A stretch of DNA of 64,000 nt from Thermodesulfobacteriota bacterium (GTDB lineage: Bacteria; Desulfobacterota_D; UBA1144; Nemesobacterales; CSP1-2), in assembly GCA_035559815.1 (NCBI GenBank), contig DATMAT010000037.1, positions 1 through 64,000 of the forward strand, read 5' to 3'. A program made the translations under genes and the position numbers. Below, piece after piece: positions 1 to 64,000 of the stretch. Within the stretch, counting starts at the first letter, position 1, and each line of letters begins with the position of its first letter. The notes below the pieces were generated by a model. The model was not told the DNA's origin. It saw only the letters and a list, made by a program, of their open reading frames with translations, and searched no databases.

Positions 1-271
1 AACGGTAAATCCAGAACTGGCACAAGATGACGGAGACCGAGCATACTACCGGGACATTAAAGCCGATGATGTACCAATCAGGCGGTGATTTTACCCATCC
101 ATACCCCACCCAGCTCAAAAACGCGAAGAAGAGCATAACCATCATGAAAAGAGATATTCCTGCCGTGGATTTGTTCAGGTAATTCCTGCGCACTTGAATC
201 GGTAATCCGAGGCTGGTGTAAATGACAAAGGCGGTTCTGCGGTAACGGAGACAAAAAGAGGGTTCTGTCAT
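1..271 (-). CDS. PQ-loop / SemiSWEET-like sugar transporter, C-terminus cut by the window edge
   Basis: Reading the minus strand from an ATG at 271 gives an open frame with no stop down to base 1. Seen: a segment IYTSLGLPIQVRRNYLNKS, containing the P-x-Q of PQ-loop proteins, followed by KSTAGIS, a hydrophobic stretch, a conserved-looking SPPDWYIIGFN and another hydrophobic stretch ending in CQFWIYR. This hydrophobic pattern fits the small three-helix SemiSWEET/PQ-loop membrane proteins that move sugars or related solutes (family knowledge). The first 15 codons (MTEPSFCLRYRRTAF) do not look like a membrane helix, and bases 263-300 resemble a dispersed intergenic repeat, so the true N-terminus may have been replaced or the start lies elsewhere. 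No Shine-Dalgarno site is clear. The family call is fairly good; substrate and start are unknown. Confidence 0.6.
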   Translation of the reverse strand, partial: MTEPSFCLRYRRTAFVIYTSLGLPIQVRRNYLNKSTAGISLFMMVMLFFAFLSWVGYGWVKSPPDWYIIGFNVPVVCSVSVILCQFWIYR

Positions 272-1007
272 TTCGACCAAAGGGAGAAATCTTAGTGGAA
301 TAGCGTTTAGTAATTAGCAATTAGTTTTTAGGGCACACTTCATAGTTATGATTTAAGATTCCTCATATTCATTCGGAATGGCAATATTGGCTCCCTCACG
401 TTAGTTCAGGACAGGATTCGGAATGATAGTTGTATGGCGTTCGTAATTGTATGCCATAAGAATCTATTCTAGTTGATGCACTGTTTCAAATGTCATCCAT
501 ACTTTTCATTGAGTTTCCAGTGAGTTTTGTACTTTTATAGTTCCTGTTTTAATATAGTGAGTGAGGAGTAGAAAACTGACATTCCCGCGAAAGCGGGAAT
601 CCAGTGTTTTAAAAAATGGATCCCCGATTAATGCGTTCGGGGATGACAGACTGAAGGAAGATATCCGATTGATCCCCCGGTTAAACCGGGGGACGGGGAT
701 GACATGCGGAGTGAATCCCCGATTAAGCTTGTCCCCGCACGCTATCCGATTAATACTTTCGTATACAAGCTTTAGCGGGGAACATTCGGGCATGACCATG
801 AGGAGGATTGCGGATTAGACTTGTCCTCAGATAAGCTAGAAAATATTTGTAGAGACGCATTGCAATGCGTCTCTACAGTAGGTGCCGGATGAATACCCCC
901 AGGCATGACAGAAAGGGTTGATGCCTGATTAATGCCTTCATGAATAACCGTGATGTGGATTCTCGCATACGCGGGTACGAGGTTTGTGAGAATGACGAAG
1001 GAAGGTA
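272..1007. repeat. Gene-free spacer packed with short palindromic repeats
   Basis: I see no gene here. The spacer holds several members of repeat families found elsewhere in the window: a stem ATTCCCGCGAAAGCGGGAAT near 583-602, a CCCCGATTAATGCGTTCGGGG-type stem near 622-643, a CCCCCGGTTAAACCGGGGG stem near 673-691, a larger imperfect inverted repeat around 713-782, a GTAGAGACGC/GCGTCTCTAC palindrome at about 849-876, and a decayed unit around 955-996. Most units end in the same GAATGACA or GGATGACA tail. The 85- to 97-residue open frames crossing this area are translations of the palindromes and not genes. Confidence 0.7.
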
Positions 1008-2681
1008 ATGACTAACCCCAAATCTTCCCATACGGATGTACTGGTTGTAGGTGCCGGGCCGGTCGGGCTCATGATGGCCGGAGAGCTGGCCCGCCATGCC
1101 ATAAAACCGCGAATAATCGACAAAGCCCCTGCTCCTTCCGACAAGTCAAAGGCATTCGGCATCCACGCACGCACCATGGAGATTTTCGAGAACCTGGGAA
1201 TCGTGGAACGCTTCCTAAAAGAGGGGAATATCTGTAACGGTCTAAATTTTTACGACGAGGGAAAGGAGCTTACCGAAATCGACCTCTCCCACATAGAAAG
1301 CAAATACCCCTTCGTATTAATCCTGGCACAGAGCATAACGGAGAGATTACTGGCAGAGCATCTCTACTCGTTCGGAATCGAAGTGGAGCGTGAGACCGAG
1401 CTTATAGGATTCGAACAGTCAAAGGAAGGAGTAGTGGCAAGAGTCAAACTGAAAGACGGAGGGGAAGAACTGATTAACTGCGCTTACCTAGTGGGCTGCG
1501 ACGGCGCTCACAGCACCACCAGACACCTCCTCAACCTGGATTTCAAAGGAGACCCATACCCCAATTACTGGCTACTTGCCGACTGCGACATAAAGTGGCG
1601 ATACCCCGAGCAGCGTCTGGCATTTTTTATTCATCCAAAAGGTTCTATCGCCTATTTCCCGTTCGTAGGAGACAGAGGAAGGTTGATATTCGAGCTCCCT
1701 CATGTAGGTGAGGAGGTCGAGCAAAGCGAGCCGACCATCGAAGATGTAAAACGTCTCGCCGACGAGAGGAGGCTCGAATACCAATCCATAGACAATCCGG
1801 TTTGGGTGACATATTTCAAGATACACCACCGCATAGTCAACCGATACAGCATAGGACGGGTTTTTATTGCCGGAGATGCAGCGCACATCCATAGCCCGGT
1901 CGGCGGCCAGGGAATGAATACCGGGATCCAGGATGCCTACAACCTGGCCTGGAAGATGGCGCTTGTGCTCAAGAGAAAATCCCCTGAGAGCATTCTCGAC
2001 AGCTACAACTACGAACGACACCGCATCGGCGAGGAGGTCGTCGGCCGCACGGATAGGGCTACCAGGATGATTGCCATACACAACCCGGTCCTCAAGGCTA
2101 TCCGCAATAAGTTCTTTCCACTGGTGACCAGGCTGGGTAAGGTCCAGGAAAAGATGACCAACACGATTGCTCAGGTCGAGTTTCACTACAAGGGAAGCCC
2201 GATTGTATCCGAGAAATGGAACCCGGATAGGATAGCCAGATGGAACAAGGATTTTTCACACCTCTTGGAAGCTGGGGAAAGGGTGGGCGATTATAAGATT
2301 CTTAGCGCGGAGAAGAGAACCGAGGCCAACCTATATGACTTACTCAAAGGGACAACCCACAAACTCCTTTTATTCACCGGAGGTAAACCAAGCGCTCAGG
2401 AACTCGACGAGCTAACAAAAATATCCAAGAACATTGTTTCCAACTATTTAGGGTTGATCGACCCACACCTGGTCACAGTCAAAAATGGAAACCCCTATGA
2501 TTCTCCCTATTTTGTTTCTATTTACATCGATAAGGACTTTAAAATGCACAGGGATTTCGGCGCGGTTAAGGCGAGCCTATACCTCATCCGGCCGGATGGA
2601 TATATTGCATTCCGCAACCAGCCGGCAAAAAACGATGACCTGATTCAATACCTGTCCAAAATATTTCTGATCAAAGTCTGA
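1008..2681 (+). CDS. FAD-dependent aromatic monooxygenase (PheA/TfdB/MhpA-like)
   Basis: A 557-residue flavoprotein hydroxylase, probably using NAD(P)H and O2 to hydroxylate an aromatic or polyketide-like substrate in the cytoplasm. Seen: the N-terminal dinucleotide-binding GxGxxG at residues 15-20 (VGAGPVG), a DG motif in YLVGCDGAHSTTR near 165-176, and the FAD ribityl-binding GDAAH at 289-293 followed by GGQGMNTGIQDAYNLAWK, all in the order expected for class A flavin monooxygenases. The last 140 or so residues match the thioredoxin-like C-terminal domain of phenol hydroxylase-type enzymes in position and length. It stands alone between repeat-filled spacers, so no pathway partner points to its substrate. 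The start follows AAGGAAGG closely. Family call is firm, substrate is not known. Confidence 0.9.
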   Translation: MTNPKSSHTDVLVVGAGPVGLMMAGELARHAIKPRIIDKAPAPSDKSKAFGIHARTMEIFENLGIVERFLKEGNICNGLNFYDEGKELTEIDLSHIESKYPFVLILAQSITERLLAEHLYSFGIEVERETELIGFEQSKEGVVARVKLKDGGEELINCAYLVGCDGAHSTTRHLLNLDFKGDPYPNYWLLADCDIKWRYPEQRLAFFIHPKGSIAYFPFVGDRGRLIFELPHVGEEVEQSEPTIEDVKRLADERRLEYQSIDNPVWVTYFKIHHRIVNRYSIGRVFIAGDAAHIHSPVGGQGMNTGIQDAYNLAWKMALVLKRKSPESILDSYNYERHRIGEEVVGRTDRATRMIAIHNPVLKAIRNKFFPLVTRLGKVQEKMTNTIAQVEFHYKGSPIVSEKWNPDRIARWNKDFSHLLEAGERVGDYKILSAEKRTEANLYDLLKGTTHKLLLFTGGKPSAQELDELTKISKNIVSNYLGLIDPHLVTVKNGNPYDSPYFVSIYIDKDFKMHRDFGAVKASLYLIRPDGYIAFRNQPAKNDDLIQYLSKIFLIKV

Positions 2682-3239
2682 AATAATCTGTTCAGCGTAA
2701 AATTACATTTGTAGCGGAATCCTTCATTCGACACGATCACGATAGGTCAGTATCGCATAATTGTAGAGAGGACCCGACGGGTCGTCTCTACCCTAGGATA
2801 TAATGAGGGCTAAACCCGCCCGCTACATTTTTCAGAAGGTTATTAGGAGATATCGGATCATTTGTAGGGCAATCCCTTTAATTTCCATCTGGTGCAAACT
2901 GCGCACAGATAATATAGGGACTGGTCAAATTGAGGGCGAACACGGGGTTCGCCCCTACGACACATGGGCCAGATTGCTTCTCTCTTTTGCAATCCCGAAA
3001 GTTTCTGCTGGAAGTCGTAGGGGCACGCTGCAGCGTGCTCCTACCTCTAATCCCTTGGATGCTTGCAATGATAATGGAACACAAAGAAAGCCCTGCTGTT
3101 TGCCTCCGCCGTCAAATTAAGGAAAATACCAATAGTAGATAATGATAATTAGAGTAGCCGTTTCCTGGAGCAGGGAAAAACAAATACAAATAATTTTCTT
3201 AATAATAAAACGGGTGCACATTGAATAAGGAGGTATATC
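2682..3239. repeat. Gene-free spacer with three to four palindromic repeats
   Basis: No coding gene is convincing. Seen are a GAGACGACCCGTCGGGTCCTCTC-type palindrome at about 2764-2790, a GGCGAACACGGGGTTCGCC unit near 2935-2953, and a TAGGGGCACGCTGCAGCGTGCTCCTA unit near 3017-3042. These carry the outer GTAG...CTAC frame with variable cores. The overlapping 70- to 105-residue open frames read through these palindromes. The last 20 bases contain the strong ribosome binding site of the next gene. Confidence 0.65.
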
Positions 3240-4136
3240 ATGAAGGTTGGATTACAGATTGTGCAGTTTGACTGGCCGGGCAGCCCGGAGAACATGGGCA
3301 AGAAGCTGGCCGAGATAGGAAAAGCGGCCGATGAAGCCGGTTTTGCCAGCATCTGGGCCATGGACCACTTCTTTCAACTAGATATGGCGCAATACGGCTT
3401 ATCACCCCAGGACCCCATGCTGGAAGGTTACACCACACTCAGTTATCTAACTCCGTTCACCAATCGCGCCCGTCTGGGCACTATGGTAACCGGCGTCATC
3501 TACCGTCATCCCGGCCATCTGATAAAGATCGTCTCAAACCTGGACGTACTGTCGGGCGGGCGTGCTTACCTGGGCATAGGAGCCGGCTGGTATGAACGCG
3601 AGGCGGTAGGGTTGGGCTTTCCTTTTCCACCGCTGAAGGAGCGTCTTGAGCGTCTCGAAGAAACGCTCCAGATTGCCAAGCAAATGTGGTCAGGCGAGGT
3701 CAAACCATATAAGGGAAAACACTACCAACTGGCCGAGCCGATAAACAATCCATTGCCGCTTTCAAAACCCCACCCGCCTATCCTGGTCGGTGGCTGGGGT
3801 GAGAAGAAAACACTCCGGCTGGTCGCTCAATATGCCGATGCCTGTAATCTCTACGCTCATCCTTTTGCCAGCAAAGACGAGGTGGCCAGAAGGCTGGATG
3901 TGTTGAAGCGCCATTGTGACGATGTCGGCCGCCCTTATGACCAGATTGAGCGCACTGCCCTGGGCATGGTCAACCTGGGAAGCGGCGGTATGTCTGTATC
4001 CGACCTTATTGCCGTGTGCCGCGAGCTGGCGGACATCGGTATTGAGCATTTTATTTTCAGCATGCCCAACTGCCATGAAATCACCCCAATTGAAATTATC
4101 GGCCGTGAAGTGATCCCGGAGGTGGCGGGTTTATAG
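3240..4136 (+). CDS. Luciferase-like (LLM class) flavin- or F420-dependent oxidoreductase
   Basis: A 298-residue TIM-barrel oxidoreductase of the bacterial luciferase superfamily. Seen: the N-terminal strand MKVGLQIVQFDWPG, the segment AADEAGFASIWAMDHF, the substrate-binding-face motif GTMVTGVIYRHP, the segment LDVLSGGRAYLGIGAGWYERE and later PILVGGWGEKKTLRLVAQYAD, in the normal order and at full family length. These features are typical of F420-dependent members, but FMN-dependent members look similar, so the cofactor is inferred. Translation starts at an ATG after AAGGAGGTATATC, an excellent Shine-Dalgarno site. It is followed by a repeat spacer, so it is likely a single-gene unit; no F420 biosynthesis gene is seen in the window. 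Confidence 0.9.
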   Translation: MKVGLQIVQFDWPGSPENMGKKLAEIGKAADEAGFASIWAMDHFFQLDMAQYGLSPQDPMLEGYTTLSYLTPFTNRARLGTMVTGVIYRHPGHLIKIVSNLDVLSGGRAYLGIGAGWYEREAVGLGFPFPPLKERLERLEETLQIAKQMWSGEVKPYKGKHYQLAEPINNPLPLSKPHPPILVGGWGEKKTLRLVAQYADACNLYAHPFASKDEVARRLDVLKRHCDDVGRPYDQIERTALGMVNLGSGGMSVSDLIAVCRELADIGIEHFIFSMPNCHEITPIEIIGREVIPEVAGL

Positions 4137-4393
4137 AGTTATTTACGCACACTTGTGCTTGGTAGATCGGTTTACTATGATATTCACCTTATATTGCTTA
4201 AATATTATGTTTGTATCCATTCACCCTGAGCTTAGTGTAAGGTTTCTCCTTCGACTGAGCTCAGGACAGGTATGCGTTCCCTAAAAAGGAATAAGCTTGA
4301 GGAGCCTAATTTCTGTCATCATCTTGTCCAAAATGACAGCAAGATGACCTTCAATCTCTGGTCACCGCTAAGTATTAATTGTAAAATATCTCG

Positions 4394-4960
4394 ATGGCCG
4401 CGCCGGAAGAGGGTTCACGTACTTTTGTCTTACAGATTGATAATCATAACCGGATAAACTACGTAGACGACGAGTGGCTAAGTTTTGCCTCCGAAAACGA
4501 TGCTGGCTTCCTAACTCGTGACCAGGTGCTTAACAAACACATATTCAAGTTTATTTCCGCATTCGAGACAATACTTCTCTACCAGCTAATTTTTGAAAAG
4601 GTAAGAAATAAAAATAAAAAAGTAACCGTGCCTCTTAGATGTGATTCCCCGGATTATCGCCGGTACATGTATGTTGAATGCCAGCCTTCCTCAAAGGACC
4701 ATATAACGATTATCAGCCATCTTATAAAACAGCTGGAGAGGGAATATGTCTCCCTGCTCGACTACAAGTTAGAGAGAACCGATGAAACTATTTCCATATG
4801 CAGTTGGTGTAAAAAGGTAAATATCGACAAGAACATCTGGGTCGAAGCAGAGGTTGTGGAAGGCATTCTTAAAATCTCGCCAAAACCAAACCCACCTAAA
4901 CTCAGTCATACTGCCTGTCCTGCATGTTATAACGGACTGATGGTGATAATCTCGGCCTAA
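4394..4960 (+). CDS. PAS-like sensory protein with C-terminal CxxC...HxxCxxC module
   Basis: A 188-residue protein with no enzymatic output domain. Residues about 12-120 read as a PAS-like fold (FVLQIDNHNRINYVDDEW at the start). A short helix near 107-125 leads to a cysteine-rich tail: C136-S-W-C139-K-K, then H172-x2-C175-P-A-C178. This pair of motifs resembles the ICxxCKK...HxxCPxC tail that, as I recall, ends many bacterial PAS, GGDEF and kinase proteins; it probably binds a metal or acts as a redox-sensitive partner site (inference). The ATG at 4394 lacks a clear ribosome binding site, so the start is uncertain. The gene is isolated between repeats; whatever it signals to is not adjacent. 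Confidence 0.75.
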   Translation: MAAPEEGSRTFVLQIDNHNRINYVDDEWLSFASENDAGFLTRDQVLNKHIFKFISAFETILLYQLIFEKVRNKNKKVTVPLRCDSPDYRRYMYVECQPSSKDHITIISHLIKQLEREYVSLLDYKLERTDETISICSWCKKVNIDKNIWVEAEVVEGILKISPKPNPPKLSHTACPACYNGLMVIISA

Positions 4961-5159
4961 ATTAACAGATTCTTCGCTGCTCTGCAGCTCAGAATGACAC
5001 ACGTGGTAGCGGTCGCTTGTGATGATATACCCTAATTTATCCGCAAGAAACAATAGGGGCACGCTGTAGCGTGGCCCTACTACTGTAAGGATTACTTCTC
5101 CGGCTTTACACGAGCAAAGAATGCTCTAAGTGTAACCGCAAAATATTTCATGCTGATAA

Positions 5160-7772
5160 TCAGAACCAGGTGGCTGCTTCGTAGCTATGCTCCATGAGCC
5201 ACTGTTTTATATCCTCGCGGTCGCGCTTTAGCACGGCAATATTGAGCCTGATGGTCTCGAGCGACTGCTTTATGGTGCGCTTTGCCCCCGGCACCTTGTG
5301 GGTTTTGAAGAAGTGGTTGACGTCCCGTAATTTGTCGGACGTGGCAAAGGCGGTGGTCGTACCTTCTATAATCCTTCCAATCAGGAAAAGACCGCCTTCA
5401 TGGTAACGGTCCATGAGCATCTGCCACTTTTCTTTGACAAACTCCCAGGCGATGCTCCTGCCCTTGGGGTTCTGTCCGATGTGGGTGAGCGCGATGGGCA
5501 AATCCTGGGGGCGTACCTTTTCGGAGAAAGCGAACTCCAGTACGGTCCTCAGAATTTCTTCAGCCTGGAAGTTCCCGATTGCCGCTAAAATTCTGTTCTT
5601 CTCCTCATGGAGGTCTGTCCGGTCATAAAGATTAAGCAGCTTTTCCAGTTCCTCCTGGCCGCCGTTTTCCGCAACCAGTGAATAAACTGGAGACTTCAGG
5701 TCGGGGTCCAGGCTGCCTCCGGTGATATAGCTCTCGAAGCGGTTCCTGGCCTCTCCGATCGTGGCCTCGTCCCCATAGCCGCCGAGATTTCTCAGCGCAA
5801 GCGACCTCAACATCACGTCAAGATGGCTGTCCCCGGGCGATTTGTCCCACCCCTTTGAATGGGCGATATGCCGGAAAAGCTCCCGGGCAAAGATGTTGAA
5901 TGCGTCCTTCCAGGCTTCCTCGGCGAGAAGGATGCTGAGATATCTCAGGTTCTTGGATATGGTCGTCCACACACTGAAGTCAGTTTCGTTGCGGTAGGCG
6001 CTTAACACGCTGAGCGCCTGGGACGTTTTCGTGTAACCGGCACGGGAGAGCGCAAAGACATCATCCAGAAATCCCAGTCGGTCAACCGTACCTAGCTCTC
6101 CTGATTCGACTGCACCGATGAGCTTTGAAAGGAGGTCCGGTGAGTAGAGCACCCGGTAGAACCCGCTCTGCGACGGATTTAGCTTGACCCACCCATCAGC
6201 CCCGGCTCCGAGCGGGAAATCCATTCTTTGACCTTCCATATATGTGAATACCGGGTCCCCCGAATTCGAGGTTAAAACCCCTACCGGTATTTTCCAGGTT
6301 AGGTTTTCCCTATCTTTGGAGCCGTCGACGATGAACCGCTTCTGCTCCAGGCTGAGCACCTGCTCATCCCCGCGCTTTTCACTTTTCACGAGTACGACCG
6401 GATAGCCGGGCTGTTTTGTGTAGCTGGCCATGATCGCCCTAACCGGTTTTCCGGAGACCTCTTCGAGCGCCTGCCACAGGTCCTCGGTCTTGGCGTTGTT
6501 GTAGGAATGGCGGTTGAGATAGGTATTGAGCCCCCTTCTGAAATCCTCTTCCCCCAGATAATGCTCGATCATGCGGTTTACCACCGAACCCTTCCTGTAC
6601 GTTATAGCATCGAATAGCTCGCTGATCTCGTAGGGGTTCCTGACCGGGACCTCCACCGGGTGGGTATTTTTCAGACTGTCCTTGTGTAGGGCGATGAGGA
6701 AATCGTCGGCAACGTACTGCGTCCAAACATTCCAGTCCGGAAACTGGCAGTCTACGGCCTTAGGGCCCATGTAAGAGGCGAAACCCTCGTTTAGCCAGAG
6801 GTCGTCCCACCATTGCATAGTCACCAGGTTGCCAAACCACTGGTGGGCAAGCTCATGGTCCACGACTTCAGCTACGCGCTGCTTGGCAGTGACCGCGGAA
6901 TTTACCGGGTCAACCAGCATCGCCGTCTCACGGTAGGTTATAAGCCCCCAGTTCTCCATGGCCCCGGCGGCAAAATCCGGAAGCGAGACCATATCCAGCT
7001 TGGGAAGCGCATAGGGGATGCCAAACCATTCGGAAAAATAGGGAAGCGTATGGAGTGCACAATCGAGGGAGAATCGGCCCTGCTCTTTCTTACCCGGGGT
7101 AGTCCACACCCTGACCGGCACACCGTTTCTATCCGTGGACTCGATCGACTCAAGGTCGGCAACGACGAATGCCAGGAGGTAGGTGGACATGATGGGGGTG
7201 GTGTCGTAGGTAACCCGTTTGAAGCCGGAACCCATCGGCTCCTCACCGACCACCGGCATATTGGAGAGGGCGGTCAAATGCTCGGGTACAACCAGCGAAA
7301 CGGTGAACTCCGCCTTCCTCGCCGGTTCGTCCCAGCATGGAAACGCCCGGCGCGCATCGGTTGCTTCGAACTGGGTGGCAGCGCCATATTTTTTAACGCC
7401 GTTCAGATTGTAGGAAGTACGGTAGAAGCCGTGCATCTTGTCGTTGAGCTTCCCCTCGAACTCTATGTTCAGGTTTGCTCCGCCCTGTATTTTTTTACCG
7501 AAATCAAACGTGACCGTTTCCTTCTTTTTGTCTGCGGTGATTTTCCCGGCCTCAATAACCTGTCCGCCGGCCATCAACCAGGCTTTCTTAATTTCCAGGT
7601 CGACCGCATGAAGGGTGATTCTGGAACTGGGCCCTTTGATAGTAATGCTCACATCCTCCTTCCCGTGAAATGTAAAGTTGTCCAGGTCTATCTTGAATTC
7701 AAGCCGGTAATGTACCGGCTCGACAACGTCGGGCAAAAGAATCGGATTCCTCTTTTTTTCCGTTTTAATCAT
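5160..7772 (-). CDS. M1 family zinc metallo-aminopeptidase
   Basis: An 870-residue aminopeptidase of the M1 (aminopeptidase N / ERAP-like) family, removing N-terminal residues from peptides. Seen: the exopeptidase motif GAMEN at residues 270-274, the zinc motif H306-E307-L-A-H310 with the third ligand E329 eighteen residues on (WLNEGFASY), and an N-terminal beta domain (PVHYRLEFKIDLDNFTFHG) and long C-terminal ERAP1-like helical region. The length is that of the eukaryote-like M1 branch. No signal peptide is visible, so a cytoplasmic site is expected. It stands alone on the minus strand after an AAGAGAGGAAGCACAA ribosome-binding region. All catalytic residues are present. Confidence 0.96.
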   Translation of the reverse strand: MIKTEKKRNPILLPDVVEPVHYRLEFKIDLDNFTFHGKEDVSITIKGPSSRITLHAVDLEIKKAWLMAGGQVIEAGKITADKKKETVTFDFGKKIQGGANLNIEFEGKLNDKMHGFYRTSYNLNGVKKYGAATQFEATDARRAFPCWDEPARKAEFTVSLVVPEHLTALSNMPVVGEEPMGSGFKRVTYDTTPIMSTYLLAFVVADLESIESTDRNGVPVRVWTTPGKKEQGRFSLDCALHTLPYFSEWFGIPYALPKLDMVSLPDFAAGAMENWGLITYRETAMLVDPVNSAVTAKQRVAEVVDHELAHQWFGNLVTMQWWDDLWLNEGFASYMGPKAVDCQFPDWNVWTQYVADDFLIALHKDSLKNTHPVEVPVRNPYEISELFDAITYRKGSVVNRMIEHYLGEEDFRRGLNTYLNRHSYNNAKTEDLWQALEEVSGKPVRAIMASYTKQPGYPVVLVKSEKRGDEQVLSLEQKRFIVDGSKDRENLTWKIPVGVLTSNSGDPVFTYMEGQRMDFPLGAGADGWVKLNPSQSGFYRVLYSPDLLSKLIGAVESGELGTVDRLGFLDDVFALSRAGYTKTSQALSVLSAYRNETDFSVWTTISKNLRYLSILLAEEAWKDAFNIFARELFRHIAHSKGWDKSPGDSHLDVMLRSLALRNLGGYGDEATIGEARNRFESYITGGSLDPDLKSPVYSLVAENGGQEELEKLLNLYDRTDLHEEKNRILAAIGNFQAEEILRTVLEFAFSEKVRPQDLPIALTHIGQNPKGRSIAWEFVKEKWQMLMDRYHEGGLFLIGRIIEGTTTAFATSDKLRDVNHFFKTHKVPGAKRTIKQSLETIRLNIAVLKRDREDIKQWLMEHSYEAATWF

Positions 7773-7854
7773 TTGTGCTTCCTCTCTTTCTTTGGATTGG
7801 AGTAATTCAGAAATTACAATAAGGTTCTTCGTTGAAGCGTATCAAAGAATAGCA

Positions 7855-8045
7855 TTAATGGGGAAGGTGGACAAGTTCGGAAATGAATTGGATTCCCGCT
7901 CCCCGATCACGGTCGAGGACATGCTCCGCGGGAATGACAATCTTTAACCTGTCATCCCCATCCCCCTGTTTAACCGTGGGATAAATCGGGCAGCCACTCC
8001 TTACTGTCATTCCTGAGTGCATTAATCGGGGATCCATAATCATTT
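7855..8045. repeat. Palindromic repeat cluster downstream of the GIY-YIG gene
   Basis: This stretch contains a GGATTCCCGC...GCGGGAATGACA unit whose two arms (about 7891-7900 and 7930-7938) are separated by an inserted 30-base segment, a GTCATCCCCATCCCCC unit (7951-7966) and a GTCATTCCTGAGTGCATTAATCGGGGATCCAT-like unit near 8009-8036. They are the same families as those at 575-790 and 8380-8670, which are described under findings. Confidence 0.6.
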
Positions 8046-8069
8046 AACCAACTCTTCATATAGATCCTT

Positions 8070-8336
8070 CTATTCCGGATTCGTCTTCTCTATCAGTTCG
8101 ACCTTCCAACGACGGTTCCATTTTTTCAATCTCTTCTCTCTCTGGATAGCACTATAAACATCCTCCATTTGTTCAAAATAGACGAGTCTATGCAAACCGT
8201 ATTTCTTTGTAAAACCTTCAGTCATGTCATTTTCGTGTTCGTAGACTCTTCTACCTAAATCATTAGTAGCCCCTATATACAACATGCCGTTCTTTTTGTT
8301 GGTCATTATGTAAACAAAGTACATGCCATTTTCCAC
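8070..8336 (-). CDS. GIY-YIG nuclease-domain protein, tail shortened by an amber codon
   Basis: An 88-residue single-domain GIY-YIG protein (UvrC/URI-type endonuclease fold). Seen: YFVYIMTNKKNGMLYIGATN with the Y and Y-I-G, R29-like arginine in NDLGRRVYEHE, and the lysine-rich C-terminal helix REKRLKKWNRRWKVELIE typical of the small stand-alone family. The frame stops at TAG after NPE, but continuing past it in the same frame reads KDLYEELVK before TGA at about 8043-8045. Family members commonly read NPEWKDLY at this spot, so a TGG tryptophan codon has probably mutated to TAG. The catalytic core is intact, so the protein may still work. It sits inside a dense repeat area, which is common for this family in repeat-rich genomes; its role is unknown. 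Confidence 0.85.
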   Translation of the reverse strand: MENGMYFVYIMTNKKNGMLYIGATNDLGRRVYEHENDMTEGFTKKYGLHRLVYFEQMEDVYSAIQREKRLKKWNRRWKVELIEKTNPE

Positions 8337-8737
8337 ATGTAATTTATGATTTGCGAATTAAACAGGCAGTAGTAAAAAACTGGATTCCCGCTTCCGCGGG
8401 AATGACCGAAGAGATCGCAGTAATGACATGTAGTTCGAGGAAATAGCAACTTTGTTTGAGGATCGACTTACTGTTGTCATTGCCTCTCGCATTTATCTGG
8501 TGTCTATACTTTCTGTCGTCCCCATCCCCCAGCTAGACTGGGGATCAATCGGAGGTCCTCTCCACATGTCATCCCCGAGTGTATTAATCGGGGATCCATC
8601 TTTTGAAAAAAACTAGATTCCCACTTGCGTGAGAATGACAGATGGGTGGATTCCCGTTTTCACGGGAATGACAAGGAAGATCGGGGAATTGTAGGATGTT
8701 CCTACACGGCGCGAGTTCGAGTGATAGTAAAGCTTTA
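8337..8737. repeat. Gene-free spacer made of paired palindromic repeats
   Basis: No gene. In order: GGATTCCCGCTTCCGCGGGAATGAC (about 8383-8406), a GTCCCCATCCCCCAGCTAGACTGGGGATCAATC unit (8519-8551), TGTCATCCCCGAGTGTATTAATCGGGGATCCATC in part (8567-8600), ATTCCCACTTGCGTGAGAATGACA (8617-8640), and ATTCCCGTTTTCACGGGAATGACA (8649-8672). The GGGGATCCA type and the GGATTCCCG type occur side by side again, as they do at 575-650. Confidence 0.65.
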
Positions 8738-9940
8738 TCAATTCCCCTCCGACTTCAGCTTTCTATTTTTAAGAGCCTTTATGGCCCTTGAAATGCCGGA
8801 AAGGGTTAACGGGAACATTCGGTCGTCCATGAACTTCTTCAGCATCTGAACGGTTTCGACGTAAATCCAATCCTCCTCCGGCACCGGGTTCAGCCATACT
8901 ATGTCCGGGTATTGGTTCTTGAGCCGTTCCAGCCAGACGAAACCGGGCTCGTCGTTGTTGTGTTCTACACTTCCGTTCTGGTATAGAAGCTCATAAGGGG
9001 ACATGGACGCATCGCCCACTACGATTACCTTGTAGTCGCTGTTGTATTTGTGAAGCACCTCGAATGTGGGAATGGATTCATCCCACCTTCTGGCGTTATC
9101 CTTCCAGACCTTTTCGTATATGCAATTATGAAAATAGAAATACTCTAGATGCTTGAATTCGTATTTGGCGGCGGAGAATAACCGGGCGCAAATTTCGATG
9201 TGGTCATCCATAGAGCCGCCCACGTCGAGAAAAAGCAAAACCTTCACGTTATTCTTCTTCGCCGGTATCATCTCCAGCTCCAGCATTCCGGCGCTCTTGG
9301 ACGTTTTCCTGATTGTCTCGTCCAGATCTACCTCTTCGTCGACGCCTTCTCTGGTAAGCACTCGAAGCCTTCTCAACGCCATCTTCATGTTTCTGGTGTC
9401 GAGCTCGACGCTGTCATCAAGATTCCGGAACTCGCGCCGGTCCCACACCTTTACCGCCCTTCTGTTCCTGCTCTCATCCTGTCCGATGCGGATGCCCTCG
9501 GGATTGTACCCGTAAGCCCCAAATGGAGACGTGCCTCCCGTGCCTATCCACTTATTGCCTCCTTCGTGTTTTCTCTTCTGCTCCCTCATCAGCACCCTCA
9601 GGCGGTCTAGCAACTTATCCAGCCCGCCCAGGGCCTTGATCATCTCTTTTTCTTCATCGGTCAATGCATTCTGCATGCTTTTCCGGAGCCATTCCTCCGG
9701 AATCTTAAAAAATTCCTCGGCATCGATCGTCTCTATATCCCTGAAGTACCGGCCGAAAATCCGGTCAAAACGGTCCAAGAACTGCTCGTGTTTGACCAGG
9801 GTGGAACGGGAGAGATAGTAAAAATCATCCACGTTGTAAGCAACCACGTCCCTATCCAGAGCCTCGAGTAAGGTGAGGTACTCTTTGAATGTTACCGGTA
9901 GGCCGTCATTCTTGAGTAAAAGAAAGAAATCTAAGAACAT
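8738..9940 (-). CDS. VWA domain protein of the CoxE-like family
   Basis: A 400-residue cytoplasmic protein with a C-terminal von Willebrand factor A domain. The metal-binding MIDAS site begins at D239 in FLDVGGSMDDH, with later conserved segments YYFHNCIYEKVWKD-like and VIVVGDASMSPYEL; the N-terminal half (FLLLKNDGLPVTFKEYLTLLEAL) is helical. VWA proteins of this type work with MoxR AAA+ ATPases to insert cofactors into, or remodel, target proteins (known for CoxD/CoxE and related pairs). The MoxR gene lies just upstream on the same strand, 150 bp away, supporting such a pair. The client protein is not evident here. The start follows AAGGAAAAGAA. Confidence 0.9.
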   Translation of the reverse strand: MFLDFFLLLKNDGLPVTFKEYLTLLEALDRDVVAYNVDDFYYLSRSTLVKHEQFLDRFDRIFGRYFRDIETIDAEEFFKIPEEWLRKSMQNALTDEEKEMIKALGGLDKLLDRLRVLMREQKRKHEGGNKWIGTGGTSPFGAYGYNPEGIRIGQDESRNRRAVKVWDRREFRNLDDSVELDTRNMKMALRRLRVLTREGVDEEVDLDETIRKTSKSAGMLELEMIPAKKNNVKVLLFLDVGGSMDDHIEICARLFSAAKYEFKHLEYFYFHNCIYEKVWKDNARRWDESIPTFEVLHKYNSDYKVIVVGDASMSPYELLYQNGSVEHNNDEPGFVWLERLKNQYPDIVWLNPVPEEDWIYVETVQMLKKFMDDRMFPLTLSGISRAIKALKNRKLKSEGN

Positions 9941-9985
9941 TTCTTTTCCTATTTAAACCACAAAGACACTAAGATAAAACTGTTT

Positions 9986-10063
9986 ACAGTTTACCGTGTT
10001 ACGGGTTAACTGGTTTAAAAATAAACCCGTGAACACGATAACCAGCAAACTCGTTAACCACTC
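9986..10063 (-). repeat. About 80-bp dispersed repeat, copy 1
   Basis: Read on the minus strand, this segment begins GGTTAACGAGTTTGC, contains GTGTTCACGGGT and TATTTTTAAACC, and ends GTTAACCCGTAACAC. A near-identical copy lies at 31328-31397 on the plus strand. It sits between the VWA and MoxR genes, next to a short ACCACAAAGACACTAAG-type repeat at 9955-9971. No coding potential is visible. Confidence 0.6.
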
Positions 10064-10090
10064 CCTTCGTGCCTCAGTGGCTAAAGAGTT

Positions 10091-10936
10091 TTACCTATAC
10101 TGTCTCCTGTACTGCTGCTGGATACGCTTGAGAAGCTCATGGTCCTGCTCATCCTTGAGCAGGGCGCCGGCGTAAGGAGGAATGGTCTTGGTCAGGTCGA
10201 CAGAACTTAATTCATGAACCGTTATCTTGCCCAGGATCAATAGCTTTATCCAGTCCAAAAGCTCGCTGGTAGAGGGCTTTTTCTTTACACCCTTGATCTC
10301 TCTCAGCTCGTAAAACACGTCCATAGCATTTTGTATCAACTTGCTCTCCAGGTTGGGATAGTGCACGTTGACGATGGCCTGCATAGTTTCCCTGTCCGGG
10401 AAGCTGATGTAATGGAAAAAGCATCTCCTCAAAAAGGCGTCGGGAAGCTCTTTCTCGTTATTGGAGGTGATGATGACAATAGGACGATGCTTCGCCTCTA
10501 TGGTCTTCCTTAACTCGTAGCAATAAAACTCCATCTTATCCAGTTCGAGAAGGAGGTCGTTGGGGAATTCGATATCCGCCTTATCGATCTCATCTATGAG
10601 CAGTACCACCTGCTCGTCGGACTCGAAAGCCTCCCAGAGCTTTCCTTTCTTCACGTAATTGGCGATGTCGTTCACCCTTTCATCGCCCAACTGGGAGTCC
10701 CTAAGCCTGGCCACCGCATCGTATTCGTAGAGTCCCTGCTGGGCGGTGGTGGTAGATTTTATATGCCAGGTAATGATTCTTTTTTGAAGCGCCTTGGCCA
10801 CCTCGAATGCAAGCATCGTCTTACCGGTGCCTGGCTCACCCTTTACCAAAAGCGGCTTCTGTAAAGCTACGGAAGCGTTCACGGCGATTTCCAAATCCCT
10901 GGTGGCTATGTAACTGTCGGTGCCTTGAAATCTCAT
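10091..10936 (-). CDS. MoxR family AAA+ ATPase
   Basis: A 281-residue MoxR-type ATPase. Seen: Walker A GEPGTGKT at residues 33-40, Walker B VVLLIDEIDKAD near 110-121, a sensor 1 segment (IVITSNNEKELPDAFLRRCFF), with arginine finger residues in LRRC, and a helical lid. MoxR ATPases remodel or activate specific protein complexes together with VWA-domain partners; the CoxE-like VWA gene directly downstream is the expected partner, so this pair probably acts as a cofactor-insertion or chaperone machine (inference). The start follows AAGGGG. Function of the pair in this organism is not shown by its surroundings. Confidence 0.93.
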   Translation of the reverse strand: MRFQGTDSYIATRDLEIAVNASVALQKPLLVKGEPGTGKTMLAFEVAKALQKRIITWHIKSTTTAQQGLYEYDAVARLRDSQLGDERVNDIANYVKKGKLWEAFESDEQVVLLIDEIDKADIEFPNDLLLELDKMEFYCYELRKTIEAKHRPIVIITSNNEKELPDAFLRRCFFHYISFPDRETMQAIVNVHYPNLESKLIQNAMDVFYELREIKGVKKKPSTSELLDWIKLLILGKITVHELSSVDLTKTIPPYAGALLKDEQDHELLKRIQQQYRRQYR

Positions 10937-11052
10937 CGCGATAAACCCCTTATTTAAAATTCCATCCCATGGTCGATTTATGAGACAGTGAAATCAGAAA
11001 TCCCCTGGATTATACGCTAGCCAGTGCTCTCAAGCAAACTACCGCACTGGTC

Positions 11053-11535
11053 TCAATCACGGAAATTAACAAACTGAAGCGGCAAGCCGAAGTTGGAATT
11101 CCGCAATAGGGCTATTACCTCCTGAAGCTCATCCTTCTTCTTCCCGGTTACGCGCACCTTTTCATCTTGGATAGAGGCCTGAACCTTTAACTTTGTATCC
11201 TTGATCATCCTGACCATCCGTCTGGCCAAATCGGCTTCTATTCCGTGGCGAAGGGTTACGCTCTGACGGGCTCGGTTGCCGGATATCTCCGGTTTCCCTT
11301 CGAGCAGGCAGGCAATATCCACACCTCGCTTGCTCAGTTTAGTCCGCAAGATATCGAGCATCTGTCTCAACTGAAAATCATTCTCCGCCGAGAGTGTCAC
11401 AACATATTCGTTAAGCTCGTACCGGGCATTGCTGCCCTTAAAATCGAACCGATTGGCCACCTCCCGGTTAGCTTGGTCGACCGCATTGGTCACCTCATGG
11501 ATATTTACCTCGGAGACAACATCGAATGAAGGCAA
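11053..11535 (-). CDS. yajQ: YajQ family nucleotide-binding protein
   Basis: A 160-residue member of the UPF0234/YajQ family, reported in other bacteria to bind cyclic di-GMP and to affect transcription. Seen: the family N-terminus MPSFDVVSEVNIHEVTNAVD, the segment NREVANRFDFKGS, SAENDFQLRQMLDIL in the centre and RVTGKKKDELQEVIALLR near the end, at normal length. The start is TTG at 11535, seven bases after AGGAG, which is better supported than any ATG. It is flanked by short spacers and reads in the same direction as its neighbours, but spacing suggests its own promoter. Confidence 0.95.
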   Translation of the reverse strand: MPSFDVVSEVNIHEVTNAVDQANREVANRFDFKGSNARYELNEYVVTLSAENDFQLRQMLDILRTKLSKRGVDIACLLEGKPEISGNRARQSVTLRHGIEADLARRMVRMIKDTKLKVQASIQDEKVRVTGKKKDELQEVIALLRNSNFGLPLQFVNFRD

Positions 11536-11632
11536 TTATCTGCTCCTTTCTTCTTCAGGACTTAATCCTTTGTAGTTTAACTTAAGATTCCTGTGAAATT
11601 AAGATTACACACTCAGATAAGAACCCGATCCT

Positions 11633-12361
11633 TTATTTTTCCCTATGCAATGCGCTCAACGCCACCGGAGTGATCAATTCCACCCATTCCTCATACATCC
11701 GGGCAGATGGATGTAAACCGTCAGACGCTACCAGGCTTGAATCCTGGGCAGCCCTCCGGGAAACCTCGGTAATGTCGACATAATTCACGCCCTTCTCCAT
11801 CGAGATTTTTTTGTTTATCTCATTAAAACGGTTGATTTCCGGCACGGTACTATTCGAACCGTGTTTTTTGCCGAATTTAGTAACGCTGTAATCGGGAATC
11901 GACACCACGATCACCCTCCCCGGCCTTCCGCCGGCGAAGGCAATAGCCCCGGTGAGAAGTTTATCAAAACCATAGGCATACATGTACTCACTATAACCCT
12001 GAAACTGGTCATTAACCCCGATTAACAAGGTAACGATATCGTATTCTTTCCCTATATCCGACCTGGCGATTACCTCCATCAGGTCCGAAGTGGTCCAACT
12101 GGTAGCGGCGATGATTAAAGGCGTATCGACCGGGAGGTTTCTACCCTGTAGCCGTAAGGCGAGCTGCATCGGCCAGCTTTCCGACCGCTCTACCCCCTGA
12201 CCAACGGTATAAGAATCTCCGAGAGAAAGGATTTTCAGCATCTTAGTCTTTTCCCGAACAGGCTGGCAGTCCTTCGTCGAGCATTGGCCCAACAAACTCT
12301 GATGAAAGGCCGGGGTAAAAGAGAGTAGTAGAGAGATAAAAAAGAGGATGATTCGCAGCAT
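11633..12361 (-). CDS. Exported SGNH/GDSL-type esterase
   Basis: A 242-residue SGNH hydrolase (lysophospholipase/arylesterase TesA-like). Seen: block I GDSYTVGQG with nucleophile S50, the block III GVND (residues about 116-119), and the C-terminal D214-x2-H217 of DGLHPSARMY. The N-terminus MLRIILFFISLLLSFTP is a signal peptide, so the enzyme probably acts in the periplasm. An internal methionine (MLKILSLGDSY) could give a shorter cytoplasmic form, but the hydrophobic leader argues for the longer start. Physiological ester substrate is unknown. Confidence 0.85.
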   Translation of the reverse strand: MLRIILFFISLLLSFTPAFHQSLLGQCSTKDCQPVREKTKMLKILSLGDSYTVGQGVERSESWPMQLALRLQGRNLPVDTPLIIAATSWTTSDLMEVIARSDIGKEYDIVTLLIGVNDQFQGYSEYMYAYGFDKLLTGAIAFAGGRPGRVIVVSIPDYSVTKFGKKHGSNSTVPEINRFNEINKKISMEKGVNYVDITEVSRRAAQDSSLVASDGLHPSARMYEEWVELITPVALSALHREK

Positions 12362-12719
12362 TGTTAAATAAAGGAGCGAAGGATTTCAGGCACTGCTCGA
12401 AACCCCTGCGCTCTATCTCCAGATACCTTTTTAACTTCGGTAAGAAACAAAGACCCATTGCTGCAATCATTGGCCGAGGTTTTCACCCTGGTAATCCCTG
12501 GATACCTAAGTACAATAAATTGGAAAACCCTCCGGGAAATAACCCCCGGTCTTTGACCAAATTAATCAACTAATTATATACCCTATGCAACTAGGAGAAT
12601 TCATTTACGCTTTATTTCAAGGATGCTTTACTTATATATACGTTTTCCACTAATAGTCGGATTGTTGGGAAGTAAAATCATCCGAGCAGTACACACCACC
12701 CTGATTTGAATCGAATAAA
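12362..12719. other. Gene-free spacer, nothing recognised
   Basis: Between the SGNH hydrolase and the next membrane protein I see no credible gene, no known RNA and no member of the palindromic repeat families. Short open frames on both strands lack ribosome binding sites and family resemblance. The first part must contain the promoter of the SGNH gene, but no clear -35/-10 pair stood out. Confidence 0.5.
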
Positions 12720-13352
12720 TTATAAACCATCGACCCTCGAAAAATGAGAGGGTTCCGCACCCCCACTCCGACTCTTGTACAGACGGACGAATATTACGAT
12801 ATGAGAGAAGATAATTATAGGAACAAGAAAAGTGGGCAAAAGGCTGAGTGGTAGCCTGGTAATCGCTATCATAGACCCCGGGGAGGCCAAGGCCAACCGT
12901 GTAGCCGTGGCAACAACGAAAAGAATATCAAGTAAGCCGAGTAAGTTCCAGAGGAAGAGGACCAGCCGGCTCGCCTTCCGGTCTGTTGATAAGAAAATAG
13001 CTACCAAAAGAGCGGTGACAGCCACCGTGATGTCGCCCCATCCTCCCGGTACGGCAAACGCATAGGGAAGCTGGCCACGAGAATATAGGACTAAGAAATA
13101 GATCCCAACCAAACGTGTTAAATGGATGAATACCAGCGCCCTTACATCTAAGCGCAAAATCCACTCATGAAAAGGTCGATATTTCCAGAATAGAAAAAGC
13201 AGGGTTATAACCAGACCGAAAAGAACACCTTGGGGAAACGGCGGCGGGAATAGAGCCAGGAACCCATATGCTCCCAGGACAACAGCAAGCGAAAACCAGG
13301 CTAAGACTCCAATCAGCACCCCAGTCAGATTCACCGTTTTTGTTTCAGGCAT
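12720..13352 (-). CDS. Multi-pass membrane protein of unknown function
   Basis: A 210-residue very hydrophobic protein with about six predicted membrane segments, for example GVLIGVLAWFSLAVVLGAYG near the N-terminus, LFGLVITLLFLFW, ITVAVTALLVAIFL and LLPTFLVPIIIFSHIVIFV near the end. A loop with YAFAVPGGWGDI lies in the middle. I do not recognise a named family. Its start overlaps the last codons of the AcpH-like gene upstream by 8 bases, so the two are translationally linked and probably co-transcribed. A role in envelope or lipid metabolism would fit the neighbour, but that is only guilt by association. Confidence 0.8.
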   Translation of the reverse strand: MPETKTVNLTGVLIGVLAWFSLAVVLGAYGFLALFPPPFPQGVLFGLVITLLFLFWKYRPFHEWILRLDVRALVFIHLTRLVGIYFLVLYSRGQLPYAFAVPGGWGDITVAVTALLVAIFLSTDRKASRLVLFLWNLLGLLDILFVVATATRLALASPGSMIAITRLPLSLLPTFLVPIIIFSHIVIFVRLYKSRSGGAEPSHFSRVDGL

Positions 13353-13956
13353 TCTTAGGGATATGGGCTATAGGGTAGTTTTTCCGGTAGTTATGCACAT
13401 AAGAAGTTAACTGGGGGAAAAACGCCCTGAAATTCTCTTCTAACTTTTTATAGTTCTTCACCAGCTCCTCTACCGCACCGGTTAGATTGTTCTCTCTTTT
13501 GAACCGCCGGGCAATCCGGTCAAGCGCCTTACCAACGCCTTCTACCTCTTTATACGAACCGAGCCAATCTTCCTCGGCCATCCTGTGAACCACAGATTTA
13601 AGCCCGTCCGGAAGGAGATTTTCATGGTCGTTCAACAGGTCGTATATTTTCTTGGTAAAAACCCCTAAATCCACGCTCGAGTACTCAGACCAGTTCCTGG
13701 CCAAGAAATGGTCGAAGCCCAGGTCCACTATGATACCGGAGAACCTTCTTCTCTCGGCGCTGATTAATCTTTTGCTCGACAAAATCAACTCATGAGAATC
13801 GGTGAAAGAATCCACCTTCCTATGGGTAGTTATACCCTTGACTATCTCTTCTCCGTACTGGTCGTCTAGGCGACCTTTGACAAAATCCCCAAGAAGATTT
13901 CCCATAATGGAGTCGGCAGAGTCCTCAGCCAGGTATAGATGAGCCAGGTAGTTCAT
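13345..13956 (-). CDS. Acyl carrier protein phosphodiesterase-like protein (AcpH family)
   Basis: A 203-residue protein of the AcpH family, which removes the 4'-phosphopantetheine arm from acyl carrier protein. Seen: the characteristic N-terminus MNYLAHLYLAEDSADSIMGN, LLGDFVKGR, the GITTHRKVDSFTDSH segment and FSGIIVDLGFDHFLARNW, with conserved His and Asp residues of the metal-dependent HD-like fold. Length matches E. coli AcpH. It overlaps the downstream membrane-protein gene by 8 bases. The family assignment is strong; that the substrate is ACP is by family. Confidence 0.9.
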   Translation of the reverse strand: MNYLAHLYLAEDSADSIMGNLLGDFVKGRLDDQYGEEIVKGITTHRKVDSFTDSHELILSSKRLISAERRRFSGIIVDLGFDHFLARNWSEYSSVDLGVFTKKIYDLLNDHENLLPDGLKSVVHRMAEEDWLGSYKEVEGVGKALDRIARRFKRENNLTGAVEELVKNYKKLEENFRAFFPQLTSYVHNYRKNYPIAHIPKNA

Positions 13957-14287
13957 GATTTATTCTTTTATTGCTACCCCCCGCCACTCCTTTTATAATG
14001 ATTAATAACTCTGGGGAAACCGATATACTAAGAACTCCAAGAGGTTATCGGGGGCGGAGGTTTTTCCCAACTCCTTTAGGATTTTAGATTAACTCAGGAT
14101 ATAGGATTAATCCTAAAATTCAAGCTAGCGGAGAAGGGACAATTAACCTCAGATGATCTATCAAGATTATACGGAAAGCCTGTTCTTAACCACTTCTGGC
14201 CGTTTTTACCCGATTATAAGCATTACCGGCGCTACATGGTTAAATCTTCCATATTGGTTTATAATTTCAGATGGAGGAAGGTAAAGC
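13957..14287. other. Intergenic region with a small perfect palindrome
   Basis: No gene seen between the divergent AcpH-like and histidine kinase genes. A perfect palindrome TAGGATTAATCCTA lies at 14102-14115, with an imperfect relative (TTAGGATTTTAG) about 30 bases before it; this could be an operator, but nothing else supports that. The last bases hold the GGAGG ribosome binding site of the kinase gene. Confidence 0.45.
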
Positions 14288-17038
14288 TTGAAAACAAACC
14301 CATTAGTTTTATTAGGGTTTAGCGATGGTGACTTGGCCAGCGGGCTGGTCCAGAATCTCAAGGGGCAAGACCTTAATTTCAGTATAGCCGAGACAGCGCA
14401 CGATGTGGTTGAAAGCGTTACCAGAAGGTTCTTTCACATTGTTTTAGTGGACGTTTCCCTGCCCGATAACGTCGGCATAGAGGTGTTGAAACAGATTAAG
14501 TCCACGTCTCCCGATACGGAAGTTATTTTATTTACCGAACCGGGCACCCCAGACGATTTCGCAATCCAAGCCATAGCCGATGGTGCCTATGACATTCTGG
14601 AGAAGCCCATCAACTTTGAATATGTAAGGGTGCTCATTTCCAAGGCCCTGGAGACGCAAAAACTAAAACTCCAAAGTATTAGAAGACTGGCTCAGGTTGA
14701 ATCCCTCTTGAGCGCGACCGAGGATATAAACTCCCAGCTCGACATGAAACAGCTCCTTCGCCAACTGGTAAAAAGGGCGCTAGCTCTTACCGGATGCGAA
14801 TGCGGCGCTATCGCCCTCTTTGGGAATGATAAGGTGATAATGCGGGAATTTTGGGATGGAAAGAACTGGCAGGACATATCCGATTCCGGGAATGTAGAGA
14901 TGGATAATTTCCAAGAGTTCTGGAAAGATAAAAATATCTATGTCTCCGATGAACCCGGCGCCAAGGAAGGTTTAGACATTTTCTTTCAACCCCTACCCTG
15001 GGCTAATTCCTATGTCTGTGTACCCATAGTCGGGAGGAAAAATGAATTCTTGGGTGTGATAGAGGTTTGTAACAAGAAAATTGCCGATTTCGGCCCGGAC
15101 GACGATGCCCAACTATTGGAAGGGCTGGCTCGAACCGCATCCATCGCCATAGAAAACGCCAAGCTGTACGAATACACCAGGTGGAAATCCGAGAAGCTCA
15201 AGGAGTCGGAGCAAAAGTACCGGGTGCTGGTGGAAAATTCCCCCGACCTAGTCTTCATAATCCAGAACCACCGGGTCAAGTATGCGAACAGAAAGGCTTC
15301 CCACCTGCTCTCGTATAAGCCGGAGGAGCTTCACAGCTTCAACATCGTAGACATCATCGCCCCCGGATACAAAGACCTTTTCATGGAGAACCTCAAAAAG
15401 AAAGCAAAAGGAGAGGAAGTCCCCAATTACGAAGTCGTACTGGTGAACAAGAATGGGGAGGAAGTAGTCCTGGACGTAAACGGCGTTTTAACCGAATATG
15501 AGGGAAAACCGGCTGTCCAGATAATCGGGAGGGATATTACCGACCGGAGAAAAGCGGATAAAGAAATACTAAGGCTGGCGGCGGCGGTAAGAAGCTTAAA
15601 CTCCGCGGTGACCATAACCGACATGAACAGAAATATCATCTACATAAATCCCGTTCATAAGAGGGTATTCGGGTACGAGCTCGAAGAACTCATGGGGAAA
15701 CAAAGCAGTATTCTATACCCCTTCGACGACCCATCCGGCGTCAGCAAGAAGATTTACGAGGCCATCCTCATAGTGGGATGGGAAGGGGAAAGGCTGGGGA
15801 TGAGAAAAAACGGGGAGGTTTTTCCGGTCTACGAAAAAACATCGGTGGTCAAGGATAAGGACGGAAAGCAGATAGGGATAGTATCGGTGGTAGAAGAAAT
15901 TACGTTGAGAAAGAGGCTGGAGCAGGCGCTTAAGGAGTCCGAGGAGCGGTACAGGACGCTCGTCGAAACCGCCAAGACCGCAATTATCGCCATAGACGAA
16001 GAGGGTAAAATCGTACTCTTCAACCCTTCGGCAGTAGAACTTTTTGGTTACACAAAGGAAGAGATAGAGAACAAAGAATTCAACATCCTTACCCCGGAAA
16101 GGTATAAGGACTTTTACAAGATCGGACTAGAGAACTTTCTCGGGACCGACGTCTCCAACCTCTTGGGAAAAACCATGGAGATAGCCGGGCTAAAAAAGAG
16201 CGGGGAGGAATTCCCGATCGAGGTCTCCCTTTCTGCCTGCAGAATAGGCGGGCGCCAGATTCTCACGGCAATCATATTCGACATCACCGAAAGAAAGAAC
16301 CTACAGGAACAACTCATACAGTCGGCAAAACTGGCCGCCGTGGGCGAACTGATCGCCGGGGTCACCCATGAAGTTAATAACCCGCTGGCAGTGGTGATGG
16401 GCTATTCCGAGATGATTCTGGGAGAGGAAAACCTCGACCCACAGCTAAGGAAATCAATCGACGTGATTTACAACGAGGCGAACAGGGCACGGAAGGTGAT
16501 CCAGAACCTCCTTTCATTCGCCCGGGGGCATAGCCCAGAGAAACAGTTCACCTCTATCAACGAAATCATGGAGAAGACCTTGAGTCTTACCGAGTACGAC
16601 CTCAGAAAGAATAATATCGAGGTGGTGAAGAGATTTGACCCAGACCTGCCCGGCACTATGGCAGACCCAAACCAGCTCCAGCAGGTGTTCTTAAACCTGA
16701 TAATCAACGCAGAGCAGGCCATGTCCGAAAACGCCGGGAAAAAACAACTCATAATCGAGAGTAGGGTGAAAAACGGACAAAGCCGCATCAACACCGACGT
16801 AGGCAGCGTGATAGAGCTCTCGTTTCACGACAATGGCCCCGGCATCACCGAGAAACATCTAAAGAAGATATTCGATCCCTTCTTCACCACGAAACCGGTG
16901 GGCAAAGGGACCGGCCTTGGGCTTTCCGTGTCTTACGGGATCATAAAAGAGCACGGCGGAGAAATTTACGCCCACAGCAAGGAAGGAGAAGGAGCAACCT
17001 TCTTCATCGAGTTGCCCGTGGTTTATGAAACTAGATAG
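14288..17038 (+). CDS. Multi-sensor histidine kinase: receiver-GAF-PAS-PAS-PAS-HisKA-HATPase
   Basis: A 916-residue soluble sensor kinase. Domains in order: N-terminal receiver (about 5-125; phosphoacceptor D55 in FHIVLVDVSLPDN and the lysine in LEKP present), GAF (about 150-300), three PAS/PAC units (about 318-430, 435-550, 560-675), HisKA with phosphorylated H694 in GVTHEVNNPLAVVMGY, and a HATPase with DNGPGI and GKGTGLGLSVSYGI boxes. There is no transmembrane segment, so it senses cytoplasmic signals. The receiver lacks the usual acidic pair at its start (GFSDGD instead of VDDE), so phosphorylation there may be weak. The start is TTG at 14288 after GGAGGAAGG. No response regulator with an output domain is adjacent. 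Confidence 0.93.
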   Translation: MKTNPLVLLGFSDGDLASGLVQNLKGQDLNFSIAETAHDVVESVTRRFFHIVLVDVSLPDNVGIEVLKQIKSTSPDTEVILFTEPGTPDDFAIQAIADGAYDILEKPINFEYVRVLISKALETQKLKLQSIRRLAQVESLLSATEDINSQLDMKQLLRQLVKRALALTGCECGAIALFGNDKVIMREFWDGKNWQDISDSGNVEMDNFQEFWKDKNIYVSDEPGAKEGLDIFFQPLPWANSYVCVPIVGRKNEFLGVIEVCNKKIADFGPDDDAQLLEGLARTASIAIENAKLYEYTRWKSEKLKESEQKYRVLVENSPDLVFIIQNHRVKYANRKASHLLSYKPEELHSFNIVDIIAPGYKDLFMENLKKKAKGEEVPNYEVVLVNKNGEEVVLDVNGVLTEYEGKPAVQIIGRDITDRRKADKEILRLAAAVRSLNSAVTITDMNRNIIYINPVHKRVFGYELEELMGKQSSILYPFDDPSGVSKKIYEAILIVGWEGERLGMRKNGEVFPVYEKTSVVKDKDGKQIGIVSVVEEITLRKRLEQALKESEERYRTLVETAKTAIIAIDEEGKIVLFNPSAVELFGYTKEEIENKEFNILTPERYKDFYKIGLENFLGTDVSNLLGKTMEIAGLKKSGEEFPIEVSLSACRIGGRQILTAIIFDITERKNLQEQLIQSAKLAAVGELIAGVTHEVNNPLAVVMGYSEMILGEENLDPQLRKSIDVIYNEANRARKVIQNLLSFARGHSPEKQFTSINEIMEKTLSLTEYDLRKNNIEVVKRFDPDLPGTMADPNQLQQVFLNLIINAEQAMSENAGKKQLIIESRVKNGQSRINTDVGSVIELSFHDNGPGITEKHLKKIFDPFFTTKPVGKGTGLGLSVSYGIIKEHGGEIYAHSKEGEGATFFIELPVVYETR

Positions 17039-17063
17039 CGGCAAAGCACAAGACCGTCTACCC

Positions 17064-18209
17064 TCAAACCATGAACATCTTTCCAGACAATCTCTTGATC
17101 GCTTCCCGGTAGGAATACTCCCCTGATACCACTTTTATAAAACCTTCGTTCACTATGTCTAACCACCTGGCCAGGTTGTAGGATATGAAGCTGAGATTGT
17201 AGAGCAGCTTAGCCAGATAACCGGCATACCTAAAATCTTCGAGAATTTCATCCCTTATTTTTTCGGTGTATTCGTCCAGGTTAAAAGAAAACCCGGCTAA
17301 GCTTGTCTCTATCACCTCCGCCGCTATCTGGCCGCTTCTCAGGGCAAAGTAAATGCCCTCCCCGGTTATCGGGTCGGCCAGGCCGGCGGCGTCTCCGACG
17401 AGCAGTCCCCTTTCCGTATTCAGAATCTCGTTTCTTCCGCCCAGAGGAATCTGATGCCCAATCAGGGAACGGCATGAATAGTCTTTGCTGAGTCCCTTGT
17501 CGGCGAGATATAGATAAAAATACTTTTTAATGTCCTTCATCCGGGGAAGTGTAGTGAAAACCCCGACCGAGAGATGGTCTTTTTTGGGGAATATCCAGCC
17601 ATACCCCTTGGGAATGACGTTGAAATCGAGATGAAGCGACCGGTCGTATTTAGTCAGGTCGGATAAATCAGGGTTAGGAAACATCTCCCCCTCGACGGCG
17701 ACTCCCAGCTTTGCTTTTTTGCGGAGTCCTAAGGAGCGTGCTACCAGGCTGTTAACCCCGTCTGCTCCCACAACCACCTTTGAGCGTAAATTTCCCTTAT
17801 CCGTCTTGACCAGGACATGGTCGGCAAATTCCTCAACGGAAGTAACTCTCGTTTGCTCTTGAATACGGGCTCCCTTTTCCGCGGACTTCCGGATGAGCAA
17901 ATTATCGAACCCGTCCCTCATCACCATAGTGACTATGGGAAAGGAGGTAGCTTTGGAAAAACCCCGCTTGTGCTTGAGCGTCAGGTGAACCACATGGGTG
18001 TGATTTTCACAAACATCCCCAAGCTCGAAGGACAGAAGCTCAACTGCTTTTTTGGTCAAACCACCGGCGCAGACCTTGTATCGGGGAAGCTTCTCCTTCT
18101 CCAGGAGAAGCACATTTAAGCCCCTATTCGATAGCTCGTAGGCGCACATCCCTCCGGCAGGCCCCGAGCCTACGATAATTACGTCGTACATGGTGCGAGA
18201 GCTATTCAT
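17064..18209 (-). CDS. Geranylgeranyl reductase family FAD-dependent oxidoreductase
   Basis: A 381-residue flavoprotein of the geranylgeranyl reductase family, which saturates double bonds of isoprenoid chains (chlorophyll side chains, archaeal lipids, menaquinone tails). Seen: the FAD-binding VGSGPAGGMCAYEL at about 13-26, the family motif YKVCAGGLTKKA, and the second FAD motif LLVGDAAGLADPITGEGI, then a short C-terminal region. The internal methionine seven residues in (MYDVIIVG) is an equally good start. In a bacterium the most likely target is a quinone tail or an undecaprenyl-like isoprenoid, which is inference. It is isolated: the kinase gene converges on it and a MITE-like element lies upstream. 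Confidence 0.88.
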   Translation of the reverse strand: MNSSRTMYDVIIVGSGPAGGMCAYELSNRGLNVLLLEKEKLPRYKVCAGGLTKKAVELLSFELGDVCENHTHVVHLTLKHKRGFSKATSFPIVTMVMRDGFDNLLIRKSAEKGARIQEQTRVTSVEEFADHVLVKTDKGNLRSKVVVGADGVNSLVARSLGLRKKAKLGVAVEGEMFPNPDLSDLTKYDRSLHLDFNVIPKGYGWIFPKKDHLSVGVFTTLPRMKDIKKYFYLYLADKGLSKDYSCRSLIGHQIPLGGRNEILNTERGLLVGDAAGLADPITGEGIYFALRSGQIAAEVIETSLAGFSFNLDEYTEKIRDEILEDFRYAGYLAKLLYNLSFISYNLARWLDIVNEGFIKVVSGEYSYREAIKRLSGKMFMV

Positions 18210-18331
18210 CTATGTGGTGTTAGTTTGCCACAATGATTTTGCGAAGCCAAAAGGAGAATAAAGCAGATAACAAATCTCAAACAAAAAATTTCAAGCAAAT
18301 CTAAAATTCCAAATTCCAAACATACAACTGC

Positions 18332-18755
18332 TGTCCAAAATAATTAGAAAACAGAGGTTCAAACTAGTAAAACAAGGCCTTCAGGTAAATAAAAACGCCT
18401 TTTTAAAATTGAGTCATTCCCTTCTATGTCAGCTATGCAAGTGCCATCCTAATCCTATTGTTGAAATAGCTTTTTAATCCTACTTACCCTTCGTCGTAGT
18501 TTATACTGAGCGAAGTCGAGGGACTTGCTCAGCATAAAATACGCCTGGAGACTCACCCTTCGACTCCGCTCAGGGTGAAGGAATTTTGCAGAGAGGTTAC
18601 TCACCTCTTCATGGTGAGCCCTTCGATAAACTCAGGATAAACTCCGTCGAACCATGAACCCTTCGACACTCACCCTTCGTCTCCGCTCAAGGTGAAGAGA
18701 TTTTATTGTGAGGTGTTATTGCGAGCGATAGCAAAGCAATCTCTTATTTTGGACA
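18332..18755 (+). mobile_element. MITE-like element, copy A, with 12-bp terminal inverted repeats
   Basis: The ends are TGTCCAAAATAA (18332-18343) and TTATTTTGGACA (18744-18755), a perfect inverted repeat. The first 150 bases share long blocks with a copy at 32399 (for example TAATTAGAAAACAGAGGTTCA) and a decayed inverted copy at 24418. The inside also holds several GTCGAAGGG/CCCTTCGAC-type short repeats around 18490-18690 and a GCGAGCGATAGCAAAGCAATCTC end block. No transposase is encoded, so it would be non-autonomous. The rest of the 18210-18926 spacer contains AAATTCCAAATTCCAAAC-type low-complexity repeats (18297-18320, 18777-18815) and an ACTTTGTGTCTTCGTG unit near 18902; no gene is seen. 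Confidence 0.6.
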
Positions 18756-18926
18756 AGTATGTAAATAACCAAATCACAAAATTCAAACAATTACAAAATT
18801 CTAAATTCCAAACCTTATTGTTTTAGTATTTGTGATTCGTTTGTGATAGGTTCGTCAGGCTCACTACAGGTTTGGTGCTTCTATTTTGTGATTTGTATTC
18901 TACTTTGTGTCTTCGTGTCGTGGTGG

Positions 18927-19718
18927 TTAATGAGTTCCCCTTTTTAGTGCCGTATTTATTTTTCCCAGCAACCGTTCATGTATCAGCCCGTTGCTAAGGA
19001 TCAGGTCTGATTTTTTGAGGTTCCATCTCCTTCCCTTAAAATCGGTCACCTTGCCCCCCGCTTCTTCTACCAAGATTATTCCGGCGGCCACGTCCCATGG
19101 ATTGATCTTCGTGGCGACGTAGGCTTCTGCCCTTCCGCATGCCACCCAAGCCGACTCGATCGCAGCCGAGCCCAGCTTTCTCATGTCCATGACTAAGGGT
19201 CTAATGCCGTGATAAAGCCTTGCGCTTCTCAAGATACTCCGGTCGGAGCCCTCGCAGGAAACAATGGAAGATTTGTCTAGACTCCCGGCCTTGGAGACCG
19301 AGATCGGTGTGCCGTTCAATAAAGCCCCCTTTCCCCGTTCCGCCGTATACATCTCATCCAGGTGAGGTGCATACACGATCCCCAAAACAATCTCATGTTG
19401 ATATGAAAGGGCTATAGAGATGCTAAAAAATGGATTCTTCCTGGTGAAATTCCCGGTCCCATCGAGTGGGTCGATAATCCAGGTATAGGCTGACCCTTTG
19501 TTTACCAGACCGGCCTCTTCCGAGAGGATATTGTGGCGCGGATATTTTCTCCTGATTCCGCCGATTATAATCTTCTCCGACTCTAAATCGTATTTGGTAA
19601 CTAGCTTTCTTAGGTCAACCGAGCGGTCATCAATAGGTTTGGATGATTTGAATCCTCCGAGCAAAATGGAGCCCGCTCTTTTTGCTAAATCAAGGGCGTA
19701 TTCCTTGTATTCTTCCAT
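18927..19718 (-). CDS. Inositol monophosphatase family phosphatase
   Basis: A 263-residue member of the IMPase/SuhB/CysQ superfamily of Mg2+-dependent sugar or nucleotide phosphatases. Seen: metal site residues in ILSEEAG (near 63-69), the signature WIIDPLDGTGNFTRKNPFF, and the C-terminal NPWDVAAGIILVEEAGGKV. These include the acid pair and the aspartates needed for catalysis. Substrate could be inositol-1-phosphate, fructose-1,6-bisphosphate or 3'-phosphoadenosine nucleotides; the sequence alone does not settle it. It follows serS by 12 bases on the same strand, so the two are probably one transcript. Confidence 0.92.
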   Translation of the reverse strand: MEEYKEYALDLAKRAGSILLGGFKSSKPIDDRSVDLRKLVTKYDLESEKIIIGGIRRKYPRHNILSEEAGLVNKGSAYTWIIDPLDGTGNFTRKNPFFSISIALSYQHEIVLGIVYAPHLDEMYTAERGKGALLNGTPISVSKAGSLDKSSIVSCEGSDRSILRSARLYHGIRPLVMDMRKLGSAAIESAWVACGRAEAYVATKINPWDVAAGIILVEEAGGKVTDFKGRRWNLKKSDLILSNGLIHERLLGKINTALKRGTH

Positions 19719-19730
19719 GCTTGGATGATC

Positions 19731-21014
19731 TTAAGCAGAAGAGATTTTCTCAACACCTCCCATATAAGGAGAGAGAACCCTGGGTATGGTTACTGAGCCG
19801 TCTTCTTCTTGATAATTCTCTAATATCGCTAAGACTGTTCTTCCCACCGCCAGCCCCGAGCCGTTAAGCGTGTGAACCAATCTGGGCTTGCCCCCGTCCT
19901 TCGGGCGGTATCTGATGTTCGCCCTCCTAGCCTGAAAGTCTTCAAAATTGCTGCAGGAAGAAATCTCCCGGTAGGTATTTTCGCTTGGAACCCATACCTC
20001 TATGTCGTAAGTCTTGGCGGAGGCAAACCCCATATCGCCGGTACACAACACTACGATTCGATAAGGGAGTTCAAGGAGTTCGAGCACCCGGGCGGCGTCG
20101 CCGGTTAGAGATTCTAGCTCTTCGTATGAGCTTTCCGGGGTGGCAAATTTCACCAGCTCCACTTTATTAAACTGATGCTGTCTAATAATGCCCCGCACGT
20201 CCTTTCCGTAAGAGCCGGCTTCCTTCCGGAAGCAAGGGGTGTAGGCTACGTATTTCTTGGTGAGCTCTTCTTCGCTTAATATTTCGTCCCGGTGTATATT
20301 CGTCACCGGCACCTCCGCCGTGGGAACAAGGAAATAATCGGTTTCTTCCACCCTGAACAACTCCTGCTCAAACTTGGGAAGGTTGCCCGTCCCGATAAAA
20401 CTGAATCTATTAGCCATGAAAGGAGGAAGCACCTCGGTGTAGCCGTGGTCGTTTACGTGAAGGTCGAGCATAAAATTGGCGAGCGCCCTTTCCAGCCTGG
20501 CCCCCAGACCTTTATAAAGCGCAAACCTGGCTCCGGTAATCTTGGCCGCCCTCTCCAGGTCGAGAATATCCAGCTTCTGTCCAATATCTACATGGTCTTT
20601 GACCTGGAAATCAAACTGCCGGGGGTTTCCCCATCGTTTTATCTCCTGATTATCGGCCGAACTTCGCCCGGAGGGGACGGATAAATGGGGTATGTTTGGA
20701 ACCCCCAGAAGAAACTCCCTAAACTCCTCCTCGACCCGGCTTCTGGTCTCACCGAGTACTTTAATTTTATCCGAGAGTGCCTTGAGCTCGACTTGCAGTT
20801 CTTCCGCTTCCCGGTCTTTTCTCTGCCTTTTTAGCTCGCCTACCCTCTTCGAGCCCGCATTCCTCTTATGCTCAAGCTCCTCCACCTGTTGTATGATCTT
20901 CCTTCTTTTTTCTTCCAACTCTAGAAACTGGTCAAAGTCTATCCTGGCTCCGCGCTCCTCCAGCCTTTCTTTCACGTAGTCTAGGTTTTCTCTCACAAAC
21001 TTTGGGTCAAGCAT
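19731..21014 (-). CDS. serS: Seryl-tRNA synthetase
   Basis: A 427-residue class II aminoacyl-tRNA synthetase that charges tRNA-Ser. Seen: N-terminus [18 protein letters not shown], the long antiparallel coiled coil that binds tRNA-Ser (about 30-105), motif 2 in [16 protein letters not shown] and motif 3 [16 protein letters not shown]. The length is typical of bacterial SerRS and no domain is missing. It leads a likely two-gene unit with the inositol-phosphatase-like gene. No T-box or other leader was recognised in the 170-base repeat-containing spacer upstream. Confidence 0.98.
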
Positions 21015-21042
21015 GTGTTTCTTAGCTCTCTCTGAATAAAGT

Positions 21043-21180
21043 ATGCATTATGCACGGTTCATGATACATGAGAGCTTTTGCATGCATCCTGCATCATGTA
21101 TCGTTCGACTGAGCTCACGACGAAGTCTTGCATCTGGAAATTTTCATTCATGTTTATCTGTGTTCATTCGTGGCGGATTT
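21043..21180 (+). repeat. Direct repeat downstream of rtcB
   Basis: Contains TATGCATTATGCACGGTTC, a TGCATGCATCCTGCATC core near 21080-21096 and ends in TTTTCATTCATGTTTATCTG followed by TGTTCATTCGTGGC. The same order of blocks is found at 22690-22799 on the other side of rtcB. It has an insert of a TCGACTGAGCTCACGACGAAG unit not present in the other copy. No coding function. Confidence 0.6.
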
Positions 21181-21186
21181 CTGCAG

Positions 21187-22632
21187 TTATCCCTTTATAA
21201 CCCCTATCGGCCTCAACCGCGCCACCTTCTTGGCAATTCCGGCATTGTGCACTATATCGCACACGTCCTCTGCCTCCTTGTAGGCTTCAGGCATTTCTTC
21301 GGCCACCGTTTTCTTTCCCCGGGCCATCACAATAATACCTTTCTCCTCAAGCTCGGCAAAAAGATTTCTGCCTTTTCCCATCTTGAGCGCTTTGTTTCTG
21401 GAAAGCATCCTTCCTGCCCCATGGCAGCAAGAGCCGAAAGTCTCGTCGAGAGTGGCCTCAGTTCCTACGAGGACGAAGGAAAACCTACCCATGTCCCCCG
21501 GGATGAAGACCGGCTGTCCAACATCTTTATAGATTTCCGGTATTAACGGATGCCCCTTGGGGAGAGCCCTGGTAGCTCCCTTCCGGTGAACGCATACCTT
21601 TTTCGTTTTTCCGTTTACCTTATGCTCCTCGAACTTGGCGATATTATGGCTGACGTCGTAAACCAGTTGTCCCCCTAGGTCCTTCGGTCCTATCTGAAAC
21701 ACCCGGTAAAAGGCCTCTCTGCAGAAGTTCATGATGATCTGTCTGTTTGTCCAGGCGTAGTTGACGGCAGCGGCGAAGGCAGAAAGGTAGTCCTGCCCTT
21801 CCTTCGACTTTATATGCGCGCAGGCAAGCTGCTTGTCCGGAAGATTGATTCCTTCCCTCCTCATGTATGAGAGCATCTTGTCTATGTAATCGGTGCAAAT
21901 TTGATGGCCGAATCCCCTCGACCCGCAGTGAATGAGGACGCATACCTGGTCTTTGAAAAGTCCAAACGCATCGGCCATGGCCGGGTTGTATATTTGGTCG
22001 ACGATATCCACCTCCAGAAAATGATTGCCCGAGCCGAGCGTCCCAATTTCGTCCTTTCCTCTCTCCAGCGCCTTATTGCTTATCGCTTCCAGGTCTCCAC
22101 CGGGAAATGTCCCGTGGTCCTCGATTCTATTCAGGTCCTCTTTTTCTCCCCATCCCTGTTCGATTGCCCAGTTCGCACCTTTTCTGATAATCTCCTTATA
22201 GTCTTTTTGGGAGAGCTTAATCTTCCCGCCAATGCCTACTCCGGATGGTATGCGGTGAAAGAGCTCGGTCACCAGCTCCCTGAGCTTAGGCCTTACCTCC
22301 TCCTCGACCAGATTGGTTCTCATGAGTCTGACGCCGCAGTTGATGTCATAACCGACCCCTCCGGGAGAGATTACCCCTTCCTCTATATCCACTGCGGCGA
22401 TTCCGCCGATCGGGAATCCATATCCCCAATGGATATCGGGCATGGCGATGGAGTACTTTTGAATTCCGGGAAGATGGGCGACGTTAACGACCTGCTCTAA
22501 TGATTTGTCCTGCCGGATTACCTTCAGCATCTCTTCGCTGGCGTAAACCCTTCCCGGCACGCGCATCCCGCCGCTCTTGGGGATCTCCCAGAGATAATCA
22601 TGTATCTTTTCAAGCTTTATTTCTTCCGTCAT
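21187..22632 (-). CDS. rtcB: RNA-splicing ligase RtcB
   Basis: A 481-residue RtcB ligase that joins 2',3'-cyclic-phosphate (or 3'-phosphate) and 5'-OH RNA ends using GTP and Mn2+. Seen: the metal-binding cysteine in DINCGVRLM, GSGNHFLEV, HCGSRGFGHQI, and the guanylylated histidine region GSCCHGAGRMLSR; all key His/Cys residues are in place. The partner archease gene is just upstream (171 bp of repeat between). RtcB in bacteria serves RNA repair after stress-induced cleavage. The gene is flanked by direct repeats, which may mark an inserted or rearranged block. No RtcR-type regulator or sigma-54 promoter was recognised. Confidence 0.97.
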   Translation of the reverse strand: MTEEIKLEKIHDYLWEIPKSGGMRVPGRVYASEEMLKVIRQDKSLEQVVNVAHLPGIQKYSIAMPDIHWGYGFPIGGIAAVDIEEGVISPGGVGYDINCGVRLMRTNLVEEEVRPKLRELVTELFHRIPSGVGIGGKIKLSQKDYKEIIRKGANWAIEQGWGEKEDLNRIEDHGTFPGGDLEAISNKALERGKDEIGTLGSGNHFLEVDIVDQIYNPAMADAFGLFKDQVCVLIHCGSRGFGHQICTDYIDKMLSYMRREGINLPDKQLACAHIKSKEGQDYLSAFAAAVNYAWTNRQIIMNFCREAFYRVFQIGPKDLGGQLVYDVSHNIAKFEEHKVNGKTKKVCVHRKGATRALPKGHPLIPEIYKDVGQPVFIPGDMGRFSFVLVGTEATLDETFGSCCHGAGRMLSRNKALKMGKGRNLFAELEEKGIIVMARGKKTVAEEMPEAYKEAEDVCDIVHNAGIAKKVARLRPIGVIKG

Positions 22633-22689
22633 TGCCTCATCACCCCACTGTTAGGTTAGTTTTTAGCCACAAATTTACACGAATCTACA

Positions 22690-22799
22690 CTAATAAGACA
22701 ATGTATGATTCATGATGCGCGATACATTAAGTTTCTACATGCATCTTGCATCCACTCTATTTTCATTCGTGTTTATCTGTGTTCATTCGTGGCTGAATA
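22690..22799 (+). repeat. Direct repeat between rtcB and archease
   Basis: Carries ACAATGTATGATTCATGATG, TGCATCTTGCATCC and the 3' block TTTTCATTCGTGTTTATCTG followed by TGTTCATTCGTGGCTGAAT. The order matches the repeat at 21043-21180, with about 35 of the last 39 bases identical. An additional TAGCCACAAATTTACACGAAT half unit lies in inverted orientation at about 22662-22682. Confidence 0.6.
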
Positions 22800-22803
22800 G
22801 TAG

Positions 22804-23217
22804 TTAGATATCGAATACTATCTCTACTTTTAATCTATCATCCGATGGTTCTACTTTCAAATTATGATAGGTGACTGCCTTTATATCGGCGGAGAGCTCG
22901 TGTTTCTCCGAATCTATCCCCTCGCCAAAAGCCTTGCCTTTTATCCGCGTTTCATCCTGGAGCTTTACTTCAAAGTCCTTGAAAACCATTTTATTTACCT
23001 GGTGTGCAAAGAGGATTTCCTGAAGCCAGTGGACCAATAACTCCTCTCTGTTTTCCCCCGATGCGTCGATTTCTACTACCTCCGACGGCTCTACCTTATT
23101 TCTGTCCGTGATTAATTCCATCATGGCGCAGGCTGCATTTCTCAGCAGTTCCTCGAAAGATTTTCCGTAAACCCTGACGCATGCATCGGCGGTGTGGTCC
23201 AGTATCTCGTAGTCCAT
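22804..23217 (-). CDS. Archease (RtcB cofactor)
   Basis: A 137-residue archease, the small metal-binding protein that promotes guanylylation and multiple turnover of RtcB. Seen: N-terminus MDYEILDHTADACVRVYG with conserved Asp residues, the central LLVHWLQEILFAHQVNKM helix, and the terminal AVTYHNLKVEP and IVFDI segments, where the last aspartate helps to bind metal. It lies upstream of rtcB on the same strand, so functional linkage is clear even though a repeat separates them. Full length. Confidence 0.95.
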   Translation of the reverse strand: MDYEILDHTADACVRVYGKSFEELLRNAACAMMELITDRNKVEPSEVVEIDASGENREELLVHWLQEILFAHQVNKMVFKDFEVKLQDETRIKGKAFGEGIDSEKHELSADIKAVTYHNLKVEPSDDRLKVEIVFDI

Positions 23218-23340
23218 TAAAACCTAGTCTAGCATGTATTCAGGCTTCTAAAAAATTACGCTTAATCCAGTTTGCAAAAGGAGTATCGATGTGGTTAATT
23301 TAGAATAATTAAAAGAACCTTAGTTCTGGGAGGAATTGAA

Positions 23341-24060
23341 ATGGCAAAACTAAACAACGGCGTAGAAATCACCTACCTGGGTCATGCTACCTTCAAGATC
23401 AAGTCGCCCCGGGGGAAGACCATACTTATTGATCCCTGGGTTCAGGGGAATCCGGCCTGTCCGGAAGCGAATAAGAAATTGGATAAGGTTGACATTATGG
23501 CCATAACCCATGCCCACTTTGACCACATCGGAGACGCGGTGGCCATCGGAAAAGAGCATAAGCCCAAGGTAGTGGGCATTTTCGAGACATGTGTCTGGGT
23601 TAATTCAAAGGGGGTTGAAGGGATTATGCCCATGAATAAAGGGGGCACGCAAGAAGTGGATGGAATTAAGTTTACGATGGTTCACGCAGACCATAGCTGC
23701 GGGATTCAGGACGACGATGGAAAGATTATTTACGGTGGAGAAGCCGTAGGCTACGTTATCGAGTTTGAAAACGGATTCAAGGTATATCACGCCGGGGATA
23801 CCGCAGTGTTCAGCGATATGAAGCTCATTGCCGAAATCTATAAACCCGAGTTAGTCATGATTCCCATCGGAGATCTTTTCACCATGTCTCCCCAGGAAGC
23901 GGCCTATGCCTGTCGTTTTCTCTCGCCCCGGTACGTGATCCCGATGCACTATGCCACGTTCCCTCCTTTAACCGGAACCCCGGCGCAGTTAAGAGAACTT
24001 ACCAAGGATGTGAAGGGAATGGAGATTATAGAACTTAAACCGGGAGAGACGCTTAGCTAA
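23341..24060 (+). CDS. UPF0173 metal-dependent hydrolase (metallo-beta-lactamase fold)
   Basis: A 239-residue protein of the metallo-beta-lactamase superfamily, UPF0173 branch. Seen: GHATFKIKSPRGKTILIDPW, the zinc motif THAHFDHIGDA, the third ligand region VHADHSCG, KVYHAGDTAVFSDM and the late histidine in VIPMHYATFP. All metal ligands expected of the family are present. Substrate is unknown for the family in general. A GGGAGGAATTGAA site precedes the ATG, and the spacer to the archease gene would carry divergent promoters. Confidence 0.93.
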   Translation: MAKLNNGVEITYLGHATFKIKSPRGKTILIDPWVQGNPACPEANKKLDKVDIMAITHAHFDHIGDAVAIGKEHKPKVVGIFETCVWVNSKGVEGIMPMNKGGTQEVDGIKFTMVHADHSCGIQDDDGKIIYGGEAVGYVIEFENGFKVYHAGDTAVFSDMKLIAEIYKPELVMIPIGDLFTMSPQEAAYACRFLSPRYVIPMHYATFPPLTGTPAQLRELTKDVKGMEIIELKPGETLS

Positions 24061-24623
24061 AATTAAACATCTAAATTGTCTAAAATAAGAGATTGATTCT
24101 CGCTAAAAGATGGTGGCTTGCAACGACCACATAGAAGCAATTTCCCTTTCTTCTACCCTGGGAAAAGAAGAAGTGAGGGGAAACCGTTCGCCCTGAGCAT
24201 AGCCTGCCCTGAGCTACGCCTAAGGGTCAAAGGACAGAAGATGATTGTGCGTCTTTTCATCTCACTCTTACACACCCCTATATCCCCTCTCAAGAGGGGA
24301 CTTAAGGGGTGTGTTGCCTCTCTAGAGGGGACTTGATTAAAAAATCCCCTCTAGAGAGGGGTGGCTCGAAGAGCCGGGGTGTGTGAGTGTGGAAGGGATA
24401 TCACTGAGGTGTAGAAAAAATATTTCAACAAATGCGGTGCTTGCATAGTAAACATAAAAGAGGGAAACCTGATTTTAAAAAGGTGTATTTATCTATCGCT
24501 TAGCCTTGTTTTATAATGGTTTCTGACTATTTTGGATAGCAGTGCTCATAAACAAAAGATTGATAAGCTTGTTTCAATAATTGACAGTCAGGGCCGGACC
24601 ACACCGCCCTACCAGGAGGAACG
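24061..24623. repeat. Repeat spacer with a long inverted repeat and a decayed MITE copy (C)
   Basis: There is no gene. An inverted-repeat block at about 24286-24376 is built of CCCCTCTCAAGAGGGG, CCTCTCTAGAGGGG and CCCCTCTAGAGAGGGG units. At 24418-24545 lies a decayed inverted copy of the element seen at 18332 and 32399: its right end CTATTTTGGATAGCAGTG is the reverse complement of the left end of the others, and GCTTGCATAGT, CTGATTTTAAAAAGG and AGCCTTGTTTTA blocks follow in matching order. The remaining bases carry a CGCCCTGAGCATAGCCTGCCC unit near 24187. Confidence 0.6.
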
Positions 24624-25232
24624 ATGGCAGACGATTCGATGTACCATGACGGGATGCGGCGGCTTCAAGAGGCGCGCGAAACAAGGCCTTTAGCCGACCG
24701 CCTGAAGCAAGTGACCGTTCACACTACGTTCACCGAGGAGGACCGTGCGTTTATCGAGCGTTGCCCCATGTTTTTCATAGCGACTGCCGACGCTCAGGGC
24801 CGGCCGGACTGCTCTTATAAAGGAGGCTTGCCCGGGTTCGTGCGCGTAGTCGACGACCGCACCCTTGCCTTTCCCGACTACGACGGTAACGGGATGTACC
24901 GCTCCTGGGGAAACGTTTTGGTCAACCCTCATGTCGGGCTGCTGTTCCTGGATTTCGAGCATCCACATCGAATACGGGTCAACGGCACGGCACAGATAAG
25001 AGAGGACGACCCTTTGCGCTCCGAGTATCCGGGTTCGGTTTTCATCATCCGCGTCACGGTAACACGAATCTTTCCGAACTGCCCTCGTTACATCCACAAG
25101 ATGAAGCTCGTCGAATATTCCGCCTATGCCCCACGGCCGGATTACACGCCGCCGGTTCCCGCCTGGAAGAAGTTCGAGGTCTTTCGTGATTCTTTACCGG
25201 CGCGAGACCGTACTGATGACAAAAAGGAATAA
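24624..25232 (+). CDS. Pyridoxamine 5'-phosphate oxidase-like FMN-binding protein
   Basis: A 202-residue split-barrel flavin protein of the PPOX superfamily. Seen: the core FFIATADAQGRPDCSYKGGLPGF-type region (residues about 50-73, beginning MFFIATADAQG), the strand TLAFPDYDGNGMYRSW, LVNPHVGLLFLDFEHPHRIRVNG in the middle, and ITRIFPNCPRYIHK-like C-terminal strand, matching the stand-alone pyridoxamine oxidase-related family in which a flavin or F420 is bound in a dimer interface. Substrate unknown. A CAGGAGGAACG site leads into ATG. It begins a three-gene co-directional group with a methyltransferase and an acetyltransferase. Confidence 0.88.
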   Translation: MADDSMYHDGMRRLQEARETRPLADRLKQVTVHTTFTEEDRAFIERCPMFFIATADAQGRPDCSYKGGLPGFVRVVDDRTLAFPDYDGNGMYRSWGNVLVNPHVGLLFLDFEHPHRIRVNGTAQIREDDPLRSEYPGSVFIIRVTVTRIFPNCPRYIHKMKLVEYSAYAPRPDYTPPVPAWKKFEVFRDSLPARDRTDDKKE

Positions 25233-25344
25233 GGTTATCGTGAAACCTGTTGAAAAACTTCTCGGACAACTCATTATGCATCTAAACGGTACACTGGTTA
25301 ATGCAGACGTTATGCGGCAAAACCAACCTGGTAAGTAGAAAAGC

Positions 25345-26436
25345 ATGTCAAAGACCGACGCACATTCCAAATTCGACCAGGCAAAGGCGGAGGAATTTGC
25401 TGGAAAACTGCTCACCGCGCTCAACGACGCCGCGCTTTGTCTCATGGCTTCGATAGGCCATCGCACCGGGCTTTTCGATGTCATGAGTATGCTGCCCCCG
25501 AGCACCTCTCAAGAAATCGCAGTTAAAGCGGGCCTTAACGAGCGCTACGTCCGCGAGTGGCTTGGAGCCATGGTCACAGCCCGGGTGGTGGAGCTTGACC
25601 CGGACACCGGCCGGTTCTCATTGCCGGCCGAACACGCCGCATTCCTGACCCGGTCGGCCGGTGCGAACAACATAGCCTTATACACTCAATACATCGCCGG
25701 GCTTGGCGGTGTGGAGGATGACATAGTGGAATGCTTCAGGAAAGGCGGAGGCGTCCCCTATTCCAGATTCCCCAGATTCCACGAGGTGATGGCGGAGGAT
25801 AGCAACCTGTCCGTGCTTTCGTTCCTGGAGTCGCACATACTTCCGCTCGTACCCGGACTAACCGAATCTCTTAAGAACGGCATCCGCGCTCTTGACATGG
25901 GTTGTGGCCGGGGGCTGGTCATGCTGCGGCTGGCCGAGCTTTACCCGAAAAGCCGATTCGTGGGAATGGACCTCTCGGAGGAAGCGATTACTTTTGCACA
26001 AGGCGAAGCAGCACGGCGTGGGCTTAAAAACATTGAGTTCATCGCCACTGATGCAAGCGACTTCGACAAAACCGCCCAACCTGAATCCTTCGATTTCATC
26101 ACCACATTCGATGCGATTCACGACCAGGCTAAGCCGCTAAACGTACTCCGGGGCATCTACCTAGCCCTTAAGCCGGATGGCGTCTATCTGATGCAGGACA
26201 TAAATGGCACAAGCCATCTGCATAAGGACATCGAGCATCCGCTCGGGCCGCTCCTCTACACGGTCTCCTGCATGCACTGCATGACCGTCTCCCTCGCTCA
26301 AGGCGGCGAAGGGCTCGGCACCATGTGGGGCGAAGAAAAAACGCGTGAATATCTCAAGAAGGCCGGTTTCCGCTCGGTCGAGACGCACCGCCTTGAACAT
26401 GACATAATGAATAACTGGTATGTGGTGAGGAAATGA
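25345..26436 (+). CDS. SAM-dependent methyltransferase with N-terminal winged helix
   Basis: A 363-residue class I methyltransferase. The N-terminal 100 residues form a winged-helix dimerisation-type domain (ALCLMASIGHRTGLFDVM, TSQEIAVKAGLNERYVREWL), and the C-terminal half carries the SAM-binding motif I LDMGCGRGLVMLRLAEL, the acidic strand end FVGMDLSEEAI and a motif IV region FDFITTFDAIHD. This architecture is that of the small-molecule/O-methyltransferase-like group that includes Rv2258c-type proteins. The methyl acceptor is unknown. Its stop codon overlaps the next gene's start by 4 bases (ATGA), so the two are translationally coupled. Confidence 0.9.
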   Translation: MSKTDAHSKFDQAKAEEFAGKLLTALNDAALCLMASIGHRTGLFDVMSMLPPSTSQEIAVKAGLNERYVREWLGAMVTARVVELDPDTGRFSLPAEHAAFLTRSAGANNIALYTQYIAGLGGVEDDIVECFRKGGGVPYSRFPRFHEVMAEDSNLSVLSFLESHILPLVPGLTESLKNGIRALDMGCGRGLVMLRLAELYPKSRFVGMDLSEEAITFAQGEAARRGLKNIEFIATDASDFDKTAQPESFDFITTFDAIHDQAKPLNVLRGIYLALKPDGVYLMQDINGTSHLHKDIEHPLGPLLYTVSCMHCMTVSLAQGGEGLGTMWGEEKTREYLKKAGFRSVETHRLEHDIMNNWYVVRK

Positions 26437-27020
26437 GCCTAGAACAAAAAATTAAGACAGCAACTGAGACAGAGAAAGATCAATGCGTCTCCGTGATCGT
26501 CTTGGCGTTCGCTAGCGATCCCGGAGTGCGTTGGATGTATCCCGATCCTCATCAGTATCTCGAAAATTTCCCGCGCTTCGTCAGGGCATTCGGGGGCAGG
26601 GCTTTCGAGCACGGCACTGCTCAATACGTTGACCAGTTCCTTGCCGCAGCGCTCTGGCTTCCACCGGGCGTACAACCCGATGAGGAAGCGCTGGCAGCAC
26701 TCATCGAGAAATCCGTCCCGGCAAACCAACGGGAGTCGCTATTCACACTCTTTGAGCAGATGAGCGGCTATCATCCACACGAGCCCCACTGGCATTTGCC
26801 CCTGATCGGTACGGACCCGATTCACCGGGGCAAGGGCTATGCCTCCGCTCTCTTGCGCCATACGTTGGCTGTCTGCGACCGGCAACAGGCCCTCGCCTAT
26901 CTTGAAGCAACCAGTCCGATGAGCGTCCCTCTCTATCAGCGACACGGATTTGAGAGCCTCGGCACAATCCAGGTCGGCACATCGCCGCCAATCGTTCCGA
27001 TGTTACGAAAACCACGGTAA
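26433..27020 (+). CDS. GNAT family N-acetyltransferase
   Basis: A 195-residue GNAT acetyltransferase. Seen: the acetyl-CoA binding stretch IGTDPIHRGKGYASALL (the Q/R-x-x-G-x-G/A type site RGKGYA), the beta-4 HWHLPLIG region and the C-terminal YLEATSPMSVPLYQRHGFE where the tyrosine commonly acts as a general acid. Targets range from antibiotics to metabolites; nothing here picks one. It overlaps the methyltransferase gene by 4 bases, so coexpression is expected. Bases around it look richer in G+C than the following gene. Confidence 0.9.
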   Translation: MSLEQKIKTATETEKDQCVSVIVLAFASDPGVRWMYPDPHQYLENFPRFVRAFGGRAFEHGTAQYVDQFLAAALWLPPGVQPDEEALAALIEKSVPANQRESLFTLFEQMSGYHPHEPHWHLPLIGTDPIHRGKGYASALLRHTLAVCDRQQALAYLEATSPMSVPLYQRHGFESLGTIQVGTSPPIVPMLRKPR

Positions 27021-27216
27021 GCCGTTGACCTAGTGACATGAATAGCTTCGGTGCGTATTGAATAGTGCTTGCGTCTTATGGTCTCGCGAACTCAGTCCCC
27101 GATGAAACCCGTCGGAGAGGCGTTTTTTGATTGTAATTACATGATTTTCGCATACTCACCTATTGACTTAGAAAGACTTTTTTAATTAAACTCTTAAACA
27201 AAATATCGATAAGATT

Positions 27217-27267
27217 GTTCGTATAACACTACGTATTGGGATATTTATACGAACTTTAGTTCGTATA
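27217..27267. promoter_or_regulatory. Three GTTCGTATA boxes, two forming a perfect palindrome (putative operator)
   Basis: GTTCGTATA occurs at 27217-27225, and again as TATACGAACT (27246-27255) and AGTTCGTATA (27258-27267), the latter two forming a perfect 10-bp inverted repeat with a 2-base centre. The site ends 10 bases before the ATG of the next gene, a position where a repressor would block transcription or translation start. Too tight for a terminator loop. Regulator identity is unknown. Confidence 0.55.
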
Positions 27268-27277
27268 GTTAAGAGTT

Positions 27278-28216
27278 ATGAGATATCTACTTCGTAAAGC
27301 AGGATTGGGAAATGTCCCAGAGATTGAAATCTCTGAATTTGAGTATTTGGAGTACAAAAAGGCTCAAAATATTTTGTCAAATGCTCTCGCAATCGAAGAA
27401 AAATACGAAATTGTTATTGCGAACTACATAGACTTCGAACAGGAAATACTTGAAATAACAACCAACCACATGGTTCGTGAGCATTTGGATTACTCTGACT
27501 TTTTCAAAGTTCGACTTGGTCTAAATATCCGATTAGTAAACCTACTTACAGCGGTTCGCTTGTACATAGATCAATCAAATCAGAACGTCACAGAATGTTT
27601 ACCTAATGATTCCAATGCGAAGGGAAACGTTAAGAAACTTTTCTCAAAGGAATATGACGAAAATCGTGACTATCGTTTTATGGAGGCTTTGAGGAATTAT
27701 GTGCAGCATAGAGGTATTCCTGTACATTGGACCCAACTAGGCGGTAGGTGGATCTCATTAGATGATGATCGTTTGCTGGAATACTCAATGGAACTCGCTT
27801 CACAGCGATCTTACCTTGAGGAAGATGAAAAAATGAAAAATAGTGTATTGGACGAGATGGATGATAAAGTTGACCTTAAAGCAGCGACTAGGAGCTATAT
27901 AGAATCGATAAGTAAGGTTCACGATTCAGCAAGAAGCATGATTGCAGAGTCTACAGCTTATAGTAGAAGATTAATTGAAGATGCTCATCGCAGATATTCG
28001 GAGGTGTATAGCGGGAGCTTACTCGGGCTAAGAGCGTGCATATGGGACGAGCACAAACAGATTGCATCCGTACCAATACTATTGGATTGGGATGACATTA
28101 GGGTGGATCTGCAAAAACGAAATAGAAAACTTGTGAATCTTAGTAAGCGTTATGTCACGGGGGCAATAAAGACTCATAACAAGAAAAAACAGCCGACCGC
28201 TAAAAGCAGCGGTTGA
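27278..28216 (+). CDS. Uncharacterised protein with HEPN-like R-x4-H motif
   Basis: A 312-residue protein that I do not recognise. It is AT-rich compared with its neighbours and contains largely helical sequence, with long charged helices around 225-255 (SARSMIAESTAYSRRLIEDA). The motif R139-NYVQ-H144 inside EALRNYVQHRGIP is the form seen in HEPN ribonuclease-like domains (R-x4-6-H), which occur in toxin and defence proteins; this is a motif-level suggestion only. It lies 10 bases downstream of a perfect palindrome and has no strong ribosome binding site. The next gene starts about 110 bases on. Function unknown. Confidence 0.7.
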   Translation: MRYLLRKAGLGNVPEIEISEFEYLEYKKAQNILSNALAIEEKYEIVIANYIDFEQEILEITTNHMVREHLDYSDFFKVRLGLNIRLVNLLTAVRLYIDQSNQNVTECLPNDSNAKGNVKKLFSKEYDENRDYRFMEALRNYVQHRGIPVHWTQLGGRWISLDDDRLLEYSMELASQRSYLEEDEKMKNSVLDEMDDKVDLKAATRSYIESISKVHDSARSMIAESTAYSRRLIEDAHRRYSEVYSGSLLGLRACIWDEHKQIASVPILLDWDDIRVDLQKRNRKLVNLSKRYVTGAIKTHNKKKQPTAKSSG

Positions 28217-28324
28217 TTTTTTCATTAGATAAAGACAAGGACAATACGCCATGTGACTATGGAATAGTGACGGCAACGAGCCACCTTATCAACAGAACCT
28301 CGATTCTCACTTTAGGTATTTGTC

Positions 28325-30460
28325 ATGATCAAATTCTTGAAAAAGCTACTGGGACTCTCTGCAACGACTCCAGCCACACCTACGGCACTTACCCTTCCAC
28401 AACCTTCTTCTCGCTCGCCCTTTAATTCACCGTCTTCCTCCCCAACCACCCACGTGAGCACCAAGCAGAACGAAAAGATGACGGACGATTACTTTAGTAC
28501 GATGGCGAAGATGCAGGAAGCCATCTCGAAGCGTGATTACGAACGTGCAGCCCAGATGGCGCGAGAAAACATGCACCAAGTGCCGGCCTTTGTGCGTTGC
28601 ACGAAGCAGTCTTACGGCTCGTTTGACATTTCCTCAATCCCCGCGTTCGAAGTCGGTGGAACTATGCTCGCACTAATGGGAGATGATGAGGGACTCGCTG
28701 AGATGCGCGGAATTGTCATCTCGGATTACGATCTTGAGCCCTGGATTAACGTGATTGAGCAGCATGAGGAGGACCGCAGGTTATTTGAAAACATCCTCGA
28801 AGTAGTGCAGCAGAATCCGGGCTGTCGTCAGACGGACATGAAGTCACTCGTAGGCACAGAAGATGGGCGTCGGGTGTCGAACCTGATCGGCTGGCTCGAA
28901 AAGGCAGGTAAGATCATGCGTGAGAAGCAAGGTAAAACGTATGCAATATGGCCTGCCGGAGTGGCACAGGCATCCGTACCTCCGCCGAAGCGCAACGTGC
29001 GCTCTCACCGGATGGATCGAAACCCACCACCTATGCGTGAAATCGACGTCGCACGCATCCCGTACGTGCCGCTTCCGCGATCTCCACTCCGCTGGGAAGA
29101 GGCGCAGGTACGAGGCTCTGCCGCAGAGCTTCCGGAGGCCATAGATTATTTCGAGGTCCGTGATGCCAATGGCTGGGAAATTGGGACGATCGAAACAATC
29201 CCACTAGAGGAGAAACCTGATACCGCGTTCAGGCAGCTTCATCCTCTGGACTCGGGCCTATTGATGGTGGACGATCTTGGGAAGGCAGAAGGCATGGGCT
29301 GGATCCCCGCAGCGGTACTTCGCTATGGTCGTTCGGGTGAGTTAATCGCAAAGAAGCCCCTACTCCATGACATCTATCGGATCGACGTGAATCCGATGGG
29401 ACGAGGGCTGATCGCTATGTCCAAAGACTGCATAGTCCACGCCTATGATGATGCGTTAGAACCGATCCTCGAGACAACGCTTATGGATGCTCCAGAGATT
29501 CGAGCGATCCGCAAGCGCTTCAACATCTCCGAAGACCAGCTAAAGAACCATATCCGGTGCGTTGCGCTCTCCCGCGACGGCAGCCGCTACCTCTTCACAG
29601 CCGTCGATGAAGCATGGTGTATAAGGATGGATGGACGTGGGCTTTGGGGTGTAAAACTGCCGATTAAAGATGGGTGGACCCAGGTCTCTGAACCTAGCGA
29701 GATGTTCGGGACGAGTGGAGAGATTCAGCAAGCGCTCTCCCTCATGGGTATGTCCTATCCCTTCACGCCAGAGGATATAAAAAAGCGCTATCGGCAGCTG
29801 GCTAAAGAGTGGCATCCGGACCTCAACCCGGGCGATCCCGTAGCCACGGAAAGGATGCAGGCGCTAACCTCGGCTGTGCAGTTGCTCACGGGCATCGGTG
29901 CGAGTGCCCTGCCAGTGTACACCGGGGTGCAGTACGCTCAGGAGATCAGCCGTAGTGAAGTCGAAGTGAGTGGCGTGAAGCTCACTATAACCGCATCGTA
30001 CGTCGTGAGTGAAATCCACGCTGCTGATTGGATCTATGCGGCGAGCTTCGCCGGTTGGTCAAATGCTGTGTTTCTCGCTGGTTACTCAGGTAGGGTTGTG
30101 GTTCTAACTGACTCCGGAGAACCCGTTCATGCTTACGACATTGGGTCGGTCCCCCGCCGAATTGCCGATACGGGCGACTACCTCTATCTCCTCACGGATA
30201 CCCGTCTCTACGTCCTCCGGGACGAGACGCTCTATACGATTATAGATACCTTCGATGGTGGCGATCTGATTGTGGCGCAGACCGGGTTCGGCCTACTTGA
30301 GAAGAAACGCTTCCGCTGGTTTCGCGAGGATGGCACGTACTTGGGAGGCATTATGACGAAGGATCCAATTCGCCGGGTCTACTCGGCTCCAGGAGGAATG
30401 AGGGTTGAAACTAGAACACGCCGCGTGCTCGTTCGCGGTGTCCCCGGATGGTGGGAGTAG
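28325..30460 (+). CDS. Large J-domain protein with winged-helix-like and propeller-like segments
   Basis: A 711-residue protein. Seen: a low-complexity Ser/Pro/Thr linker (about 13-45), a helical region to 150, a possible winged helix at about 155-212 (ILEVVQQNPGCRQTDMKSLV), a long strand-rich region from 255 to 465 with repeats like LIAMSKDCIVHAYDD, then a J-domain near 476-525 with HPD at 497-499 (KRYRQLAKEWHPDLNPGDP), and a second strand-rich region (VYAASFAGWSNAVFLAGYSG, VVVLTDSGEPVHAYD) that looks like beta-propeller blades split by the J-domain. J-domains recruit Hsp70; no Hsp70 gene is here. Looks more G+C-rich and different in codon use from neighbours, suggesting transfer. Confidence 0.75.
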   Translation: MIKFLKKLLGLSATTPATPTALTLPQPSSRSPFNSPSSSPTTHVSTKQNEKMTDDYFSTMAKMQEAISKRDYERAAQMARENMHQVPAFVRCTKQSYGSFDISSIPAFEVGGTMLALMGDDEGLAEMRGIVISDYDLEPWINVIEQHEEDRRLFENILEVVQQNPGCRQTDMKSLVGTEDGRRVSNLIGWLEKAGKIMREKQGKTYAIWPAGVAQASVPPPKRNVRSHRMDRNPPPMREIDVARIPYVPLPRSPLRWEEAQVRGSAAELPEAIDYFEVRDANGWEIGTIETIPLEEKPDTAFRQLHPLDSGLLMVDDLGKAEGMGWIPAAVLRYGRSGELIAKKPLLHDIYRIDVNPMGRGLIAMSKDCIVHAYDDALEPILETTLMDAPEIRAIRKRFNISEDQLKNHIRCVALSRDGSRYLFTAVDEAWCIRMDGRGLWGVKLPIKDGWTQVSEPSEMFGTSGEIQQALSLMGMSYPFTPEDIKKRYRQLAKEWHPDLNPGDPVATERMQALTSAVQLLTGIGASALPVYTGVQYAQEISRSEVEVSGVKLTITASYVVSEIHAADWIYAASFAGWSNAVFLAGYSGRVVVLTDSGEPVHAYDIGSVPRRIADTGDYLYLLTDTRLYVLRDETLYTIIDTFDGGDLIVAQTGFGLLEKKRFRWFREDGTYLGGIMTKDPIRRVYSAPGGMRVETRTRRVLVRGVPGWWE

Positions 30461-30787
30461 ACTGCCCAATCGTAGCGTAACCCAATCCGCACCCATGCAG
30501 AACAGAAGCCGAAGTCCAGATGCAACCCTGCAGAGGGATTCACCGCTAACCTTCTGCGTGTACAGTCGGGAACTAACAGCAGCATGTAGCGGGCGGAGTT
30601 ACTACCGATTTAGATTCTTTTCCCCCCAAATAGAACTCGACACTGCTACAATTCCACCTCTATGATCCATACAAAGTATTAGCTACAGGACATCGTAGAG
30701 ACCTTTAGGTAGGTTCAAAGGAGAACGGTCTATTTGCCTTTTCATGTCGATAATTTAAAGCTCGTTTTAGCGTATACTATTTACACC
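30461..30787. other. Spacer with no recognised gene
   Basis: No convincing gene between the J-domain gene and the Nudix gene. A TTG at 30734, preceded by AAGGAGAA at 30718-30725, could start the Nudix gene 18 codons earlier, but the extra residues are not family-like. The region around 30774-30779 (TATACT) may be a -10 element for the Nudix gene; a partner -35 was not clear. Confidence 0.45.
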
Positions 30788-31288
30788 ATGGATTATAAAT
30801 TTTGTCCCAGATGCGGAGGTAGATTACAACTCAAACTGCTCAAAATATCCGAGCCGGAAAGGCTGGTTTGTGAAGAATGCTCATTTGTTCTATATCTCGA
30901 CCCGAAAGTGGCGGCGTGCACCATAACGTTGATCGACATGAAAATTCCTCTCTTAAAACGGGGCATAGAGCCGAGCTACGGCAAATGGGTTTTTCCGGGC
31001 GGCTATGTCGATTATGGGGAAAAGGTTGAAGAGGCAGCGATAAGAGAGACTAAGGAAGAAGTAAACCTGGACGTGAGGCTTAGGGATTTAGTCGGGGTGT
31101 ACTCTTACCATAAGAGCCCGGTCATCATCGTTTATTCCGCCGAGGTTATTGGCGGTGAGCTAAGGGCATGCGACGAGTGCCTGGAAGTGAGCTTATTCGC
31201 CCCCGGTGAAATACCCTGGAATGACCTGGCATTCTCCAGCACCCGCGATGCGCTGAGGGACTATGTGAGGAAGTACTTCAAACTATAG
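30788..31288 (+). CDS. Nudix hydrolase with N-terminal zinc ribbon
   Basis: A 166-residue protein from the ATG. Seen: the zinc ribbon FCPRCGGRL...CEEC (residues about 4-34), and the Nudix box beginning GYVDYGEKVEEAAIRETKEE at about 77-96, which matches G-x5-E-x7-RE-x2-EE; the next residue of the consensus (G) is N. It resembles NADH-pyrophosphatase-like or ADP-ribose/nucleotide-sugar hydrolases with a zinc ribbon. Substrate not predictable. The start at 30788 puts the zinc ribbon at the very N-terminus as in relatives; an upstream TTG with a good ribosome site is the alternative. Confidence 0.9.
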   Translation: MDYKFCPRCGGRLQLKLLKISEPERLVCEECSFVLYLDPKVAACTITLIDMKIPLLKRGIEPSYGKWVFPGGYVDYGEKVEEAAIRETKEEVNLDVRLRDLVGVYSYHKSPVIIVYSAEVIGGELRACDECLEVSLFAPGEIPWNDLAFSSTRDALRDYVRKYFKL

Positions 31289-31327
31289 TTTTTTAACCAC
31301 AAAGGCACGAAGACACAAAAGGAAATG

Positions 31328-31397
31328 TTAACGAGTTTGCGAGTTAATGTGTTCACGGGTGTATTTTTAAACCGGTTAACCCGTAACACACTAACAC
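31328..31397 (+). repeat. About 80-bp dispersed repeat, copy 2
   Basis: Begins GTTAACGAGTTTGC, then GTGTTCACGGGT, TATTTTTAAACC and GTTAACCCGTAACAC. It is the counterpart of the minus-strand copy at 9986-10063 and sits in the spacer between converging genes, after an ACCACAAAGGCACGAAGACAC unit at 31297-31317. Confidence 0.6.
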
Positions 31398-31417
31398 GAG
31401 AACCAGTAAACATCTCT

Positions 31418-32326
31418 TCAGTTATAAAGCGCCAGGTATCTCAAGACTGGCCGGGGAGACCGGCTTAACTCCGACGAAGAGAACGTCCTGTCCGGAGCTA
31501 CGAATTCGACCTCGTAGTCTCGCTCCATCAACTCCAGTAAAAGGGACGCCGTGTAGCTTATCTGCTGCTCCAGCTCGTTTTTATTCCTGGTGGGGTTAAA
31601 TTCAATTATGGCCTTCCTCGACTCATCATCCTGAAGCTCCCTCAGCATAAGCTTCCCCAGCTTAGCCGAGGTTTTCCAGTGGATAAGCTTGGGGTTATCT
31701 CCTTCATTGTAGCCCCTAATCGACCTAAGGTCATTTCCGAATCCCAATCTGTCCGACTCAAGCTCGCCGAAGCTATGCCTAATTCTTTCCTTTTCTATCC
31801 CTATCCTTTCCACTCGGGGATAAACCAGAACTTCATCATCACCCAGGTCAATCCTGATCCATTTCTTGAAGAAGCCGAATGGAAACCGGGTGAAAAGCAC
31901 CGTTTCCGGCATCTTGTTCCACCCTCGATGTTTGAAAACGTATTGCACGTTTACCGTCTTTACCGCCTTAGAAGGCAGATACGATAAGTAGGCCTTTTTC
32001 CCGCCGGCTTCGATCGTCAACGAGTATGACGGAATGAGTATCTTCAAATTTTTGACCGAAAAACGGATGGACGTTGGGGCCCAGGCGAAAACATCCTCCG
32101 GCGGCTCGAGCCTTACTTCAATCCTGGACAGGTTCACCAGGGATGTAATACCGGAAACGGCGATGAAGCTCAACATCATGCCGAAGGTAAGATAAAGGAG
32201 GTTATTTCCGGTGTTAAGCGCCGCAAAACCTACAAAAAGGCTAAGCCCCAGGAATACTATGCCTTCCTTGGTAGGTCGAGTCCTGGCCCAGTTATCCTTG
32301 CCCAGTTTTAAGAATTTCATCCTCAT
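31418..32326 (-). CDS. DUF58 domain protein
   Basis: A 302-residue protein with two N-terminal hydrophobic segments (IVFLGLSLFVGFAALNTGNN and LLYLTFGMMLSFIAVSG region) followed by a cytoplasmic part ending in the DUF58 signature DLRSIRGYNEGDNPKLIHWK at about 208-227 and LMLREL. DUF58 proteins are usually encoded with MoxR ATPases and VWA membrane proteins in a chaperone-like gene cluster; here the MoxR/VWA pair is 20 kb away and the immediate neighbours are unrelated. The start has two in-frame ATGs (MRMKF). The role is unknown. Confidence 0.9.
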   Translation of the reverse strand: MRMKFLKLGKDNWARTRPTKEGIVFLGLSLFVGFAALNTGNNLLYLTFGMMLSFIAVSGITSLVNLSRIEVRLEPPEDVFAWAPTSIRFSVKNLKILIPSYSLTIEAGGKKAYLSYLPSKAVKTVNVQYVFKHRGWNKMPETVLFTRFPFGFFKKWIRIDLGDDEVLVYPRVERIGIEKERIRHSFGELESDRLGFGNDLRSIRGYNEGDNPKLIHWKTSAKLGKLMLRELQDDESRKAIIEFNPTRNKNELEQQISYTASLLLELMERDYEVEFVAPDRTFSSSELSRSPRPVLRYLALYN

Positions 32327-32398
32327 TACACAGAGCTTAATTATACGGCCCTAAATACCGATTCGTACCTCCTTCTTAATTAAGCATGCTTCATCACT

Positions 32399-32772
32399 GC
32401 CGTCAAAATAATTAGAAAACAGAGGTTCAAACTGGTAAAACATTCCCTTTAGATAGATAAAAACGCCTTTTCAAAATCAGGTCACCCTACTTCTGTTTGC
32501 TGTGCAAGCGCCATGCTAATCCTATTTTTTGAAATAGCTTTTTAACACTATTCACCCTTCGTCGTACTTTATCCTGAGCGAAGGCCGAAGGACTAAGGGT
32601 GAAGGGCATGGTATTGCTACTAGTTTTAGATCTGCCTTCATGGTGAGCGGAGTCGAACCATGGACCCTTCGTCAAGACCAGGACAGGCTTCCCCCGCAAG
32701 GAGCGAAGGGATAATTGTTGTCACCGCGAGCCGCTTTGTTTTGACGGCGAAGAAATCTCTTATCTTGGACAA
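32399..32772 (+). mobile_element. MITE-like element, copy B
   Basis: Starts with CGTCAAAATAATTAGAAAAC and ends with CTTATCTTGGACAAG, close to the TGTCCAAAATAA / TTATTTTGGACA ends of copy A at 18332. Internal blocks AGAGGTTCAAACTGGTAAAA, AGATAGATAAAAACGCC and GCAAGCGCCATGCTAATCC match copy A in order, and a CCTTCGTCGTACTTTATCCTG unit follows. One end has decayed (CCGTC for TGTCC). No transposase. The open frames inside are not genes. The rest of the 32327-32804 spacer has nothing else recognisable. Confidence 0.55.
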
Positions 32773-32804
32773 GTTTGATATTTCATAATGAAAAAAGCGG
32801 AGCC

Positions 32805-34403
32805 CTACTTGAACGTCTCGATCAAACGGCCTATAGACTCTATAATCGAACCCTTCAGCCTGGATATATCGTTATAGATTGCCAGAAACATGATGAAGAT
32901 TAAGAAGGTGAGGCCGATGCGCTGGCATATTTCCAATGTCCTCTGGCTTAGGGGCCTTCTCTTTATGGACTCGATCGCCAGATAAAGCACATGCCCGCCG
33001 TCGAGCATCGGTATGGGAAGGAGATTTATAATAGCAAGGTTTATGCTGATGAAAGAGGTGAACTGAAGGAGCGATGCCAGCCCTCCTTCCGCCGCCGAGC
33101 CGGAGACCTTGGCAATAAGGAGCGGACCGGCGATGCTCTTTCCGGCAGTCCCGAGAGATATCTTCCCGGTAAAAAGCTTGTAAAGGAAGGAGAAGAGTAG
33201 GACGGTGACTTCATAGATCATGCCCGCAGCTTCTTTTATCCCCTCTATAATAGAGCCAAAAAACCCATACTTCTTAACGATCTCTTCTCTATACGGGGTG
33301 ATCCCGATAGCGCCCTGGCCGGTTTCTTCCAGGGGCTCCGGGGTGATTTTTACCTTAAACTCTTCGTTGTCCCGTTTGACCAGGAGTGTAATCTCCTGGT
33401 TGGCTTTCCCCCTTATAATCGAGGCCATCTGATACCAGTCAGTAATTTTTATCTGGTTGACTGCCAATATCCGGTCTCCCTTTTTAAGCCCTGCCTTTTC
33501 CGCCGGGGAGCCAACCATGACGCTCCCTATCCTGGCATCGAGGGTTTCAGCAAGCCCTACAGCCACAATTCCCTCGGGGGAAGATTCCGCCTTGAGCTTG
33601 AGGTCCTTCAGTTGCCCATCCCTCTTCACCTCGACATCCAGGAGGGCATCCGGGTTCGATTGAAAGGCTATGTTGGTGTCTCTCCACGTTTTTACATCCT
33701 TTCCGTCTACTTTAATGATTGTATCCCCCTTCCGGAATCCGGCCTCGCTTGCGGGCGAGCCGGGCTCTACATATCCAATTACCGGAGGCTCTTCCAGATA
33801 AGCGGCAACGCCGATACCCAGCATGAAAATAATGGGGAAGAATAAAAACGGTAGGGCAAAATTCATGAACGGGCCGGCAACCACTATGGCCAACCTTTTC
33901 AGTATAGACTGATTGGAGAAACCCCGGGGATACTCCTTCTCGGAGTAAGCCTTTATCCCTTCCAAATCATCGGCTTTACAATTAACTGCCAACCTCTCGT
34001 CGTCCCTTTCAATGGTAAATACATATTCTCTCTCCGGATTTTTCACTAAATTAAACTCAAGCTCCCTCCACCGGGAAAAAGTAGAAAGCGCTACCCCACC
34101 TATGCCGGTTATTTTATCCCCTGACTTAAATCCAGCCTTCTCCGCCCTGGAGCCGGCTTCAACACGGTCTACAATGAAGTTTCCTTCCCCCCCTTCACCG
34201 TACATCTTCACGTACCCGCCTAGGGGAAGCATAGAAACCAGATACTCCGTCTCTCCCCTCTTAAATCCAAAGAGCTTCTTGCCAAAACCCAGGGAAAACT
34301 TCTCCACTCTAACCCCGCATCGCTTGGCCACCAAGAAATGGCCGAGTTCGTGTATAAAGACTAAAATTCCTATCACGAATAAAAACGCCAATAATACTGT
34401 CAT
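32805..34403 (-). CDS. rseP: RIP metalloprotease RseP (site-2 protease) with three PDZ domains
   Basis: A 532-residue inner-membrane zinc protease that cuts membrane-spanning anti-sigma factors or other membrane proteins in the bilayer. Seen: HExxH at H18-E19-L-G-H22 in the first helix, LDG in LLPIPMLDGGHVLYL near the C-terminus, and PDZ-like segments: an extra one before the second helix (FIVDRVEAGSRAEKAGFKSGD), then EPGSPASEAGFRKGDTI and MVGSPAEKAGLKKGDRI. E. coli RseP has 450 residues and two PDZ domains, so this one is longer by an N-terminal PDZ. It lies 122 bp downstream of dxr on the same strand. ATAGGAGAAAAGA precedes the ATG. Confidence 0.95.
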   Translation of the reverse strand: MTVLLAFLFVIGILVFIHELGHFLVAKRCGVRVEKFSLGFGKKLFGFKRGETEYLVSMLPLGGYVKMYGEGGEGNFIVDRVEAGSRAEKAGFKSGDKITGIGGVALSTFSRWRELEFNLVKNPEREYVFTIERDDERLAVNCKADDLEGIKAYSEKEYPRGFSNQSILKRLAIVVAGPFMNFALPFLFFPIIFMLGIGVAAYLEEPPVIGYVEPGSPASEAGFRKGDTIIKVDGKDVKTWRDTNIAFQSNPDALLDVEVKRDGQLKDLKLKAESSPEGIVAVGLAETLDARIGSVMVGSPAEKAGLKKGDRILAVNQIKITDWYQMASIIRGKANQEITLLVKRDNEEFKVKITPEPLEETGQGAIGITPYREEIVKKYGFFGSIIEGIKEAAGMIYEVTVLLFSFLYKLFTGKISLGTAGKSIAGPLLIAKVSGSAAEGGLASLLQFTSFISINLAIINLLPIPMLDGGHVLYLAIESIKRRPLSQRTLEICQRIGLTFLIFIMFLAIYNDISRLKGSIIESIGRLIETFK

Positions 34404-34525
34404 TCTTTTCTCCTATAGTTAGATATTATTTAGCCACAGAGGACACGGAGCAAAAAGAGCTATGTTTCGAAGAACTCTCTCTATATTTTCTCTCATTATT
34501 CTAAGCTCTTTCGATCAGTAGTTTA

Positions 34526-35683
34526 TTAATTAACCCGATTTATTATCGATTGAGCGGTCTTTCTTGCCCACCCGTCGCTTTCCAGAATCTCCTCGACCGT
34601 CTCTCCCGGCAATTTTCTATGGCTTTCCATAGTCCGCTTTACCACCTTAAGTATCTCCATAAATTTTAACCTGCCTCCGAGAAACGCTTCAACTGCAATT
34701 TCATTGGCAGCGCTCATTACCGCAGGCATGGTGCCGCCTTCCTCCGCCGCCCCATAGGCTAAACATAGGGCTTGAAACCGGTCGGGGCCAGCCTCTTCAA
34801 AGGTGAGTTCCCCAAAGTTTGGGCGAATTAACTGGTCCCCGCCTATAGGAACCCTTTCCGGATAGGACAAGGCATAGGCAATGGGAATTCTCATGTCCGG
34901 AAGGCTCATCTGCGCGATGATAGAGCCGTCGATATATTCCACCATGGAATGCACGATGCTCTGGGGATGAATCCATACCGACACCATGTCGGGCGGAATT
35001 CCGAATAGCCAACTGGCCTCGATAACCTCAAATCCCTTATTCATCAGTGTAGCCGAGTCTATGGTGATCTTCTTCCCCATCTTCCAGGTGGGATGGTTCA
35101 AAGCCAGCTCCGCAGTGATATCGTCCAGCTTCTCTTCCGGTGTTTTCAAGAACGGCCCGCCGGAGGCCGTCAAAATAAGCCTTCTCACGTATTCCTTTTT
35201 ACTGCAATTAAGCGCCTGAAAAAGTGCGCTGTGCTCGCTATCGACAGGAAGTATCTTAATCCCCTGTTTTTCCGCCTCCCTCATCAAAATGCACCCGGCC
35301 ATGACCAAGACTTCCTTGTTGGCAAGGGCGACGTTTTTACCGGACTTTATGGCAGACAGAGTCGGCATCAGACCGGATGCCCCGACCATTCCCGAAACCA
35401 CCAATTCGGCTTGAGAAAGGGATGCCACGGTTTCTGCGCCATTCTGGCCCCAGAGGACCTCGGTAAACCCGGGCGGCAAATCCCGGGCCAGTTTAACCGC
35501 ATCCTTCTCATCCATTACAGAGGCTACCTGTGGCTTGAATTTAAGGACCTGCTCCCTCAGGAGATTTAGATTCCTTCCGGCCAAAAGCCCGGCTACGCTA
35601 AATCGCTCCGGGAACCAGGATATGACCTCTAGGGTTTGACGCCCTATCGACCCGGTCGAGCCAAGTATGGATATACCTTTCAA
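34526..35683 (-). CDS. dxr: 1-deoxy-D-xylulose 5-phosphate reductoisomerase
   Basis: A 385-residue Dxr, the second step of the MEP isoprenoid pathway (DXP to MEP, NADPH and divalent metal dependent). Seen: the NADPH-binding GSTGSIGRQTLEVI at about 8-21, VALANKEVLVMAG in the central domain, the metal and substrate segment LPVDSEHSALFQ, and the flexible loop with LTASGGPF. Full-length. Its start overlaps the stop of uppS by 4 bases (ATGA), so the two are coupled, and rseP follows. This links isoprenoid precursor supply with undecaprenyl pyrophosphate synthesis. Confidence 0.98.
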   Translation of the reverse strand: MKGISILGSTGSIGRQTLEVISWFPERFSVAGLLAGRNLNLLREQVLKFKPQVASVMDEKDAVKLARDLPPGFTEVLWGQNGAETVASLSQAELVVSGMVGASGLMPTLSAIKSGKNVALANKEVLVMAGCILMREAEKQGIKILPVDSEHSALFQALNCSKKEYVRRLILTASGGPFLKTPEEKLDDITAELALNHPTWKMGKKITIDSATLMNKGFEVIEASWLFGIPPDMVSVWIHPQSIVHSMVEYIDGSIIAQMSLPDMRIPIAYALSYPERVPIGGDQLIRPNFGELTFEEAGPDRFQALCLAYGAAEEGGTMPAVMSAANEIAVEAFLGGRLKFMEILKVVKRTMESHRKLPGETVEEILESDGWARKTAQSIINRVN

Positions 35684-36429
35684 TTTACTTTCCTTCTCTT
35701 TATTTGGTCGCTGGTAAGCCCAAATCTCCTCTCCCGGTTCTGATAGTTTAAAATTGCCTTTACCAAGTGCCTTTTCCTAAAATTAGGCCATAGAGTCCTG
35801 GTGACGTAAATCTCGGTGTAGGCAAGCTGCCAGAGAAGGAAATTGGAAAGCCTCATCTCTCCACTAGTCCGGATGAGAAGGTCGGGCTCGGGGAGGTCGA
35901 TTGTGTAAAGGAACTGAGAAAAACTCTCTTCATTCAGATTGGATAAAGGGATTCCGGAAAGCATTACCTTCTTGACCGCATCCACTATTTCCTCCCTACC
36001 CCCATAGCTCAGCGCCAGGGTAAGGGTCATTCCACTACAGTTTTTAGTCTTTTCCATCGTATCGGTGAGCACCTGGTAGACATCCGGTGGAAGCTCCCAT
36101 AGCCGGCCAATGGCGTTAAGCCTTATCTCTTTCTCGACCAGGGTGTCTCCTTCCTTGACCAGGTATTGTTTTAGAAGTTCCATTAGGGCATCGACTTCGT
36201 CCCTTGGTCTTCTCCAATTCTGTGCAGAAAAAGCGTAGAGCGTTACTGCTTTGATCCCCAATTCCCTGGCCGCCTTCACCACGGACTTGACCGATTTCAT
36301 CCCCTCCCTATGGCCGCTTATTCTATCAAGCCCCTTCCTTCCCGCCCACCTTCCGTTTCCATCCATTATTATCACAACGTGTTTCGGAATGTTTTTCTTG
36401 TCTATAAGAGACTCTGTCTTCCCTTTCAT
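35680..36429 (-). CDS. uppS: Isoprenyl transferase (undecaprenyl diphosphate synthase)
   Basis: A 249-residue cis-prenyltransferase that condenses isopentenyl diphosphate with farnesyl diphosphate to make the lipid carrier for cell-wall synthesis. Seen: the diphosphate-binding MDGNGRWAGRKGL near the N-terminus, the segment GHREGMKSVKSV, VTLYAFSAQNWRRP, and the C-terminal LLIRTSGEMRLSNFLLWQL region. All signature residues are present. The stop overlaps dxr by 4 bases. In many bacteria cdsA sits between uppS and dxr; here it does not. Confidence 0.97.
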   Translation of the reverse strand: MKGKTESLIDKKNIPKHVVIIMDGNGRWAGRKGLDRISGHREGMKSVKSVVKAARELGIKAVTLYAFSAQNWRRPRDEVDALMELLKQYLVKEGDTLVEKEIRLNAIGRLWELPPDVYQVLTDTMEKTKNCSGMTLTLALSYGGREEIVDAVKKVMLSGIPLSNLNEESFSQFLYTIDLPEPDLLIRTSGEMRLSNFLLWQLAYTEIYVTRTLWPNFRKRHLVKAILNYQNRERRFGLTSDQIKRRKVN

Positions 36430-36491
36430 GGATTACGCCGGAATAAGACAACAAATATTATGATAAGTTCTTAAACCCACGACCGCTTCCA

Positions 36492-36782
36492 TTATCGCCG
36501 GCCAAACAAGCCGAGGATATTCGTCTTTGAAACAAATGAAATAGGCACCACGACCAGAATCACGATAAGAACCATAGTCAGGATAACGATGAAGGTCAGA
36601 GCGTAAACAAAAATCAAAACGGGTAAAAGTAGAATCCTAAAAAGAATAAAATGGCCGGAAATTTCAAGAGCTATCTCCTTGTAGCTACCTATAAATCTTT
36701 CAGCTATGCCCGCTATGGCTTTTCTCATCATGAGTCCCTTTCCCTGGGCTAATAAACTAGCAGATTCCGAAATGGAGTTCAA
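36492..36782 (-). CDS. Small membrane protein of unknown function
   Basis: A 96-residue open frame with a soluble N-terminal segment (LMMRKAIAGIAERFIGSYKE) and a long hydrophobic C-terminal part, roughly residues 45-85, that could span the membrane twice (FRILLLPVLIFVYAL, FIVILTMVLIVILVVVP), ending in a basic GLFGRR tail. I do not recognise a family. It lies upstream of uppS on the same strand with a 60-bp gap, so it may be in the same transcript. An internal methionine at residue 18 or 19 is a possible start. Confidence 0.65.
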   Translation of the reverse strand: MNSISESASLLAQGKGLMMRKAIAGIAERFIGSYKEIALEISGHFILFRILLLPVLIFVYALTFIVILTMVLIVILVVVPISFVSKTNILGLFGRR

Positions 36783-36834
36783 GGAAAGAGATTATGTCGA
36801 GATCAATATCCGATATCGGCCCCTGCCCGCCTGT

Positions 36835-36862
36835 TTGACAACACTGTATGTAAGATTATATT
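36835..36862 (+). promoter_or_regulatory. Sigma-70-like promoter of the split transketolase genes
   Basis: TTGACA at 36835-36840, 16 bases, then TATATT at 36857-36862 on the plus strand; a transcript starting near 36870 would have a leader of roughly 45 bases before the transketolase ATG at 36914. Call is by consensus match only. Confidence 0.6.
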
Positions 36863-36913
36863 ATACTACTTTTACAAAAAGATTCATTTTAATCACCCTA
36901 AAGCGACAAATAG

Positions 36914-37750
36914 ATGTTCAAAAGAACAAACGATATCGAAGTTCTTGAGGATACCGCCAGAAGAGTACGCATACACCTTTTAAAAGCGCTTCATAACGCC
37001 AAGTCCGGACACACCGGGGGGTCCCTTTCTTCGGTGGAGATTCTGGTGGCTTTATACTTCTCCGAGTTAAGACATGACCCGTCTAACCCTCGCTGGGAAG
37101 ATAGAGACAGATTCGTGTTGTCCAAAGGCCACGGCGTCCCCGCTCTCTACTCCGTATTGGCCCATGCCGGTTATTTCCCTATCGACGAGCTTATGACCTT
37201 GAGAAAGCCGGAAAGCCGGCTGCAAGGACATCCGGAGTATAACCTGGACATCGGGATTGAGGCCACAACCGGCTCTCTAGGACACGGACTTTCTGCGGCA
37301 AATGGTATGGCTTTGGCAGCAAAGATTGACGGAAGGGACATTAGGGTATATGCACTCTTGAGCGACGGTGAGCTTCAAGAAGGAGCCACCTGGGAGGCAA
37401 TCACCACTTCCGCATACAGAAAGTTGGATAATCTCTGTGCAATCGTCGACAGAAACAGGTTTCAGAACGACGGCGCTATGGCCGAGATCAAGGACATAGA
37501 GCCTGTACCGGACAAGTGGCGCGCTTTTGGCTGGCGGGTAGAGGTCTTGCCTGACGGACACGATTTCCCCAGCCTTCTTTCTGCCTTCAGGAAAGCAAGG
37601 CGAACCAAAGGAAAACCATTTGTCATCATAGCCAATACCATAAAGGGCAAGGGTATATCCATATTCGAGAATCAGGGGAAGTACCACGGCGTTGCACCTA
37701 CAGACGAAGAGCTTAAAATTGCACTGACCGAATTAGGGGGGGCGGCTTGA
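36914..37750 (+). CDS. Transketolase, N-terminal (thiamine diphosphate) subunit
   Basis: A 278-residue protein equal to the N-terminal half of transketolase. Seen: AKSGHTGGSLSSVEILVALYF, the histidine in DRFVLSKGHGVPALYS, HGLSAANGMALAAKID and the thiamine-diphosphate GDG-type motif LLSDGELQEGATWEA with N-R-F-Q-N-D (DRNRFQND) about 25 residues later. Together with the following gene it forms a two-chain transketolase, moving two-carbon units in the pentose phosphate or Calvin-type sugar network. The split arrangement is common in Archaea and many Bacteria. The ATG has no strong ribosome binding site. The partner begins one base after the stop. Confidence 0.95.
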   Translation: MFKRTNDIEVLEDTARRVRIHLLKALHNAKSGHTGGSLSSVEILVALYFSELRHDPSNPRWEDRDRFVLSKGHGVPALYSVLAHAGYFPIDELMTLRKPESRLQGHPEYNLDIGIEATTGSLGHGLSAANGMALAAKIDGRDIRVYALLSDGELQEGATWEAITTSAYRKLDNLCAIVDRNRFQNDGAMAEIKDIEPVPDKWRAFGWRVEVLPDGHDFPSLLSAFRKARRTKGKPFVIIANTIKGKGISIFENQGKYHGVAPTDEELKIALTELGGAA

Positions 37751-37751
37751 T

Positions 37752-38756
37752 ATGAGCAGGTCCAAACTGAGCGACCTACTGGTCGAGGAAGTTACCGAGT
37801 ACGAATACATAAGGGAAACCTACGGCAAAACGCTCGTAGAACTGGGTAGCATCTATCCGGAATTGGTGGTCCTGGATAGCGACCTAACCGTCTCCACCAA
37901 GACCAACTTATTCGGAAAAAAGTTCCCGGATAGGTTCTTCACCATGGGCGTCTCCGAGCAGGACATGATGGCCACGGCAGCCGGGTTTGCCCTATACGGC
38001 AAAATTCCTTTTGCCAGTACATTCGCAGTATTTGCCACCGGACGGGCCTGGGAGCACATAAGACAATCTATTGCCTTCCCCAACCTAAACGTAAAAATAG
38101 TGGCCACTCACGCCGGGGTCACCGTAGGTGAAGACGGCGCAACCCATCAGGCGCTAGAAGACATAGCCCTTATGCGCGTCCTTCCCAACATGACGGTGAT
38201 AGTTCCTGCGGACGCTGTGGAAACTGAGGCAGTAATTAGGACAATAATAGACCGAAAAGGCCCGACGTACGTCCGCCTAGCCAGGGCCAAGTTCCCGACG
38301 ATTTTCAAGAAATCTTACAAATTCGAGGTTGGGAAGGCTCCTATTCTCCGGGAGGGGAAGCACGTAGCCATTTTTGCCAGCGGTATCATGGTCAGCGAAG
38401 CCCTTAATGCGGCAAAGCTGCTTGAGAAAGAGGGCATAGGAGCCTCCGTGGCCAACGTCTCTACCATAAAACCCATAGACGTTCAAACTATAGTCGAGCT
38501 AGCCAGGATGACCGGGGCGGTGGTTACGGCAGAAGACCACAATGTGGTGGGGGGATTGGGGGGAGCGGTTTCAGAGGTGCTTTCGGAGGAGTGCCCGACT
38601 CCAATCAAACGGATCGGGATCAGAGATAGATACGGCACATCTGGTGATGGGCTTAAACTCCTTGAGTATTTCGGGCTTAAGGCCAAAAACATCGTTCAGG
38701 CTGTTTATGAGCTTCTAGAGTTCAATTCCAATAGTAAATCCGTGGGCCTTCTATAG
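37752..38756 (+). CDS. Transketolase, C-terminal (pyrimidine-binding/transketolase_C) subunit
   Basis: A 334-residue protein that completes the transketolase above. Seen: the segment FFTMGVSEQDMMATAAGFA with the catalytic glutamate, HAGVTVGEDGATHQALEDIA, GPTYVRLARAKFP and the C-terminal domain with VVGGLGGAVSEVLSEE. The start ATG lies one base after the TGA of the first subunit gene. The N-terminus (MSRSKLSDLLVEEVTEY) is about 15 residues longer than usual, so a later start is possible. Function as one enzyme is inferred from pairing and order. Confidence 0.95.
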   Translation: MSRSKLSDLLVEEVTEYEYIRETYGKTLVELGSIYPELVVLDSDLTVSTKTNLFGKKFPDRFFTMGVSEQDMMATAAGFALYGKIPFASTFAVFATGRAWEHIRQSIAFPNLNVKIVATHAGVTVGEDGATHQALEDIALMRVLPNMTVIVPADAVETEAVIRTIIDRKGPTYVRLARAKFPTIFKKSYKFEVGKAPILREGKHVAIFASGIMVSEALNAAKLLEKEGIGASVANVSTIKPIDVQTIVELARMTGAVVTAEDHNVVGGLGGAVSEVLSEECPTPIKRIGIRDRYGTSGDGLKLLEYFGLKAKNIVQAVYELLEFNSNSKSVGLL

Positions 38757-38853
38757 CCGGGATAGAATAGAACAGCACCCCATTTTAAACCCGTTGCGAA
38801 AAAAAACTAAATGTTTTATATGCTTATGTTAAAGCCAATTTGGGGAGGCTCGC

Positions 38854-40002
38854 ATGAAAAGATTTTATGTACCAATATTTTCTCTACTTTTGTTTGCATC
38901 CGGGGTGTCGGCATTAGCCGAAGAGGCCACTTACAAGGGCTTATCTGACTTCACCAGGGTACTGGACATAATCGAGAGAAACTATGTAGAAGAAGTCGAC
39001 CCGGAGGAGCTCACTGTAGGAGCCATAGAAGGCATGCTAAAGACGCTTGACCCCTACTCCGTTTACCTTACCCCGGAGCGTTACAACGAGATAGAAATTG
39101 GCACCTCCGGCGAATTCGGGGGAGTAGGAATGGAGGTGACCATCGAAAACGACGTACTTACAGTGATAACTCCGATAGAGGATACCCCGGCGGCAAAGGC
39201 CGGCATTAAGCCTAAGGACCAAATAATAGCGATCGACGGAAAACCAACCAGGGGTATGGCAGTCCACGAGGCGGTGAAGATTCTTCGCGGTCCCAAGGGG
39301 AGTTCGGTTAAGATTACCGTACAAAGCGAGGGGAAAAGTAGTCCGAGGGATATAACATTGGTGAGAGAAATAATCAGGGTAGAAAGCGTCAAATCCAAGT
39401 TGCTGAATAACGGTATAGGGTACATAAGGCTTTCTCAATTCCAAGAGAAAACATCCCAAGAGCTTAGAAACTCTCTTACCCAATTGGAGTCACAGAACGG
39501 TGGACGCTTGAAGGGGGTGGTACTCGATTTGAGAAACAATCCCGGCGGCTTGCTCACTCAGGCGGTAGAAGTGGTGGATGAATTTATTGACCAGGGTCTA
39601 ATCGTCAGCGTCAAGGGGAGGGCCGAGACACAGTCCACAGATTATTACGCTACCAAAAAAGGCAAATTTCAAGACTATCCTCTGGTTGTGATAGTAAACA
39701 AAGGGAGCGCCAGCGCATCCGAGGTAGTCGCCGAGGCGCTTCAGGACAGCAAAAGGGCCTCTATCCTGGGCACAAAGACCTTTGGGAAAGGTTCTGTCCA
39801 AACCATAATCAGGCTTGACAATGGAGCCGGTCTTAAGCTTACCACCGCTAAATTCTACGCCCCGAGCGGCAGGTCCATAAATGAAGTGGGTGTAATACCG
39901 GATATAGTCGTGGAAAATACCGAGAGCAAGGACCTTCAACTGGAGAGGGCCTTAGAGCTTCTTGGAACTTCCAAGGCCGAAAACACCATCCCGAAAGGTT
40001 AG
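38854..40002 (+). CDS. S41 family C-terminal processing peptidase (CtpA-like)
   Basis: A 382-residue periplasmic or extracytoplasmic serine protease of the Tsp/CtpA type. Seen: signal peptide MKRFYVPIFSLLLFASGVSA, a PDZ domain near 75-160 with GMEVTIENDVLTVITPIEDT, and the catalytic core with S287 in GSASASEV and K312 in TKTFGKGSVQT; the 25-residue spacing equals that of the E. coli Tsp Ser/Lys dyad. It cleaves proteins near their C-termini. The ribosome site is GGGGAGG. The YibQ-like gene begins just after its stop codon, suggesting joint transcription; this pairing is common in Proteobacteria. Confidence 0.96.
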   Translation: MKRFYVPIFSLLLFASGVSALAEEATYKGLSDFTRVLDIIERNYVEEVDPEELTVGAIEGMLKTLDPYSVYLTPERYNEIEIGTSGEFGGVGMEVTIENDVLTVITPIEDTPAAKAGIKPKDQIIAIDGKPTRGMAVHEAVKILRGPKGSSVKITVQSEGKSSPRDITLVREIIRVESVKSKLLNNGIGYIRLSQFQEKTSQELRNSLTQLESQNGGRLKGVVLDLRNNPGGLLTQAVEVVDEFIDQGLIVSVKGRAETQSTDYYATKKGKFQDYPLVVIVNKGSASASEVVAEALQDSKRASILGTKTFGKGSVQTIIRLDNGAGLKLTTAKFYAPSGRSINEVGVIPDIVVENTESKDLQLERALELLGTSKAENTIPKG

Positions 40003-40018
40003 GAGAAGTACTCACTAT

Positions 40019-41314
40019 TTGCGCAGAAAGCAAAGGGCTCACAGAAGAACGCGTATAAATAAGGGAAAATTTCGGAAGGCGAGAGCCGGTAGGGTCGTTA
40101 CATTTACGCTCGGGTTTATCGCCTTTGTAGCCATAAGCCTATACAGTCTTTCCTACATAAAAAATCAGATTTCGGGGACAATAGAAGAGAAAAGGGCATC
40201 CTCGGGCTTAACCAAGACCATAGAAGACGTTGATGCCTACATTGCCGAGGCTCTATTCAACCTGGGGGTTTCTAAAAAAGATGTCAAGTTGAAAAGGTCT
40301 TCTTCCGGTAAGGCCGGCGGTAACTTCGCTGAAATATACATCGACATTCCTCAGGGAATCGGGGAAAAAATGGTGGTAGAAGCGCTCAGAAAACATCTAT
40401 CGCGGCCTCATATTGAGCCCAGTTTCAAGAAGACTGGCAAGTCTCTCCTGGTAGCAGAGATAAAGATAGATGATATTCCAACACATAGAATCACGGCTGT
40501 ATTTAAACAGCAACATCAGAAGAAAAGAGAAGTAATAGCCGCTAAAGATAAAGAAGCTTCTTCTACTCCAAAGGAATTGGCCAAGATAGAGAAAGAAACA
40601 CTTACCGTAAAGAAGCCCGAAGCACGAACATTCCAAGAAGAAAAACCGAAGGTGGTTATCATCGTTGACGACTTAGGATTGCACAAAGGGCCGATCGACA
40701 AGCTGGGCGAACTTAATGCACCCATCAGCTTCGCCATTTTACCCGACCTACCTTATTCCAAATACGCTGCCCAGGTTGCCCATAGAAAGGGATGGGACGT
40801 TATTCTCCATCTTCCCATGGAGCCTAAGGAATCCTCCGGATATCTGGCCGCGGACGCCGGGGATGGGGCTCTCCTGGTGGGATTGCCAAAGAACGAGATT
40901 TTAACTAATCTAGAAAAAAATCTATCCTCCATTCCGTATATAAAGGGCGTGAATAACCACATGGGGTCTAAATTCACAGAAAACAGCGAACTCATGGAGC
41001 TGGTTCTGGAAAGCATAAAGAAGAAGGGACTATTCTTCATCGACAGCAGAACTTCTCCGCACACGACCGGTTTTGATATGGCTAGGAAAATGGGTATAAA
41101 AACCGCAAAGAGGGACCTCTTTCTCGACAACAGTGCTGGTAGCCAGAATTATATCAGGTCGCAAATAGAGAAGCTGGTAAACGTCTCCAAGGAGAAGGGT
41201 GTTGCTATTGGAATCTGCCACCCCTATCCTAATACGATATCGGTGCTATCGGAAATGATCCCAGAGATAAGGAAAGAGGCGGACATAGTGCTGTCGTCGG
41301 CTGTGGTAAATTAG
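40019..41314 (+). CDS. Divergent polysaccharide deacetylase family protein (YibQ-like)
   Basis: About 431 residues from a TTG at 40019, in-frame with a longer TTG start at 39962 that overlaps the protease gene. Seen: a basic N-terminal tail, a single membrane segment VVTFTLGFIAFVAISLYSLS, a variable linker, and the C-terminal domain with KVVIIVDDLG (first metal Asp pair), ISFAILPDLPYS, HLPMEP and FFIDSRTSPHTT, then GICHPYPNTISVL near the end. These are the divergent polysaccharide deacetylase motifs; the family modifies cell-wall or envelope glycans. An AGGAG at 40001-40005 favours the shorter start, although the spacing of 13 is long. Confidence 0.9.
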   Translation: MRRKQRAHRRTRINKGKFRKARAGRVVTFTLGFIAFVAISLYSLSYIKNQISGTIEEKRASSGLTKTIEDVDAYIAEALFNLGVSKKDVKLKRSSSGKAGGNFAEIYIDIPQGIGEKMVVEALRKHLSRPHIEPSFKKTGKSLLVAEIKIDDIPTHRITAVFKQQHQKKREVIAAKDKEASSTPKELAKIEKETLTVKKPEARTFQEEKPKVVIIVDDLGLHKGPIDKLGELNAPISFAILPDLPYSKYAAQVAHRKGWDVILHLPMEPKESSGYLAADAGDGALLVGLPKNEILTNLEKNLSSIPYIKGVNNHMGSKFTENSELMELVLESIKKKGLFFIDSRTSPHTTGFDMARKMGIKTAKRDLFLDNSAGSQNYIRSQIEKLVNVSKEKGVAIGICHPYPNTISVLSEMIPEIRKEADIVLSSAVVN

Positions 41315-41457
41315 AGTGAAAGTAGAACTAACCGGCGCCGGCAAATCGCTAGGAGTGTTTAATTATAATTCGCGTGCTGGCCAAGCCGAACAGTGAGAGC
41401 AGTGTTGACGAGGTTAAATTAAATATGAAGTATTGAGACAGGCCAGGGAGGTTTATT

Positions 41458-41640
41458 ATGGGTCTAATCGATGACATAAGAAAAAAGAAGGACTCTTGGA
41501 TGGTCAGGTTCGAGGAACACCGTCAGGATGAGGAGGATGAAGAGGAATCGGGGGATATAAGTGAAGAGAAAATGGAAGAGGAGATTATGAGGAATCGGGA
41601 GATGGTCGGGGTATTCCCCAGAAAGGAAATTCTTAAATGA
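41458..41640 (+). CDS. Short acidic protein of unknown function
   Basis: A 60-residue protein with the sequence beginning MGLIDDIRKKKDSWMVRF and a highly acidic middle (EDEEESGDI). It has a good GGGAGG ribosome site seven bases before the ATG, which supports that it is translated. I do not recognise the family. It is placed between the YibQ-like gene and rpsU in the same direction, so it may be transcribed with the macromolecular-synthesis operon. Confidence 0.6.
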   Translation: MGLIDDIRKKKDSWMVRFEEHRQDEEDEEESGDISEEKMEEEIMRNREMVGVFPRKEILK

Positions 41641-41732
41641 TGAAAGCATATTAAGGAAGCTTCTACTTGACAACAGCACTTTAATATTTTAGGTTGTAAA
41701 ATAAACTTTTACAGAGACCAGGAGGTATTTGT

Positions 41733-41924
41733 ATGCCGGGAATTGTGGTGGGAAATAACGAGAGCATCGACAGCGCGCTCAAGAGATTCAAAAAACAGGT
41801 AGAAAAGGGTGGAGTTCTATCTGAGGTAAGAAAAAGAGAATTTTACGAAAAACCCAGCGAAAGAAAGAAGAAAAGGCTTTTCGCCGCAAAAAAACGTTTT
41901 GTGAAGAGGGTGAGAAGAGACTGA
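41733..41924 (+). CDS. rpsU: Small ribosomal subunit protein S21
   Basis: A 63-residue S21 (bS21) protein, which binds the 30S platform near the anti-Shine-Dalgarno region. Seen: [19 protein letters not shown], the conserved [16 protein letters not shown] centre and a basic C-terminal tail. ACCAGGAGGTATTTG precedes the ATG. It opens the classical rpsU-dnaG-rpoD macromolecular synthesis operon, in which S21, primase and the vegetative sigma factor are coexpressed. Length fits the longer bacterial type. Confidence 0.97.
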
Positions 41925-42056
41925 AGCAGGTGCTGTCTTAATTTCTTGACCGGAAGGGAGGCAACATTTTGAAGCCGTTTCTCCCAAAGATTTTTTTTCT
42001 ATCCTATTTTTCTTTAAAGCCGACTACAAGGTCTTTTATTAAATCAGTATTTTTGT

Positions 42057-43811
42057 ATGAAAAATTTGTCCTATGAGTCTGTTATTAAAGAGATAAAGAG
42101 AAGGGTGAGTATCGTTAGCCTGATAGAGGCTTATTTATCTCTTAAGAGGTCAGGGAAAAACTTTGTGGGAATCTGTCCGTTCCATGACGATAAAAATCCA
42201 TCGCTCCACGTCAGCGAGGAAAAGGGCTTATTCCATTGTTTTTCTTGTGGCGCGGGAGGAGACATCTTCGGGTTTATGATGCGGTACAACAATATTAGTT
42301 TTCCAGAAGCGATAGCCGAACTGGCCGAGCGCGCGGATGTCCCGTTGGAGAGACAGTACCGGTCGCCGGCACGAGAAAAATCCAGAGCCGACGCCTTATT
42401 CCGCATCAACAGCTTAATCTGCAAGTTTTATCACAAAGCCCTGCTGGAAAGCCAAGAGGGCAAAGAGGCTTTGAACTACTTATCTGCAAGAGGAATATCC
42501 CTGGAGACGGTGAAGGAATTCAATCTCGGATATGCCCCGAGCAGTTGGGATACCCTGACCAGAATATTGGCTGCAAAGAACATCCCGCTCAGTATGGCCG
42601 AGGAAATCGGCCTGGTTATCAAGAGACAAAACAAAGACGGCTGCTACGACCGGTTCAGGGGGAGAATAATTTTCCCGATAAAGGATGTAGACGGCAAAGT
42701 GGTCGGCTTTGGTGGAAGAACAGTCAGCGGGGAAGAGCCTAAATATATGAACTCTCCAGAGTCAGAAATCTATCATAAAAAAAGCATATTGTACGGACTC
42801 GACCGGTCTAGAGATTATATAAGAAGAGAAAAGCATGCCGTCGTGGTAGAAGGCTACATGGATTTTCTCTCCCTTTTTCGTGCCGGGATAAGAAATGCTG
42901 TCGCCACATTGGGCACCTCTTTAACCCGAGAGCATGCCATAATTCTCAGACGCTATACGGACAAGGTGATTGTTGTTTTTGACGGAGACGAGGCTGGCAA
43001 AAAAGCGGCACTCCGGGTACTCGACGTCTTTCTTCCCGAAGGCCTGAAGCCGCTCATGGTTATTTTGCCCGAAGGGCATGACCCGGCATCTTTCATTTTC
43101 GAGGGCCGTCAGGATGAGTTTCAAAAATTACTACACAGCGCCGCACCTATACTGGATTTCATGATAGAGAGATATATGAGAAGTTTCGAGGAACAAAAAA
43201 CAAGCAGGAGTGCGGCCGTTAAAGAGATAGCCGATGTTCTTTCAAAGATGAAAGATACAATCGAGAGGAGTTATTATATAAAGAAGACCGGGGAAAGTTT
43301 TGGGGTAAGAGAAGATGAACTCTTATCCTTACTTAAATTCGGGGATAAGCTAGAAGGCAGGATTAACGCCAAAAAGCCCGTTAACAATGACCAAAGACTC
43401 GTCCTCAAAACACTTCTCAAATTTCCCAAGCTTGTTGATTACATCCGTGAGGATGACCTGATCGACATCTTTCCGGAGAATGAGATAAAAGCCGTTTTAG
43501 AGCATATTATCTTGAATGGTTTCGATGATCTATCATCTCTCCTATTCAAATTCAACGACAGTTCCGTCCAGGAGGCCATATCCGAGGTTGTTTTTCTCTC
43601 GGACGACGTGCCGGATGAAGCTACCGCTTGGAAGTTACTGAAAGATTGTATTCGAAAATTAAAATTAAAAAGAGTAGAGGAGAATTTAAGGGTGGTGAGA
43701 ATTAAGATTGACCGGGCGATAGCGGAGAAAAATAACCTCCTGGAGGAAAAGCTAATCAAGGAATACCGGGACCTTATTCAGAAGGAGAAAAACATAAGAG
43801 GGAGAGATTGA
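42057..43811 (+). CDS. dnaG: DNA primase
   Basis: A 584-residue DnaG that makes RNA primers for replication. Seen: the CHC2 zinc site C40-P-F-H43 with C61 and C64 (HCFSCGAGG), a core domain with [19 protein letters not shown], the TOPRIM acidic motifs [12 protein letters not shown] and [12 protein letters not shown], and a helical C-terminal helicase-binding domain ([17 protein letters not shown] near the end). Full length. The start has no strong ribosome binding site. Its stop TGATG overlaps rpoD, so translation of the two is coupled. Confidence 0.98.
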
Positions 43812-45376
43812 TGAAAATCAAGAGAAAAAGCGATTACCAAATGGAGAGCGAGGTAGAAGATAACCGGTCAGACCAGATCTTTACCGATTCCTTCGAGGAT
43901 GGAGAAGCCGAAGATGATTTCTCGGAAGGAGCAATTTATGAGGAAGATGTTTATGAACAAAACGACAAAGCGGAGGACACCCTGCCGGCCAACAGCGATT
44001 TTGCCTCGAACGGGCAGAGCCTCAGTGAATATGATTTGATCAGGTCTTATCTACATGAAATAGCCGGGCACTCTCTCCTTACCAGGGAGGAAGAAATAGA
44101 AATAGCCAAGGAAATAGAGAGAGGAAAGAAAACTGTAGCTCGAGCCATACTCAGTTCCTCCTTGTTGCTCAGGGAAGTAATAAACCTTGGCGAGAAATTA
44201 AAAAAAGGGGCCTTGAGCGTAAGGGATATAACCAGTACCCTCGAAGATGAATCGGACGGCATGGGAGAGGAAGAAATACTCCTGGGAATAAAGCGATCCA
44301 TACGTGAAATAAAAAAGCTCCATAAAGACAACAAAAGAGTGAGAAAAAACCTGGCTCAAACGCCCAAAAACCTCAGAAAACCTCTAAGACAGAGAATAAG
44401 AAAGAATAATGAAAAGATAATATCTTGCCTGGAGCAAATAAACCTGAGCAAAAATCAGATGGACAAAATTCTTTCCGTGGCCAGAAACTCCATAAAGTGC
44501 TCGGAAGAAGCACACCTAGATAATAGAGAAGCCAAAAGGCCGGTCAAAAGCACAACCAAAAAGAAATCCCGTAAAATCGCAGCTAAGAGTGGGGAAAGCA
44601 TAATCAAACTCGGAAGAACCCTGGATAGAATCGAACGTGGAGAAGAAAGTACCTACCGGGCAAGAAAGAGACTGATTGAATCCAACCTCCGGCTGGTCGT
44701 GAGCATAGCCAGAAGGTATATCAACCGGGGCCTCCCCTTCCTGGATTTGATTCAGGAGGGAAACATGGGGCTTATGCGCGCAGTGGACAAGTTCGAATAC
44801 GACCGGGGATATAAATTCTCCACCTACGCTACCTGGTGGATAAGACAGGCCATAACTAGGTCCCTGGCCGACCAGTCCAGAATAATCAGAATTCCTGTCC
44901 ACATGACCGAGACGATAAACAGGTTGATCAGAATATCCCGACTTTTAGTGCAAGAGCTAGGGCGCGAGCCCTTCCCGGAAGAGATAGCAAAAAGGGTAGA
45001 TATGCCCATCGACAAAGTTAGCCGGATTCTCCGGATCGCCAAGGACCCCATATCGCTTGAAACCCCCATAGGGGATGAAGAAGACAGCAAGCTCATAGAT
45101 TTTATCGAGGATATAAACACTACTTCGCCGCTTCAGGTCCTGGAGATGAAGGAGCTAAAACAGATTATCAGACAGGCTCTCTCTTCCGTACTCAACACCA
45201 GGGAGAAAAGCGTAGTCAAGCTTCGCTTCGGAATCGACGGCGAGAAAGAGCATACGCTCGAAGAGGTGGGCCAGGAGTTTCAGGTAACCAGGGAGAGGAT
45301 TAGACAAATTGAAGTAAAGGCCATTAAAAAACTCAAGCGCGCTGGCCGAGGATATCCCATAAAGAGTTTTGTGTAG
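43811..45376 (+). CDS. rpoD: RNA polymerase sigma factor RpoD (sigma-70)
   Basis: A 521-residue principal sigma factor. Seen: an acidic, lysine-poor N-terminal region (about 1-75), sigma 1.2 at [23 protein letters not shown], region 2 with [20 protein letters not shown] and [17 protein letters not shown], region 3 ([17 protein letters not shown]), and region 4 helix-turn-helix [16 protein letters not shown]. It overlaps the dnaG stop codon by one base. Region 1.1 is short, and an inserted basic linker with [15 protein letters not shown] lies between 1.2 and 2. It completes the macromolecular synthesis operon. The start at the ATG is preferred over the TTG one codon earlier. Confidence 0.97.
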
Positions 45377-45394
45377 ATAAGAACTTGAAGATTT

Positions 45395-46261
45395 CTAGAG
45401 CTTCTCTCTCTTCCTCAATTCTTCCGATTCCTCGAAATAAACTAGGGTGGAATCTATAGTCTTATGACGGAGCATCTGCTTAACCTCTGTAACCGCGGCT
45501 CCGCCTTCTATAGCTAGGAGCGCCGCCGTATGTCTCAAGCTGTATGGCGTTATTCCTTTCCTCTTTATCCCGGCCAGCTTGAGATGATGATTCACCCGTT
45601 CCCTGATCGCTCGCGTGGTTATCCTTCCACCTTTTGCCCGGTTTCCCACTCCCCAGAAGAGCGGTTCGTCTTCGCTAACTTTCCCCCTCGATTCAAGGTA
45701 TTTCTCCAGCGCCTCCTGTGCCGGCGGGGTCAGAATTACGTATTCATCCTTCTTATCCTTACTTTTACCCTGAACGAAGATAACCTGTTTTCCGCCCTTC
45801 ACCTTTATATCAACCACATTTGCCCTTACGATTTCTATCTCACTCAAGCCGCACCGAACCATGAGGTTTATCATCGCCCAGTCCCTAAGCCCGACCGGTG
45901 ATGATATATCAATCGCCGAAAGCAGGTTTTCCACCTCATCTTTTGTCAACGGCTCTCTCAGGTGTCTTTGAGGCCTACCGCTTCCTCTGATTCTCTTTGC
46001 CGGATTTTCGGTAACCAAGTCAATCGATATTAAATAATCATAAAACCTTCTCACCGACGTAAGATATGTGGAAAGGGAAGTAGAGGAGAGGTTTTTTGAG
46101 ACTAAATAATCCCTATAACGCTGAATATCATGCGAAGTAAGCCCTAGAGGACTATTGCCTCCGAGCCACTTGGCAAATTCACGGAGGGCCTTCAAATAAG
46201 TCTCCTTCGTGGTTTCTCTTCTATCAAGTGCCTGCACAAAGCTATTTATAAGCTCTTCCAT
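45395..46261 (-). CDS. XerC/D-like tyrosine recombinase with two altered catalytic positions
   Basis: A 288-residue protein with an N-terminal SAM-like DNA-binding domain (LINSFVQALDRRETTKETY) and a C-terminal recombinase domain. Seen: HxxR box II region TPYSLRHTAALL at about 238-249 where the first His is Tyr240, with R243; box I region RCGLSEIEIV where the usual GLR arginine is Ser140; the nucleophile Y275 in STLVYFEE and H266 before it. K-box GKSKDKKDEY is present. The gene may be a chromosome dimer-resolution or integrase-type enzyme, but the altered residues make catalysis uncertain. It converges on rpoD with a gap of 18 bases and shares its upstream region with the 5S rRNA gene. Confidence 0.85.
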   Translation of the reverse strand: MEELINSFVQALDRRETTKETYLKALREFAKWLGGNSPLGLTSHDIQRYRDYLVSKNLSSTSLSTYLTSVRRFYDYLISIDLVTENPAKRIRGSGRPQRHLREPLTKDEVENLLSAIDISSPVGLRDWAMINLMVRCGLSEIEIVRANVVDIKVKGGKQVIFVQGKSKDKKDEYVILTPPAQEALEKYLESRGKVSEDEPLFWGVGNRAKGGRITTRAIRERVNHHLKLAGIKRKGITPYSLRHTAALLAIEGGAAVTEVKQMLRHKTIDSTLVYFEESEELRKREKL

Positions 46262-46312
46262 GCAAGTACATTAAAGCATCATTAATTTCGGATTTCAACT
46301 GCCTTAATGACC

Positions 46313-46340
46313 TTGACATCTCCGTTTAATCGGTTATCTT
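46313..46340 (+). promoter_or_regulatory. Strong promoter of the isolated 5S rRNA gene
   Basis: TTGACA at 46313-46318, 16 bases, then TATCTT at 46335-46340. The first base of the 5S RNA at 46351 is about 10 bases after the -10 element, so transcription would begin near the mature 5' end. The call is by consensus and geometry. Confidence 0.65.
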
Positions 46341-46350
46341 GTTTTTCCGA

Positions 46351-46470
46351 ATCTGGGTGGCTTTGCTGAAGAGGAAACACCCGGTCCCATTCCGAACCCG
46401 GAAGTTAAGCTCTTCAAGGCCCATGATACTACTCCCGTACGGGGGTGGGAAAGTAGGTAGCTGCCCTGAT
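46351..46470 (+). rRNA. 5S ribosomal RNA, unlinked to 16S/23S
   Basis: The sequence ATCTGGGTGGCTTTGCTGAA starts the RNA, followed by the typical CACCCGGTCCCATTCCGAAC and CCGGAAGTTAAGC loop B/C segments and closing GTAGGTAGCTGCCCTGAT; the ends pair to form helix I. Length about 117-120 nt as usual. No 16S, 23S or tRNA genes are linked in this window, so this is an orphan 5S gene. A T-rich run (TCATCTTTTTATTTC) follows, which could end transcription. Confidence 0.93.
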
Positions 46471-46759
46471 TCATCTTTTTATTTCTGGACATACCATACT
46501 TAACTATCCTTGCTTGCTATAAGATACCTCTCAGATACTAAGCAATATCGGCTTTAGAATCACAAATTCTAAATTGCAAATCTCAAACAGTATCCAATTT
46601 CTAAATACTAAATTGAAGATGTTTTCTATCCGATAATTGAAATTCGTCGGCCACTTTGCTATTTGGAGCTTGACCATTGATATTTGTTTATCTGTTGATA
46701 AATATCCATTATAATCTAAATACTGCTGTTATCCTATTGTCCTCAGGAATTAAAATAAT

Positions 46760-47365
46760 ATGGATAAAAAAACTCGACTAGCCGTTTTCGTATCCGGGAG
46801 CGGAACAAACCTCCAGGCTATCATCGATGCCCGAATCGAATCTATAGAAATTGCTGTAGTATTAAGCAATAACCCCGGCGCTTATGCCCTGGAGAGGGCA
46901 AAAAAACACAAGATCCCGACGGAAGTGGTGGATCACAGACAATTTTCCTCTAGGGAAGAATTCGAGAAAGAACTCATTAAAAGGCTTGAGCCGTACAGGA
47001 TAGACCTCGTTGCCTTAGCCGGTTTTATGAGGATACTCTCTCCGCTTTTCGTAAGGGCTTACAAAAACAGAATAATGAACCTCCACCCGGCCCTATTGCC
47101 GTCATTTCCTGGCACTCGTGCAGCAAAGCAGGCACTTGATTACGGGGTGAAATTCACCGGATGTACGGTGCATTTCGTGGATGAGGGGGTGGATACCGGT
47201 CCGATCATATTACAAGCGGTAGTTCCTATTCATGATACAGACACGGAAGAAAGTCTTCTCGACAGAATACATCTAGAGGAACACCGGATATATCCCGAGG
47301 CAATAAGGCTTTTTGCCGAAGGCAAGTTAAGGGTCGAGGGAAGAAGGGTATTTATAAGAGATTAG
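46760..47365 (+). CDS. purN: Phosphoribosylglycinamide formyltransferase
   Basis: A 201-residue PurN that transfers a formyl group from 10-formyl-THF to GAR in purine synthesis. Seen: the N-terminal phosphate loop VFVSGSGTNLQAI (residues about 9-21), the MNLHPALLPSFPG motif (with N, H catalytic residues) and DEGVDTGPII, where the aspartate completes the catalytic triad; all three catalytic residues are present. Normal family length. The gene stands alone upstream of a small DUF2007 gene. The 46471-46759 spacer contains AAATTCTAAATTGCAAATC-type low-complexity repeats and no gene. Confidence 0.97.
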   Translation: MDKKTRLAVFVSGSGTNLQAIIDARIESIEIAVVLSNNPGAYALERAKKHKIPTEVVDHRQFSSREEFEKELIKRLEPYRIDLVALAGFMRILSPLFVRAYKNRIMNLHPALLPSFPGTRAAKQALDYGVKFTGCTVHFVDEGVDTGPIILQAVVPIHDTDTEESLLDRIHLEEHRIYPEAIRLFAEGKLRVEGRRVFIRD

Positions 47366-47489
47366 CTCCCGGCATCGTTTCTTCCATTCAAGATATGTGC
47401 ATAGAATCTGGCCATGTGCCTCCTGTTTCCGGAAAAAAGATTGCCCATGGCAGTGGGATTACTTTTGAGCAGAAATTAAAAGACTCAAG

Positions 47490-47726
47490 ATGAACTTTCC
47501 AACAGAGAATAAAAGACTGTTTATCGAAGTTCGGAGGACTCAAGACCTAGCCATTGCCGGTCTAATTAAAGAAGTTTTAGAAGACAATGGAATAGTATGC
47601 TACCTCGAGAACTATTCCCTTGCCCGCATTTATCCTTCCCTAGTCTCTCCGATAAAAGTTATGGTTTATATCGAGGATGTGGAAAAAGCCAAGGAACTTC
47701 TGAGTCTATACTTCAGGGAAGACTAA
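47490..47726 (+). CDS. DUF2007-type small protein
   Basis: A 78-residue protein of the 'putative prokaryotic signal transducing protein' (DUF2007) type: RTQDLAIAGLIKEVLEDNGI, then the YLENYSLARIYPSLV middle and KVMVYIEDVEKAKELLSLYF end. The ferredoxin-like fold is thought to bind a partner or ligand. No function is proven. It is a likely second gene behind purN with a 120-base gap. The ribosome site is weak (AAAAGACTCAAG). Confidence 0.75.
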   Translation: MNFPTENKRLFIEVRRTQDLAIAGLIKEVLEDNGIVCYLENYSLARIYPSLVSPIKVMVYIEDVEKAKELLSLYFRED

Positions 47727-47758
47727 TAAATTTGCTACACATAGAGTCAAACATACAA

Positions 47759-47788
47759 GTAGGAACACACTGCAGCATGCCCCCCTAC
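47759..47788. repeat. Palindromic repeat of the GTAG...CTAC type
   Basis: GTAGGAACACACTGCAGCAT then GCCCCCCTAC; the GTAG/CTAC ends and the CTGCAG core match the repeat types at 2763-2790, 3017-3042 and 5054-5079. It sits between the convergent DUF2007 and DAHP synthase genes and may act as a transcription end structure. Confidence 0.5.
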
Positions 47789-47842
47789 TTAGAAAGATTT
47801 TATTAGCGGATTAGGGTTTTCCTGTTAAAACGGATAGGAAGG

Positions 47843-48862
47843 TTAGAGTTCCCTTCCTACTGCTTTAGCCACCGGCTTAGCCTTTTCCATGAGATCGGCA
47901 AACTTAGAAGGCTTGAGTGACTGTCCGCCGTCGCTTACGGCAATTTCCGGCTTATAATGAACTTCTATTATTAGACCATCTGCCCCGGCCGCAATGGCCG
48001 CAAGGGACATAGGAGTGACATACTGCCAATATCCCGTGCCGTGGCTGGGGTCAGCTACGATGGGAAGATGGGTCTTCTCCTTGAGCACCGGGACGGCATT
48101 CAGGTCAAATGTGTTCCTGGTTGCGGTTTCAAAGGTTCTAATTCCCCTCTCGCATAAAACAACGTTGTGGTTGCCCTCCGAAAGAATATATTCAGCCGCC
48201 ATGAGGAACTCATTTATGGTCGTGGACATGCCCCTCTTAAGAAGTACAGGCTTATTGCATCGCCCCACCCGCCTCAAGAGGGCGTAGTTTTGGGCATTAC
48301 GGGCACCGATTTGAAGCATGTCCGAGTATTCCGCTACCAGCTCCAAATCCTCGGTATCCAGAATCTCCGTCACTATAGGTAGTTGGGTCACCTGTCTGGC
48401 CTTGGCTAAAAGCTTTAATCCATCTTCACCAAGCCCCTGGAAGGTATAGGGAGAAGTTCTAGGTTTATAAGCTCCCCCTCTTAAAATGTCTGCTCCGGCC
48501 TTCTTTACCGCAACGGCGGTCTCGATAATCTGGCCTTCGTCTTCCACAGAGCAAGGCCCGGCTATAATAGCTATCTTATTACTCCCTATCTCTACATTCC
48601 CGACCTTTACCACCGTGTTTTGCGGTTTAAACTCACGGCTTGCCAGTTTATAAGGCTGTAAAATCGGGACAACCTTTTCCACCCCCTCCAGTATGCTGAT
48701 TGATTCAAGATGATGCGGTTTTCCCCGCTCGTCCCCCACCACCCCTATCACCGTTCTCAGGACACCTTGAATGATATGGGGTTTATATCCAAAATCCTTT
48801 ATGGTGGACAGCACCTTGTCAATTTGCTCCTGGCTTGCATCACTCTTCATCACTACAATCAT
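47843..48862 (-). CDS. aroF: 3-deoxy-7-phosphoheptulonate (DAHP) synthase, type Ib
   Basis: A 339-residue first enzyme of the shikimate pathway, condensing PEP and erythrose 4-phosphate. Seen: an N-terminal ferredoxin-like/ACT-type regulatory domain (about 1-70; [15 protein letters not shown] and IGVVGDERG), then the TIM barrel with [35 protein letters not shown], the [11 protein letters not shown] segment and [12 protein letters not shown], the metal and substrate sites. The N-terminal domain suggests feedback control by an aromatic amino acid, as in Thermotoga-type enzymes (family knowledge). aroB lies 1.8 kb away in the same direction. Confidence 0.96.
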
Positions 48863-49042
48863 TGTTGTTATCCCTCGTCGATTATAGCTTTAGCGTTTGT
48901 CGGGCAAAGGTGGATAATACATAGAAGCCGTTTTATTGTCAACTGGGATAAGCCGGCTGGTCCGGGCGATTCAGGCGTTTGAGTATTTGAGACGATAGAT
49001 GTATATTTATTAATAATTTCATAAAGTAAGAAGGAGGAGAAA

Positions 49043-49573
49043 ATGAGGAGAATAGGCTTATTTGTTATTATATTTACGATAGTTATCTCTTTTTCCTCGC
49101 TGAGATCGGCCTTTGGGCAAACAACCGGTGAAACAGAGCCTTCTCAGGGAACCGAGATCCCTCAATCGGCGCCTAATTACCCGATAATCGACAACGCAGG
49201 CATAGTTTATCCTCGGGAAGACCTAGACCCCTTTGGATATTCTACCCTGGGCGGGACCTCCGGCTTAGGAAACAGGGAAGACACCAGTACGCTCGGTACG
49301 GATACAAAACGAAAAAGCAACATTGAAGTTAATAAACCTAGGGAACGAAAGAGCCTAGAAGAAGAGACAGGTGCAACTGAGGAACAAACGGAAACAGGTT
49401 TTACCGAATCCGAGACCGCGTCTGAGCTACAATCAATTGGTTACACCTCACCGGCTAGAAAAGGCGGCCTCTACACCTGGAAAGACGAGAACGGAGTCGT
49501 ACACGTGACCAATGATTTAGGGTCAGTCCCGCTCAAGTATCAGGACCAAGTAATAAAAGAATCGCAAGACTAA
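49043..49573 (+). CDS. DUF4124-like exported protein
   Basis: A 176-residue secreted protein. Seen: signal peptide MRRIGLFVIIFTIVISFSSL with the sequence AFGQ as likely cleavage region, a disordered acidic and Thr/Glu-rich middle, and the C-terminal DUF4124-type segment GLYTWKDENGVVHVTNDLGSVPL. Other DUF4124 proteins are small envelope proteins of unknown role. A strong AGAAGGAGGAGAAA site precedes the start. It diverges from DAHP synthase and converges on the next lipoprotein gene. Confidence 0.8.
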   Translation: MRRIGLFVIIFTIVISFSSLRSAFGQTTGETEPSQGTEIPQSAPNYPIIDNAGIVYPREDLDPFGYSTLGGTSGLGNREDTSTLGTDTKRKSNIEVNKPRERKSLEEETGATEEQTETGFTESETASELQSIGYTSPARKGGLYTWKDENGVVHVTNDLGSVPLKYQDQVIKESQD

Positions 49574-49635
49574 CGGACTGACTCTGTACGACTACCCTAG
49601 TATAAACAGATTCTGAGGGCATTATATTTAGTCGT

Positions 49636-49908
49636 CTATTCCTCCTTTTTAGTATTCTTAAGCCTCTTTATTCTTTCTTCCAGATTGTCCAATCTATTGG
49701 TCATCTTTTTCATCTGTTCTTCGATAGTGTTAAGAGAATCATTCAAAGCATCGGTTTTCTTGAGAAGGAGGTACCCTATTACCAATAACGGAATCATTAT
49801 GAAAATAAAGTGAAACCAGTATCCGGCTCCGTGGGTCCCACCTGCACATCCATTAAGAAGAATCAACCCATTAGCCAGTAATAGAGATACTAACACGGAG
49901 AGCCTCAT
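49636..49908 (-). CDS. Small coiled-coil lipoprotein
   Basis: A 90-residue protein with signal sequence MRLSVLVSLLLANGLILLNG and lipobox LLNGC (Cys21), followed by a second hydrophobic segment (YWFHFIFIMIPLLVIGYLLL) and a C-terminal amphipathic coiled coil (DSLNTIEEQMKKMTNRLDNL). It may be an envelope-anchored scaffold. It follows trmB by 6 bases with a good GAGGAGG ribosome site and is the last gene of the aroB-trmB group. No family recognised. Confidence 0.7.
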   Translation of the reverse strand: MRLSVLVSLLLANGLILLNGCAGGTHGAGYWFHFIFIMIPLLVIGYLLLKKTDALNDSLNTIEEQMKKMTNRLDNLEERIKRLKNTKKEE

Positions 49909-49914
49909 CTTTTC

Positions 49915-50547
49915 TTACCTCCTCTGAAGGTTTTTCCCAATTTTCATAAACCTCAAATAGTAGATCTCTCTGCCTTCTGCTTTGAATTCAATCTCGTACT
50001 TGGTCATCGGCCGATTGGGCATCGCGCTCCGATACCCCGGTAGGGGAAATTCATTCCTGAACAACTTCGTTTTCTCGAAGGTTTCTATGATATGAGAAAT
50101 GTATTCCTGATGGTCGCTGGCTATTTCAACCAGTGCCTCGTTCTTCAATACCCTTGATAAGACTTCTAAAAAACCGGGATTTATAATCCGGTGCTTTTTA
50201 TGCCGGTCCTTTGGCCATGGGTCGGGGAAATTTATGTATACCGTGCTGAATGCAAGCGGAGTAAATATTTCCTCTAAAGCTATTTTTGCATCCATGAGCA
50301 AAAGTTTCACATTCTGTAGATTCTCTCTCTCCGCTCTTTTCGCCGCTTTTATAAGCCTCTTTCTTTTTATTTCTATTCCTATGAAATTCCAGTCTTCTTT
50401 TCTCCGGGCCATCTCCGTTATAAAACCTCCATCCCCAAAGCCGACCTCCAAGGCTAGTTCTTTTGGAGAACCAAAAACCTCGGATAAATCAAGGGGGAGA
50501 TAATATTCTGTCACATCCAGGATGGGTGACGAAGTATGCATAGCCAT
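49915..50547 (-). CDS. trmB: tRNA (guanine-N7)-methyltransferase
   Basis: A 210-residue TrmB that makes m7G46 in tRNA variable loops using S-adenosylmethionine. Seen: LEVGFGDGGFITEMARRKED (motif I), FIGIEIKRKRLIKAAKRAE, VYINFPDPWPKDRHKKHRI with the catalytic aspartate, and the end segment MPNRPMTKYEIEF typical of the family. Full length. It is 90 bases downstream of aroB and 6 bases upstream of the lipoprotein gene, on one transcript. The start MAMHTSS is supported by its position only. Confidence 0.96.
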   Translation of the reverse strand: MAMHTSSPILDVTEYYLPLDLSEVFGSPKELALEVGFGDGGFITEMARRKEDWNFIGIEIKRKRLIKAAKRAERENLQNVKLLLMDAKIALEEIFTPLAFSTVYINFPDPWPKDRHKKHRIINPGFLEVLSRVLKNEALVEIASDHQEYISHIIETFEKTKLFRNEFPLPGYRSAMPNRPMTKYEIEFKAEGREIYYLRFMKIGKNLQRR

Positions 50548-50637
50548 TAGGTTCTCGATTTATACTAAAGCTACAAACGCTGGCTATATTTTGACTATTG
50601 ATTGAGCTCAAAATCGTATAGGACTTAACTGATTTAT

Positions 50638-51741
50638 TCAGGATGGCGAAAGGATGCTCGATATTAATCCCTCTTCTACCTTTATCCCATAGCTACCATC
50701 TACTGCTGCCATCTCACCCAATTTGCCGGGAAGAACCATCTCTATTTTGCCTCCTCTAGCCTTCTTATCCAGTTTCATCCTATCTATAATTAGGTTGATA
50801 TCCAATGAATCAGGAATCTCCGTAGGCAGGCCCACCCTTGCTAGCAAAAGAGACAGCCTGTCGAGCTCATTTCTTCTCCATAACCCCATCTCCATGGCTA
50901 TCTTCCCCTCGGCTACCATGCCCATCGATATGGCCTTGCCGTGAGAAATTGTGTAATTAGACAGGTTTTCAATGGCATGTCCAATTGTATGCCCAAAATT
51001 TAGAATTTTTCTCAGGTTCGATTCCCTCTCGTCAAGCTCCACGATCTCGCCTTTTATTTGGCAGCCTCTTTTTATAATGTGGATAAGGACTTCGGTATCA
51101 AAAGAGAACACACCCTCGATACTATCCTCGAGGAATTCAAAGAGTTTTACATCCCTGATCACACCGTATTTTATCGTCTCCGCCAGCCCCTCTCTTAGCT
51201 CCGTTTCCGGTAGCGTTCTTAGAGTTCGGATATCTATATAAACTCGGAATGGCTGGTGAAAAGCACCGACCAGGTTTTTTCCAAAACTAGTATCAACACC
51301 AGTCTTGCCGCCGACAGAGCTGTCAACACAGGCAACCAGGGTGGTCGGGGCTTGAATATATGGAATTCCCCGGTTGTAAGTGGCTGCGACAAAACCGGCT
51401 ACATCCCCTACCACTCCCCCGCCGAGCGCGATTATCGCCGAATCTCGGCCCATCTTTAGCTTTAGCATCCCGTCTTCGAGCGTAGCCTTAGTCTCTCTGT
51501 TTTTGTGTTCTTCGCCCGTCGGGAATGGAATGAGGTGGGTAACTAGTTCGGCGCGTCTAAACTGTTTCAGCAGTTCCTCTCCGTACAGAGAGGCAACCCG
51601 CGAGTCAGTTATAATGGCGTAGGAGTGAGCCAGCTCTTCCATCTTCAGGTCTGATGGAATTTGTCCCAGTATCCCTTCACCAATTATTATCTCATAGGAC
51701 TTGTCTTCGACCTTTTTCAGGTTCACTTTTACTTTTTCCAT
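50638..51741 (-). CDS. aroB: 3-dehydroquinate synthase
   Basis: A 367-residue AroB, cyclising DAHP to 3-dehydroquinate with NAD+ and Zn2+. Seen: the NAD-binding LGGGVVGDVAGFVAATYNRG, the TTLVACVDSSVGGKTGVD stretch, the zinc and substrate site in ILNFGHTIGHAIENLS, and EGLAETIKYGVI. All active-site motifs are present. It follows DAHP synthase in the pathway and is coded nearby in the same direction but in a separate unit; trmB follows. Confidence 0.97.
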   Translation of the reverse strand: MEKVKVNLKKVEDKSYEIIIGEGILGQIPSDLKMEELAHSYAIITDSRVASLYGEELLKQFRRAELVTHLIPFPTGEEHKNRETKATLEDGMLKLKMGRDSAIIALGGGVVGDVAGFVAATYNRGIPYIQAPTTLVACVDSSVGGKTGVDTSFGKNLVGAFHQPFRVYIDIRTLRTLPETELREGLAETIKYGVIRDVKLFEFLEDSIEGVFSFDTEVLIHIIKRGCQIKGEIVELDERESNLRKILNFGHTIGHAIENLSNYTISHGKAISMGMVAEGKIAMEMGLWRRNELDRLSLLLARVGLPTEIPDSLDINLIIDRMKLDKKARGGKIEMVLPGKLGEMAAVDGSYGIKVEEGLISSILSPS

Positions 51742-51883
51742 CTTTTTAATACTGCCCTTGGAAACTATTTACCTATGGGCAAGCCAGGGTTTTGAATATC
51801 TTGCATCCCAGGGAAAATGAGAAAAGCAAAAATCATTTTTAAAACCCCTTCCTGCTCTCCGTGGCCAGAGGCCGGCTAAATTC

Positions 51884-52405
51884 TCATATCGGAAATTCGA
51901 GCAAAGACCACACCGGATAAGGTTTTAATTTATTCCTTCCTTTAAGCTCGGTAAGCTCCACCAGAAACAAATAACCAACTATTTCTCCGCCCATCTTTCT
52001 CACCAGGTTTCCCACTGCGGCTGCGGTACCGCCGGTCGCCAGCAGGTCATCAACCAAAACCACTTTGCTCCCACCGGAAATAGCGTCCCGGTGAACTTCG
52101 AGCACGTCTTTTCCGTATTCCAAATCATACGAAACGTTTATTGTTTCATATGGTAGTTTCCCCAGTTTCCTTACAATTACAAGGCCTGTACCCAGTTTGT
52201 ACGATAGTGCCGAAGCGAATATAAAGCCCCTGGCCTCGACACCTACCAGATACTCCGCTCCGCTTGCCGCTATAATTTCAGCCATCTTATCTATGGCCCG
52301 CCGAAACGCTTTCGGGTCTTGAAGAAGGGGGGTTATGTCATGAAATATTATCCCTTCCTTTGGGAAATCTGGTATGTCCCGGATATACTGCTTAAGCTCC
52401 TTCAT
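51884..52405 (-). CDS. apt: Adenine phosphoribosyltransferase
   Basis: A 173-residue Apt, salvaging adenine to AMP with PRPP. Seen: KELKQYIRDIPDFPKEGI with FHDITPLLQDP, the GVEARGFIFASAL segment and the PRPP-binding VVLVDDLLATGGTAAA (about 119-134). Full family length, no fusion. It lies 12 bases after the NlpD-like gene, so both are likely in one transcript. A GAGGAGAATACAGC site precedes its ATG. Confidence 0.97.
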   Translation of the reverse strand: MKELKQYIRDIPDFPKEGIIFHDITPLLQDPKAFRRAIDKMAEIIAASGAEYLVGVEARGFIFASALSYKLGTGLVIVRKLGKLPYETINVSYDLEYGKDVLEVHRDAISGGSKVVLVDDLLATGGTAAAVGNLVRKMGGEIVGYLFLVELTELKGRNKLKPYPVWSLLEFPI

Positions 52406-52417
52406 GCTGTATTCTCC

Positions 52418-53146
52418 TCATGGTAAATACTTTAGTGGATTTACCGGTCTTCCTTCCTTTCTTATCTCGAAATGCACATGCGGTCCGCTGGCGTTTCCGC
52501 TCGAACCCACCTCTGCAATTACGTCCCCCGCCTTCACGCAATGTCCTGCTTTCACGTGATTTTTCTGGTTATGGGCATAAACGGTCCTGACCCCGTCCCC
52601 ATGCTCGACGATTACAATTTTCCCGTACCTCGAGTATCCGTCAAGGCTTTTACCGCTCAAGACAACCAACCCATCTGCCACCGCTCTGATCGGAGTGCCG
52701 GTGGGGGCAGGAATATCTATTCCGGAGTGAAAGCGACTGAACCCCCTTCTTCCGAACCCGGAAGAAACCTTCCCATAGACTGGCCAGGTTATCGAACCGG
52801 AAGCTTTTTGGCCGGGAATAATTATCATTTGTCCGACAGAGATTTGGGTAATATCGTTGATGCTGTTTACCTTGGCTATTTCTTCCAGGCTAACACCATA
52901 GTTCTTGGATAGACGATAAAGCGTCTCACCACTCCGCACAACATGATATTTCTCTTTTAATACAAAAGAACGGTTATTTCTAATACAGTTTTCTAGGCCC
53001 TTGGGAGCCGCTGATTTAGGAACAGTCGCCGGACGCCTGGCACAAGCATGACTAAATGCGAGAACGAGCAAGAGCAAAGGCCATATCCACAGCTTCCTTG
53101 GGAGTTGTGACTTTTTTGATTTCAGGCGACACCTCCCATGTGTCAA
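52418..53146 (-). CDS. LysM and M23 peptidase lipoprotein (NlpD/EnvC-like)
   Basis: A 242-residue exported protein. Seen: a hydrophobic leader IWPLLLLVLAFSHAC that may be a lipoprotein signal, a LysM domain (EKYHVVRSGETLYRLSKNYG to ISVGQMIIIPG), and a C-terminal M23 domain with FSRFHSGIDIPAPTGTPIRA, VEHGDGVRTVYAHN and GPHVHFEIRKEG: the metal-binding H, D and HxH residues are all present, so unlike E. coli NlpD it may be an active endopeptidase. The start overlaps the preceding LOG-like gene by 95 bases, since no good later start precedes the signal. It would help cell division or wall remodelling. Confidence 0.92.
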   Translation of the reverse strand: MTHGRCRLKSKKSQLPRKLWIWPLLLLVLAFSHACARRPATVPKSAAPKGLENCIRNNRSFVLKEKYHVVRSGETLYRLSKNYGVSLEEIAKVNSINDITQISVGQMIIIPGQKASGSITWPVYGKVSSGFGRRGFSRFHSGIDIPAPTGTPIRAVADGLVVLSGKSLDGYSRYGKIVIVEHGDGVRTVYAHNQKNHVKAGHCVKAGDVIAEVGSSGNASGPHVHFEIRKEGRPVNPLKYLP

Positions 53147-53513
53147 TTCCGATAATTGGAATCTCTAACTTCAAGGCAAAGGCAATTTCAGACAGGGTTC
53201 CATAGCTTCCGCCTATTGCAATTATAGCATCACTGGAGCGGACTACTATGATGTTTCGTGCATGACTCATTCCAGTAACCACGGGTATATCGACATAAGG
53301 ATTTGCCTCGGATTTACTAAAACCGGGAATGATTCCTATAGTCAGCCCTCCCTCAGATTTAGCCCCATGGCAAACGGCTTCCATTATCCCCCCGAGTCCT
53401 CCGCATATAACCACACCCTTTCTTTTTGCAACCTCCCTGCCCACCTCTTCCGCCGTTTTATAATCCTTATCAGAAGCCTGATTTGCCCCTATAACACCGA
53501 TTATAGTGTACAT
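53052..53513 (-). CDS. TIGR00725-type SLOG superfamily protein
   Basis: A 153-residue Rossmann-fold protein of the LOG/SLOG group. Seen: MYTIIGVIGANQASDKDYK at the start, VVICGGLGGIMEAVCHGAK with the GG-x-GG-x-M-E nucleotide-binding motif, GLTIGIIPG, and IIAIGGSYGTLSEIAFAL. Those relate it to lysine decarboxylase-like/LOG phosphoribohydrolases, though the family function is not settled. Its last 95 bases also code for the start of the LysM/M23 gene in another frame, and the two are probably on one transcript. Confidence 0.88.
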   Translation of the reverse strand: MYTIIGVIGANQASDKDYKTAEEVGREVAKRKGVVICGGLGGIMEAVCHGAKSEGGLTIGIIPGFSKSEANPYVDIPVVTGMSHARNIIVVRSSDAIIAIGGSYGTLSEIAFALKLEIPIIGIDTWEVSPEIKKVTTPKEAVDMAFALARSRI

Positions 53514-53689
53514 TTGGGATTCAATTCGATGACTGACCGATCGGGTGTTGATTACAAGGGTCTAGTTTACCCTTGTTTTTCAATTCACAAAAGTGGCAAA
53601 TAGTCCCAGTGTAGGAAGAATAGATTCAACTTTCTTCTGGGAAATCTGGAATTGCTTTAGATTTCTAAGGGGCAAAGCTTATAGCTAAG

Positions 53690-53850
53690 ATAAAGGCCGG
53701 ATAAAATCCGGTAAAAGTGGAGCTTGATGCGGCTGCGCGTCAGAAGCCTCCCTAGGGGAAGAAAGTCTACGCCCTGGTCTCAGCCCGGGAAAATAAGAGC
53801 AGAGGTTAGTACAAGAACAACGGCTATAGTTTTAAATAATTTCTTCATTT
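53690..53850 (-). other. Minus-strand 22-codon hydrophobic ORF followed by strong hairpins
   Basis: Within the otherwise gene-free spacer 53514-54068, an ATG at 53848 opens a 22-residue frame (53780-53848) reading MKKLFKTIAVVLVLTSALIF then P-G and a TGA stop. It looks like a signal peptide with nothing after it. Downstream on the same strand lie a stem pairing 53719-53731 with 53736-53751 and a hairpin at 53697-53711 (CCGGAT/ATCCGG around AAA) followed by a CCTTTAT run, a weak terminator. No strong ribosome site. It may be a decayed exported-protein gene, a tiny membrane peptide, or a structured RNA. Confidence 0.3.
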
Positions 53851-54068
53851 GTTTTTCTTCACATTCTTTCAACTTGAAAAAGTATGGATTCTGGCACTCC
53901 CATATTACCTTATGTCCCATCCAGAACATAAATCTTTGTATCAGGTTTAATAATTAGAAATCAATCAGAGGATCATGGTATTTTGCCTGCAGCAAATAAG
54001 TACCAGTATGACTTATAGGACTTATCGAAACTCGGCTGGCCGGGTGACCATCCATTCAGAATAACCTA

Positions 54069-54581
54069 TCATTTTATGATAGCGTACACCAGCTCGTCGA
54101 TGGTTTGGCCTACCTTGGTAACTGATTTTCTGAGGCAGCCCTCGAATTTAAAACCGGCCTTCTCCAGTACCCTTGCCGAGGCTTGATTCCATTCAAACAC
54201 CTTAGCATAGATTCTCACCACATTGAAGTGATCAAAAGTGTATTCGGTCATTGCTTTAACTGCCATCGTCGCTATTCCCTTCCCCCAGAAAGGTTCTCCC
54301 AGCCAATAACCAATCTCGGCAGACCTACTGTAGACATCGGTCTGAGGGGCAATACCTATGCCTCCGATAGCTTCATCTATGGATGCTATAGCAAACCGTG
54401 TTTCCGGTTTCTGATCCTTGGCATTAAAAACCCATTCTAGGGCGTTAGTTATGGTGTAAGGATGCGGGAATGAATCTCGAAGATTGACCCAGACGTTTCG
54501 ATTATTTGCATATTTAACTATAGCCTCTACGTCACCAACATCCCAACTTCTTATGCGCCATTGGCCTATACTAATTACCAT
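54069..54581 (-). CDS. GNAT family N-acetyltransferase (RimJ/RimL-like)
   Basis: A 170-residue acetyltransferase resembling ribosomal-protein or metabolite N-acetyltransferases. Seen: the start IGQWRIRSWDVGDVEAIV, FAIASIDEAIGGIGIAPQ, the acetyl-CoA-binding area YWLGEPFWGKGIATMAVKAM and the C-terminal EWNQASARVLEKAGFKFEG. The W-G-K-G-I-A signature and ARVLEKAGF segment are typical of the RimJ/RimL branch. Substrate unknown. A 131-base gap to the VTT-family gene upstream suggests its own promoter. Confidence 0.92.
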   Translation of the reverse strand: MVISIGQWRIRSWDVGDVEAIVKYANNRNVWVNLRDSFPHPYTITNALEWVFNAKDQKPETRFAIASIDEAIGGIGIAPQTDVYSRSAEIGYWLGEPFWGKGIATMAVKAMTEYTFDHFNVVRIYAKVFEWNQASARVLEKAGFKFEGCLRKSVTKVGQTIDELVYAIIK

Positions 54582-54712
54582 TATGGCATTCCTTTCCAGC
54601 TCGCCTCAGGACAAAAACCTTGTCTGGTCATTTATAGACATTAGAAACATATTTTATGTTATGCCGATGCGACTCAAAACCAAAAATCTTACCAATCTTA
54701 TGCAAGAAGTGC

Positions 54713-55297
54713 TCACTTCATCCAGTACTTTACCACCAAAAAGCCAAGCACAAGAAGGATAAAAAATAGGGTAACAAGTATGTTGAAATATTTATCTATG
54801 AAGGTTTTTATGCCGGCGCCGAAGAAATAGATAAGACCTCCCTCGATAAAAAACCGGGCTGACCGGCCGATGGCTGAGGCCAGTATGAATACAAAAATAT
54901 CTATTTTAAAAACTCCGGCCGCAACCGTGAATACCTTATAGGGAATAGGCGTAAAAGCCGCCCCGAGTATGGCCAGAAATGCGTTCTGTTCGTACTTCCG
55001 GCTAACATAAAGAAAAGCATCGGAACTGAATACGTAAGTGAGAAAAAAATCATCTACTATTTCCCAGATCCCCCAACCGATATAATACCCAAATAGCCCT
55101 CCCACCACCGAAGCCATCGAACATACCGCAGCGTACATCAAAGATCGTCTTGGAATTCCCAAGCAAAGCGCCATAAGAAGCGGGTCCGGAGGAATCGGAA
55201 AGAAGGAGGACTCCGCAAATGCAACCAGGATTAGTGCCGGGATAGCGTATCTGGTTTCAGCCCAGTGTAGAACCCAATTGTATAATTTTCTGAGCAT
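54713..55297 (-). CDS. VTT-domain membrane protein (YqaA/DedA-like)
   Basis: A 194-residue inner-membrane protein. Seen: a small amphipathic start (LYNWVLHWAETRYAIP), several hydrophobic segments, the FIPIPPDPLL-type motif seen here as FFPIPPDPLLMALCLG, and GAAFTPIPYKVFTVAAGVFKI with the conserved P-x-x-x-F/A re-entrant region. This fits the YqaA branch of the SNARE-associated/VTT (DedA) family, some of which flip lipids such as undecaprenyl phosphate or phosphatidylethanolamine. It begins 10 bases after surE and is probably co-transcribed. Confidence 0.9.
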   Translation of the reverse strand: MLRKLYNWVLHWAETRYAIPALILVAFAESSFFPIPPDPLLMALCLGIPRRSLMYAAVCSMASVVGGLFGYYIGWGIWEIVDDFFLTYVFSSDAFLYVSRKYEQNAFLAILGAAFTPIPYKVFTVAAGVFKIDIFVFILASAIGRSARFFIEGGLIYFFGAGIKTFIDKYFNILVTLFFILLVLGFLVVKYWMK

Positions 55298-55307
55298 GCC
55301 GAGTATG

Positions 55308-56051
55308 TTAATCCAGCTTTAGTTTCTCGAGGAAGTCGTAGTCCGTAAGGTCAAGTTTTATCGGTGTTACAGATACATATCCCTGCCTAACCGCTACTAT
55401 ATCAGAGTTTTCAATCTCTAAAGACCCGAGCTCGTTCCCGCCAATCCAGTAGTATTTTCTCCCCCTTGGGTCTATATTCTCCACTATAGGCTCTCCATAA
55501 ACTCGTTTACCCTGCCTGGTTACTTTAACCCCCCTAACCCGGTCCTGGGGAAGATTAGGAATGTTCACGTTAAGCAGTGTACCTTCCGGGAGTCCCCTTC
55601 TTAGGACGTATTTCGAAATCATTAGAGCATAATGGGAGGCAGTTTCGAAGTGAAAGTCATTTTTGGTGGCTAAAGAAATCGCCACTGAGGGTATCCCCAG
55701 CAACGTTCCTTCCATTGCTGCGCTCACCGTCCCTGAGTAGGTAATATCGTCCCCCAAATTTTCCCCTTTATTTATTCCAGATACCATTAAGTCTGGCCTT
55801 CTATTCTTCAAAAGTCCGTTTATAGCCAGATTTACACAGTCGGTGGGAGTGCCATCGACGCTATAAACGCTATCCGCAATCTCCTCTATTCTCAAAGGAC
55901 GATAAAGGCTCAAGGAATGACTTACCGCACTCTGGTCTCGATCCGGAGCAACTACAATAATTTCCCCTATAATTCTCAGGGCTTCACAAAGCGCGTTAAG
56001 CCCAGCAGAGTTTATTCCGTCATCGTTCGATATAAGAATTCTAATCGGCAT
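55308..56051 (-). CDS. surE: 5'/3'-nucleotidase SurE
   Basis: A 247-residue SurE from the ATG at 56051; a longer TTG start at 56069 would add repeat-derived residues (WLNNN) and is rejected. Seen: ILISNDDGINSAGLNALCEA with the acidic metal pair D-D, VVAPDRDQSAVSHSLSLYRP, SVDGTPTDCVNLAIN, and VSGINKGENLGDDITYSGTV. These are all the metal and phosphate residues of the family. SurE hydrolyses nucleoside monophosphates and polyphosphate, and helps survival in stationary phase. The VTT-family gene follows by 10 bases. tRNA-Pro and the MerR gene are upstream. Confidence 0.97.
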   Translation of the reverse strand: MPIRILISNDDGINSAGLNALCEALRIIGEIIVVAPDRDQSAVSHSLSLYRPLRIEEIADSVYSVDGTPTDCVNLAINGLLKNRRPDLMVSGINKGENLGDDITYSGTVSAAMEGTLLGIPSVAISLATKNDFHFETASHYALMISKYVLRRGLPEGTLLNVNIPNLPQDRVRGVKVTRQGKRVYGEPIVENIDPRGRKYYWIGGNELGSLEIENSDIVAVRQGYVSVTPIKLDLTDYDFLEKLKLD

Positions 56052-56256
56052 ATTATTGTTCAGCCACAAATAGGCAAATTACAACGACTCAAACCCAAAT
56101 CACAAAGAAGCCCGCTTGTTGAAATACCGGATTTCTGAAATTGGATATCTTGAATCGGGAATTTGTTTAATATGTCTGGCCTGAAGTTTTGAATTTGTTT
56201 TTGACCTATGCTCATTAATATAAACTTATTGGTAACACGATATGCTGAACCATAAA

Positions 56257-56332
56257 TGGTCGGGGTGACCGGACTTGAACCGGTGACCCCCGGCCCCCCA
56301 TGCCGGTGCGCTACCAACTGCGCCACACCCCG
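56257..56332 (-). tRNA. tRNA-Pro (anticodon GGG), CCA encoded
   Basis: On the minus strand the cloverleaf begins CGGGGTGTGGCGCAGTTGGT, the anticodon stem is CCGGC/GCCGG with loop ATGGGGG, giving anticodon GGG (Pro), and the T arm is ACCGG-TTCAAGT-CCGGT. The acceptor stem CGGGGTG/CACCCCG pairs fully, and discriminator A plus CCA is encoded at 56257-56260. It lies between merR and surE and may be read together with merR. Confidence 0.97.
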
Positions 56333-56375
56333 TTTTATCAATGGTATTTAGGGGGAGAAGGAAAATATCAGTTTG

Positions 56376-56732
56376 TTATTTGATATTAACACTGATAGAT
56401 TTTAACTCATCCAAGATTTCATGCAATAATTCATTCACTTTCGTGCTCACACGCTTCTTGTTCATCTCTTCTCTGAGTTTTTTCTTGGCCCCGGATATGG
56501 TAAAGTTCTGCTCATAAAGCATGTGTTTTATCTTCATGATGGTATGGATTGTTTCCCGGTCATATAACCTCTGGGATTTTCTTCTTATGGGAGCAATTTC
56601 TTGAAATTCACTTTCCCAGTATCTTAAGACGTAAGGCTTTACGCCCGTAAAATCGCTTACTTCACCAATTCTGAAGTATATTTTGTCGGGAAGCTTAAGT
56701 TCTTCTGCTCTTTCGTCGAGCATGCGATACAC
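56376..56732 (-). CDS. MerR family transcriptional regulator
   Basis: A 118-residue protein with an N-terminal MerR helix-turn-helix: IYFRIGEVSDFTGVKPYVLRYWE, then RRKSQRLYDRETIHTIMKIKHMLYEQN (start), and a short coiled-coil tail (KVNELLHEILDELKSI) for dimerisation. The HTH begins about 18 residues into the frame, so one of the internal starts (for example at MLDERAEEL, residue 4) is possible. There is no effector domain, as in the short MerR proteins that lie next to tRNA-Pro and integration host factor genes in many Deltaproteobacteria (my recollection). Target unknown. Confidence 0.93.
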   Translation of the reverse strand: MYRMLDERAEELKLPDKIYFRIGEVSDFTGVKPYVLRYWESEFQEIAPIRRKSQRLYDRETIHTIMKIKHMLYEQNFTISGAKKKLREEMNKKRVSTKVNELLHEILDELKSISVNIK

Positions 56733-56910
56733 CCTAGAATAAATCTTTTAAAAAGTCAAGCACGGACAACTAAAATCTTCTCGACCTCAAAACAAGGAAT
56801 GCTACTCGATGTGAGATTTAGAGTTACCTGTTGCAATATTCATTGTAAGTATAACGGTGTAATTTTTAAAGGCAAAATGGCTTTATCCCTTTCTACGGTT
56901 ATATGGATAT

Positions 56911-57519
56911 CTAATCAGATTGGACGACCAGGAGCACGGTGTTGGTGTTATTCTCTTTGCGATGGACTCTCCGCGCTTCCATGCGCATTAATTTATGCCC
57001 GCCTTCCGGAAACTCCTTTTTGACCTGGATCGGTCGTGATTCGGCTCCTCCTTCAAGCACCTCGTCTAAAAATTCTCGTAAACCTGCAATATTCCAATAG
57101 CCATAATTCAAATCAAAAAATAGTTGGTTTTCCACTTCCTCCTTAGAAAGATGAAAAGCCTGACAGAAATGGGTATTAGCAGTCACCACTCTCATATCCG
57201 AGTCGAGCACAACCAGAGGGTCCCTCATCATATCAGCTAAGATATCTGCATATGCTCTCGCCTCGAGCATCAACTGTTCGTCCCACTTGTGCTCGCTGAT
57301 CTCATGCTTAAGAAACTCTCTACACAATGCCAGCTCTTTGGATAGCTCCTCAACTTTATTCTCTAGTTCACGGTAAGCTCTTCGAAGCCTGCTCTGGGCC
57401 CGGCTGCTCTCTTCTACAAGCCTTTCCAGTTCTTTATTTCTTAGCTCGGTCTCTTCTGCAGCGCTGATAAAGTTAGGTATGTCGTCAGGATTTAGTAGTT
57501 TCTTCACAAAATCCAGCAT
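56911..57519 (-). CDS. Coiled-coil and PAS domain protein
   Basis: A 202-residue protein. Seen: an N-terminal long helix and coiled coil (residues about 20-95; RRAYRELENKVEELSKELAL), then a PAS domain from about 95 to 200 with MRDPLVVLDSDMRVVTANTH and the end VHRKENNTNTVLLVVQSD. The PAS subtype resembles those preceding HWE kinases or CheR-type receptors, but no kinase or output domain is present and the gene ends after the PAS. It probably serves as a sensory adaptor for a separate partner. A GGAGGACTCCG site is before the start; two palindromes lie 115-150 bases upstream. Confidence 0.8.
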   Translation of the reverse strand: MLDFVKKLLNPDDIPNFISAAEETELRNKELERLVEESSRAQSRLRRAYRELENKVEELSKELALCREFLKHEISEHKWDEQLMLEARAYADILADMMRDPLVVLDSDMRVVTANTHFCQAFHLSKEEVENQLFFDLNYGYWNIAGLREFLDEVLEGGAESRPIQVKKEFPEGGHKLMRMEARRVHRKENNTNTVLLVVQSD

Positions 57520-57635
57520 CGGAGTCCTCCATAATGCACTTTTATTATTGAATAATTTGCAAATTTAATGCCGCTAATTTTTTATAAGTGTTTACTAGGA
57601 GTTACGAAGCATGGTTTTGTTCGTATTGGCTAAAT

Positions 57636-57670
57636 TTGTCGCTATCCGACAATATTTGTCGACGATGACA
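57636..57670. promoter_or_regulatory. Two adjacent TTGTCG-type palindromes (putative operator)
   Basis: TTGTCGCTATCCGACAA at 57636-57652 is a 6-bp inverted repeat with a 5-base centre. Four bases later TTGTCGACGATGACA at 57656-57670 forms a looser second one (TGTC/GACA). The spacing is about 19-20 bases centre to centre, near two helical turns. The sites are 117-151 bases before the PAS protein's start. The rest of 57520-57849 shows no gene or other feature. Confidence 0.4.
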
Positions 57671-57849
57671 GTTTGGGCCGTTATCTATTAGCTTTTAGAT
57701 ATATCAAAAATGAACAGACCTGGCTACAAAGCCTAAACTTGAAAAAATTATAAACTAATCAGGTATCCTTGACGGTAATCAAGCTTGAAGAAATAACTAC
57801 TGGTCCCCTTCGGGAATAGATATAACAAAAATAAAGCGGGTTGGTTTCC

Positions 57850-58626
57850 TCAATACACCTCCGGCTTTCTGTCATCAAAGCACCTCATGGTTTGTCTAAC
57901 GCTTTTCACCCGGTCTAGATTAATCTCGGCGATTATGAATCCCTCTTCCTCCCCTCCCTCGGCAAGCACCTCTCCCCAAGGGTCAATTATCAGAGAATGT
58001 CCCGGATACTCCTCTTTCTTATCCCATCCGGTTCGGTTACAGGCAACTACGAAGAACTGGTTTTCGATAGCTCTGGCTATTGCCAGGGTTCGCCAGTGCT
58101 TTACCCTTGCTTTAGGCCACTGGGCAGGAACTAGAAGAATTTCCGCGCCGTTTAGAGCCACTGACCTGGTCAGTTCCGGAAATCTCAAATCATAGCAGAT
58201 TATTATTCCTAAGTTGCCTAATCCGGTGTTGACAACGATCTGTTCCTGCCCACAGTTGAAATAATTATTCTCTCCAGCCATCGAGAAGAGATGAACCTTC
58301 CTATACTTACCTATCTCTTTCCCCGAAACATCAGAGATATAAGCAGTGTTAAAGTAATCGCTCCCATCTTTTTCGATAAGCGAACCGGCAATTATCATTT
58401 CGTATTTTTTGGAAAGAGAGGAGATTTTTCTGAGCACCTCCTGTGAAAAAAGCCAAAGCTCGTTAGCTTTTTCCTTATCAAACTTGGCCGCCCAGAGCTC
58501 GGGCAGGACAACGAGCTTTACATTCTCCTGATGAAGATGCTCCAGTGCAGAAATTACGAAATCCACATTTCCCCTTACCTCATCGTTCCTAACATCAAAT
58601 TGAACACAAGCCGCTTTGAATTTCAT
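57850..58626 (-). CDS. Carbon-nitrogen hydrolase (nitrilase superfamily, Nit2/omega-amidase-like)
   Basis: A 258-residue amidohydrolase. Seen: the catalytic triad in order: E43 in VVLPELW, the lysine in YRKVHLF and the cysteine in GIIICYDLRFPEL. Extra conserved parts are VPAQWPKARVKHWRTLAIARAIEN and the end segment GHSLIIDPWGEVLAEGGEEEG. The size and motif order fit the Nit2/YafV-type branch that removes omega-amide groups of 2-oxoglutaramate-like metabolites, but substrates vary. It lies 31 bases before rnhB's end in the same direction, so it may be in the same transcript. Confidence 0.93.
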   Translation of the reverse strand: MKFKAACVQFDVRNDEVRGNVDFVISALEHLHQENVKLVVLPELWAAKFDKEKANELWLFSQEVLRKISSLSKKYEMIIAGSLIEKDGSDYFNTAYISDVSGKEIGKYRKVHLFSMAGENNYFNCGQEQIVVNTGLGNLGIIICYDLRFPELTRSVALNGAEILLVPAQWPKARVKHWRTLAIARAIENQFFVVACNRTGWDKKEEYPGHSLIIDPWGEVLAEGGEEEGFIIAEINLDRVKSVRQTMRCFDDRKPEVY

Positions 58627-58657
58627 GACCTACAGTCTTATCATGCTGTCGCTCTGT

Positions 58658-59254
58658 CTAAATAACGCCCCTGAACGTTCTCCTGTGTATGGGACAGGGG
58701 CCAAATTTTTTGATGGCCTCGATGTGCTCTTTCGTTGGATAACCCTTGTGCTTATCGAAATTGTACTGCGGGTAGACACGGTGATAATCATCCATTATCG
58801 AATCCCTGGTAACTTTGGCTATAATTGACGCCGCTGCAATCGAGCAGCAGGTGGAATCGCCGGCTATCACGGTCTGCTGGGGGATTAACAAGGATATCCT
58901 GGTGTTCCCATCTATGAGAAGCGAGTCGGGCCTAACACTCAAGTTTTTTACTGCTATTTCCATGGCCAGAAGCGCAGCCCTGAGTATATTTATCCGGTCA
59001 ATCTCCTCCGGCTCAACCACGCCTATACCAAACGATACCGCAGATCGTTTTATCAGGTCAAAGAGCACATTCCTTTTTTCCGGGGATAATTTCTTTGAAT
59101 CGTTCAAACCATGAATCTCATACTCTTCAGGCAGTATAACCGCCGCAGCCACAACCGGTCCGGCAAGGGGTCCCCTCCCCGCTTCATCAATGCCTGCGGG
59201 TACCTTGCCGATCTCCCAAATTTTTCTCTCAAAAGAATAATCAGGCGGACTCAA
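58658..59254 (-). CDS. rnhB: Ribonuclease HII
   Basis: A 198-residue RNase HII removing ribonucleotides from DNA. Seen: GIDEAGRGPLAGPVVAAAVIL with the first Asp-Glu acids, GLNDSKKLSPEKRN, LLIDGNTRISL and SIIAKVTRDSIMDDYH, and the KGYPTKEHIEAIKKFG end. Catalytic D, E, D, D are all present. The start is TTG at 59254 on the minus strand (TTG-AGT-CCG), after a repeat-derived A-rich spacer; an internal start at GKVPAGIDEAG cannot be excluded. It precedes the nitrilase gene in the same direction. Confidence 0.96.
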   Translation of the reverse strand: MSPPDYSFERKIWEIGKVPAGIDEAGRGPLAGPVVAAAVILPEEYEIHGLNDSKKLSPEKRNVLFDLIKRSAVSFGIGVVEPEEIDRINILRAALLAMEIAVKNLSVRPDSLLIDGNTRISLLIPQQTVIAGDSTCCSIAAASIIAKVTRDSIMDDYHRVYPQYNFDKHKGYPTKEHIEAIKKFGPCPIHRRTFRGVI

Positions 59255-59335
59255 TTTTCACATTTTGAATTTCGGAATGCGCATTTTGCATTTAAATTCT
59301 TTAAATTCCGCAGTCCGAAATCATAAATCCAAAAT

Positions 59336-60211
59336 TTATATAAGCCCGTAATCCCTCAAGGCGGTCTTAAGTTTCTCCAGATTTCCCAGCGACATTGGAC
59401 AGAGAGGGAGCCTAAATTCACCTTTGATCTTGCCCATAACACTCAAGGCCTCCTTTACCGGAATGGGATTCGTCTCGATGAACATGGCTTCGTTCAAGGG
59501 TAAGAGTTTATAATGTAATTCCCTGGCTTGATTAAATTCCCCTCTTGCATACGCGTTATAAAGCTCGGCAACGTCTTTAGGAGCGACGTTTGCCGTGACC
59601 GTAATAAATCCCTTGCCGCCTATGGCCAGAATCGGAAAGTTTATGGCATCCTCTCCAGAAAGAAGAACAAAGTCCATTCCGCATATATAGAGAATCTTAC
59701 TGGCCTGTTGAAGAGAGCCCGTGGCTTCTTTTACCCCGATTATATTCTTACAATCCTTTGCCAGCCTAGCTATCGTTTCTGGGGTCATATTGACCCCGGA
59801 CCTTCCGGGAATGTTGTAGAGAATGACCGGTATTCTTGCTTGAGATGCTATCTCTTTGAAGTGGAGATAAAGCCCCTCTTGAGTGGGTTTATTATAGTAT
59901 GGAACGACTGAAAGCACCGCATCAGCCCCTACTTTTTCCGCAAACTTGGTTAGCCTGATCGCTTCTTCCGTGCTGTTGGAGCCGGTACCAGCTATAACCG
60001 GTATTCTTTTTTTAACTGTTTTCACCGTCACCTCGATTACGTATTCATGCTCCTCATGCGACAGTGTAGGCGACTCACCGGTAGTGCCACACGGGACTAT
60101 TCCGTGCGTGCCATTATCTATCTGAAATTCTATGAGGTTCCTTAGAGCATTTTCGTCCACACTTCCGCCCTTGAATGGGGTGACTATAGCTACGATTGAA
60201 CCATGTATCAT
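59336..60211 (-). CDS. dapA: 4-hydroxy-tetrahydrodipicolinate synthase
   Basis: A 291-residue DapA from the ATG at 60211, which follows GGAGG by seven bases. It condenses pyruvate with aspartate semialdehyde, the first committed step to lysine and diaminopimelate. Seen: IVAIVTPFKGGSVDENAL, GTTGESPTLSHEEH, the YNIPGRSGVNMTPETIARL segment with the tyrosine, and the Schiff-base lysine in NIIGVKEATGSL. All active-site residues present. asd, which makes its substrate, is 600 bases upstream in the same direction. Confidence 0.97.
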   Translation of the reverse strand: MIHGSIVAIVTPFKGGSVDENALRNLIEFQIDNGTHGIVPCGTTGESPTLSHEEHEYVIEVTVKTVKKRIPVIAGTGSNSTEEAIRLTKFAEKVGADAVLSVVPYYNKPTQEGLYLHFKEIASQARIPVILYNIPGRSGVNMTPETIARLAKDCKNIIGVKEATGSLQQASKILYICGMDFVLLSGEDAINFPILAIGGKGFITVTANVAPKDVAELYNAYARGEFNQARELHYKLLPLNEAMFIETNPIPVKEALSVMGKIKGEFRLPLCPMSLGNLEKLKTALRDYGLI

Positions 60212-60282
60212 GAACAAACCTCCTTACCAGCCGCCTGGCTTCATTATATTTAAGCTATGGTTGAAATCAAGACAAGGTTAGG

Positions 60283-60819
60283 CTAAGTCTGGAGATTCGT
60301 GCCACACTCGGAACAGAATTTACTCTCTTTGGGAACTTTGCTGCCGCAGGAGAAACAATATATTGAAGCAAATACTCTTCGTCCGCTCTCAAGCGCCATG
60401 TTTATTCTTAGGTCCAAACCTTCGCAATGCTCCCTTACCTCTCTCAAAAACTCAATTATATCCACCGTACCTGGTGAATGGATGGTTAATTTGTAATCGA
60501 GGACTCCGGGTTCATAGTCAATCTGATTAATCATGTTGTACGGGATATCCCTGAACTTCTTGAATGAAGACGAATTTCTGGCGATGATTATCCTATGATT
60601 TGTAAGTATGAACCAGGAATTAAAATAGGTGTTGCTATCCAACCATCTTGGCGCTTTATAAATTGCCCGGAAATCCCGAAGTGTGAATAATATCTCTTCA
60701 CCGGAGGTTAAATAACTGGCTAAACCTGTACGGATACCCGAAGGTAGGTCGGTAAGGTTTTGCTTTTTATCTCGCTTGATCCTATCTAAGAGTTGGGCGA
60801 TAAAAGGAATCCTAAACAT
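60283..60819 (-). CDS. PH-like domain protein with C-terminal zinc ribbon
   Basis: A 178-residue protein. Residues about 35-130 look like a bacterial PH-like domain (GEEILFTLRDFRAIYK, then WFILTNHRIIIARNSSS and IPYNMINQIDYEPGV), and the end is a zinc ribbon CFSCGSKVPKESKFCSECG (about 156-174). Similar domains act as structural or lipid-binding modules. It begins 8 bases inside asd's stop region, so the two are translationally linked, but no common function is apparent. Family unknown. Confidence 0.8.
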   Translation of the reverse strand: MFRIPFIAQLLDRIKRDKKQNLTDLPSGIRTGLASYLTSGEEILFTLRDFRAIYKAPRWLDSNTYFNSWFILTNHRIIIARNSSSFKKFRDIPYNMINQIDYEPGVLDYKLTIHSPGTVDIIEFLREVREHCEGLDLRINMALESGRRVFASIYCFSCGSKVPKESKFCSECGTNLQT

Positions 60820-61834
60820 ATTCTCTTATCAAGACCTCGGCTATTTGAATCGCGTTAAGCGCTGCACCTTTTCTCAACTGGTCTCCGGATACCCAGAAAC
60901 TAAGGCCAGCCGGAACCGTATAGTCCTCCCTGATTCTTCCTACCAGGCAATCGTCTTTTCCGGCTGCATCTAGTGGCATGGGATATTTCGAATTTTGGGG
61001 TTCATCTACCACCTTAACTCCGGGAAAATTACTCAAGGCTTTTCGCGCTTCCTGAGGAGAGATTTTTCTCTCCGTTTCGATAGTTACAGCCACAGAATGG
61101 GCTCGAAATACAGGGACCCTTACCGTCGTAGCAGTCACCTGAATTGAATCGTCTTCCAGGATCTTTCTGGTTTCGTTGTGAAGCTTCATCTCCTCTTTTG
61201 TGTAACCGTTTTCGAGAAAAGTATCTATATGCGGCAGGAGGTTGAACGCTATTTGGTGAGGAAAAACTCCGCTCTTCATTGGCTCGCCCTTAGCCCAGGC
61301 CAGGGTTTGCAGTCGAAGTTCCTCTATAGCCTGAGCACCTGCTCCGGAGACAGCCTGATAGCTGGCCGCAACCACCCTTTTTATCCTGGCTAGGTCATGG
61401 ATAGGTTTGAGGGCCATGACGGTCACGGCAGTGGTGCAGTTTGGATTGGCGATTATGCCTCTTAATTGGTAATCCGCTACTCGATGGGCATTTATTTCCG
61501 GAATAACAAGCGGGACGTCGGGCTCCATGCGGAAGGCTGAGCTATTGTCAACCACAACCGCTCCCGAATCAACCGCGACGGGGGCGAATTCTCTACTTCT
61601 CGATGCCCCTGCCGAAAAAAGAGCAATGTCGATGTTTTTGAAGGAGGTATGGCCGAGTTTATGAACCTTTATCGCGTTGCCCTTGAATTGAAACTCCATT
61701 CCCTGGGATTTTTCAGACGCCATTAGTCTTAATTCATCTACCGGGAAATTTCTCTCCTGGAGTATTTGAATCATCTCCTGCCCAACGGCGCCGGTCGCCC
61801 CTACTATGGCGACCTTATAGCTTTCCTTTTTCAT
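60812..61834 (-). CDS. asd: Aspartate-semialdehyde dehydrogenase
   Basis: A 340-residue Asd, converting aspartyl phosphate to aspartate semialdehyde with NADPH for lysine, threonine and methionine synthesis. Seen: the NADP-binding KVAIVGATGAVGQEMIQIL, the catalytic cysteine in IANPNCTTAVTVMALKP, QAVSGAGAQAIEEL and the late substrate site VRVPVFRAHSVAVTIE with H. Full length. A GGAGGTAGTGT site leads the start. It is followed by the PH-like gene and dapA; rpiB is upstream in the same direction. Confidence 0.98.
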   Translation of the reverse strand: MKKESYKVAIVGATGAVGQEMIQILQERNFPVDELRLMASEKSQGMEFQFKGNAIKVHKLGHTSFKNIDIALFSAGASRSREFAPVAVDSGAVVVDNSSAFRMEPDVPLVIPEINAHRVADYQLRGIIANPNCTTAVTVMALKPIHDLARIKRVVAASYQAVSGAGAQAIEELRLQTLAWAKGEPMKSGVFPHQIAFNLLPHIDTFLENGYTKEEMKLHNETRKILEDDSIQVTATTVRVPVFRAHSVAVTIETERKISPQEARKALSNFPGVKVVDEPQNSKYPMPLDAAGKDDCLVGRIREDYTVPAGLSFWVSGDQLRKGAALNAIQIAEVLIREYV

Positions 61835-61876
61835 ACACTACCTCCAAACGATTATCAGAAACAGTCCGTGTATTAG

Positions 61877-62320
61877 CTAGCGACTATACTTCTTTTCGAT
61901 TAATTTCACCCTATCTATGTTTGGGATTTCCTCTTTTTCCACACTTGAATTGAACCAAGCCTCGAGAATTTCTTTAGCCACGACCGGTGAAGTTAGCCTC
62001 AAACTCATCGCCAGCACGTTTGCATCGTTCCACTTCCTGGCGCCGCTAGCAGTTTGTGCATCCACACATAAAGCGGCCCTTATTCCCGGAACCTTATTCG
62101 CCGCCATGCTGACCCCGGTTCCGGTCCAGCAAAAGAGTATTCCTTGGTCGCAAACTCCATCGGCAACCCTTTCCGCCACTTTTTCGGCTACCTCCGCCCA
62201 CTGCATTGATTCCCCGGCTAGCGGTCCATAAAGCTCCAGCTCGACACCTTTTTTCTCTAGCTCGTTGATAACGAAGTCAGTAAGGGGCGTGCGCTCGTCG
62301 CTCCCAACAGCTATTTTCAT
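61877..62320 (-). CDS. rpiB: RpiB/LacAB family sugar-phosphate isomerase
   Basis: A 147-residue isomerase of the RpiB/LacA/LacB family, interconverting ribose-5-phosphate and ribulose-5-phosphate or related aldose/ketose phosphates. Seen: MKIAVGSDERTPLTDFVINE, GILFCWTGTGVSMAANKVPG with the active cysteine, and ARKWNDANVLAMSLRLTSP. The motif TGTGVSMAANK and the DANVLA region are diagnostic. A longer frame to 62380 exists but AGAGGTG precedes the ATG at 62320, so the shorter start is chosen. The sugar specificity may differ from Rpi because the tail is atypical. Confidence 0.93.
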   Translation of the reverse strand: MKIAVGSDERTPLTDFVINELEKKGVELELYGPLAGESMQWAEVAEKVAERVADGVCDQGILFCWTGTGVSMAANKVPGIRAALCVDAQTASGARKWNDANVLAMSLRLTSPVVAKEILEAWFNSSVEKEEIPNIDRVKLIEKKYSR

Positions 62321-62433
62321 GGCAAACACCTCTTTCTCTTTTGTGTTTAGTAGTTTAAATCGATTGTATGAAAGGTTCAAGAAAGAGCCTGGTGCGACCT
62401 GGGCAGTATATTTATCGTGCTGGCAGGAATGGT

Positions 62434-62778
62434 TTACACACCCCTGTCGGCATGTCTATATTTAATAATCTTTACCTTTTCCATCGTAACCAACCCTTCC
62501 CTCACCGTTTCGTTAAGAAAAGGTAAAATCCTATTCAAATTCTCCTCAGTATCCACTAGCTCTATGACAATCGGTAAGTCCTCGGATAGCCGAAGTAGTT
62601 TAGCGGTGTGTATGCGACTATTAGCGCCAAACCCCATTATACCGCGAATAACCGTGGCCCCGGCCAGGTTTAACTCCCTTGCTTTAAGCACAATCTCTTC
62701 ATAAAGAGCCCTCCCTTTATGGCTATCCGTCTCACCAATAAATATCCTCAGTAGCAACCCCTCTTCGGGCAAGTTCAT
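62434..62778 (-). CDS. DUF190 (UPF0166, PII-like) protein
   Basis: A 114-residue protein of the DUF190 family, with a predicted PII-like ferredoxin fold. Seen: GLLLRIFIGETDSHKGRALYEEI at the start, AGATVIRGIMGFGANSRIH, and DLPIVIELVDTEENLNRIL. It starts 12 bases after the crcB stop codon with GGAGGGCAGAAAA before its ATG. DUF190 genes commonly accompany crcB, and this one shares its fluoride-controlled transcript, so a role in fluoride handling or regulation of the channel is inferred; the mechanism is unknown. Confidence 0.92.
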   Translation of the reverse strand: MNLPEEGLLLRIFIGETDSHKGRALYEEIVLKARELNLAGATVIRGIMGFGANSRIHTAKLLRLSEDLPIVIELVDTEENLNRILPFLNETVREGLVTMEKVKIIKYRHADRGV

Positions 62779-62790
62779 TTTTCTGCCCTC

Positions 62791-63177
62791 CTATTTAAAA
62801 AGACCGATTAAATATCTGGAGATAACAAAGCCACAAAAAACCAGTACTAATCCCAATATATTACTCGCTAACATATTAAATATAGCAAATTTAATTTCAC
62901 CCTCCCGAAGAAGGTTAAAGCTCTCCAGGCCATAAGTAGAAAAAGTGGTGAAAGCACCCAGAGTACCTATGAAAATAAATGCTCTGGTGCTGGGTGAAAT
63001 AACCATTATTTCGAACAATTGCCAGAGAAACCCGATCAAGAAACAGCCAGCCAGGTTAACGATTAATGTCCCCCAGGGAAGTACTCCGTCCAAATATTTG
63101 TAGGTAAGGCCCGAAATAGCATATCGAAGCAAAGCCCCGGAGGCTCCGCCAATTGCGATAAGTAGTAGCTTTAACAT
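62791..63177 (-). CDS. crcB: Fluoride efflux channel CrcB/Fluc
   Basis: A 128-residue four-helix membrane protein of the Fluc family that exports fluoride as a dual-topology dimer. Seen: GGASGALLRYAISGL at the start, WGTLIVNLAGCFLIGFL with the conserved N, and GTLGAFTTFSTYGLES with the phenylalanine box and Na+-site region, then a C-terminal hydrophobic end LVLVFCGFVISRYLI. The fluoride riboswitch 110 bases upstream on the same strand confirms the role. DUF190 gene follows directly. Confidence 0.97.
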   Translation of the reverse strand: MLKLLLIAIGGASGALLRYAISGLTYKYLDGVLPWGTLIVNLAGCFLIGFLWQLFEIMVISPSTRAFIFIGTLGAFTTFSTYGLESFNLLREGEIKFAIFNMLASNILGLVLVFCGFVISRYLIGLFK

Positions 63178-63285
63178 TCTTTTTCTCCCGGATACATAGC
63201 AATGTGAGTATTCAAGGTCATATTTTGCTATCTTTGGTCGATCCGATTAAGGCTTACAGCCCTTATTTTAAGGATTAGATTTTTA

Positions 63286-63345
63286 CGAGGAGTCATCAAC
63301 TATCCAGGCAAGGATAGTGGTTGGAGGTGAACCCCATCACCTATT
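63286..63345 (-). promoter_or_regulatory. Fluoride (crcB motif) riboswitch
   Basis: Read on the minus strand: GGTGATGGGGTTCACC at about 63341-63326, then an ACTATCC/GGATAGT stem (63319-63313 with 63305-63299), then TGATGACTCCTCG to 63286. These elements, GATG + G-rich P1, hairpin P2 and the terminal TGATGACTCCT, are the invariant parts of the fluoride riboswitch that forms a pseudoknot and opens expression when fluoride binds. It precedes crcB, as expected. No clear terminator hairpin stem with a T-run was found between it and crcB, so control may be translational or use a less obvious hairpin. Confidence 0.92.
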
Positions 63346-63464
63346 TCATTTAATCATATACGTAAATTCCTATCAGTCAATGCTATACCCTTTTCATGAT
63401 ATTACCGAGAGCACCACAATTCGGAGAGAAATATGTTATGTATTTTACGAGTTAATCAAAAAGG

Positions 63465-63491
63465 TTGACCTTCTATACTTTTTTCTATAAT
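63465..63491 (+). promoter_or_regulatory. Sigma-70-like promoter of the GAF-protein gene
   Basis: TTGACC at 63465-63470 and TATAAT at 63486-63491 with a 15-base spacer; a slightly shifted TAATAT (63488-63493) gives 17. TTGACC overlaps the first possible start codon (TTG at 63465), so that start cannot be used on a transcript from here; a downstream start is needed. Consensus match only. Confidence 0.6.
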
Positions 63492-63518
63492 ATATGCTGC
63501 ACAGGGAGGAGCAAGAAG

Positions 63519-63968
63519 ATAGATTACAAGGAGTTGGATAGACGAATCTCAGAAGTATTTGGTTTAGGCCAAAATTGTGTCTTTACACTCACCCTTGACA
63601 AACATGGGACCCTTTTGGAATTTGCCTACCCCCCCAAGCTGATAAAAAACAAGGTACCTGTAGATAATAAAACCGTGGTGGGGCGTGCTGTCATAGCTAA
63701 ACGTCCTTACATCTCAAACAATATACAAAAGGAAAGCAGCTCGGTCATACTTAATTGCCTCATGGCAATGGGGACCACCCCGGTTCAAAAATCGATCACC
63801 TACCCAATAGTAATGGGCGAGCGGGTAATCGCGGTTATCCAGGTGGTAAGAAAGGGGGAAAATATTTCGGATGTCGCTGATTTTCAGAAGGAGGACCTGG
63901 AGAAAATCAAATCAGTCCTCGATGACCTGTTTACCCTTCATGTCGTGAAGCCGGCGGCAGGTGAGTAG
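63519..63968 (+). CDS. GAF domain protein, probable non-ATG start
   Basis: About 150 residues with a GAF-like domain: the segment VFGLGQNCVFTLTLDKHGTL, KTVVGRAVIAKRPYISNNI, SITYPIVMGERVIAVIQVV and a C-terminal helix EDLEKIKSVLDDL. GAF domains bind small ligands or redox cofactors; no output domain is present, so it may act as a sensory partner. The annotated start is an ATA at 63519 preceded eight bases earlier by GGGAGGA, which is an unusual but well-positioned choice. The alternative TTG at 63534 has no space to AAGGAG. The longer TTG at 63465 lies inside the promoter and is discarded. Confidence 0.75.
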   Translation: MDYKELDRRISEVFGLGQNCVFTLTLDKHGTLLEFAYPPKLIKNKVPVDNKTVVGRAVIAKRPYISNNIQKESSSVILNCLMAMGTTPVQKSITYPIVMGERVIAVIQVVRKGENISDVADFQKEDLEKIKSVLDDLFTLHVVKPAAGE

Positions 63969-64000
63969 GTTTGTGCTATCTGGAAGTTGCCGATAGGGCC

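Follow-up and report, generated by a model that had tools for sequence, protein, structure and literature searches.

A fluoride riboswitch ahead of a crcB–DUF190 gene pair in a Thermodesulfobacteriota bacterium, with DUF190 as a probable partner of the Fluc channel

The fluoride channel Fluc (CrcB) is a dimer and a channel of dual topology, and SbtB is a PII-like protein that inhibits SbtA, a bicarbonate transporter. The known transporter partners of PII proteins are trimers, according to the accessible part of PMC10710835. Fluoride riboswitches that act on translation have already been described, with B. pseudomallei and P. syringae as the controls (PMC13273304, in part), and in the riboswitches tested in the available portion of PMC11077080 one wobble pair within the pseudoknot is critical for switching. 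DUF190 proteins occur in the acetoin and glycerol clusters of Pelobacter, where they were earlier suggested to modulate transport (PMC3543383, in extract). Two structures of this family have been solved; no established function was found in the literature, and the excerpted passages on DUF190 or UPF0166 are not on fluoride. No publication linking DUF190 to fluoride was found, subscription papers and supplements lying outside the search, so that the link is not claimed to be unpublished. The apparent matches for this pair of terms were on MAST kinases and GABA, and in the abstract of one the string proved to be DUF1908.

The DNA analyzed here, referred to as the window, is a stretch of 64,000 nucleotides from the genome of a Thermodesulfobacteriota bacterium. 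The features listed here all lie on its minus strand:

63353..63380, minus: candidate sigma-70-type promoter, TTGACT-16-TATGAT, 10 of 12 consensus positions matched
63280..63350, minus: fluoride riboswitch aptamer (RF01734), covariance match of 45.1 bits against a gathering threshold of 34
63326..63341, minus: P1 hairpin, GGTG (63341-63338) with CACC (63329-63326) and loop ATGGGGTT, from the covariance match and a script reading
63330..63335, minus: 5′ strand of the pseudoknot, GGGGTT, from a pairing check and a script reading
63299..63318, minus: P2 stem of 7 bp, ACTATCC (63318-63312) with GGATAGT (63305-63299), from the sequence and a script reading
63289..63294, minus: 3′ strand of the pseudoknot, GACTCC, the likely switching strand, from the pairing check and the minimum-energy apo fold
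63190..63279, minus: predicted expression platform, a linker with hairpin AAGGGCTGTAAGCCTT, in which CGGAT (63245-63241) can pair with ATCCG (63193-63189)
63185..63189, minus: Shine-Dalgarno sequence of crcB, GGGAG, 7 nt before the ATG, from the sequence and a script reading
62791..63177, minus: crcB, Fluc fluoride channel, 128 aa (PF02537, 98.6 bits, cut-off 32.9)
62434..62778, minus: DUF190/COG1993 PII-like protein, 114 aa (PF02641, 135 bits, cut-off 23.4)
61877..62380, minus: sugar-phosphate isomerase of the RpiB/LacA-B family (profile match), behind crcB–DUF190 at all 11 class loci, a putative member of the transcript

The first-pass annotation had placed the core of a fluoride riboswitch at 63345-63286, and the covariance search bears this out: the hit is full-length (model positions 1-64), its 45.1 bits exceed the gathering threshold of 34 that had been set beforehand as the test, and the Rfam span is slightly wider than the core. 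The E value is 2.9e-9 across the window and 4.2e-11 in the scan of the whole 3.97-Mb assembly, where 63350-63280 was the sole RF01734 hit. P1, the seven-base-pair P2 and the pseudoknot can all form; in the pseudoknot each of the six positions pairs, four in the standard way and two as G-U wobbles. From its sequence the riboswitch is genuine and routine in kind, and would be expected to respond to fluoride. A transcript from the candidate promoter would begin at about 63346, by the 5′ edge of the aptamer; promoter-like sites in the region number four against 3.6 expected from shuffles, which supports it weakly.

A survey of 24 riboswitches left 22 once L021b and L021c, which could not be parsed for loop 1, were set aside, and all six pseudoknot pairs are kept in 21 of these, L026 having one mismatch. 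By mapping, U63330-G63294 may be the window's counterpart of the critical wobble of PMC11077080, as given in the available portion of that paper. The extra G-U at pseudoknot position 4 recurs in L035, L049, L071 and L021a. In the aptamer at L034:1485-1590 the pseudoknot is altered on both sides (GAGGUU/GACCUC) with its pairs kept, and the downstream anti-strand GGUAGAGGUC is altered along with it, a three-strand compensation.

The two genes behind the leader were placed correctly from the start: crcB had been put about 110 bases downstream (111 bases separate C63289 from the ATG at 63177-63175, and 108 separate it from 63286), with DUF190 12 bases after it in the same direction (63177-62791 and 62778-62434). 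The leader thus precedes a fluoride-response gene. The crcB product matches Fluc chains in the PDB, the best being 5a43 (E 5e-10), and it keeps the Asn of GTLxVN, the Arg of LR and the first Phe, the second Phe being Tyr; these are residues that we take to line the pore of the solved Flucs. Neither a second crcB nor a second DUF190 gene was found in the whole genome.

The mode of control is less plain. That the leader lacks a clear hairpin with a U-run, as the first-pass annotation had it, is upheld by a consensus scan of the minus strand of 61800-63600, which returned no terminator-like site. Its description of this platform as unusual is not upheld, both because translational fluoride riboswitches are known (PMC13273304, in part) and because the likely crcB ATG stands only 14-19 nt past the Rfam aptamer edge in six named relatives, which leaves little room for a terminator. 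(For L032 the ATG 17 nt past the edge was used and an upstream TTG, 2 nt past it, was set aside.) Across the best 80 named DUF190 loci, seven, L034 among them, have the riboswitch directly before crcB, with the likely ATG 14-28 nt past the edge.

The minimum-energy apo fold joins CUCC, in the pseudoknot strand, to GGAG, in the Shine-Dalgarno of crcB, and also joins CGGAU to AUCCG next to it. The Shine-Dalgarno and the pseudoknot strand pair with a probability of 0.42, a value reached or surpassed in 24.5% of 200 shuffles of the linker; blocking the pseudoknot strands raises the unpaired fraction of the Shine-Dalgarno site from 0.16 to 0.30, a gain of 0.14 that 20% of shuffles match. A gapless complement scan put the top partner of the switching strand inside crcB, not at the Shine-Dalgarno. 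With the stability of the whole leader unremarkable (z -0.50) and shuffled linkers often its equal, minimum-energy folding was rejected as proof of the platform.

Translational ON control is the most likely mode for this leader. Without fluoride the CUCC within the free 3′ strand GACUCC would pair with GGAG of the Shine-Dalgarno, and the CGGAU-AUCCG pairing at its upstream edge would assist the masking; fluoride with Mg2+ would lock CUCC into the pseudoknot with loop 1, and the ribosome site would open. CrcB would then export fluoride, and the PII-like DUF190 protein, presumably co-expressed from its start 12 bases downstream, would act on or with the channel. As a whole, the reading of the locus as a fluoride-responsive riboswitch heading a putatively co-transcribed crcB–DUF190 operon, switched on at translation and with DUF190 acting on or with the channel, is one that we hold to be somewhat probable.

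Control of transcription, through a terminator missed by the scan (a weak hairpin with no clear U-run) or through Rho, appears rather unlikely. Terminator-like anti-strands do follow the aptamer in L034, L046, L054 and L025 (in L034 a perfect 10-bp anti-strand, then AUCUUUU), so that both modes occur, and compared by eye the AUCC...GGAU hairpin of the window linker is placed like those in the antiporter leaders of G003 and G005, genomes of sister genera, where the hairpin is followed by U-rich stretches. The window hairpin, however, is followed by CGACCAAAG rather than a U-run, and the consensus scan of 61800-63600 returned nothing like a terminator on the minus strand. A third possibility, to which we give little credence, is that the aptamer binds fluoride and its platform has decayed, leaving control weak or absent. 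The platform statistics are unremarkable, and 45.1 bits lies below most relatives at named and plasmid DUF190 loci (39.9-62.1); yet this score is typical of the aptamer's own family (43-55 bits), the core and the pseudoknot are intact, the Shine-Dalgarno still complements the switching strand, and a leader may work without folding better than its shuffled versions.

The same family yielded six more riboswitches, in G003, G004 and G005. In three of them (one each in G004, G005 and G003) the pseudoknot strand matches a GGUAGG-type sequence beside an AUG over 8-9 bp; the fractions of shuffled linkers that reach the observed pairing are 0.005, 0.000 and 0.010 in that order, and those that reach the opening gain 0.010, 0.200 and 0.010. 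Between the GGUAGG-type sequence and the AUG there is almost no spacer, unlike normal Shine-Dalgarno spacing, and at the G005 and G003 sites the reading frames begun by this AUG are small (88 and 77 aa) and are not those of the named genes. The three sites may therefore not be ribosome sites: the strand exchange looks real from these sequences and its output is uncertain. The other three riboswitches give pairing fractions of 0.305 (G004 crcB, whose ATG stands 39 nt past the Rfam edge), 0.015 (G005 antiporter) and 0.115 (G003 antiporter).

The pairing of crcB with DUF190 extends well beyond the riboswitch. Among the 57 genomes of the class, crcB was matched in 34 and DUF190 in 11, and at all 11 DUF190 loci crcB stands directly upstream, 9-12 bases away, with an rpiB-like gene downstream. 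(The phylum set consisted of the same 57 genomes, and a phylum-wide survey added nothing.) The fluoride riboswitch was detected at two of these 11 loci, in the window genome and in G004; at the other nine it was not detected by a scan whose stricter filters can lose weak matches, L011 having little sequence upstream of crcB. The gene pair therefore appears to be independent of the riboswitch. Named contigs gave at least 583 DUF190 relatives, and the best 80 were considered. On the same strand and within 30 bases crcB lies upstream in 68, and within 232 bases in 75, one of which (L070) is a fragment ORF; of the other five, one is separated from crcB by another gene, two (L060 and L099) run into the end of the contig, and the last two show no crcB in the stretch examined. 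The 80 are those nearest to the query, so DUF190 genes at large may show a different fraction; L041 and L042 share identical DUF190 DNA, and L103 is a contig of the class genome G034. The loci come from many phyla, some archaea included, and their record titles name Omnitrophota, Nitrospirae, Bacteroidales, Acidobacteria, Chloroflexi, Planctomycetes, Spirochaetes and Methanosarcinales among others. Eleven of the 80 carry the riboswitch (6, 2, 2 and 1 per successive 20), and the order riboswitch–crcB–DUF190 recurs in the sister genus G004 and at loci labelled with unrelated phyla. No ORF at the named loci was matched by both profiles as a DUF190-CrcB fusion would be.

On plasmids, eight loci were examined out of 46 plasmid records with DUF190, and crcB adjoins DUF190 in six. 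Seven were scanned for the fluoride riboswitch, which was present in L021, L024, L025 and L026 and not in L020, L022 or L027; in L021 and L026 an antiporter or CLC-type gene comes first behind it and crcB only later. Plasmid pLIS41 of Listeria innocua has the order riboswitch, DUF190, two crcB genes and enolase. As a separate observation, L025:5376-5419(+) matches the Na+ riboswitch RF03071 at 40.9 bits, just above its gathering threshold of 40.5, at the annotated start (5386) of the cation:proton antiporter in the Listeria innocua fluoride cluster.

The two plasmid exceptions bear on whether DUF190 is a mere passenger in the cluster with no role in fluoride handling: in Caulobacter it stands beside a heavy-metal efflux gene, and in Mycobacterium branderi beside enolase without crcB. 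The Pelobacter acetoin and glycerol clusters (PMC3543383, in extract) point the same way, as do the 23 of 34 crcB-bearing class genomes without a DUF190 match. Against this stands a linkage to crcB that spans many phyla while the gene order varies (crcB-crcB-DUF190, crcB-DUF190-crcB, DUF190 first behind the riboswitch), and we regard a passenger role as improbable. On this genomic context DUF190 is probably a working partner of the Fluc channel, and we propose that it modulates Fluc, which extends to this channel the modulation of transport earlier suggested for Pelobacter (PMC3543383, in extract).

Structure prediction is consistent with such a partner. The sequence relatives with structures are PH1503 (2dcl) and TM0021 (1o51). 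The model of the window protein, built on 42 aligned sequences (pLDDT 78.2), gives Z scores of 14.3 and 13.9 to these; outside its own family CPII and SbtB are tied at about 10, with CutA1 at about 9, and in Foldseek the SbtB of the SbtA-SbtB complex ranks next after the DUF190 entries. On the model, DUF190 has a PII-like fold in which strands 2 and 3 are linked by a flexible loop. Residues 48-64, which fall below a pLDDT of 50, include the invariant G49, G51 and H57, and this disorder together with invariant residues is what would be expected of a binding loop. By analogy with SbtB on SbtA and GlnK on AmtB, it may be tentatively proposed that DUF190 is a PII-like sensor that docks on CrcB by its conserved T-loop and, in answer to a cytoplasmic signal, would open, close or tune the export of fluoride, a conjecture that we think doubtful in its particulars.

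The riboswitch also marks genes other than these two. In G003 and G005 no crcB was found. A stretch of about 15 kb in G005 (L108, G005:C101:16000-35500) carries two fluoride riboswitches between asd-rpiB and GAF-suhB, the genes that flank crcB–DUF190 in the window genome. Behind one of them come a Na+/H+ exchanger and a universal-stress-type gene, and behind the other a 149-aa protein, HEAT-repeat proteins, enolase, two DUF6062-like proteins, a phosphoesterase and a dynamin-like GTPase. A comparable set in G003 (L109, G003:C134:1-17000) includes a pyrophosphatase and lies on a contig that does not show those flanks. Pfam supports the exchanger, the pyrophosphatase, HEAT and the DUF6062 of L102, the other names in these islands being readings of the sequences. 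CLC genes were considered as an explanation for fluoride export in G003 and G005 and proved inconclusive, since the CLC family occurs in 38 of the 57 genomes and the fluoride type was not told apart. In the window itself, 63465-63968 (+) encodes a GAF-domain protein (PF13185) transcribed away from the riboswitch, and a close relative of it stands beside a different fluoride riboswitch in G005.

The 149-aa protein belongs to a family found in three of the 57 class genomes (G003, G004 and G005); in each of them its gene follows a fluoride riboswitch in the same orientation, and in G003 it also comes after the pyrophosphatase. It has no match in the window genome, the fourth class genome with the riboswitch, and no Pfam match above cut-off. 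In L046 and L054 it lies between the riboswitch and crcB–DUF190. The family stands behind a fluoride riboswitch, in the same orientation, at each of these five loci:

L014:593-1042, minus: family of about 150 aa
L018:204-653, minus: family of about 150 aa
L016:1796-2272, plus: family of about 150 aa
L046:1474-1989, plus: family of about 150 aa
L054:1575-1994, plus: family of about 150 aa

On these positions the family is a candidate new fluoride-response gene. The search for plasmid relatives of two island proteins gave one HEAT match and none for the 149-aa family. On a Methylocystis plasmid L021:5198-6163(-), a relative of the G003/G005 HEAT-repeat island protein, lies directly past the fluoride riboswitch at 6180-6241(-). 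One MFS transporter family recurs at riboswitch or DUF190 loci (L024:3353-4573(+), L027:3361-4452(+), L108:6757-7764(-), L109:2152-3381(-), L110:5254-6453(+), L043:4028-5197(-)). DUF6062-like genes from differently labelled genomes lie near riboswitches or crcB/DUF190 at L102:1363-2070(+), the one for which Pfam was tested, L056:3316-3966(+), L108:10514-11934(-) and L109:6807-8223(-). The presence of riboswitch islands with families of unassigned function in G003 and G005, which lack a detected crcB, suggests that the fluoride response may exceed exporters and inhibited enzymes. The riboswitch is routine and serves as a marker of fluoride-response genes; DUF190 and the uncharacterized gene set are the more interesting part.

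Compared with the systems described, the aptamer shows no difference in kind from the RF01734 crcB motif: it is a full-length match with P1, P2 and the pseudoknot upstream of crcB, and has the extra G-U at position 4 and a linker of about 100 nt from the Rfam edge to the crcB ATG. The channel likewise carries PF02537 and matches Fluc chains, differing from 5a43 in having TTFSTY in place of STFSTF, the second Phe thus being Tyr. The leader resembles the translational riboswitches of PMC13273304, as far as the accessible part of that paper describes them, in that no terminator-like site was found and the Shine-Dalgarno could be covered without ligand; it differs in that this coverage is predicted only weakly. 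The DUF190 protein belongs by sequence to the family of 2dcl and 1o51, with the model Z scores given above; the titles of these entries are silent on function apart from “putative PII-like signaling protein” for TM0021. An upstream riboswitch in some lineages, with crcB alongside across phyla, gives this family a testable function, namely PII-like regulation of Fluc, and if this is true a widespread family without assigned function joins the fluoride response in bacteria and archaea. With SbtB/SbtA and GlnK-AmtB the locus shares a PII-like fold and a PII-like gene beside that of a membrane transporter; it differs in that the DUF190 protein is only about 13-19% identical to SbtB chains. Fluc, as a dimer, does not share the trimeric form of the known PII partners, and this mismatch of symmetry is the main argument against the reading of DUF190 as acting on Fluc. 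If that reading is true, a dimeric channel of dual topology would have DUF190 as its PII partner, against the trimer rule stated in the accessible part of PMC10710835.
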